Shown here in pieces: positions 1 through 34,744 of a stretch of 34,744 nucleotides of DNA. How positions within the stretch are numbered: position 1 is the stretch's first letter; every line of letters begins with the position of its first letter. The DNA is from Gammaproteobacteria bacterium (GTDB lineage: Bacteria > Pseudomonadota > Gammaproteobacteria > PS1 > Pseudothioglobaceae). The stretch covers positions 1 through 34,744 of the forward strand of contig JAQWRQ010000055.1 in NCBI GenBank assembly GCA_029243595.1, read 5' to 3'. The notes under the pieces are model-generated. The model was given only the letters and a program-made list of their open reading frames with translations. It was not told the DNA's origin and did not search any database. Position numbers and translations under genes: made by a program.

Positions 1-617
1 CGTGGAATAATGGCATCAACGTAATCACTGGCTTTAACAAGCTCAGTCACTGCTTCGCGATCAGTGGTGTCAATTAATTGCACACAGTGTTCATTTAAGC
101 CGGCATCAATTAAACCGTCTTTGACGCAAGCATAAAGCGCAAGATTAGAATGAATGGCTTCTGAGCCACCACGTAAAATCGCACCGTTGCCTGACTTTAG
201 GCAAAGTGCCGCCGCGTCAATGGTAACGTTTGGACGAGATTCGTAAATGATACCCATCACCCCTAAAGGCACGCGCATCTTGCCGACTTGGATACCGCTT
301 GGACGGAATTTTAAATCGGTAATTTCACCAATCGGGTCAGGCAGCGCTGCAATTTGACTGAGGCTTTCAATGATGCCATCAAGCCTAGAATTATCGAGCA
401 TTAATCGGTCCAACAATGCATCGTCCAAACCATTATCTTTGCCATGCGTTAGGTCTTGTTGATTTGCCTCAAGAATGTTTTTTCGATTTTGATCAATTTG
501 ACTGGCAATGTTAATCAAGGCATTATTTTTTGCCTGCGTTGTAGCGCCACGCAAAGTTTTTGCAGCTGTTTTTGCGTTCTTGCCTAGTGTGGTAATTAAA
601 TCAGTTATTGAGCCCAT
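1..617 (-). CDS. proA: Gamma-glutamyl phosphate reductase ProA, C-terminus cut by window edge
   Basis: ProA performs the second step of proline synthesis, the NADPH-dependent reduction of gamma-glutamyl phosphate to glutamate semialdehyde in the cytoplasm. Reading the minus strand from an ATG at 617 gives 205 full codons and then runs off the window, so about half of the usual length (roughly 415 residues) is visible. Recognisable family segments are [17 protein letters not shown], an [13 protein letters not shown]-type stretch and, at the edge, DYVDAIIPR. This ATG overlaps the 3' end of holA by 13 nt, so the two are probably translated from one message. The catalytic cysteine lies in the missing half and cannot be checked. 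Confidence 0.95.
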
Positions 618-1624
618 GGTGTTTTTCCAGCTAAATTTAGTAGTAGTGTGCGTAATTCATCAATTACATTGAGATTATCCATGCCTTTGATTGAGCGGTC
701 AATACGTCCGAGCGATAATAATAATTTTTGTAAGCGTGGATAAGGGTGGCGCTTGAGAATGCTAGCAACGATTGGTTTTCTTTTATTCCATACTCGGTGG
801 CTTTGTAAAACCGAATCCACCTGCTTTGTTTGTTGTAATTCGATCGACATATTGATGATCGAATTGATCTCTCGATACAAAGAACTACTAAGCTGAATTG
901 GCATCGCTGTGTCATCAAGCAGTGTTTCGTAAATTTTAAGCACTTGGTTGCCATTACCCAAGAGTGCTGCGTCAATTAAACCGTAAATGGTGTATTTAGA
1001 TTGTTGGTTAATTTGATCTAAATAGGCTTGAGTGTCAATCTTGCCGTCAGGGTGAGCCATTTGTAGTTTTTGGATTTCTTGCATAGAGGCCAATAAATTC
1101 CCTTCGGTGCAAAAAGCAATGCCTTGTGCTATTTCAGTATTAGGCTCTAATCCGAGTGTTGCCATATGATTGGCAATCCAGCCTACAAGGTGGTCACTTT
1201 GCACTTCCCAGTGTTGAACGACACCGCCAAATTGCTCGAGTGTTTTAAACCATTTGCTTTTTTGCTGAGCCATATCAAGCTTGCCAGTAGAGATGATAAG
1301 TAAAATATCGCTAGGCATCGATGCGGCGATTTCGCTCAGTGCTTTTGAGCCTTTGACACCGATTTTTCCGGTTTTTAGTCGGCACTCAATAATACGTTTT
1401 GGTGAAAATAGCGACACGGCTGACATTTCAGCAACAATTTGACCCCAGTCAAAATTGCCATCAACTTCAAAACTGATTTTGTCGTCAAAACCTTGGATTT
1501 TGGCAGCGTCTCTGATTTGGGTTAAACTTTGTTCGACTAATAAAAGCTCTGGGCCGAAAACAAAGTAAAGGGGGTTGAGTTGGTTGGCTAGCGTACTATT
1601 GAGTTGTTCTGGCCTAATTTTCAT
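605..1624 (-). CDS. holA: DNA polymerase III delta subunit HolA
   Basis: The delta subunit is part of the clamp-loader complex and opens the beta sliding clamp during loading onto primed DNA. The 339-residue protein matches the usual HolA length (about 340). Its N-terminus ([24 protein letters not shown]) and the following [14 protein letters not shown] stretch resemble the family's degenerate AAA+ module. The middle segment [12 protein letters not shown] and the helical C-terminal collar region (residues about 215-335) also fit. The start overlaps the end of lptE by 11 nt and the 3' end overlaps proA, so lptE-holA-proA is a likely operon. The lptE-holA pairing is widely conserved in gammaproteobacteria. 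No degradation is seen. Confidence 0.92.
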
Positions 1625-2066
1625 TTAAGCGATTTAATCTTCTCAACAATTTTTTGATAATGGTGTTGCGAAGTTGCGAATAACCTTCTTCAATTTGCAA
1701 TCTATCAGCTTGTGTGGCACTCATTTTGCTCAAATGCATATTTGCTGTTAAATCTTGAGAAAGTAATAATTTGTTGCTATTATTAAAGATCTTAACGGGC
1801 ACACTGATACTTAGTGTGTAGCTATTAGATTTACCAGCTGATGTGTAAGAAGAAGTTTGTTTTTTCTGAACCTCGGCACCAATTTGGATGGCCAAAGATT
1901 GAGTGGCTTCAGCGTTAAAACGTTTTTTTAATTCAACTGCAAAAGCGTTGTTGTCAGTAGAAGTAATTGATGCATTTAGTGGTGTGTTTTTAACAGGTGT
2001 GTGAAAGCCACAAGCACTTAGTAAACTGGTAATAAGAATAATAGATATTAAATTAATCTTTGACAT
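1614..2066 (-). CDS. lptE: LPS-assembly lipoprotein LptE
   Basis: LptE is an outer-membrane lipoprotein that plugs the LptD barrel and helps insert lipopolysaccharide into the outer leaflet. The protein has a lipoprotein signal peptide with a LSAC lipobox, giving a lipidated Cys19 followed by the GFH typical of LptE. The remaining ~130 residues alternate beta-strand segments and end in a basic helix ([11 protein letters not shown]). At 150 residues it is somewhat shorter than E. coli LptE (about 190). The assignment rests on the lipobox, fold pattern and position directly upstream of holA rather than on strong motifs. No clear Shine-Dalgarno sequence precedes the ATG. Confidence 0.83.
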   Translation of the reverse strand: MSKINLISIILITSLLSACGFHTPVKNTPLNASITSTDNNAFAVELKKRFNAEATQSLAIQIGAEVQKKQTSSYTSAGKSNSYTLSISVPVKIFNNSNKLLLSQDLTANMHLSKMSATQADRLQIEEGYSQLRNTIIKKLLRRLNRLNEN

Positions 2067-2132
2067 AATTTTGCAGGTGTTTCATATTAAGTTAAGAATT
2101 ATGACAGAATTTGAATTTATTTGTTGTTAAAC

Positions 2133-2160
2133 CTTGAAAAATCACCATCAATCCCTATAT
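2133..2160 (+). promoter_or_regulatory. Candidate sigma-32 (RpoH) heat-shock promoter of ftsH
   Basis: CTTGAAA at 2133-2139 is separated by 13 nt from CCCTATAT at 2153-2160. The established sigma-32 consensus is CTTGAAA, an 11-16 nt spacer, then CCCCATNT, so only one informative base differs. A sigma-70 reading also exists within the same bases (TTGAAA at 2134-2139, 16 nt, TATATA at 2156-2161), so dual recognition is possible. It is about 50 nt upstream of the ftsH ATG. FtsH is a known member of the heat-shock regulon and degrades sigma-32 in E. coli. Confidence 0.6.
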
Positions 2161-2210
2161 AAGAGAGCAATAGGGTATATTTATCTTCTTATTTTTATTT
2201 ATTTTTTATT

Positions 2211-4136
2211 ATGTTTAAAAATTTATTACTTTGGTTGGTTTTAGGCAGTGTCCTGACCTCAATTTTTAGCCAGTTTCAGGTTGGCGAACAGAAAAACGAG
2301 ATCACTTATTCTCAGTTTATTCAAAGCGTCAAGCAAGGCGATGTTTCAAGCGTGACGCTTTCAGGTAATAATGTTAATGGTATAGGTGCTGGTGGTCAGA
2401 AATTTTCGACATACAACCCAGGTGATTTAGGTCTAATGGGCGACTTGCTCGATAATGGCGTTACTGTTGAAGCCAAGCCCCCTGAAAAAGATGGATTTTT
2501 TAAACAGCTAATTATTTCTTTAGCGCCAATTTTATTATTAATTGGTGTGATTCTCTACACCATGAAAGGTGCAGGTGGTGGAATGGGTGGCAAGAACCCA
2601 ATGAGTTTTGGAAAGTCAAAAGCGCGTTTAATTACCAAAGATGAGTCTAGTGTTACTTTTAAAGATGTTGCCGGTGTAGAAGAAGCCAAAGAAGATGTTA
2701 TGGAATTGGTTGATTTCTTGTCTGATCCAGGAAAATTCACCAAAGTAGGTGGCAAAATTCCTAAAGGTGTATTAATGGTAGGCCCCCCTGGTACAGGTAA
2801 AACTTTATTGGCAAAAGCGGTAGCAGGCGAAGCTGATGTGCCATTTTTCTTTATCTCAGGCTCTGATTTTGTTGAAATGTTTGTTGGTGTGGGCGCATCA
2901 CGTGTGCGTGACATGTTTGAGCAAGCGAAAAAGAATGCACCTTGTATTATCTTTATTGATGAAATTGATGCTGTTGGTCGCCAACGTGGTGCCGGTATGG
3001 GTGGCGGACATGACGAGCGTGAACAAACGTTAAATCAGATGTTGGTTGAGATGGATGGTTTTGAGGGTAACGAAGGTATTATTGTCATTGCTGCCACTAA
3101 CCGACCAGATGTATTGGACCCCGCGTTATTACGTCCAGGTCGTTTTGATCGACAAGTAACTGTTGGATTGCCAGACATCAATGGTCGTGATGCAATTTTA
3201 AAAGTGCATATGCGTAAGTTGCCGATTGCTAAGAACGTTAAATCTATCAATATTGCGAAAGGTACGCCAGGCTTCTCTGGTGCTGATTTAGCAAATTTAA
3301 CCAATGAAGCAGCTTTAGTTGCAGCTGGTAAAGGTAAAGATTTGGTTGGTATGCAAGAGTTTGAAAAAGCGAAAGATAAAATCATGATGGGCTCTGAACG
3401 TAAGACCATGGTAATGGATGATGCTGAAAAAGAAATGACCGCTTATCATGAAGCAGGTCATGCCATTGTGGGTCGTCTCGTGCCTGAGCATGATCCTGTA
3501 TATAAAGTCAGTATTATTCCTAGAGGGCGTGCTTTAGGTGTCACCATGTTCTTGCCTGAGAAAGACAGCTATAGTATTTCAAAGCGTAAGCTGAATTCCC
3601 AAGTGGCTGCCTTATTTGGTGGCCGTATTGCTGAAGAGTTGATTTATGGCGCTGACGCGGTAACCACAGGTGCGAGCAATGATATTGAACGCGCAACTGA
3701 GATTGCACACAAAATGGTGAAACATTGGGGAATGTCAAAGGTGATGGGGCCGTTGGCTTATGGTGAAGACGATGGTGAAGTGTTCTTGGGTCGACAAGTA
3801 ACCAAACATAAGCATATCTCGGATAACACTTTTGATTCAATTGATAATGAGATTCGTAAAATTATTGACACCAACTATGATATTGCTTACAAAATATTGG
3901 AAGAAAATAAAGATATTTTGCATGCCATGGCTAAGGCCTTGGTTGAAATTGAAACCATTGATAAAGATCAGATCGATGATCTTATGGAAAGAAAACCAAT
4001 GCGTGAAGCAGCGGTAATTATTGATTCTGATGTGGAATCTACTGAGTTAGGTAAGGGTGTTGAATCAACGGATGACGCCAGTAATGATTCTGACGGAAAG
4101 CCACTAGGTGGTGGCGGTACCGAGCAAATCGCATAA
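2211..4136 (+). CDS. ftsH: ATP-dependent zinc metalloprotease FtsH
   Basis: FtsH is a hexameric inner-membrane AAA+ protease that degrades membrane proteins and short-lived regulators, including LpxC and sigma-32 in E. coli. The 641-residue protein has two membrane segments (about 5-20 and 100-118) flanking a periplasmic domain. It also has Walker A GPPGTGKT at 191-198, Walker B ending in DE at 250-251, the second region of homology around 295-314 with arginine fingers (RPGRFDR), and the zinc-binding HEAGH at 413-417. The length is normal for the family. The start is preceded by a T-rich tract with no obvious Shine-Dalgarno sequence. It heads a tight array with folP and glmM, as in E. coli, but rlmE is not upstream. 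Confidence 0.98.
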
Positions 4137-4151
4137 TTTTTTATAGTCAGT

Positions 4152-4955
4152 ATGACTATAAACTCTAAATATCCAATGATTATGGGCGTGTTAAATATCA
4201 CGCCCGATTCATTTTCAGATGGTGGTCAACACTTTGACACGGCTGATGCCATTATAAGTGCCAAGCAGATGATCATACAAGGTGCAGATATTATTGATAT
4301 TGGCGGCGAGTCAACGCGTCCAGGTGCACAAGCAGTTTCAACGTCTGATGAAATTGATCGCGTTATCCCTGTGATTGAAGCCTTATATCGTTCGACTGAC
4401 ATCCCCATTTCAGTTGACACTTCAAAGCCAGAAGTTATGGAGTTAGCTGTCAAAGCAGGCGCTAGTATGATTAATGACGTATGTGCTTTGAGTGCCGATG
4501 GTGCGCTTGAAGTGGCAGCCATGTTGAATGTTGATGTGTGTTTAATGCACATGCAAGGTAGCCCAAGAACTATGCAGCAAGATCCGACTTATGGCGATGT
4601 AGTGGATGATATTAAAGACTTTTTTAGTAAGCGAATTGAAGCCTGTATTGGCGCGGGTATTGCTGAAGATAAGATTATTCTAGATCCTGGTTTTGGATTT
4701 GGTAAGACACTAAATCATAACTTAGAGATATTAAAACGTTTTGATGAGTTTAGGAGTTTTGGATTACCACTATTGGCAGGCCTATCTCGTAAGTCGATGA
4801 TTGGCACACTTTTGGATGATAGAAATGTCGATGGAAGGGTTGTTGGCAGTGTAACAGGGGCTATAATAGCAGTGCAAAATGGTGCAGATATTGTACGTGT
4901 ACATGATGTGCTAGAAACCAAAGATGCATTGACGATTTTAGGGGGTGTGAGTTGA
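4152..4955 (+). CDS. folP: Dihydropteroate synthase FolP
   Basis: FolP condenses p-aminobenzoate with dihydropterin pyrophosphate to make dihydropteroate in folate synthesis and is the sulfonamide target. The 267-residue protein carries the two family signatures: [15 protein letters not shown] near the N-terminus and [16 protein letters not shown] at about 44-59. It also has the substrate loop [10 protein letters not shown] and the C-terminal RVHDV. It is a complete TIM-barrel of usual length. The start lies 15 nt after the ftsH stop, and the stop overlaps the glmM start by 4 nt, consistent with translational coupling in the ftsH-folP-glmM order. Confidence 0.97.
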
Positions 4956-6277
4956 GTAGTTATTTTGGCACAGATGGTATACGCGGTAAAGTAGGCGTCG
5001 CACCAATTACAGCTGATTTTTTCTTAAAATTAGGCTGGGCAGTGGGTTCGGTTTTGGCTAAAAATGGTAAGTCCAGTGTTGTCATTGGTAAAGACACTAG
5101 GGTGTCAGGCTATATATTTGAATCCGCTTTAGAGGCTGGGTTTTTATCTGCAGGTGTTGACGTGGGTTTGCTAGGCCCAATGCCAACACCGGGTATTGCT
5201 TACTTAACAAAAAAATATAATGCAAATGCCGGTGTTGTCATTAGTGCTTCGCATAATTCCTTTGAAGATAACGGGGTGAAATTTTTCTCTCTAGAGGGTT
5301 TTAAGCTTAGCGATACAGACCAAAAAGAAATTGAAGAAAAGTTAGCACAGCCAATGGTGAGTGTTGATAGTGCAAGCCTTGGCAAAGCAACGCGTTGCGA
5401 ACACCCAATTAGTCAATATGTGAAATTCTGTAAAGAGAGTTTTGACTACTCTGTTAATTTAGGTGGCCTGGATATTGTGATTGATTGTGCACATGGTGCA
5501 ACTTATCATCTTGCTGAGGATGTCTTCTCAGGTTTGGGCGCTAGTATTACGATGATTAACAATCAGCCGGATGGTTTTAATATTAACCTTAAGTGCGGGG
5601 CAACTGATACAGCGCATTTACGTGATGTTGTATTGGCGCAAAAAGCCGACTTAGGTATTGCTTTTGATGGTGACGGCGATCGATTAATTATGATTGATGC
5701 AAACGGCGAATTGGTAGATGGCGATGAACTGGTATTTATTTTGGCCAAGTCTTGGCATAGTCAAAATCACCTGCTCAGTAATACTGTCGTGGGTACAAAG
5801 ATGAGTAATTTGGGTATGCGTCATGCATTAAGAGACTTAGACATTCGTTTTATTGAAGCTGATGTGGGCGATCGTTTTGTTATGGAGCAGATGCAAATCA
5901 ATAATGCTATTTTAGGTGGTGAAGGTTCAGGTCATATTATTTGTTTGGATAAGGCTACTTCTGGTGATGCAATGATTGCAGCACTTCAAGTATTAGAAGT
6001 GCTTGCTAAGCGTGGTAAAACACTTAGCGAATTAAAGTCTGAAATGCAAAAATACCCTCAAGTATTAATCAATGTTAAAACCCAAGAGAAGGTTGACTTG
6101 GATCAACATGCAGTTTTAAAACAAACCCAACTTGAAGTCGAAAAAGCTCTAGGCGATGAAGGTCGTGTGTTGATTCGTGCCTCGGGTACCGAGCCGCTGA
6201 TTCGCGTCATGGTTGAAGGTAAGGATTTAGACTTGGTACAACAAAGCGCAGAACAGCTGGCCAACGTACTTCGCTAA
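4952..6277 (+). CDS. glmM: Phosphoglucosamine mutase GlmM, TTG start
   Basis: GlmM interconverts glucosamine-6-phosphate and glucosamine-1-phosphate on the way to UDP-GlcNAc for peptidoglycan and LPS. The 441-residue protein has the phosphoserine loop VVISASHN with active Ser100, the metal-binding DGDGDR at 240-245, and the phosphate-binding [10 protein letters not shown] near the C-terminus. The N-terminus [11 protein letters not shown] aligns with the family only if translation begins at the TTG at 4952, because no ATG or GTG lies in frame nearby. A G-rich Shine-Dalgarno-like run at about 4940-4947 supports this. The TTG overlaps the folP TGA stop. The 3' end overlaps the next start by one base (TAATG). 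Confidence 0.97.
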
Positions 6278-7014
6278 TGACTTTTGATAATGCCGAGCTA
6301 GTTTTAGTCGGTTTAATTTTTCTTTGGGCAGGTTTTGTTCGTACAGGTTTAGGTTTTGGTGGTGCTGCATTAGGATTACCTTTGATGTTACTAGTGGGTG
6401 CAACGCCAGTTTATTGGCTGCCAATCATCGGTATTCATTTGTTGTTTTTCTCATCACTTACCCTGGCTAAATCCTTAAAAAAAGTAGACTGGCCTTATCT
6501 AAAGCGCTCATTATTATGGATTATTCCACCGACTTTAGTGGGTGTGGCAGGTCTATTGAGTTTGCCTGATGATGTGATTGTGGTGTTTATTTATTCAATC
6601 ACTATTTTTTATGCCGTTACTTGGATTTTTAACACTAAGATCTCCTCTCATAGTCCGTGGGTAGATAAATTACTATTGATATTAGGTGGGTATGTGGCCG
6701 GCACGTCGCTCACCGGTGCGCCACTGATTGTGGCCGTGTATATGCGCCATGTTGCTAAAGAATATTTGCGCAATACGTTGTTTGTGCTGTGGTTTATTTT
6801 AGTGAGTATTAAAATGGTTACTTTTGTGATTATGAATGTTGATATTGATTGGGAATTTTCACTTTTACTGATTCCAGTGGCTACTATCGGACACGTGCTT
6901 GGCATTAAGGCGCACCAAAGTATTACTCAAAATGACGAAGCCTTTAAACGCTGGGTGGGCGGCGCTTTATTTGTCATTAGTTCGTTCGGCCTTTTGAAGC
7001 TATTTTTGAGTTAA
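6277..7014 (+). CDS. TauE/SafE (TSUP) family membrane transporter
   Basis: This 245-residue protein is almost entirely hydrophobic, with about 7-8 membrane segments and the two-half organisation of the TSUP (TauE/SafE) family. It shows glycine-rich helices such as [16 protein letters not shown] near the N-terminus and the second-half [22 protein letters not shown]. Family members export or import sulfite, sulfoacetate, thiosulfate or other small organic anions. The substrate here cannot be read from sequence. It starts on the last base of the glmM stop and ends 10 nt before rnfA, so it sits inside the long operon. In a SoxB-bearing organism a sulfur oxyanion is a plausible substrate, which is inference. 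Confidence 0.85.
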
Positions 7015-7024
7015 AATCTACGAT

Positions 7025-7600
7025 ATGAACGAATATATCCTCATCCTAGTCAGCACCATCTTGGTGAATAATTTTGTACTGGTTAAGTTTTTAGGTTTAT
7101 GCCCATTTATGGGTGTGTCAAAAAAAGTAGAAACCGCGATTGGCATGGGCTTTGCTACGACTTTTGTCCTAACCTTGGCGAGCCTGTCAAGCTACTTGAT
7201 TAATACTTATATTTTAATTCCATTTGAGCTGGAGTACCTGCGCACGATTTCCTTTATTGTTACTATTGCAGGCGTGGTTGGTTTTACCGAGCTGGTGGTA
7301 AACAAAACCTCCCCAGTGCTACATCAATCTTTGGGTGTGTTTTTGCCATTGATTACCACTAACTGCGCAGTACTTGGTGTGGCCCTCTTAAATGTCGGGC
7401 AAGACAACGGATTTTTAGCATCAGGTGTGTATGGCTTTGGTGCAGCAATTGGTTTTTCGTTTGTATTAGTGGTATTTTCTACCATTCGTGAGCGTATTGA
7501 AAGTGCAGATGTGCCGCTTGTATTTCAAGGCACGCCAATTGCATTGATTACTGCCGGATTAATGTCGATGGCATTTATGGGTTTTATTGGGTTAGCATAA
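7025..7600 (+). CDS. rnfA: Rnf electron transport complex subunit RnfA
   Basis: RnfA is an inner-membrane subunit of the ion-translocating Rnf complex (RsxA in E. coli), which links ferredoxin and NAD redox couples to the membrane potential. The 191-residue protein is near-identical in layout to E. coli RsxA. It has [19 protein letters not shown] at the N-terminus, the central [12 protein letters not shown] segment, and the C-terminal [15 protein letters not shown], with six predicted membrane helices. The two conserved cysteines (in GLCPF and TNCAV) that bind an intramembrane iron-sulfur cluster with RnfE/RnfD-family partners are present. It begins the cluster rnfABCDG, 10 nt after the TSUP gene. 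Confidence 0.97.
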
Positions 7601-7612
7601 TGAGATTTCATC

Positions 7613-8155
7613 ATGTTTGATTCTATTTTCATTTTTTCTGCTTTGGCGCTTGGGCTCGGTTTGGTTCTAGGTTATGCAGCGATTAAATTTAAGGTTGAAG
7701 GTAATCCATTAGTAGACCAAATTGATGCGATCTTGCCACAAACTCAATGTGGTCAATGTAATTATCCGGGCTGCCGCCCTTATGCTGAGGCAATTGCCAG
7801 TGGAGAGGCTCCAATTAATCAATGTCCACCAGGCGGACAAGAAGGGGTGGATGCATTGGCCGATTTTTTAGGTGTGGAAACGCTGCCACTCAATGAAGAA
7901 AATGGGGAAACACAACCTGAGCATGTGGTTTATATCGACGAACAAGTTTGCATTGGTTGCACCTTGTGCATACAAGCCTGCCCAGTTGATGCTATTGTGG
8001 GCGCCTCTAAATTAATGACAACTATTATTGCAGATGAATGTACAGGTTGTGATTTGTGTATCCCAGTTTGTCCTGTAGATTGCATTCATGTATTGGAAGT
8101 TGCCCCAACGCTAAGCACCTATGTGCCTGATGTTGCCGAGATTGCCCATGCTTAG
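7613..8155 (+). CDS. rnfB: Rnf complex iron-sulfur subunit RnfB
   Basis: RnfB is the ferredoxin-interacting subunit that carries electrons through several [4Fe-4S] clusters. The 180-residue protein has an N-terminal membrane anchor (about 5-24). A first cluster domain has C46, C49, C54 and C71 ([11 protein letters not shown] and QCPPGG). Two ferredoxin-type motifs follow at about 113-160 ([12 protein letters not shown] and [12 protein letters not shown]). This matches the family at normal gammaproteobacterial length. The start ATG is 12 nt beyond the rnfA stop, and the 3' end overlaps rnfC. No cysteine is missing. Confidence 0.97.
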
Positions 8156-9644
8156 ACAGTCATTCAGTGGTGGTATTGTAATTCCTAATCCACATCCAGT
8201 GGAAACGGTAGAAATTATCTCAGCACCTTTGCCAAATAAAGTGGTCTTGCCCTTGCAGCAACGTATTGGTGATGAAGCTAGTCCTTGTGTCAAAGTAGGA
8301 GACAAAGTCCTGACTGGACAAGTAATAGCTAAAACTGAAGATCATTTTTGTGTGCCTATTCATGCTTCAATTTCTGGCAAAGTAGTGGCGATTGACGAAC
8401 ATGCAATTCCACACAAATCAGGCTTAAAATCCAGATGTATTACGATTGAATCAGATGGTAAAGACCAGTGGGTAGAACACAAAGGTTGCGGTACAGATTT
8501 CCTACATTGTGATCAATCTACCATGATTGAGTATATCCAAGCATCAGGCATTGTTGGTTTAGGCGGTGCCGGATTTCCTGCTCATGCCAAATTAGAAGGT
8601 ATTCAAGATTGCCATACTTTAATTATTAATGGAACTGAATGCGAGCCAGGCATTATGTGTGATGATGCACTGATGCAGTATTATCCTCGGGAGGTGATTC
8701 GTGGTGTAGAGGTTTTGTTACATATTTGCGGTGCGCAACGCGCAATCATCGCTGTTGAAGACGACAAACAAGAGGCGTTAAACTCATTATTAATGTATTG
8801 CCATAATGACCGAATTAGTATCGAACAAATCCCTACTAAATATACTTCAGGTGCTGAAAAATTATTAGTTAAAGTGTTGTTAGGTATTGAAATTCCTTCA
8901 GGTGGATTTGCAATTGATGTAGGTGTTGTTTGTCAAAATGTCGCTACTACTAAGGCAATTTTTGATGCAGTGGTAGATAATAAACCCTTGATTTCTAGAA
9001 TTGTAACAGTGACCGGTTCAGGTGTTGAATCGCCAAACAATTATGAGGTACGCTTAGGCGCTTCATTTGAGCATATTGTATCAATGTCAAATCCGAACAC
9101 TAATCAACACGCTATACGTATGGGTGGCATGATGATGGGGGTTGATGTGGAATCAACTCATGCACCGATTTGTAAAATTACTAATTGTATTTTTGTTAAT
9201 AATATAGAGGTCAAGCCTAGTACACAAGAATGTATTCGTTGTGGTCAGTGTAATCAAGCTTGCCCAGTTGATCTGTTACCACAGCAACTTTATTGGTATG
9301 CTAAGAGTGAGAATACCGACAAAGCAATGGATTATAATTTAGCAGATTGTATTGAATGTAGATGTTGTGATTATGTATGCCCAAGCCACATTCCTTTGGC
9401 TGAATATTTTTCTTTTGCCAAGGCCCTACATCGTAAAACTACTGAAGATCAATACCGAACAGACATTGCAAGAGAGCGATTTGAGTTTAGAGAATATCGC
9501 TTAGAACGTAACAATCGAGAGCGCGCTGAAATGATGGCGGCTAAGAAGGAAGAATTAAAGAAAAAAATGGCCAACGATAAAGCACAGAAAGACAAAATAG
9601 CCGCCGCCATGGCGCGTGTCAAGAAAGCAAAAAAAAGTAAGTGA
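8148..9644 (+). CDS. rnfC: Rnf complex subunit RnfC
   Basis: RnfC is the peripheral NADH- and FMN-binding subunit of Rnf. I chose the ATG at 8148 ([13 protein letters not shown]), giving 498 residues and an 8-nt overlap with rnfB. An in-frame ATG at 8121 would add nine residues that do not look like the family. The protein shows the nucleotide-binding [13 protein letters not shown], the NGTECEPG loop, and two [4Fe-4S] motifs ([12 protein letters not shown] and [12 protein letters not shown]). A highly charged Lys/Glu/Ala-rich tail of about 60 residues probably forms a coiled coil. In the second cluster motif an Arg stands where Gly is common, while the cysteines are intact. Confidence 0.95.
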
Positions 9645-10591
9645 TGATGCATAGTAACACACACAATACCAATCAAATGATGCGCCAAGTTATTTATGCT
9701 TTGACGTTAGGCGTGGTTGCAGCTTATTACTTCTTTGGTTGGGGTGTTATTGTGCAAATTGCATTAGCTGTAGTGACAGCAATCGCAGTTGAGTCTGCTT
9801 TTTTAAGTATCCGAAATCGTCCAATTAAGCCGTCGATTAGCGATGGATCTGCTGCTCTATCAGCAATCTTGCTGGCAATTTCCATCCCTAGTATTGCGCC
9901 TTGGTGGATAGTTGTAGTGGGCGTAGCATTCGCCATTATCTTTGGTAAACAGCTTTATGGTGGGTTGGGTAATAATCCTTTTAATCCGGCTATGTTGGGC
10001 TATGCATTCTTATTGGTCTCTTACCCTTTGCAGATGACCACTTGGGCGAGTGAGTTTTTAAGCTTTAGTCAAAGCCTAGATGTGATTTTTAACTTAACAT
10101 CTGTCGATTCGTTGAGTGGCGCTACTCGGTTAGACGATGTAAAAACCCAGCTCGCCTTAGGTGGGTTTATTAGTAATTTAGAACTACATTCAACCAGCCA
10201 GGCTTGGATTAACTTAGGCTTCTTGCTGGGTGGGCTTTACTTATTGTTTCGTAGAATTATTACTTGGCATATCCCAGCTGCATTTATTGCTGGCATCGTG
10301 GTTATTTCATCAGTGCTATATTTTATTGATGATCAGATATACCTGCCTATGCAAAATCATCTGATGCTTGGTGCAACCATGCTTGGTGCATTTTTCATTG
10401 CTACTGATCCAGTATCAGGAAGCACCACCCCGAAGGGTAGGCTGATCTATGGATTTTTAATGGGTGTCCTGGTCGTGGTGATCAGAGTGTTTGGTGGTTA
10501 TCCAGATGGTGTGGCTTTTGCGGTATTGTTAATGAATATGATCGTACCACTGATTGACTATTACACACAACCCAAGGTGTTTGGAAAATGA
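9644..10591 (+). CDS. rnfD: Rnf complex membrane subunit RnfD (covalent flavin)
   Basis: RnfD is a multi-span inner-membrane subunit that carries covalently bound FMN. This 315-residue protein has about nine hydrophobic segments, the conserved GGLGNNPFNPAMLGYAFLL region, the flavinylation motif SGAT (in DSLSGATRLDD), and the ATDPVSGSTTPKGR loop near the C-terminus. Three start codons stand in a row: GTG 9641, ATG 9644 and ATG 9647. I chose 9644, which overlaps the rnfC stop as TGATG. The 3' end overlaps rnfG by 4 nt. It is complete and of normal length. Confidence 0.95.
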   Translation: MMHSNTHNTNQMMRQVIYALTLGVVAAYYFFGWGVIVQIALAVVTAIAVESAFLSIRNRPIKPSISDGSAALSAILLAISIPSIAPWWIVVVGVAFAIIFGKQLYGGLGNNPFNPAMLGYAFLLVSYPLQMTTWASEFLSFSQSLDVIFNLTSVDSLSGATRLDDVKTQLALGGFISNLELHSTSQAWINLGFLLGGLYLLFRRIITWHIPAAFIAGIVVISSVLYFIDDQIYLPMQNHLMLGATMLGAFFIATDPVSGSTTPKGRLIYGFLMGVLVVVIRVFGGYPDGVAFAVLLMNMIVPLIDYYTQPKVFGK

Positions 10592-11181
10592 TGAAAAATC
10601 CGATTCTGAAGGCTGGTGCTTTGTTGCTAATCTTTACGGCGATTAGTGTGTTTTTTGTTACGTTAACGCAAGATAGCACCAAGGAAAAAATAAAATATAA
10701 CGAAGATCAGTTACTCATCAAGCGTCTTGGTGAATTGGTATCAAACTATGACAATAATATCCTTGAAGACAAGTTTTCAAAAGAGATAATGCTACACGGA
10801 TTGCAGCAAAAAGTAGGTATTTACCCTGTCAAACAACAAGGAAAAGTATTTGCTTATTTGATCGAACACACTTACCCTAATGGTTATAACGGCAACATCC
10901 GCTTACTAACTGGGTTTGATATTAAACATCAATTATTGGGTGTTAGAGTAATCACACATAAAGAAACCCCTGGCTTAGGTGACAAGATAGAAACCAGAAA
11001 ATCAGATTGGATTAAACAGTTTTCTGGGCTATCTTTATCCAGCCCTCAGAAGAGCGACTGGAAAGTAAGACGTGATGGCGGTGTATTTGATTCATTTACT
11101 GGTGCGACTATTACCCCAAGAGCGATTGTCAGTGCTGCTTACCAAGTATTGGTTTATTTTACACAGCATGAAATTAACTGA
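10588..11181 (+). CDS. rnfG: Rnf complex subunit RnfG (covalent flavin)
   Basis: RnfG is a single-span protein with a periplasmic FMN-binding domain that takes part in electron transfer in Rnf. The 197-residue protein has one N-terminal membrane segment (about 7-25). Its FMN domain contains the GYNGNIRLLTGFD stretch, THKETPGLGDKI, and the flavinylation motif FTGAT, with predicted FMN-linked Thr174. The start overlaps rnfD (ATGA), with a second ATG three bases later. It is the last rnf gene here: the next gene, queA, begins inside its 3' end, leaving no room for rnfE. Confidence 0.95.
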   Translation: MMKNPILKAGALLLIFTAISVFFVTLTQDSTKEKIKYNEDQLLIKRLGELVSNYDNNILEDKFSKEIMLHGLQQKVGIYPVKQQGKVFAYLIEHTYPNGYNGNIRLLTGFDIKHQLLGVRVITHKETPGLGDKIETRKSDWIKQFSGLSLSSPQKSDWKVRRDGGVFDSFTGATITPRAIVSAAYQVLVYFTQHEIN

Positions 11182-12184
11182 TTTTGACTTCGAGTTGCCG
11201 AAGTCACTCATTGCCCAAAACCCACCAAAAAATAGAACAGATTCACGTCTTTTAATTCCAAAATCGTCTATTATCGATTCATTCTTTCATAATATAGCGT
11301 CATTTATTAAACCTGGTGATTTGCTAGTAATGAACAATACTCGGGTGATTCCAGCCCGATTATTTGGGCATAAAGCCTCAGGCGGTAAAGTGGAAATTAT
11401 GATTGAGCGATTGCTCAATGATCGCCAAGTATTAGCCATGATGAAGGCCTCTAGAGCGCCAAAAATTGACAGTTTTATTACACTTGAAAATGGCGACAAG
11501 GTTCAGGTTGTCGGAAAGGAAAATGGTTTTTATACGCTAGATTTTCTCACTGATTCACTTATTGAATTGCTTGATAATGTTGGTCATATCCCTCTACCAC
11601 CTTATATTGAACGCAGTGATAAGCAAGCTGATCTTGAACGTTACCAAACTGTATTTGCCAATCGTGACGGCGCGGTGGCTGCCCCCACAGCAGGGCTACA
11701 TTTTGATAATGAATTATTGTTAGCTTTAAAAGAAAAAGGCGTTGAGCACTGTTTTGTTACCTTGCATGTTGGTGCTGGTACATATCAGCCAGTCAAAGCT
11801 GACAAGATTACAGATCACAAAATGCACAGTGAATATTTTGAAATTGATCAAGATACGGTAGACCAGATTAACCAAACTAAAGCTAACGGTGGGCGTGTTA
11901 TAGCGGTAGGAACTACAGCTGTACGCTCAATGGAATCAGCTGCAAAAGGCGGGCAATTAAAAGCAACTAAAGAAGAGACTGATATTTTTATTTACCCAGG
12001 CTACGAGTTTAAAGTAGTTGATATGATGATCACCAATTTCCATTTACCAAAGTCTTCATTGCTAATGTTGGTAAGTGCATTTATTGGTCGAGATAAAATG
12101 ATGGAAATTTACCAGCATGCAATCAAAAAAGAATATCGATTCTTTTCGTACGGAGATGCAATGTTATTAGAGAGGCAAATATGA
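11168..12184 (+). CDS. queA: S-adenosylmethionine:tRNA ribosyltransferase-isomerase QueA
   Basis: QueA transfers and isomerises the ribosyl part of S-adenosylmethionine onto preQ1 in tRNA, giving epoxyqueuosine at position 34. I start at the ATG at 11168 (MKLTDFDFELPKSLIAQ), which matches the family N-terminus. The open frame extends upstream to 11072, but that part lies inside rnfG and is not QueA-like. The 338-residue protein shows LVMNNTRVIPARL, AAPTAGLHFD, HVGAGTYQPV and TNFHLPKSSLLMLVSAF. It overlaps rnfG by 14 nt and the next gene by 4 nt (ATGA). It is complete and close to the usual 340-355 residues. Confidence 0.96.
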   Translation: MKLTDFDFELPKSLIAQNPPKNRTDSRLLIPKSSIIDSFFHNIASFIKPGDLLVMNNTRVIPARLFGHKASGGKVEIMIERLLNDRQVLAMMKASRAPKIDSFITLENGDKVQVVGKENGFYTLDFLTDSLIELLDNVGHIPLPPYIERSDKQADLERYQTVFANRDGAVAAPTAGLHFDNELLLALKEKGVEHCFVTLHVGAGTYQPVKADKITDHKMHSEYFEIDQDTVDQINQTKANGGRVIAVGTTAVRSMESAAKGGQLKATKEETDIFIYPGYEFKVVDMMITNFHLPKSSLLMLVSAFIGRDKMMEIYQHAIKKEYRFFSYGDAMLLERQI

Positions 12185-12537
12185 TTTATGAAAATGAGTT
12201 AGTTAGTGTAGAAATTGAGTCGAGTGAAGCCCCCTGGGTTAAGATTTTTACCAAGCGAAAGATTAAAGAATTTAGTGAGTGCACGCCAGAAGAAAAAATA
12301 GAAATTTTCCGTATTATTGATATTACTGAAAAATCAATGTTAGAATATTTCAATGCAGATAAGATAAATATCGCATCATTTGGCAACGTTTTACCGCATG
12401 TTCATTGGCATGTGATGGCACGTTTTGAACAAGATAGTTATTTTCCAGAACCGATGTGGGGTGCTAAGCAAAGAGAATCACAACTAGATTTACCGAGTTT
12501 TGAGGTATTCTTCATCCAATTAGGAGAGCAGTTATGA
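12181..12537 (+). CDS. HIT-domain (histidine triad) protein
   Basis: This small protein of 118 residues has the histidine-triad signature HVHWHVMAR with H73, H75 and H77, the nucleotide-binding and catalytic motif of HIT-family nucleotide hydrolases and transferases. The FGNVLPHVHWH context and the short C-terminal tail resemble the proteobacterial 'HIT domain-containing protein' group of similar length. Substrate and physiological role are unknown. The start overlaps the queA stop by 4 nt and the end overlaps the thioredoxin-like gene by 4 nt, so it is translated within the same message. No signal peptide, so it should be cytoplasmic. Confidence 0.88.
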   Translation: MIYENELVSVEIESSEAPWVKIFTKRKIKEFSECTPEEKIEIFRIIDITEKSMLEYFNADKINIASFGNVLPHVHWHVMARFEQDSYFPEPMWGAKQRESQLDLPSFEVFFIQLGEQL

Positions 12538-12863
12538 ATCAGTTAGAAAACCAAGATCAATTAGACACACTAAAACGCGAAAAAGATGCGGTATTAATTT
12601 TATTTGGTGGTGCGCATTGTGGCGTATGTCAAACCATAAAACCTCAGATTTTTGATAAATTTTCAGCCAAATTTCCAGATTTGGAAATGATCTATATTGA
12701 TTGCGAACAATTGCAAGAAGTTTGTGCACAACATGGAGTTTTCTCATTGCCAGTAGTGCAAGTGTTCTTTATGGGGCAGAAGTTTATTGAAGAAGTTCGT
12801 GGCTTTTCGCTCTTAGCACTAGAACAAGAGATTGAAAAAACTTACGCCAAAATGAACAACTAA
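12534..12863 (+). CDS. Thioredoxin-like protein with CGVC motif
   Basis: This 109-residue protein has a thioredoxin fold pattern: an N-terminal helix, a strand (AVLILFGGAHCGVC) with redox pair C29 and C32, a cis-Pro segment (SLPVVQVF) and a final helix. The active site is CGVC rather than the classical CGPC, and Gly-Ala replaces the usual Trp before the first cysteine, so its redox potential or partner likely differs from general thioredoxin TrxA. There is no signal peptide. It is the last gene of the plus-strand array, and its stop overlaps the convergent minus-strand gene by 4 nt. A house-keeping reductase and an Rnf- or sulfur-related role are both possible and cannot be separated here. 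Confidence 0.85.
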   Translation: MNQLENQDQLDTLKREKDAVLILFGGAHCGVCQTIKPQIFDKFSAKFPDLEMIYIDCEQLQEVCAQHGVFSLPVVQVFFMGQKFIEEVRGFSLLALEQEIEKTYAKMNN

Positions 12864-13627
12864 AGACTGCCTTTGATTTTTTGAAGAGTTGGCATTTCTA
12901 AACTAAATTCTTTCGCCAATTCCAAGGTTCTATCCAATCTTGTTGGCGCTGAACGCCCCATACAACCATGATTTAAATCACCCTCAAAAGCTTTAATCAT
13001 GCCTTGTTCTAGTTGGTTTTCATCAAAAGATTGCCCGATCAACTGAGTTTGTAAAGTGAGCACGTCTTTTGATACATCACGCATTAGTGCTAGATTGTTA
13101 TTTCGTAAGTCATCTACATTGGCGCCAGGCTCAATTGCTAGCCCAGCAATATTGGTGGTTAAGATGTAAAGATTCTTAAGTACCAGTTCGAATAACAATT
13201 CGTTTTCATCGGCAACAACATGCGCCGGAATATCTATTAGTGCTAACGAGTCGCAGAGTATTTGGGCTTTTGCGCCGTAAGCTGGTGAAGATATTAGCAC
13301 TTTAGAATCCATGCCTTTTTTCTTCTCAAACCAGACTGAAATAACACTTGGGTTTGTAAAGTTGTAAGCTTCCCAATCGCGTGGTAGAAGTTCATTTTGC
13401 ATCATTGCTACGCGATCTTTCCATTTAGAAGGAATAGAAGACAGTGCAGATTGCAGATCACCTTCTGCCACGCAAACCAAAATTAACTCTGGGTCAATAC
13501 TTGACGATAACTCGCCAATATTGGTTGTACGAGTAATTGGGTAGACTGGATAATTGCTCTTTAAAAAAGCGCGAGCAAATACACTGCCAAGCTCACCAAT
13601 ACCTAAAACAACAATGGGTTTTTTCAT
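12860..13627 (-). CDS. NAD(P)-binding dehydrogenase-like protein, function unassigned
   Basis: The 255-residue protein starts with a Rossmann nucleotide-binding motif (VVLGIGELGSVFARAFL, a GxGxxG pattern at about residues 9-14). Its overall order resembles ketopantoate-reductase-like or 6-phosphogluconate-dehydrogenase-like proteins, with an N-terminal nucleotide domain followed by a helical C-terminal part (from about 140). It is shorter than PanE (about 300), and I do not see the full catalytic set, so I assign no reaction. It begins 5 nt after sucD on the same strand, suggesting co-transcription with succinyl-CoA synthetase. The 3' end overlaps the convergent thioredoxin-like gene by 4 nt, with no terminator visible between them. 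Confidence 0.7.
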   Translation of the reverse strand: MKKPIVVLGIGELGSVFARAFLKSNYPVYPITRTTNIGELSSSIDPELILVCVAEGDLQSALSSIPSKWKDRVAMMQNELLPRDWEAYNFTNPSVISVWFEKKKGMDSKVLISSPAYGAKAQILCDSLALIDIPAHVVADENELLFELVLKNLYILTTNIAGLAIEPGANVDDLRNNNLALMRDVSKDVLTLQTQLIGQSFDENQLEQGMIKAFEGDLNHGCMGRSAPTRLDRTLELAKEFSLEMPTLQKIKGSL

Positions 13628-13632
13628 GGTGA

Positions 13633-14502
13633 TTATTGTAGAACCTCTAATAAAGTTGACCCCATAGTGGCGGGCGTAGGAGAAATGGCTACACCTGCAG
13701 CTTCAAGTGCTTTAATTTTATCGATGGCTTTACCACTGCCGCCACTAATCACCGCACCAGCATGCCCCATGCGTTTCCCTTTCGGTGCGCTAAGCCCAGC
13801 AATGTAAGACACCACTGGCTTGGACACGTTAGACTTAATGTATTCTGCTGCCTCTTCCTCTGCACTACCACCAATCTCACCCACCATGATAATGGATTTG
13901 GTTTGTTCATCTGCTTCGAATAATGCCAAGCAATCAATAAAATTCATACCTTGAATAGGGTCACCGCCAATGCCAATACATGTACTTTGCCCCAGGCTAG
14001 CTTGCGTGGTTTGGTGTACAGCTTCATAAGTCAAAGTACCTGAGCGTGATACCACCCCCACACTGCCTGATTGGTGAATATTGCCAGGCATAATGCCGAG
14101 TTTACACTCATCAGGGGTAATTACACCTGGGCAGTTTGGGCCAATCAAGGTTGAGTTTGAATCGTTTAAAATTGCTTTAATTTTAAGCATATCTTGCACA
14201 GGGATGCCTTCAGTAATACAAGCAATCACTGGCATCTCGGCTTCAATGGCCTCGAGGATTGAAGCATAGGCAAAGCGCGGCGGCACGTAAATCATGGTGG
14301 CGTTTGCACCCGTCTCATCCATCGACTCTTTGACTGAATTAAATACAGGTAAATCTAGGTGAGTTTGTCCGCCTTTGCCTGGCGTCACACCACCCACAAA
14401 TTGCGTACCATAAGCAATGGACTGCTCAGAATGAAAGGTGCCTTGTTTACCGGTAAAGCCTTGAGTGATTACTTTGGTATCTTTATTGATTAATACACTC
14501 AT
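13633..14502 (-). CDS. sucD: Succinyl-CoA synthetase alpha subunit SucD
   Basis: SucD is the alpha subunit of succinyl-CoA synthetase, which interconverts succinyl-CoA and succinate with ATP or GTP formation. The 289-residue protein has the CoA-binding Rossmann region ([26 protein letters not shown]) and the [10 protein letters not shown] loop. The phosphohistidine site is GKRMGHAGA with active His247, and EIGGSAEE is also conserved. Length is typical. The start overlaps the sucC stop by 4 nt. No sucA, sucB or lpd gene is alongside, unlike E. coli sucABCD. Such separation fits organisms in which the enzyme serves biosynthesis or an incomplete cycle, but the window alone cannot show that. Confidence 0.97.
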
Positions 14503-15671
14503 GTCGATACTCCTTTTGACAGCTCTACAATCTTGATTGCCGCTTGAGTGAGATCTGCTTCAGTATGAATATCAAACGTCGCTTCATCTAAAAGTTTTAG
14601 CCCTGCTGGTGCATTAGTGCCTTCTAAACGTACGACAATTGGCAGATTTAACCCAACCTTTTCAATGGCTTGTAAGATCCCTTCGGCGATTAAATCACAA
14701 CGAACAATACCGCCAAAGATATTGACCAGAATGCCTTTAACGTTGGCTTCAGTTTGAATAAGTTCAAAAGCTTTAGCCACACGTTCAGCGGTTGTACCAC
14801 CACCCACATCTAAAAAGTTAGCCGGTGAGCCGCCATGGTGTTCAATCAAATCCATGGTCGCCATAGCCAAGCCTGCGCCATTCACCATACAGCCAATTGT
14901 GCCATCTAATGAGATGTAATTTAGCTGATGCTCACTGGCTTCATTTTCTTTTTCATCTTCTTGTGAAATGTCACGTAGTTTAATAATGTCTTCATGGCGA
15001 TAAAGGGCATTATCATCAAAATCAATTTTTCCATCGAGTGCCAACAATTTATTTTCTGCTGTGGTAATCAGTGGATTAATCTCAATCAAGCTTACGTCTT
15101 TAGTGGTGAAAATAACATAAAGACCAATCAATGCATTGCTGAATTGTTTTGCCAAATCACCTTCAAGATTAAGTTTTTCAGCGATTAAAAGACAATCATC
15201 AGTTGTTAAGTTGCCCAATGGATCAACTCCAAATTTAATGATTTTATCCGGTGTTTCAGCGGCTACTTTTTCAATATCCATGCCACCTTCGGTTGAGGCT
15301 AAAACAGTAATCTTCTGCGTTTGACGATCAACCAGTAAACCTAAATAAAGTTCGCGCTCAATATTCTGACCGCCTTCAATTAGCAGCTGGCTAATTGGCA
15401 AACCTTTTGCATCAGTTTGAGGGGTTATTAAGTTAGATCCTAGTAATTTATTACAGGCGTTTTCCACTTCCTCAACGCCGCGACACAAGATTACGCCACC
15501 GCCTTTGCCACGTCCACCTGCATGCACTTGTGCTTTAACCACCCAAATCTCACCGCCCAACTCGGTGCAAGCCTTGCTTGCCTCTTTAGTGCTGTTGATT
15601 AGGATTGCCTCAGGCGTTTGAATATTGAATTGCCTAAATAGGGATTTGGCTTGGTATTCGTGTATGTGCAT
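14499..15671 (-). CDS. sucC: Succinyl-CoA synthetase beta subunit SucC
   Basis: SucC is the nucleotide-binding beta subunit. The 390-residue protein opens with [15 protein letters not shown], as in the family. It has the ATP-grasp region with [16 protein letters not shown] at about 45-60 and the Mg-binding EINPLI. Near the C-terminus is the subunit-contact and phosphohistidine-cradling stretch [12 protein letters not shown] with LEGTNAPAG. It leads a minus-strand operon sucC-sucD-NAD(P)-binding gene and is divergent from efp across only 52 nt. That gap holds a 7-bp inverted repeat but no strong promoter hexamers that I could fix with confidence. Confidence 0.97.
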
Positions 15672-15681
15672 TAAAAAGTGC

Positions 15682-15706
15682 GTAAAATGAGATGCTTGAA
15701 TTTTAC
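15682..15706. repeat. Inverted repeat between divergent sucC and efp
   Basis: GTAAAAT at 15682-15688 and ATTTTAC at 15700-15706 form a perfect 7-bp inverted repeat separated by 11 nt in the 52-nt gap between the sucC and efp start codons. The spacing is compatible with a dimeric regulator site (a T-N11-A type arrangement). The region is AT-rich, so chance occurrence is not negligible. Confidence 0.35.
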
Positions 15707-15723
15707 ACTTAATAGGTTAAAAA

Positions 15724-16287
15724 ATGGCGAATTACTCTACCAGTCAATTTAAGAATGGCTTAAAACTAATGCTAGATGGCAACCCTTGTTCAATTATCAA
15801 TAATGAGATTCGAAAACCTGGCAAAGGCCAAGCTTCCAACAAGGTTAAGCTAAAGGATTTAATCACAGGAAAGACCTTAGAAAAAACTTTTAAGTCAGGC
15901 GAATCTGTAGAGGGTGCAGATGTAATGGAATTGGATATGCAGTATCTGTATAACGATGGTAGTGAATGGAGTTTTATGGATCCCAATACGTTTGATCAAT
16001 ATATGATTAATGATAACGCCATGGATGATGTTAGAGGTTATTTGGTAGAGCAAGACATGTGCGTGGTAACGCTTTGGAACGACAACCCAATTTCAGTAAC
16101 ACCGCCTAACCATGTAATGCTTGAAGTGGTAGATACCGATCCTGGTCTTAAAGGTGATACTGCGGGTACGGGTGGTAAGCCAGCTACGATGAACACAGGG
16201 GTGGTCGTTCAAGTACCATTATTTATTAGTATTGGAGAGAAGGTAAAAGTAGACACAAGAACAAACGAATATGCGGGAAGAACTTAA
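15724..16287 (+). CDS. efp: Translation elongation factor EF-P
   Basis: EF-P enters the ribosomal E site and relieves stalling at proline runs. The 187-residue protein has the KOW-like N-domain with the modification loop KPGKGQ, in which Lys34 is the residue beta-lysylated by EpmA in E. coli. Two OB-like domains follow, and the C-terminal [29 protein letters not shown] signature is present in pieces through residue 187. The neighbouring gene, which overlaps its last 17 nt, is the modifying enzyme epmA, so substrate and modifier are made from one message. It is complete with no unusual residues. Confidence 0.97.
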
Positions 16288-17146
16288 AAAATATAGCGAT
16301 TTTTTACAAAAAATTCGCCGTTATTTTAACGATCAAAGTGTTCTAGAAGTTCAAACACCCGCACTACTCAGCGCCCCAGCTACTGATGTTTATATTGACT
16401 CACTGAGTGTAAAGCTCAACCAAGATATTAATGCAGAGTTAACCCAGTATTTACACACTTCTCCAGAGCTAGAGATGAAAAAACTCTTGGTGAATGGTAG
16501 TGGTGACATCTATCAAATCTGCGAAGTTTTCCGTGACAATGAGTATGGCGCTCACAACTTTAATGAGTTCGCAATGCTTGAATACTATCGTCTAGACTTT
16601 GATAGCCATCAGTTGATGGATGATATTACTCAGTTATTGAAATCATTGGGTGTCGAGTCTCAAGTAACCAAGTTGTCTTATGCGCAGGCTTTTTTTGAGT
16701 ACGGCGATATTGATATTCTTAATACTGATTTTGATGCGCTTAAAGTAATTGCCAAAAGGCATGATCTAAGCACTGATTTTGAATGGATCGAAGATCTACA
16801 AATTTTTCTATTCACACATCTTGTTGAGCCAAAATTACAAGACCTGCACTTATGCTTTATTTATGATTATCCTGCCACACAATCCGCTTTGGCTAAAGTA
16901 GAAGGGCAAGTGTCTCACCGATTTGAGCTATATATGAATGGCGTGGAGATCGCCAATGGCTATGATGAGTTGCGCCATGCTGACGAGTATAAAGCCGTAT
17001 TTAAACAAGAAATAGCAAAGCGTGAAACGCTTAAAAAACACACGCCTAATTTAAATAAGGATTTTTTAGAAGATATTCAGCCGTCATTGCCTAACTGTGC
17101 CGGCGTCGCTATTGGAATGGGTCGATTACTCACCCAAATAGATTAA
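16271..17146 (+). CDS. epmA: EF-P beta-lysine ligase EpmA (GenX/PoxA)
   Basis: EpmA is a truncated class II lysyl-tRNA synthetase paralogue that attaches (R)-beta-lysine to Lys34 of EF-P. The 291-residue protein has the motif-1-like [18 protein letters not shown], the motif-2 region with [23 protein letters not shown] in pieces, and the motif-3 [10 protein letters not shown] near the C-terminus. It lacks an anticodon-binding domain, as expected. It is a little shorter than E. coli EpmA (325). The ATG at 16271 lies inside efp, a 17-nt overlap. EpmB, which makes beta-lysine, is not in this window. Confidence 0.95.
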
Positions 17147-17154
17147 AATAAGGC

Positions 17155-19260
17155 ATGATTAAATTTATTTCACTATTGTTACTTTTGGCGCTACCTGTGC
17201 AAGCATTGCAACTGCTACAGCCCAAAGAAGGTCATGATACAGTTAAACAACACTTAGACGAATCTGTTGATGAACAATCATTGTCTGCTAAACAACTACA
17301 TACAAAATTAAAAAAATCTGCCAAAAGTGGTGATGCTCGATCACAGTTTAGCCTAGCCAATATGTACCACAAAGGTATTAATGTTAAGCAAGATGTTAAG
17401 CTGGCTTTTTATTGGTACACCCAAGTTGCCCAACAAGGTTATGCAACAGCTCAATTTAGTCTGGCTGAAGACTACTATCATGGCATAGGCGTTGATCAAG
17501 ATTTAAAACAAGCCTTAATCTGGTACGAGCAATCTGCCCGACAAGATTTTGTGGATGCGCAATATAAAGCAGCCAAAATGCATCACCAAGGTGAGGCGTA
17601 CGCAATAGATTACGATCAAGCTTATTACTGGTATGAAAGGGCGGCTCAGCTTGGTTTTGCACCAGCACAATTAGAACTGGCAAAATTTTATGAAGCCGGC
17701 TTAGGCACTGAAAAAGATTTAAGATTGGCACAGCATTGGTATGAAAAAGCAGCCATACAACTAGACGCTGAAGCGCAATATTATTTGGCAGACTTTTTTG
17801 AACGCAAGGGCGAGCCAATGCAGTCGTTGCTCATGTATCGAAAGTCGGCTAATCAAGGGTTCACATTGTCACAGTCTCGTTTATCAAATTTGTATAATCG
17901 AGGCTATTTGGTTAATCAGGATGATGCATCAGCACTTAAATGGGCGCTTTTAGTCGCTGAAAAAGGCGATGTTGATGCTCAGTTTTTATCAGCACAAATT
18001 TATCATAAAAGCACCCAGGTTAAGCAAGATCTACCGCAAGCACTAAATTGGTACAACAAAGCCGCTGAACAGAATCACGCCCAGGCACAGCATCAATTGG
18101 CAACGTTATACGCAAAAGGCAATGGTGTAGATAAAGACGCTAGCCAAGCTTTACAGCTTTACCAAGCCGCGGCCAATCAAGGCTTGGCCGTATCACAACA
18201 CGCATTAGCATTGCGCTACTTACGAGGAGAAGGCGTAGATAAAGACAACATAAAAGCAGCTGAATGGTTATTAAAGTCTGCCAAAGGTGGTTACGCGCCA
18301 GCGCAATATTTACTAGCACTCAGATATAAGTTGGGCCAAGGTGTTGAAAAAGACACCAAGCAAGAAGCTTATTGGTATCAAAAAGCAGCCAGCCAAGGCA
18401 ATATAGAAGCTCGTTACCACCTGGCTTTATTACTGCTAACAGGCGATGGCATTGAGAAAGATCCAGAAAAAGCACTTTCGATGCTGCTCAATTTATCAGT
18501 GCAAGAGCATGCATTGGCACAATATCAACTGTACAAAATCTACAATCAAGGTGAGATTGTTGGTCGAGATGAAACCTTGGCTAAAGTTTATTTACACAGA
18601 TCTTCAGAAGGTGGATATTCCATTGCTCAATTCCAATTAGGCCATCTTTATCAGCAAAAGCAGTTATTCCAAGACGCGGTCAAATGGCTAGAGTTATCTG
18701 CACAAAAAAATTACGCGCCGGCAAAATTATTATTAAGCGAAGTAAAACTAGCAGCAGATAAAATTGCCGAAGAAAAAGCCAATAGCAGTAATATAGAAGT
18801 ACTTGAATCGAATGATGTTGATCTAGAAACAGAGCAAATTCAACATGACCCAGAGCCTTTAGTCATCAGTACTGATTTTAATAAACCTAGATTGAATTTA
18901 TTTCCTAATGAAAGTCAAATTGCACAATCATTAGCCGACAACACCAAGGTGATGAGTAATGTTGAAAAATTGGTGATCAGTGCCAAACAAGGTAATCCCA
19001 TTGCTCAACACAACTTAAGCACTTTGTTTAGTATTGGCGCATTAGTGCCAAAAGACAACAGAAAAGCCTTTATGTTAATGCAGGCTGCTGCCAATCAGGG
19101 GTTAACGCAATCTCAGAATTCTTTAGCAATGATGTATATCAATGGTGTCGGTGTTGAGCCTAATTATCAATCCGCTTATTTTTGGGCTAGTAATTCAGCG
19201 CGCCAAGGCGATCAAGAAGGCAAACAAATTCTAATGCATCTGGTTTCTATTGTAGAGTAA
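17155..19260 (+). CDS. Large secreted or periplasmic Sel1-repeat protein
   Basis: This 701-residue protein starts with a signal peptide (about 1-17, ending PVQA). It then carries about 15-16 Sel1-like repeats of roughly 36 residues. Thirteen run almost without a break from about 61 to 521, a degenerate one follows, and two more lie at about 616-690 after a charged linker with no repeats (about 535-615). Repeats show the usual A-x-x-x-L-A-x-x-Y-x-x-G-x-G-V-x-x-D pattern ending in WYxKAAxQG. Such alpha-solenoids mediate protein-protein contacts, and no catalytic domain is visible. The gene begins 8 nt after epmA and ends 5 nt before the YcgN-like gene. Partner and role are unknown. Confidence 0.85.
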   Translation: MIKFISLLLLLALPVQALQLLQPKEGHDTVKQHLDESVDEQSLSAKQLHTKLKKSAKSGDARSQFSLANMYHKGINVKQDVKLAFYWYTQVAQQGYATAQFSLAEDYYHGIGVDQDLKQALIWYEQSARQDFVDAQYKAAKMHHQGEAYAIDYDQAYYWYERAAQLGFAPAQLELAKFYEAGLGTEKDLRLAQHWYEKAAIQLDAEAQYYLADFFERKGEPMQSLLMYRKSANQGFTLSQSRLSNLYNRGYLVNQDDASALKWALLVAEKGDVDAQFLSAQIYHKSTQVKQDLPQALNWYNKAAEQNHAQAQHQLATLYAKGNGVDKDASQALQLYQAAANQGLAVSQHALALRYLRGEGVDKDNIKAAEWLLKSAKGGYAPAQYLLALRYKLGQGVEKDTKQEAYWYQKAASQGNIEARYHLALLLLTGDGIEKDPEKALSMLLNLSVQEHALAQYQLYKIYNQGEIVGRDETLAKVYLHRSSEGGYSIAQFQLGHLYQQKQLFQDAVKWLELSAQKNYAPAKLLLSEVKLAADKIAEEKANSSNIEVLESNDVDLETEQIQHDPEPLVISTDFNKPRLNLFPNESQIAQSLADNTKVMSNVEKLVISAKQGNPIAQHNLSTLFSIGALVPKDNRKAFMLMQAAANQGLTQSQNSLAMMYINGVGVEPNYQSAYFWASNSARQGDQEGKQILMHLVSIVE

Positions 19261-19265
19261 TGTAG

Positions 19266-19718
19266 ATGATGCATAAGCAAATATCGAATTTCTGGCAAAC
19301 ACTCAGGTTGGATCAAATGAGTCGAACTCAATGGGAGTCACTTTGTGATGGTTGTGGCCGTTGTTGTTTGCACAAGTTAGAAGACGAGGACACTGATGAA
19401 ATTTATTTTACCGATGTGGCGTGTCGCTACTTAGATGAAGAAACTTGTCAGTGCCCACATTATGATACTCGCCAATCCTTAGTGCCAGATTGCCTAACCA
19501 TTTACCCTGATTGGGGAGATAAATTTAATTGGCTTCCCGATACGTGCGCTTATCGGTTATTATCTGAAGGTAAAGACCTATTTGATTGGCACCCGCTGAT
19601 TAGTGGCGATAGTAATTCTGTGCACTTGGCGGGTATTTCTGTACGTGGCCGTACTTTTAGAGATGATGAAGTGCAAGAGCAAGATATTTATAAACATGTG
19701 ATTACTTGGGTAAATTGA
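19266..19718 (+). CDS. YcgN-like (UPF0260) cysteine-cluster protein
   Basis: This 150-residue cytoplasmic protein has the CDGCGRCCLHK signature near residue 27 (CxxCxxCC type) plus further conserved cysteines in DVACRYLD, CQCPHY, PDCLTIYPDW and DTCAYRLL. This is the pattern of the UPF0260/YcgN family, thought to bind a zinc or iron centre. The LAGISVRGRTF stretch near the end is also family-like. The molecular function is not known. Two ATGs in a row (19266, 19269) allow a one-residue uncertainty. The stop overlaps the next start by one base (TGATG). Confidence 0.88.
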   Translation: MMHKQISNFWQTLRLDQMSRTQWESLCDGCGRCCLHKLEDEDTDEIYFTDVACRYLDEETCQCPHYDTRQSLVPDCLTIYPDWGDKFNWLPDTCAYRLLSEGKDLFDWHPLISGDSNSVHLAGISVRGRTFRDDEVQEQDIYKHVITWVN

Positions 19719-20137
19719 TGAATAAAAAAATAGCGTTATTGTTGTTATTGTTAACCACTAAAGTTTTTGCACAATGGCCACATGAGAATATTTCCCAAGC
19801 TGTATTTTCTACTGATGTGGCTGAAAGACAGCCAATAGAGATAATTACTGAAGCAGACAATTCTTTAGGTAAAATCTACTTCTTTACCAATATCCGACAT
19901 TTGACGGGCGATACTATTACCCATCGTTGGATCTATAAAGACAAGGTCAAGGCTGAAGTTAGTTTTGATATTAAAGGTAAGCGCTGGCGTGTATGGTCGA
20001 GTAAAAATCTTTGGCACACATGGACAGGGCAGTGGAAAGTAGAAGTAGTTAATCAGAAAAATGAAATACTACTAGCAAAAATATTTGAATTCGGAAAGAA
20101 CGCCCATCAAATGGGTACAGGAAAGAACAATGGATAA
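19718..20137 (+). CDS. DUF2914-domain exported protein
   Basis: From the ATG at 19718 this 139-residue protein has a cleavable signal peptide ([18 protein letters not shown] then QWPH). A DUF2914-type domain follows, with [28 protein letters not shown] and [10 protein letters not shown], the strand pattern found in that family. A longer reading from TTG at 19706 adds four residues but is less likely. The domain's function is unknown and it may act in the periplasm or at the membrane. It overlaps the preceding gene by one base and argG by 8 nt. I assign no reaction. Confidence 0.8.
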
Positions 20138-21326
20138 AGTAGTACTTGCCTATTCGGGCGGATTAGACACAAGCATCATCGTTAAGTGGTTACAAGACAC
20201 TTATCAGTGTGAAGTAGTTACCTTTACGGCCGATATTGGCCAAGGTGAAGAAGTCGAGCCTGCACGCGCTAAAGCTGTCGCTGCCGGCGTTAAAGAAATT
20301 TATATTGAAGATTTACGTGAAGAATTTGCACGTGATTTTGTCTTCCCAATGTTTCGTGCCAATGCAATTTACGAAGGCGAGTATTTACTCGGAACTTCTA
20401 TTGCACGCCCATTAATTTCCAAACGTTTGGTAGAAATTGCTAATGAAGTAGGTGCTGATGCTATCTCACATGGCGCAACCGGCAAGGGTAATGATCAAGT
20501 GCGCTTTGAACTAAATGCTTACGCACTCGATGCTGACATCCAAGTGATTGCCCCATGGCGTGAGTGGGAATTATCTTCTCGTGAAAGTCTAATGGCTTAT
20601 GCAGAAAGCCATGGTATTGAGATTGATTACCAAAAACAAAACAAAAAATCTCCCTATTCAATGGATGCGAATTTATTGCACATTTCATATGAAGGTGATA
20701 TTTTGGAAGACCCTTGGGCAGAGCCTGAAGACGACATGTGGCGCTGGACAGTGTCACCTGAGAACGCACCTGATAAAGCTGAAACTATTGAGATTACTTA
20801 TACTAAAGGCGATATTACCGCTATTGATGGTGAAGTAATGAGCCCTGCAACCGTGATGGAAGTATTGAATCAACGTGCGGGTGCACACGGTATTGGCCGT
20901 GATGATATTGTTGAAAATCGTTTTGTTGGTATGAAGTCACGCGGTTGTTATGAAACACCGGCAGGCACAGTGATGCTTAAAGCCCATCGTGCGATGGAAA
21001 GCCTTACGCTTGATCGTGAAGCGGCACATCTTAAAGATGAGCTAATGCCAAAATATGCTGAGATGATTTATAACGGTTTTTGGTTTGCACCAGAGCGTGA
21101 AATGCTACAAGCAGCGATTGATAAAACTCAAGAAACCGTTAATGGCACAGTTCGCCTTAAACTTTATAAAGGCGGTATTACGGTTGTTGGACGTAAATCT
21201 GATGATTCACTTTTTAGTGAAAAAATCGCAACCTTCGAGGATGATGAAGGCGCTTATGATCAAAAAGATGCAGCTGGGTTTATTAAACTTAATGCACTTC
21301 GCTTGCGACTCAAGGCTCTAAAGTAA
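20130..21326 (+). CDS. argG: Argininosuccinate synthase ArgG
   Basis: ArgG joins citrulline and aspartate with ATP to form argininosuccinate, the penultimate step of arginine synthesis. I start at the ATG at 20130 ([15 protein letters not shown]), which has an AGGAAAG ribosome-binding site just upstream. The upstream in-frame ATG at 20085 lies inside the DUF2914 gene and does not match the family. The 398-residue protein has the PP-loop [24 protein letters not shown] and [12 protein letters not shown], at the usual length of the shorter ArgG class. It is the last gene of the efp-to-argG array and is followed by a strong terminator. Confidence 0.97.
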
Positions 21327-21362
21327 GAAAACAAGCCGTTCTTAAAATTTCCTAAATTTTTC

Positions 21363-21400
21363 AAAATACCCACTAAAAATACCATTTAGTGGGTATTTTT
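21363..21400 (+). terminator. Intrinsic terminator after argG
   Basis: A perfect 15-bp stem (left arm 21363-21377, right arm 21385-21399) encloses a 7-nt loop, and the right arm ends in a run of five T. It lies 37 nt after the argG stop, the natural end of the plus-strand operon that begins at efp. Confidence 0.85.
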
Positions 21401-21487
21401 ATATTAAAAATGGCATTTTAAAGTATAAAAGTGGGTTTTTTTACTAAAATATAAGACTTATTTCAATTATTTTATAAATTTTAGACA

Positions 21488-21519
21488 ATAAAAAGCCCGA
21501 TAAAAATCGGGCTTTTTAT
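21488..21519 (-). terminator. Terminator after tRNA-Cys, probably bidirectional
   Basis: A perfect 14-bp stem (left arm 21488-21501, right arm 21506-21519) with an AAAA loop has A-runs on the left and T-runs on the right, so it can end transcription from either side. On the minus strand it lies 4 nt beyond the tRNA-Cys 3' end. On the plus strand it is a backup for argG read-through. Confidence 0.8.
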
Positions 21520-21522
21520 GTA

Positions 21523-21596
21523 TGGAGGCCGGAACCAGAATCGAACTGGTCTAGATGGATTTGCAATCCACTGCATAACCGATTTGCTATCCGGCC
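21523..21596 (-). tRNA. tRNA-Cys (anticodon GCA)
   Basis: The minus strand folds into a standard cloverleaf of 74 nt. The acceptor stem GGCCGGA pairs with TCCGGCC, the anticodon loop is TTGCAAA with GCA, the T-arm contains GTTCGATTC, and the 3' CCA is encoded. It lies downstream of tRNA-Gly and pgsA, the same order as pgsA-glyW-cysT in E. coli. Confidence 0.96.
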
Positions 21597-21619
21597 AAGA
21601 CTGTGTGCAAAGGGCTATA

Positions 21620-21647
21620 TAAAAAAAGCCTGTCACGACAGGCTTTT
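21620..21647 (-). terminator. Hairpin with T-run between tRNA-Gly and tRNA-Cys
   Basis: On the minus strand, arms at 21637-21647 and 21624-21634 (GC-rich core GCCTGTC/GACAGGC) form a 10- to 11-bp hairpin followed directly by seven T. This looks like an intrinsic terminator just after tRNA-Gly. No clear promoter separates it from tRNA-Cys, so tRNA-Cys may depend on read-through, or the hairpin may be a processing element. Confidence 0.7.
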
Positions 21648-21652
21648 AAATT

Positions 21653-21728
21653 TGGAGCGGGAAACGAGATTCGAACTCGCGACATTCACGTTGGCAACGT
21701 GATGCTCTACCAGCTGAGCTATTCCCGC
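21653..21728 (-). tRNA. tRNA-Gly (anticodon GCC)
   Basis: The minus strand gives a 76-nt cloverleaf. The acceptor stem GCGGGAA pairs with TTCCCGC, the D-arm contains AGCTCAGCTGGTAGAGC, the anticodon loop is TTGCCAA with GCC, the T-arm contains GTTCGAATC, and the 3' CCA is encoded. It lies 29 nt after the pgsA stop. Confidence 0.97.
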
Positions 21729-21740
21729 AATAGATGGCAA

Positions 21741-21768
21741 ATTATAGTGTTTTTTCGCTAAGAGTCAA
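21741..21768 (-). promoter_or_regulatory. Sigma-70-type promoter of tRNA-Gly inside the end of pgsA
   Basis: On the minus strand TTGACT (21768-21763), a 16-nt spacer and TATAAT (21746-21741) precede the tRNA-Gly gene, whose first base is 12 nt beyond the -10 box. The -35 box lies over the last codons of pgsA. This gives the tRNA its own start independent of pgsA. Confidence 0.65.
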
Positions 21769-22369
21769 ATGTTTTTACACCTTCTTTTAAATAAATAAAG
21801 CCTGAGTACAAGGTTAGCAAGGTTGCAGCTAGTAATAAAGTCACACCGACCTCAAAACTTGGCAAGCCAAAGAAGGGTTGTTGATAAAGTAAAAACAAAA
21901 TGGCGAAGACTTGCACAAAGGTTTTAACCTTGCCAATATAGGAAACATTGACTGTAGAGCGCTGACCAATGGTGCCCATCCATTCTCTCAGGGCAGAAAC
22001 TAAAATCTCACGAGAAATAATAATCAGCGCACAAATGGCGATGTACCAATGTGTATCAGTGGGATAGAAATCCACCAATAATATCAGTGCCACAGACACC
22101 ATTAGCTTATCGGCAACCGGATCTAAAAAAGCACCGAGCTGTGAAGTCATGTTGAGTTTTCTGGCTAAGTAGCCATCCAAATAATCAGTGGTGCTAATAA
22201 AAGCATAAACGCCAGTCACCCAAAAATTAATTTGCGTAAAAATATTGTCAGGTGCCTTAATATTAATAAATCCATCTGGATTGTAAGCAGGCTGAAAGTA
22301 ATACAACGCAACAAAAATTGGAATCAGTGCAATTCTTGAAAGGGTAATTATATTGGGTAGTGTCATCAT
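21758..22369 (-). CDS. pgsA: CDP-diacylglycerol-glycerol-3-phosphate phosphatidyltransferase PgsA
   Basis: PgsA makes phosphatidylglycerophosphate, the committed step to phosphatidylglycerol and cardiolipin, at the inner membrane. I chose the ATG at 22369 (MMTLPNIITLSRI, 203 residues). The open frame reaches 22408, only 7 nt from tRNA-Arg, and that N-terminal extension is not family-like. A second ATG is at 22366. The CDP-alcohol phosphatidyltransferase motif DG-x2-AR-x8-G-x3-D-x3-D is intact with D65, G66, A69, R70, G79, D83 and D87. Several membrane helices flank it. It sits between tRNA-Arg and tRNA-Gly/tRNA-Cys. Confidence 0.95.
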   Translation of the reverse strand: MMTLPNIITLSRIALIPIFVALYYFQPAYNPDGFINIKAPDNIFTQINFWVTGVYAFISTTDYLDGYLARKLNMTSQLGAFLDPVADKLMVSVALILLVDFYPTDTHWYIAICALIIISREILVSALREWMGTIGQRSTVNVSYIGKVKTFVQVFAILFLLYQQPFFGLPSFEVGVTLLLAATLLTLYSGFIYLKEGVKTFDS

Positions 22370-22415
22370 GGTGATTATTCTAACAGAGAATAGTAGATTT
22401 ATTGACACTTGAAAA

Positions 22416-22492
22416 TGGTGGGCCCGACAAGAGTCGAACTTGTAACCGCTCGGTTCGTAGCCGAGTACTCTATCCAGTTGAGCTACGGGCCC
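22416..22492 (-). tRNA. tRNA-Arg (anticodon ACG)
   Basis: The minus strand forms a 77-nt cloverleaf. The acceptor stem GGGCCCG pairs with CGGGCCC, the anticodon stem CTCGG/CCGAG holds loop CTACGAA with ACG (normally deaminated to ICG to read CGU, CGC and CGA), the T-arm contains GTTCGACTC, and the 3' CCA is encoded. It lies between murF and pgsA. Confidence 0.96.
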
Positions 22493-22504
22493 ATAAAGCG
22501 TGTA

Positions 22505-22533
22505 ATTATCACCATATTCGACTCAAAGGTCAA
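22505..22533 (-). promoter_or_regulatory. Sigma-70-type promoter of tRNA-Arg
   Basis: On the minus strand TTGACC (22533-22528), a 17-nt spacer and GATAAT (22510-22505) stand 12 nt before the first base of tRNA-Arg, in the short gap after murF. The spacing is ideal and each hexamer differs from consensus by one base. It probably also drives pgsA. Confidence 0.7.
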
Positions 22534-22545
22534 GCGAGAAGTGGT

Positions 22546-23799
22546 TTATTTTTGTAAGCGATTGACCAATTGATCAAGTTTTACCATGCGTGAGCCTTTA
22601 ATCAGCACCGTGGCATTGATATGATGCGTTAATAGGCGCGAAGCTAATTGATCCAAATCATCAAAATGCATGCCGTCATAATGCTTGGCTAGTTCTCCAT
22701 AGGTGTAAACTGCATCTAGTGAATCTTTGGCTAATTGTCCAATCTGTTGATGGAAAGTTTTGGCCTCATCGCCCAATTCTGCCATACTGCCAAGTACGGC
22801 AACTTTTTCACCGGTAAAGGTGAGTAGTGTATTAATTGCCGCCTTCATTGATTGCGGACTAGCATTGTAAGTGTCATCAATAATGGTTAGATTGGGTTGT
22901 TGGATAACATTGAGTCGGCCTTTTTCGGCTTGGGTATTTTCCAAACCTTGCTTGATGGTATTAATATTAAAGCCCAACGCATGTGCACAAGTGCTAGCTG
23001 CGAGTGCGTTATCAATATTATGCTGGCCAATCAGTTGCAAGATGATGTTAACTTGTTTATCAAAAATATTTAAATCAAAACTATTGTGATCAATATTGCT
23101 AGCAAAAACATCGCCGCCTTTGCCAAAGCTAAGATTGCCACTAAAGTCGGTATCAGTATTGACGATGTTTTTACTGTCGTTGCCATAAATCTCGCCTTTG
23201 GCTTTAACCAAATTATCAAACCCGCCAAATTCTCCAATGTGTGCATCTAGCGTGTTAGTGACTACGGCGACATCAGGTTGAGCAATGTTGCGTAAATAAG
23301 CAATTTCTCCAACATGATTAGCGCCCATTTCAACCACAGCGTATTGGTGTTGATCTTCTAGTTCTAATAAAGTCATCGGCACACCAAGATGGTTATTGAG
23401 ATTGCCCTTGGTAGCGAGTGTCGGTGCTTTTAAACTTAATATATTGGCCAACATATTTTTAGTGGTGGTTTTGCCGTTACTGCCGGTAATGGCTATAACG
23501 GTTGGCTTAACATTATTCAAATGCCAGTGTGCGATATTAGCCAGTGCTGTTTGTGTATCTTCAACTAACAAGACAGGTAGATTGGTCGAAACAGGCTTGC
23601 TTGCAATAATTGCCACTGCACCCATTTTTTCAGCTTCATTTAGATAATCATGTGCATCGAAATTATCACCAATAAGCGCGACAAATAAAGCGCCATCCAT
23701 GCGTTGCCTTGTGTCGGTACACACACCGGTAAATTCAATACACTCGACTGTGTCAACGCCTAGTACTGAGGCAATGGACTGTGTATTAGATGACAGCAT
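22546..23799 (-). CDS. murF: UDP-MurNAc-tripeptide-D-Ala-D-Ala ligase MurF
   Basis: MurF adds D-Ala-D-Ala to UDP-MurNAc-tripeptide, the last cytoplasmic step of peptidoglycan precursor synthesis. I start at the ATG at 23799 (MLSSNTQSIASVLG, 417 residues), which places the family's LG and TDTR segments at the usual distance. An upstream ATG at 23820 would add seven residues and a longer overlap with murE. The ATP loop GSNGKTTTKN, the VEMGANHVGEI segment and DDTYNASPQSMKAA are clear. It overlaps murE by 14 nt. No other dcw-cluster genes follow: tRNA-Arg comes next. Confidence 0.95.
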   Translation of the reverse strand: MLSSNTQSIASVLGVDTVECIEFTGVCTDTRQRMDGALFVALIGDNFDAHDYLNEAEKMGAVAIIASKPVSTNLPVLLVEDTQTALANIAHWHLNNVKPTVIAITGSNGKTTTKNMLANILSLKAPTLATKGNLNNHLGVPMTLLELEDQHQYAVVEMGANHVGEIAYLRNIAQPDVAVVTNTLDAHIGEFGGFDNLVKAKGEIYGNDSKNIVNTDTDFSGNLSFGKGGDVFASNIDHNSFDLNIFDKQVNIILQLIGQHNIDNALAASTCAHALGFNINTIKQGLENTQAEKGRLNVIQQPNLTIIDDTYNASPQSMKAAINTLLTFTGEKVAVLGSMAELGDEAKTFHQQIGQLAKDSLDAVYTYGELAKHYDGMHFDDLDQLASRLLTHHINATVLIKGSRMVKLDQLVNRLQK

Positions 23800-25174
23800 T
23801 TTGTGCAATTTCGATATCACTTAAGACCAATGTCTTGTCTTTGAATTCTTGAGTGGATTCGTGGCCTTTTCCGGCAATGAGCAGACACTCATTTTCATTC
23901 AAAGTGGTGATGGCAGTTTCAATAGCGAGCTGCCTGTCAAGGGTAATGTCTAGCTCGAAACTGTCGTCAATGCCACTGAGAATATCATCAATAATCGCTT
24001 GCGGGTCTTCGCTTCGTGGATTGTCATTAGTGAGTACAATGGTGCTGGCTAGATCGCTGGCAATCTTACCCATCTTAGCGCGTTTGTCTTGATCACGGTT
24101 GCCACCACAGCCAAAGACAATGCGAATTTGATGATCTGGATAATGGCTTTGCAAAGTGTTAATGGCATTTTCGATGGCATCTGGGGTGTGGGCGTAATCA
24201 ACCCAAGCTAAGGTATTTTTAATACGATGCATTCGACCCGCTGGTGGGAATAAGTGGTGCAATAGTGGAATGATGCTTGAACGTTCAAAACCAAGTTGTT
24301 CGACACTGTTGAGTGCAGCCAGAACGTTGGATAAGTTAAACCGCCCCAATAAAGGAGACTCAAATACAAAGCCATCAAGTTGGCATAAAAAACCTTCAGT
24401 TGTGGCGTTGATTTTTTCAAATTCATCTAGACTGTAGGTAGTTTGTGTGGCGTGTTTAGAGATGGCTAAAAAATCTGTATGTTGATCGTTGTCACGATTA
24501 ATCACAACACTTTTGAGTGAGTCAAGAGCAAATAGTTTAAGTTTGGTATCTCGATATTCATCCAAACTGTGGTGATAGTCTAAATGGTCTTGCGTGAGAT
24601 TGGTAAAAACAGCTTGTTTAAAATTAATCCCTGCGACTCTGTCTTGATCCAGCCCGTGAGAAGAAACTTCTAATACTGCCGTGTGAATACCATCTTGATG
24701 GTATTGGTGAAGTGTTTTATAGAGCGTTAAAATATCGGGTGTGGTGTTATTAGAAACCACAGCGCTATGGGTGATACCTAAGGTGCCAATTAGACCATTT
24801 TTGACCCCGAGCTGATTTAATAATTGTGAGATAAAATAACTCACCGAGGTTTTACCATTGGTGCCAGTGATGCCAATTACTTCCACCTGCACCGCTTGAG
24901 GGTAATAAGTACTCGCTAGCATTGGCAAATGTTGCTTGAGATTATCGACACGCACGCTTGGCACACTACAATCAAAATCTTGTGAATCAATCAATACTGC
25001 AACACAGCCGTTTTCAATGGCTTGATCAACATAATCAACACCATGAGAAGACTGCCCTTGTAAAGCAATAAATACATCGCCGGTTTGTATGTTGGCTGCA
25101 TTCAAACACAGGCCTTGAGTTTCGACATCAATCTTCGTGTCAACAATATCAGTTAGTAGTTCATTTAAATTCAT
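23786..25174 (-). CDS. murE: UDP-MurNAc-tripeptide (meso-DAP) ligase MurE
   Basis: MurE adds the third residue of the peptidoglycan stem peptide. The 462-residue protein has the P-loop GTNGKTS at 104-110 and the central FTNLTQDHLDYH. It also has DNPR at 384-387, the motif associated with meso-diaminopimelate rather than lysine, and the C-terminal GKGHE. The length is slightly under E. coli MurE (495), mostly through short loops. A TATAAT on the minus strand lies only 6 nt before the ATG, so the message might be leaderless. Only murE and murF of the division and cell-wall cluster are here. Confidence 0.96.
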   Translation of the reverse strand: MNLNELLTDIVDTKIDVETQGLCLNAANIQTGDVFIALQGQSSHGVDYVDQAIENGCVAVLIDSQDFDCSVPSVRVDNLKQHLPMLASTYYPQAVQVEVIGITGTNGKTSVSYFISQLLNQLGVKNGLIGTLGITHSAVVSNNTTPDILTLYKTLHQYHQDGIHTAVLEVSSHGLDQDRVAGINFKQAVFTNLTQDHLDYHHSLDEYRDTKLKLFALDSLKSVVINRDNDQHTDFLAISKHATQTTYSLDEFEKINATTEGFLCQLDGFVFESPLLGRFNLSNVLAALNSVEQLGFERSSIIPLLHHLFPPAGRMHRIKNTLAWVDYAHTPDAIENAINTLQSHYPDHQIRIVFGCGGNRDQDKRAKMGKIASDLASTIVLTNDNPRSEDPQAIIDDILSGIDDSFELDITLDRQLAIETAITTLNENECLLIAGKGHESTQEFKDKTLVLSDIEIAQNAVI

Positions 25175-25234
25175 GTGGGTATTATAAAAGGTTTATTGCA
25201 AAATAAGACTTAATGGCGCTCCTAGATAGAAATT

Positions 25235-25258
25235 TTTATTGGTATTTGCACCAATAAA
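25235..25258. promoter_or_regulatory. Perfect 9-bp inverted repeat upstream of soxB, candidate operator
   Basis: TTTATTGGT at 25235-25243 and ACCAATAAA at 25250-25258 are exact inverted copies separated by ATTTGC. No T-run follows on either strand, so it does not look like a terminator. It stands about 35 nt upstream of the likely soxB -10 box, a position suited to an activator or repressor dimer. The regulator is unknown. Confidence 0.45.
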
Positions 25259-25269
25259 TGTTTTAAAGA

Positions 25270-25298
25270 CTGAACCTATAGCCACTTTTTGATACAAT
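25270..25298 (+). promoter_or_regulatory. Weak sigma-70-type promoter of soxB
   Basis: TACAAT at 25293-25298 matches the -10 consensus in five of six bases. The best -35 at 17-nt spacing is CTGAAC at 25270-25275, a poor match, which suits a promoter needing an activator. A strong ribosome-binding site (AAGGAG at 25318-25323) lies 5 nt before the soxB ATG. Confidence 0.4.
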
Positions 25299-25328
25299 AA
25301 TGGCTTTAAGTGTATTGAAGGAGTTGAA

Positions 25329-27221
25329 ATGGCTTTAACAAGAAGAGATTTTATTAAAGTATTGGGTGCTGGATCAGCGGCGGGTTTAATCAGTGGTTGT
25401 GGTAGTGATGCTTCGGCGAAATTGTCATCACAAGATAACATGTATGAAGTACCAAAAACCGGTAATGCGCGTATTTTGCACATCACTGACACCCATGGTA
25501 ATTTATTACCCAACTATTTTCGCGAACCAAATGTTAACTTAGGCTTTGGCTCTACTTTTGGCCAATTACCACATGTTGTTGGTAATAAACTTCTTAAGCA
25601 AATTGGCGTTAAGCCAGGCTCACCTGAAGCCCATGCTTTTACTTATAATAATTTTGAAGAATTAGCTGCTAAATATGGAAAAACCGGCGGCTTTGGTCAA
25701 ATCAAAACGGTTTTAGATTCATTGCGTGAGAGTGCTGGTGGCGTACAAAATACACTAACCGTTGATGGTGGCGATACTTGGCAAGGTTCTGGCACTTCAC
25801 TTTGGACGCGTGGCGCAGATATGGTTGAAGCTACTAATATGTTGGGTGTTGATGTCATGGTTGGACATTGGGAATTTACCTATAAAGAAGAAGAAACTTT
25901 AAAAAATATTGGCTTCTTTAAAGGTGATTTCTTGGGTCAAAACGTACGCATCATGGAAGACGCATTGATGGGTGATGACTATTTCACCATGACGGAAAAA
26001 TACGATGGTAACGGCTTGTTTGATGAAGATGAGGCATTGCCATTTAAGCCATATGTTATTAAAAATGTAGGCGGACACCGTATTGCCGTGATTGGTCAAG
26101 CATTCCCAAGAACTTCAAACGCCAACCCGCAGAAATACTTCTTTCCAGACTGGTCTTTCGGTCTGCGTGAAGATGAAATGCAAGAGCTGGTAACGGATAT
26201 TCGTGAAAATGAAAAGCCAGATGCAGTGATTGTAATATCACACAATGGCATGGATGTTGATATCAAAATGGCTTCACGTGTGGTCGGTATTGATGCATTT
26301 TTTGGTGGTCATACGCATGACGGTATGCCTAAGCCTATTGAGGTTAAAAATGCGGGCGGTGTTACAGTGGTTACTAACGCCGGTTGTTCGGGTAAATACA
26401 TTGGTGTGATGGACCTTAACATTGTTGATCATAAAGTTTCTGGTTATGAGTACAAAATGTTGCCAATTATGACTAATTTGATCAAACCAGATGCGGCAGT
26501 TGTCTCGTTTATTGATAAGATGCGTAATACCAAATACGACAAGAATGTGGTTGAAGCACGTAGCAGTGAAATGAGTAATAATCCAGATCGCGTGGGTAAA
26601 ACTTACGATGAAATTTTGACTGAGAAGTTGTGTACCACCGAGCAAACACTTTATCGCCGTGGTAATTTTATGGGCACTTGGGATCAAGTTTTAGTTAACT
26701 CCTTGCGTGAAGAGCACAGTGCAGACTTTGCTATGTCGGCCGGTGTACGTTGGGGAACATCAGTGCCAGCAGGCCATGATGTCACCATGGAGGACTTAAT
26801 GACGAATACTTCTATGACTTATGGTGAAACCTATGTGAGTGAGCTTAAGGGTGCGCAACTCAAAGACATATTAGAAGGTATTGCTGAAAATTTATTTGTA
26901 CAAGATCCGTACTTACAATCGGGTGGTGACATGGTGCGCATGGGTGGCATGGACTACACCATTGATCCTGCTGCAGGTTTGGGCGGGCGTATTAGTGATA
27001 TGAAAGATGACGAAGGCACACCAATCGACCCTAACAAATCGTACAAAGTATCGGGCTGGGCGCAAGTCGGTAGTATTGGTAATGGACGTTTAATGTGGGA
27101 TGTAGCGGCAGATTATTTGCGTAAGCAAAAACACCTTAACTTGTCTAAGGTAAACCATCCAACCATTAAGGGTGTGAAAGATAACCCAGGTATTGAGAAT
27201 TACGATGGTGAGTTAATTTAA
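25329..27221 (+). CDS. soxB: Thiosulfohydrolase SoxB
   Basis: SoxB hydrolyses the terminal sulfone of thiosulfate bound to the SoxYZ carrier, releasing sulfate, in the periplasmic Sox pathway. The 630-residue protein begins with a Tat signal (TRRDFIKV) whose hydrophobic part ends in the lipobox-like ISGC with Cys24. The dimanganese-site motifs of the 5'-nucleotidase superfamily are present: DTHG at 54-57, GGDTWQGSG at 147-155, the SoxB-specific GHWEFTY where nucleotidases have GNHE, SHNG at 304-307, and GGHTHD at 326-331. It is slightly longer than well-studied SoxB (about 565-590). It is not accompanied by soxAXYZ here. An unusually strong ribosome-binding site suggests high expression. Confidence 0.96.
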   Translation: MALTRRDFIKVLGAGSAAGLISGCGSDASAKLSSQDNMYEVPKTGNARILHITDTHGNLLPNYFREPNVNLGFGSTFGQLPHVVGNKLLKQIGVKPGSPEAHAFTYNNFEELAAKYGKTGGFGQIKTVLDSLRESAGGVQNTLTVDGGDTWQGSGTSLWTRGADMVEATNMLGVDVMVGHWEFTYKEEETLKNIGFFKGDFLGQNVRIMEDALMGDDYFTMTEKYDGNGLFDEDEALPFKPYVIKNVGGHRIAVIGQAFPRTSNANPQKYFFPDWSFGLREDEMQELVTDIRENEKPDAVIVISHNGMDVDIKMASRVVGIDAFFGGHTHDGMPKPIEVKNAGGVTVVTNAGCSGKYIGVMDLNIVDHKVSGYEYKMLPIMTNLIKPDAAVVSFIDKMRNTKYDKNVVEARSSEMSNNPDRVGKTYDEILTEKLCTTEQTLYRRGNFMGTWDQVLVNSLREEHSADFAMSAGVRWGTSVPAGHDVTMEDLMTNTSMTYGETYVSELKGAQLKDILEGIAENLFVQDPYLQSGGDMVRMGGMDYTIDPAAGLGGRISDMKDDEGTPIDPNKSYKVSGWAQVGSIGNGRLMWDVAADYLRKQKHLNLSKVNHPTIKGVKDNPGIENYDGELI

Positions 27222-27241
27222 GCGTTAATAACAAGATAATC

Positions 27242-27265
27242 AAACCCCGCTAGTCGGGGTTTTTT
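27242..27265 (+). terminator. Intrinsic terminator after soxB
   Basis: An 8-bp stem (AAACCCCG at 27242-27249 with CGGGGTTT at 27255-27262) and a 5-nt loop are followed by a T-run through 27265. It lies 20 nt beyond the soxB stop and only 3 nt before the start codon of the next gene. Confidence 0.85.
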
Positions 27266-27268
27266 ATT

Positions 27269-28414
27269 ATGAGATTATTTCTAACCTTATTATTATTGTT
27301 AAGCTCGTTCGTAAAGGCGGATGTGGTTAAGCCTGCGCTAATAGAAATATCAATCTTTACCCCTCAAGGGGGTACTGGAAAGAGTGAGGGTAAAACGCTT
27401 GAAGTTGAGATTGATCTAAGCCTTGAAGCGGCAATGACCGGTATTGGTACTCAATACAAAAAAACCACCGATGCCCCTAATTCAGCACAATATGATGAGC
27501 TAAGAGCGCTCGAACCCGATGTATTGCGTAAACGTTTTAAGAATTTTGAAACTGAATTCTTAAACAGTCTTGAATTGAGTATTAATGGTCAGACCCAAGT
27601 ATTGACGTTAAGTCATGCAAAAATTGACATTATTGGTTATAAAAAACGACCGAGAAAAACCATTTTGACTTACCAAGTAAAACTCAGTGAATGGCCAAAA
27701 ACACTCGCATGGCAATATGGGAAGATCTATGGTGATAGTGCGTTACGTTGGCAAATGTATAAAAAGGATGAATATAATTGGAGTCAATGGCAATGGTTGC
27801 GTGATAGCGCACCTAGTGGTGTGATTGATATTAATCATCCAGAGCCATTGAACGCAGCACAGCGTTTTTATCAGTTCGTTAGTATTGGCTTTGACCATGT
27901 CATCCCATTGGGCTGGGATCACATATTATTTATTGTCGGTATGGCGCTTTCATCACTTTTGTGGCGCAAGCTATTGTTATTGGTTACCACCTTTACCTTG
28001 GCACACACACTGACATTAGGTTTGGCGATGTATGGTGTGGTTGAAGTCTCAGTGAGAATTGTTGAGCCTTTGATTGCCTTTTCTATTGCTTATGTGGCGA
28101 TTGAAAATCTGTTGACTAATCAATCTATCAAACGCAAAAGCGTTATTGTGTTTTTATTTGGTTTGATTCATGGCTTGGGTTTTGCCACCATGCTCAAAGA
28201 GTTTGAAATGGCGTCAGATTCATTTTTAACCACCTTGATTGGTTTTAATGTTGGTGTGGAATTGGCGCAAATTGTAATTGTGTTGGGTGTGGTTAGTGTG
28301 TTGTTGATACTACGTGAGCTAAAACTGAATTATCGACAATTGGCGGTTATTCCTGCTTCGATCGTTATTGCCTTGATTGGAGTTTGGTGGGGCGTAGAAA
28401 GATTAATTACTTAA
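27269..28414 (+). CDS. HupE/UreJ-type membrane protein with N-terminal extracytoplasmic domain
   Basis: The 381-residue protein has a signal peptide (about 1-17). A soluble extracytoplasmic region of about 190 residues follows, then six or seven membrane helices with the HupE/UreJ-like pattern: H-x6-DHILFIVGM, TTFTLAHTLTLGL, IAFSIAYVAIENLL and FGLIHGLGFATML. The conserved histidines and aspartate resemble those of nickel or cobalt permeases of the HupE/UreJ group, but the substrate of this two-domain subgroup is not known. No Shine-Dalgarno sequence is visible: the soxB terminator ends 3 nt before the ATG. No hydrogenase or urease genes are nearby, so the name reflects the family only. Confidence 0.78.
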   Translation: MRLFLTLLLLLSSFVKADVVKPALIEISIFTPQGGTGKSEGKTLEVEIDLSLEAAMTGIGTQYKKTTDAPNSAQYDELRALEPDVLRKRFKNFETEFLNSLELSINGQTQVLTLSHAKIDIIGYKKRPRKTILTYQVKLSEWPKTLAWQYGKIYGDSALRWQMYKKDEYNWSQWQWLRDSAPSGVIDINHPEPLNAAQRFYQFVSIGFDHVIPLGWDHILFIVGMALSSLLWRKLLLLVTTFTLAHTLTLGLAMYGVVEVSVRIVEPLIAFSIAYVAIENLLTNQSIKRKSVIVFLFGLIHGLGFATMLKEFEMASDSFLTTLIGFNVGVELAQIVIVLGVVSVLLILRELKLNYRQLAVIPASIVIALIGVWWGVERLIT

Positions 28415-28439
28415 ATATAGTTAATATTTGAGTTGTAGT

Positions 28440-28560
28440 AATTACAAGTAGTTTTTTCTTGTGCAAGGCAGATTTGTAAAATGTGAGGGCGCGTAGATTT
28501 TCTACGTAACTGAATATTTTAAAAATCTAACGCAGTACAAGGAGAAAATACGAAGTAATT
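28440..28560. repeat. 121-nt imperfect palindrome between convergent genes
   Basis: The gap between the HupE-like gene and kdsD is almost wholly an imperfect inverted repeat. Matching blocks at symmetric positions are AATTAC 28440-28445 with GTAATT 28555-28560, AGATTT 28470-28475 with AAATCT 28523-28528, TAAAAT 28477-28482 with ATTTTA 28516-28521, and a central hairpin CGTAGA 28492-28497 with TCTACG 28501-28506. It could be a decayed miniature transposable element or a large shared transcription stop. The right end touches the kdsD stop codon. Confidence 0.6.
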
Positions 28561-29525
28561 TAGATGATTTTGGCTTGCATTAGGGTGTGGGTATTAATAG
28601 CCCCTACTACTTGGTTGTTTTCATCAACTACTGGTAGAGAATTTAAATTAAACTCATCCATCATTGCTACTGCTGCCATAGCAGGTTTGTCTGCCAATAT
28701 TGACTTGCAGTTAGCGGTCATTACCTCGCCAATGCTTAAGTTTTGAATATCAGTATGATCTTCCAGTACTCGGCGTAGATCGCCATCGGTAAAAATACCT
28801 TGGAGATTGTTATTATGAGTAACTAGCACCATTCCTAATGCTTTTTGACTCATCACTAAGAGCGCATCAAGCAGTTTGGTGTCGCCATTTACGGCGGGAA
28901 TATCATCACCGGTTTTCATAATATTTTTAACAAACGTTAGTAGTCGTCTACCCAAAGCACCAGACGGATGTGAGCGAGCAAAGTCATCAGGACTAAAGCC
29001 CTTGTCTGTGAGTAGACTAACTGCTAGTGCATCGCCCATAGCAAGTGCTACCGTAGTGGATGAAGTTGGTGCTAAATTATGTGGGCAAGCTTCTTTTTCG
29101 ACACCAACATCCAAATGCACATCACAAGCCTCTCCAATTGAAGAGCTGGCGTTTCCAGTCATGCTGATAATTGGCACACCAAGGCGCTGAATAACCGGTA
29201 CTACTGTCATGATTTCATCTGACTCGCCAGAATAAGAAATGCAAATAGCCACATCACCTTCAGTAATCATGCCTAAATCGCCATGGCCAGCTTCACCCGG
29301 ATGTACAGCAAAAGCTGGCGTGCCAGTTGAGGCGAATGTAGCGGCAATTTTATTACCAATATGGCCAGATTTTCCCATGCCAATTAATACAACTTTGCCT
29401 TGACAATTTTGTATTAGTTTGCAAGCTCTGACAAAACTATCGTCTAGGCGATTGGCCAAATCAGAAACAGCCTGAGCTTCGGTGAGTATTACATCTTTAG
29501 CAGATTGCAGCAATGAATCAGACAC
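28560..29525 (-). CDS. kdsD: Arabinose-5-phosphate isomerase KdsD
   Basis: KdsD converts ribulose-5-phosphate to arabinose-5-phosphate, the entry to KDO for lipopolysaccharide. The 321-residue protein has an N-terminal SIS sugar-isomerase domain (about 40-170, with GMGKSGHIGNKIAATFASTG and ISYSGESDEI) and two CBS domains (about 205-320). Conserved features include HPGEAGHGDLGM and the RSHPSGALGRRLL linker. Length is standard. Its start overlaps the end of the YeeE-like gene by 8 nt, so it is read from the same message, unlike the E. coli order beside kdsC and lpt genes. GutQ-type isomerases are close paralogues, but LPS-related genes elsewhere in the window favour KdsD. Confidence 0.93.
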   Translation of the reverse strand: MSDSLLQSAKDVILTEAQAVSDLANRLDDSFVRACKLIQNCQGKVVLIGMGKSGHIGNKIAATFASTGTPAFAVHPGEAGHGDLGMITEGDVAICISYSGESDEIMTVVPVIQRLGVPIISMTGNASSSIGEACDVHLDVGVEKEACPHNLAPTSSTTVALAMGDALAVSLLTDKGFSPDDFARSHPSGALGRRLLTFVKNIMKTGDDIPAVNGDTKLLDALLVMSQKALGMVLVTHNNNLQGIFTDGDLRRVLEDHTDIQNLSIGEVMTANCKSILADKPAMAAVAMMDEFNLNSLPVVDENNQVVGAINTHTLMQAKII

Positions 29526-30741
29526 GATCTAGACACCTCCATTTGTTTGGGATACATTTTAAATCAGCTAGGCTAGCCATTGTGGCTGTATAAAGGTTAG
29601 CCTCATCTTCGTATACGAGTTGGTAGTATCGGATTTTCATCGTCAACGCTGATCCAAATACGATAGAGCCGAGAACAATTAACGAGCCCAGTGATAGTGT
29701 GGATACACCAGTTACACCTTGTCCGATCGTACAACCCATACCAAGTACACCACCTATTCCCATTAATAATCCACTGACAATGTGATTGATTAAATCGCTA
29801 ATTGAACTAAACCATTCCAAGCGAAATGATTGGTTTAATATAGCATAAAAGAATGAGCCTACTAGTACTCCTAAACCAGCAATGAGCGCAAATGTAATAT
29901 AGGTTGTATCAAATGTAGAACTCACCAATGCAGAAAAATGTCCAGAAGGTGCGACAAATGTCAAAGATTGTGCGCCTATAGCATAAGGTATTTCATCCAT
30001 CATCTCAGCCTCTTCAAGCAGCTCTTGCCCCATAGGACCAGACGAAATATACCAGGCAATCGCTACACAAATTCCGATCGTTATGCCTGCAAAGATATTG
30101 TGCTTATCTTTTCTAAATTCCTCTGTTCTGAATAAGTATAAAAGTGCGGCGATTGAAATAACAAATCCAAGAATTAATTTTGTATTCAGTACATCTGTTT
30201 GAATGATATGCGCGGTGAGCGCTCCCAGATCTTGGCTATTGATATCGTATTCTGTTAAATCAACATCTAATACGCTTGTCCATTGTAAAAAGAAAGTGTA
30301 CATAAAATCGGTAAACATCATTAAGTAAGCACCAAATGCCATCATTGCAAAAATTATGACTGATTTTAGATTTCCAGCACCAATTCTGACCAAAGTTTTA
30401 TTGCCACAACCTGAGCCAATCGTCATACCAATACCAAAGATTAATCCCCCAATAAGGTATCTTAGCCAAGCAAATGTAGGTGTGTTATAAGGCGGGCTAG
30501 CTGTGTCATTGCTTTGAGTTAATGATGAATCGATTAACTCAGTGTAAGTAAGTAATGTGACTAAAAATAATGCAGAAACTGCAGCCAACATCCATGACTT
30601 AAATCTAGCAGTAGAGCCCATATTTACCCAGTCGGACACAGCACCCATTGTGCAAAAGTCAGTTTTACTGACGACCCAGCCCATAATAAATGTTGTTGCA
30701 AAGATCAACATTAACATGTTTTGATAAAGTTCAAGTTCCAT
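29518..30741 (-). CDS. YeeE/YedE (TsuA-like) sulfur-compound transporter
   Basis: This 407-residue polytopic protein has about ten membrane segments in two related halves, with the YeeE/YedE signatures GSGCGNKTLVRIGAGN and GMGCTIGQGVTG. The three cysteines expected to line the path in the thiosulfate transporter TsuA appear at C30 (TDFC), C112 (GSGC) and C337 (GMGC). Thiosulfate uptake is therefore a good candidate function, although related proteins may move other sulfur species. A strong ribosome-binding site (AAGGGGG) precedes the ATG, and TATAAT on the minus strand at 30779-30774 is a likely -10 box. It overlaps kdsD by 8 nt. Confidence 0.88.
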   Translation of the reverse strand: MELELYQNMLMLIFATTFIMGWVVSKTDFCTMGAVSDWVNMGSTARFKSWMLAAVSALFLVTLLTYTELIDSSLTQSNDTASPPYNTPTFAWLRYLIGGLIFGIGMTIGSGCGNKTLVRIGAGNLKSVIIFAMMAFGAYLMMFTDFMYTFFLQWTSVLDVDLTEYDINSQDLGALTAHIIQTDVLNTKLILGFVISIAALLYLFRTEEFRKDKHNIFAGITIGICVAIAWYISSGPMGQELLEEAEMMDEIPYAIGAQSLTFVAPSGHFSALVSSTFDTTYITFALIAGLGVLVGSFFYAILNQSFRLEWFSSISDLINHIVSGLLMGIGGVLGMGCTIGQGVTGVSTLSLGSLIVLGSIVFGSALTMKIRYYQLVYEDEANLYTATMASLADLKCIPNKWRCLDRV

Positions 30742-30773
30742 TTTTCCCCCTTAGTTAATAAAGACTCAGGCTA

Positions 30774-30810
30774 ATTATAAGATAAGTCGGCAATGTCTGC
30801 TGATTATAAT
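30774..30810. promoter_or_regulatory. Divergent -10 boxes between the YeeE-like gene and the phosphatase gene
   Basis: The 96-nt divergent gap carries TATAAT on the plus strand at 30805-30810 (facing the phosphatase gene) and TATAAT on the minus strand at 30779-30774 (facing the YeeE-like gene). Neither has a convincing -35 hexamer at 16-18 nt, so both may need activators or be weak. Confidence 0.4.
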
Positions 30811-30837
30811 AAGGTGTTTTAAATAACGAATTTTATT

Positions 30838-31308
30838 ATGTCAAAATACAAAATTTTATTTGTATGTATGGGTAATATTTGTCGCTCACCAACAGCCGAA
30901 GGCACTTTCAGATCACAGGTAAAAAAACAGGGCGTTGAAGAAATGTTTGAAATCGATTCTGCTGGCACGCACGCCTACCATATTAACGAGCAGCCAGATT
31001 CTCGTTCGCAACTATCAGCGCGAAAGTTTGGCGTAGATTTATCTGACCAACGTGGGCGTCAAGTGCACGAGTCTGATTTCTATCATTACGATTATATTTT
31101 TGCTATGGATGCCTCAAACTTGTCTGATCTTCAGTTCATTTGCCCAGAAGAACACCAGCATAAACTTTCTTTGATGTTAGATAATATCCCTAAAAATAAT
31201 GGAAAAAGCGTACCCGACCCTTATTTTGAAGGACGCTTTGACGACGTCTTTGAGATGTTAAATCGTGCCAGTGGATTTTTGCTTGAAAGTTTACTGAAAA
31301 AAGTCTAA
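30838..31308 (+). CDS. Low-molecular-weight protein tyrosine phosphatase family protein
   Basis: The 156-residue protein begins with the catalytic P-loop C-x5-R (C10 to R16, in VCMGNICRSPTAEG) followed by an invariant Ser. The general-acid aspartate lies in VPDPYFEG near residue 125. This is the complete signature of the LMW-PTP family, which in bacteria dephosphorylates tyrosine on kinases or small phosphate esters. No cognate tyrosine kinase or capsule gene is nearby, so a specific role cannot be assigned. It ends 6 nt before the -35 box of the rpsL promoter. Confidence 0.93.
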   Translation: MSKYKILFVCMGNICRSPTAEGTFRSQVKKQGVEEMFEIDSAGTHAYHINEQPDSRSQLSARKFGVDLSDQRGRQVHESDFYHYDYIFAMDASNLSDLQFICPEEHQHKLSLMLDNIPKNNGKSVPDPYFEGRFDDVFEMLNRASGFLLESLLKKV

Positions 31309-31314
31309 ATCTTG

Positions 31315-31344
31315 TTGACATAGGCGCGCCTTCCACAGTATAAT
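31315..31344 (+). promoter_or_regulatory. Fully consensus sigma-70 promoter of the str operon
   Basis: TTGACA at 31315-31320 and TATAAT at 31339-31344 are both perfect matches to consensus, separated by 18 nt. The start would lie near 31351, leaving a leader of about 75 nt before rpsL. That leader contains a 7-bp hairpin (31355-31361 with 31375-31381, one G-T pair) of unknown role. Confidence 0.85.
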
Positions 31345-31425
31345 TCACCCCTTTATTGCCCCCGAAAAAACAGTGGGCGATTAATACTTTAAATAATTTA
31401 AAAGAATTTCGGAGAAATTGTATTT

Positions 31426-31800
31426 ATGTCAACAGTTAATCAATTGGTACGCAAACCACGTAAGAAAAAGGTTGTTAAAAGTGGTGTACCAGCATTAGAC
31501 AGCTGCCCACAAAAACGTGGCGTTTGTACTCGTGTATACACAACCACACCTAAAAAGCCTAACTCAGCATTACGTAAAGTTGCACGTGTTAGATTAACCA
31601 ACGCAGCTGAAGTAACAACTTACATTGGCGGCGAAGGTCACAACTTACAAGAGCACTCAGTGATTTTGATTCGTGGTGGTCGTGTTAAAGATTTACCTGG
31701 TGTTCGTTACCATACAGTTCGTGGCGCACTAGATACAGTTGGTGTTGACGGTAGAATGCAAGGTCGTTCTAAGTACGGCACCAAGAAACCTAAGAAATAA
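31426..31800 (+). CDS. rpsL: Ribosomal protein S12
   Basis: S12 lies at the decoding centre of the small subunit. The 124-residue protein is highly similar to E. coli S12 throughout ([47 protein letters not shown] in pieces). Lys43 and the lysine in VKDLPG are the wild-type residues at which streptomycin resistance changes usually occur, so a sensitive form is expected. The aspartate in KDLPG is the site of RimO beta-methylthiolation. It is the first gene of the rpsL-rpsG-fusA-tuf operon, with GGAG upstream at about 31411-31414. Confidence 0.98.
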
Positions 31801-31813
31801 CAACAATATATAA

Positions 31814-32296
<483 letters not shown>

Positions 32297-32326
32297 TCGA
32301 ACATTTAGATTTAAGGATTTAAGAAA

Positions 32327-34429
32327 ATGGCAAGAAATCACCCACTTAGTCGCTACCGTAATGTCGGTGTTATGGCGCATATTGATGCTGGTAAAACAAC
32401 TACTACAGAACGTGTATTGTTGTACACAGGTCGTACTCACAAAATTGGTGAGGTTCACGATGGTGGCGCAACTATGGACTGGATGGAGCAGGAGCAAGAG
32501 CGTGGTATTACCATTACTTCTGCTGCAACCACTTGTATGTGGAAAGGTATGGATGAGCAGTTTGATGAGCACCGTATCAACATTATTGACACGCCGGGAC
32601 ACGTTGACTTCACCATTGAAGTTGAGCGTTCACTTAAAGTATTAGACGGTGCCTTAGCGTTATTTTGTGCGGTAGGTGGAGTAGAGCCTCAGTCGGAAAC
32701 TGTATGGCGTCAAGCTAATAAATACAATGTTCCACGTATCGGTTTTGTTAACAAAATGGATCGAGCTGGTGCAAACTTCCTACGTGTTTGTGATCAAATT
32801 AAAACCCGTTTAGGCGGTAATCCAGTGCCAATGCAAATCGCAATTGGCGCAGAAGAAGACTTTCAAGGTGTGGTTGATTTAATCACCATGAAAGCCATCT
32901 ATTGGAATGAAGCAGACCAAGGTGCTACTTACGAAACTAAGGATGTTCCAGCTGAATTAATGGAATTGGCGAAAGAAAAACGCGAGTTCATGGTTGAATC
33001 TGCTGCCGAAGCTAACGATGAGTTAATGGAAAAATACTTGGAAGGTGTTGAGTTATCAAATGACGAGATTAAAGAGGGTATTCGTCATCAAACAATCAAC
33101 AGTCAAATTATTCCAATGTTCTGTGGTTCAGCTTTTAAAAACAAAGGCGTACAGGCTGCACTAGATGCAATTATTATGTACATGCCGTCTCCATTAGAAG
33201 TTGATCCAATTGAAGGTATTCTAGACGACAAAGATGAAACTCGTGCACCGCGTCCTGCTGATGATGATGAGCCGTTTTCAGCACTTGCATTTAAAATTGC
33301 AACTGACCCGTTCGTAGGTACGTTAACTTTCTTCCGTGTATATTCAGGTGTGTTGAAAGCTGGTGATTTTGTTTATAACTCATCTAAAGGCAAGAAAGAG
33401 CGTATTGGTCGTATGGTGCAAATGCACTCAAACGATCGTGAAGAAATTAAAGAAGTTCGTGCGGGAGATATCGCTGCTGCGATTGGTCTTAAAGACGTCA
33501 CAACGGGTGACACTTTATGTGATCTCAAAGAGAAGATTGTTCTTGAAAGAATGGAATTCCCTGAGCCGGTAATTGCATTAGCAGTAGAACCTAAGACTAA
33601 AGCAGACCAAGAAAAAATGGGTATTGCGTTGGGTAAGCTAGCAGCAGAAGATCCGTCTTTCAGAGTGTCAAGTGATGAAGAGTCAGGCCAGACTATTATT
33701 GCGGGCATGGGTGAGCTTCACCTAGACATTATTGTTGATCGCATGCGACGTGAATTTGACGTTGAGTGTAACGTTGGCGCACCACAAGTATCTTACCGTG
33801 AAGCCATTACAACATTGGTTGAGCATCAACATAAGTTTGCTAAGCAATCGGGTGGTCGTGGTCAGTATGGTCACGTGCATTTACGTATCGAACCTCAAGA
33901 AGCTGGTGCAGGTTATGAATTCGTTGACGAAATTAAAGGTGGCGTTATTCCTAAGGAATACATTCCTGCGGTTAACAAAGGTGTTCAAGAGCAAATGGAA
34001 AACGGCGTATTAGCTGGCTTCCCATTAGTAGATATTAAAGTAACGGTTTATGATGGTTCTTACCATGACGTTGACTCGAATGAAATGGCGTTTAAGATTG
34101 CCGCTTCTAAGTGTTTAGCTGAAGGTGTTAGAATGGCCAACCCACAATTGCTTGAGCCAATGATGGCAGTTGAAGTGGTTACCCCTGAAGAATACATGGG
34201 TGACGTAATGGGTGACCTTAACCGTCGTCGTGGTTTAGTTGGCGGTATGGAAGACCTTCCTAACGGCAAGCAATTAAAAGCAGATGTTCCATTAGCAGAA
34301 ATGTTTGGTTATGCAAATGACCTTCGTTCAGCGACTCAAGGTCGTGCAAGTTATTCAATGGAATTCTCAAAGTACACAGCAGCACCTAAAAATGTTGCTG
34401 ATGATGTAATCGAAAAATTAAATAAGTAA
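32327..34429 (+). CDS. fusA: Elongation factor G
   Basis: EF-G is the translocase GTPase of protein synthesis. The 700-residue protein has the G1 loop [12 protein letters not shown] near the N-terminus, the switch-[10 protein letters not shown], the guanine-specificity NKMD, and domains II to V through the C-terminus, at normal length. It starts 30 nt after rpsG and ends 12 nt before tuf. It looks like the canonical, str-operon copy. No frameshift or insertion was seen. Confidence 0.98.
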
Positions 34430-34441
34430 GGAGTATTTACA

Positions 34442-34744
34442 ATGTCAAAAGAAAAATTCGAAAGAACCAAACCCCATGTAAACGTTGGCACAATTGGCCA
34501 CGTTGACCACGGTAAAACAACCCTAACAGCAGCAATCACTAAAGTAATGGCTGAAGCTAACGGTAGTGAAGCAACTGACTTTGCTGATATTGATAAAGCT
34601 CCTGAAGAAAGAGAGCGTGGTATCACTATCTCAACGTCACACGTAGAATACGAATCAGAAACTCGTCACTACGCACACGTTGACTGCCCAGGACACGCCG
34701 ACTACGTTAAGAACATGATTACAGGTGCGGCACAAATGGACGGC
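34442..34744 (+). CDS. tuf: Elongation factor Tu, 3' part beyond the window
   Basis: EF-Tu delivers aminoacyl-tRNA to the ribosome. The first 101 codons are visible: [17 protein letters not shown], the P-loop GHVDHGKT, the effector region [13 protein letters not shown], and [17 protein letters not shown]. The frame is open to the window end, so about a quarter of the roughly 395-residue protein is present. An AAGGAG ribosome-binding site lies just before the ATG. Whether a second tuf copy exists cannot be seen. Confidence 0.97.

Follow-up and report, generated by a model that had tools for sequence, protein, structure and literature searches.

A long hairpin repeat at the hupE/kpsF junction of a Thioglobaceae-like bacterium is very probably a relative of ERIC

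The hupE/kpsF junction and its repeat

The window, by which we mean the whole 34,744-nt stretch of DNA that was analyzed, contains a convergent pair of genes, hupE and a gene for a SIS+CBS sugar isomerase that we take to be KpsF and refer to as kpsF, and the gap between them holds a long imperfect palindrome (Table 1). The element proper measures 123 bp and is bounded on either side by the dinucleotide TA, the left one lying 21 nt beyond the end of hupE. The original prediction for this DNA had named four blocks that recur in inverted order, and all four are present where it placed them: AATTAC at 28440-28445 with GTAATT at 28555-28560, AGATTT at 28470-28475 with AAATCT at 28523-28528, TAAAAT with its partner ATTTTA and, at the apex, CGTAGA at 28492-28497 with TCTACG at 28501-28506. 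As RNA, positions 28430-28570 fold into a single hairpin of -47 kcal/mol, and none of 200 dinucleotide shuffles equals it (-23.5 +/- 3.3; z -7.1), so that the folding analysis called for in the prediction returned a strong structure. Because internal loops break up the arms, a plain inverted-repeat finder reports at the palindrome only a 28-nt inner arm pair (71%). The many differences between the arms that had been pointed out do exist, but those that stay constant are due to conserved internal loops and not to decay, as set out below. At gathering and at lax thresholds the window element matches no Rfam family, and neither an intrinsic terminator (a GC-containing stem followed by a T tract) nor a promoter was found at the element.

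Table 1. Features at the hupE/kpsF junction, in positions of the window
Feature	Position	Strand	Basis
Left gene, HupE/UreJ-family protein	27269..28414	+	ORF; Pfam PF13795
Left TA, putative target-site duplication	28436..28437		Sequence; filled and empty orthologous sites compared
Probable ERIC-superfamily hairpin repeat, element proper	28438..28560	+ (best-folding strand)	Covariance-model match; fold z -7.1
Loop 1, 5' side CAAGTAG	28445..28451	+	Conserved in alignments A2 and A7
Loop 2, 5' side CAAGGC	28464..28469	+	Conserved in A2 and A7
Loop 3, 5' side GAGGGCG	28485..28491	+	Conserved in A2 and A7
Apical hairpin CGTAGA-TTT-TCTACG	28492..28506	+	Sequence; RNA fold
Loop 3, 3' side TAACTGA	28507..28513	+	Conserved in A2 and A7
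Loop 2, 3' side AACGCAG	28529..28535	+	Conserved in A2 and A7
Loop 1, 3' side TACGAAG (usual form GACGAAG)	28549..28555	+	Conserved in A2 and A7
Right TA, putative target-site duplication, within the kpsF stop codon (TTA 28560-28562)	28561..28562		Sequence; filled and empty sites compared
Right gene, KpsF-like SIS+CBS sugar isomerase; the right end of the repeat extends into its stop codon	28560..29525	-	Pfam PF01380, PF00571

Copies in Thioglobaceae

With the window element as query, blastn detects one copy in its own genome and matches at 50 places in 26 of 95 genomes, all of one family and only some of them between hupE and kpsF. Records of Ca. Thioglobus, Ruthia, Ruthturnera, Thiodubiliella, and SUP05 are among the hupE loci that share 63-93% protein identity; from these and the matching contigs we infer that the host is Thioglobaceae-like, and the family label of its relatives is taken from the same sources. 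A covariance model built from 27 Thioglobaceae loci found by blastn (R1) matches the window at 28438-28562 with 132.6 bits and, at E <= 1e-3, places 11 copies in the window's genome and has matches in 44 of the 83 genomes of the family, with up to 24 per genome elsewhere in the family (24 in G007). These copy numbers are lower bounds because only the best first-look candidates in each genome were scored, and the search at order level covered the same 83 genomes. The search for further copies that the original prediction had suggested was thus productive, and the element is almost certainly one copy of a scattered repeat family.

Head-to-tail pairs of repeats, abutting or overlapping by a few bases, were seen at L010 (1371-1626), L048 (1501-1746), L206 (about 1501-1750), and G663:C1:2347424-2347672. 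Two further genomes, G203 (L110-L114) and G517, carry identical or near-identical long palindromic copies, which suggests recent mobility; near-identical copies are also present in G407 and G088.

Insertion at the junction and mobilization

Both genes of the junction are present in 27 of 42 loci examined. Nine of these junctions carry an intact element and four an altered one (L073, L089, L090, and L097); in ten the gap is 0-20 nt with no element, three contain other sequence, and one contains Ns. At L085, a junction without the element, the stop codons of hupE and kpsF overlap (GGCTAGATGAT), and at L102 the site is filled at the same point (GGTTAG-CAATTGC...GCAGCAAT-TTAGATGAT). Comparison of the two sequences makes it likely that the element inserted at TA, leaving TA on both sides and a stop codon in each gene. 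The check for a target-site duplication proposed in the original prediction thus gave a TA on both sides of the insertion, at the hupE/kpsF locus only, several other loci having no clear duplication. Remnants of the element persist at the site in L089 and L090. Because the outer stems differ by locus and yet pair, insertion of the element into the loop of a hairpin already in place was considered; it was rejected for the hupE/kpsF site, where junctions without the element show no such stem.

A bidirectional terminator common to hupE and kpsF and without mobile history, close to the stop shared by both genes that had been offered as one reading, would suit a strong fold in a convergent gap; it is nevertheless very improbable, given the lack of a T-tract terminator, the ten element-free junctions, and the recurrence of the element at numerous unrelated loci, tandem contexts among them.

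In L097 and L073, both at this site, and in L027 of G007, a second short palindrome (CCCCTCAAAGGGG-like) lies within the apex of the repeat, adjoins it, or replaces it.

The search for a mover centered on genomes G407 and G194, in which terminal repeats GGGYRCCTCTAAAAAT flank internal stretches of about 45, 140, 190, and 245 bp; since one terminal repeat surrounds several insert sizes, several miniature elements use one end sequence. Most of the shared ends have a partner about 45 to 250 bp away, some have none, and two are separated by 10 kb. The search detected no autonomous transposon with these ends in either genome, there being no end pair 1-2 kb apart, and the end search in G177, G075, and G247 gave few ends only.

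Stem covariation and conserved loops

For the covariation analysis, 27 of 30 loci were used in alignments A1 and A2 (L013, L026, and L027 were left out), A2 consisting of 27 rows found by blastn and aligned with MAFFT. In A2, 94.3% of pair cells are standard, changes on both sides occur in 26 of 40 pairs, and 135 cells are double changes compared with 40.7 in shuffles (0/500). The covariation that the original prediction had recommended looking for is thus present, and its description of the element as decayed is not supported for a structure this intact across 27 copies. Alignment A7 gives 90.8% standard cells and 502 double-change cells vs 147.5 shuffled (0/500), counts that lean towards the model because the alignment was fitted to it. 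A3 and A5 contain wrong-strand rows and were excluded from counts; A4 was drawn from 22 loci at E up to 1e-7, from which L064 was removed because it was misaligned.

The outermost six pairs vary by locus in Thioglobaceae yet stay complementary and can change in step at a single locus, as in L009 (AGAGGC/GCCTCT) and L020 (AAAAAC/GTTTTT), with L025 cited likewise. Among 11 orthologous hupE/kpsF copies, double changes occur in 7 of 31 predicted pairs. Alignment A6 took in all but one (L219) of the 12 rows in cluster 1, or 11 rows. The conserved positions are the loop motifs CAAGTA / GACGAAG and CAAGGC / AACGCAG and an apical loop in which a GGAG- or GAAGG-type sequence lies opposite TGAGCA or TRACTGA; loops are more conserved than stems in 37 rows (p 0.008, one-sided), an earlier 11-row test having been non-significant (p 0.07). 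The stems drift with compensation while the three internal-loop motifs stay. With many further copies, TA on both sides, and compensatory changes, the suggestion of a miniature-insertion-like and structured repeat is borne out, and the alternative outcome, no copies and neither conservation nor compensatory changes in relatives, is not what the genomes contain.

One correction of an arm is on record: at L097 the left arm has turned into the perfect complement of the right arm. Such template-switch correction of palindromes could yield some paired changes without selection. As a full account of the feature, a chance or mutational palindrome whose arms are kept matching by template switching is barely conceivable: the internal mismatches, which correction would erase, are the conserved part, the strand asymmetry described below also speaks against it, and it is contradicted for the family as a whole.

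The wider family and its link to ERIC

Across the class, R1 at E <= 1e-4 finds matches in 36 of 369 genomes of Gammaproteobacteria, 33 of them outside the family, and the matches inspected keep the loops and have replaced stems. A second covariance model of 23 copies (R2; 109.9 bits in the window) reaches 146 of the 369 at E <= 1e-5, and at phylum level 127 of 398 genomes, 69 of them in other classes. R1, which contains Thioglobaceae copies only, identifies the gap between ahpC and ahpF of E. coli K-12 (44.7 bits, E 2.9e-7 in 55 kb), where the copy carries the ERIC core; R2 scores the same copy at 71.2 bits and the classical ERIC between ybhI and ybhJ at 33.4 bits. In the opposite direction, a model of 37 copies with none from Thioglobaceae (R3), which is not fully independent because it was aligned with R2 and R2 held five Thioglobaceae copies, has the window copy as its sole match in the window (90.3 bits, E 1.9e-21) and also finds the ybhI-ybhJ ERIC, which lies outside the model (40.9 bits, E 5.9e-8). 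In control searches with a cutoff of E 10, a single extra match (E 1.9) appeared for R2 across 92 kb of K-12, Flavobacteria, Bacillota, Planctomycetes, and other loci, and none for R3.

R1 at E up to 10 did not find the classical ybhI-ybhJ ERIC, and blastn of the element had no match in E. coli genomes at E up to 10, so the kinship with ERIC rests on structure models. On these models the element very probably belongs to the same superfamily as ERIC. The original prediction had allowed for an unrecognized repeat family: no Rfam family matches, and blastn against E. coli, phage, and plasmid collections found nothing, but the structure models tie the repeat to a family already known. No literature linking Thioglobaceae or SUP05 to ERIC-like repeats was found in an open-access search, which is weak evidence of absence. 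The K-12 ahpC-ahpF copy, L148 9507-9635 (NC_000913.3 639507-639635), is nearer to the general family than the classical ybhI-ybhJ ERIC.

Strand asymmetry and genomic sites

The + strand folds better in 25 of 27 Thioglobaceae copies (mean -37.3 vs -25.1), in which G-U is more frequent than A-C, 29 to 9, at pairs predicted on both strands, and the same strand folds better in all 15 copies from other genomes, both E. coli copies included. A cruciform would be expected to be symmetrical, and therefore it is most likely that selection sees a single folded strand, as RNA or ssDNA; that the strand-specific fold is itself under selection we regard as probable.

Genomic sites were compared across 38 right-flank clusters, which comprise 81 of the 83 Thioglobaceae copies listed (the partial L027 and L190 were dropped; L088 and L219 denote one place) and, being built on flank similarity, may include some that are not independent. 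In 30 of the 38 clusters the right-hand gene has its 3' end no more than 15 nt from the right end of the repeat; the left end is equally close to a gene 3' end in eight, and contact is right-only in 26 vs left-only in four (p 6e-5). Tandem contexts show 17 antisense vs 3 sense arrangements (p 0.003). A tRNA 3' end adjoins the right side in nine clusters and the left side in none, and in another cluster the RNase P RNA ends directly at the element. Copies abutting the RNase P RNA 3' end occur in several Thioglobaceae (L008, L188, and L212). The K-12 copy has the same arrangement, its right end falling at the stop codon of ahpC as positioned by annotation. Because copies in the other genomes of the class do not favor the 3' ends of genes (R> 26, R< 19 of 46 loci), the pattern is claimed for Thioglobaceae only. 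Here the better-folding strand is antisense to the gene adjoining the right end, and in 17 of 34 classified clusters, where both neighbors point left, it is transcribed by no neighboring gene; a role in mRNA 3' untranslated regions therefore misfits some copies.

These distributions bear on whether the repeat is a purely selfish MITE, conserved only through its need for mobilization, whose functionless copies survive at gene 3' ends while insertions elsewhere are lost. Tolerance at 3' ends would leave survivors there, near-identical copies with clear ends occur in other Gammaproteobacteria, and the remnants in L089 and L090 share one site. We nevertheless consider it somewhat unlikely, as compensatory changes have arisen after insertion at orthologous sites (L009, L020, and L025 included) and tolerance alone does not give an end-specific orientation of 26 vs 4.

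Discussion

ERIC repeats have been known since 1990-91 and are the basis of a widely used typing PCR. Published accounts present ERIC as a TA-flanked, MITE-like repeat with terminal inverted repeats and target-site duplication, whose folded transcripts affect mRNA stability in Yersinia according to orientation (PMC2229807; PMC2267715; PMC10969869). The element described here resembles ERIC (also IRU or RU-1), an imperfect palindrome of ~125 bp (about 127 bp), in its length, in loops and an apical stem that coincide in the model alignments, in its better-folding strand, in the TA at its ends (here at one locus), and in being intergenic and multicopy. It differs in that Thioglobaceae stem letters have diverged beyond the reach of blastn, in that the terminal bases are locus-specific though complementary with no conserved 7-bp terminal inverted repeat, and in its host, a review placing ERIC in Enterobacteriaceae and Vibrionaceae (PMC10969869).

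Other palindromic repeats (YPAL, REP/BIME, Correia/NEMIS, and RUP) were compared via literature descriptions. YPAL (RU-2) of Yersinia is likewise a long palindromic intergenic repeat whose RNA can fold, but it is set apart by its length of about 168 bp and its listing without TA termini (PMC2229807). REP/BIME and REPINs are also extragenic palindromes; they consist of 20-40 bp units (PMC3733652) tied to tyrosine transposases (PMC2817692), and by this description they are unlike a single TA-flanked hairpin of 125 bp. Coxiella QMITE2, compared in the same manner, is a MITE with a palindromic stem found mainly in 3' untranslated regions, but it is 150-190 bp long with 7-11 nt direct repeats of variable sequence (PMC5896051).

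On balance, we favor the reading that the element is a non-autonomous, MITE-like repeat of the ERIC superfamily that is moved in trans and kept as a strand-specific hairpin. Specifically, comparison of the junctions indicates that the element inserted where the stop codons of hupE and kpsF overlap, at a TA that was duplicated, presumably through a transposase acting in trans. After insertion, one strand has remained a long three-loop hairpin as its stem letters drift with compensation. The folded RNA would then lie at transcript 3' ends, here in the hupE 3' untranslated region, and may alter stability or processing, as reported for ERIC in Yersinia. By this analogy an RNA-level function at gene 3' ends is possible, and we put it forward only tentatively.

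Since half of the classified sites have no neighboring gene that transcribes the better-folding strand, a role as single-stranded DNA is a serious rival. The selected molecule would be a folded ssDNA substrate whose loops a recombinase or transposase reads, a logic comparable to that of integron attC sites or REP hairpins. Good folding limited to one strand (25/27 and 15/15), loops that are kept as stems drift, the bias in orientation with respect to transcription (17 vs 3 where contexts are tandem), and the failure to find a partner with common terminal repeats in G407 and G194 all agree with it. Nevertheless, a TA duplication points to DDE-type enzymes and not to HUH or tyrosine enzymes, and paired changes are also present in unmoved orthologous copies (7 of 31 pairs); we judge it unlikely.

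The favored reading, that of a repeat moved in trans and kept as a hairpin, can be extended into a more speculative hypothesis, which we hold somewhat short of probable. ERIC may be no more than the enterobacterial branch of an ancient family that spans the Pseudomonadota. What defines this family would be not its sequence but a strand-specific hairpin whose three conserved loops are read by one common factor, the stems and terminal repeats being free to change, perhaps to suit the resident transposase. The finding accounts for a feature of streamlined sulfur-oxidizer genomes that matches no Rfam family, and the presence of the same loop-stem architecture, with stems replaced, in so many of the sampled Gammaproteobacteria points to the folded strand as the selected thing. 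The loop nucleotides, the strand, and the genomes with near-identical copies provide handles for finding the mover and the binding partner.
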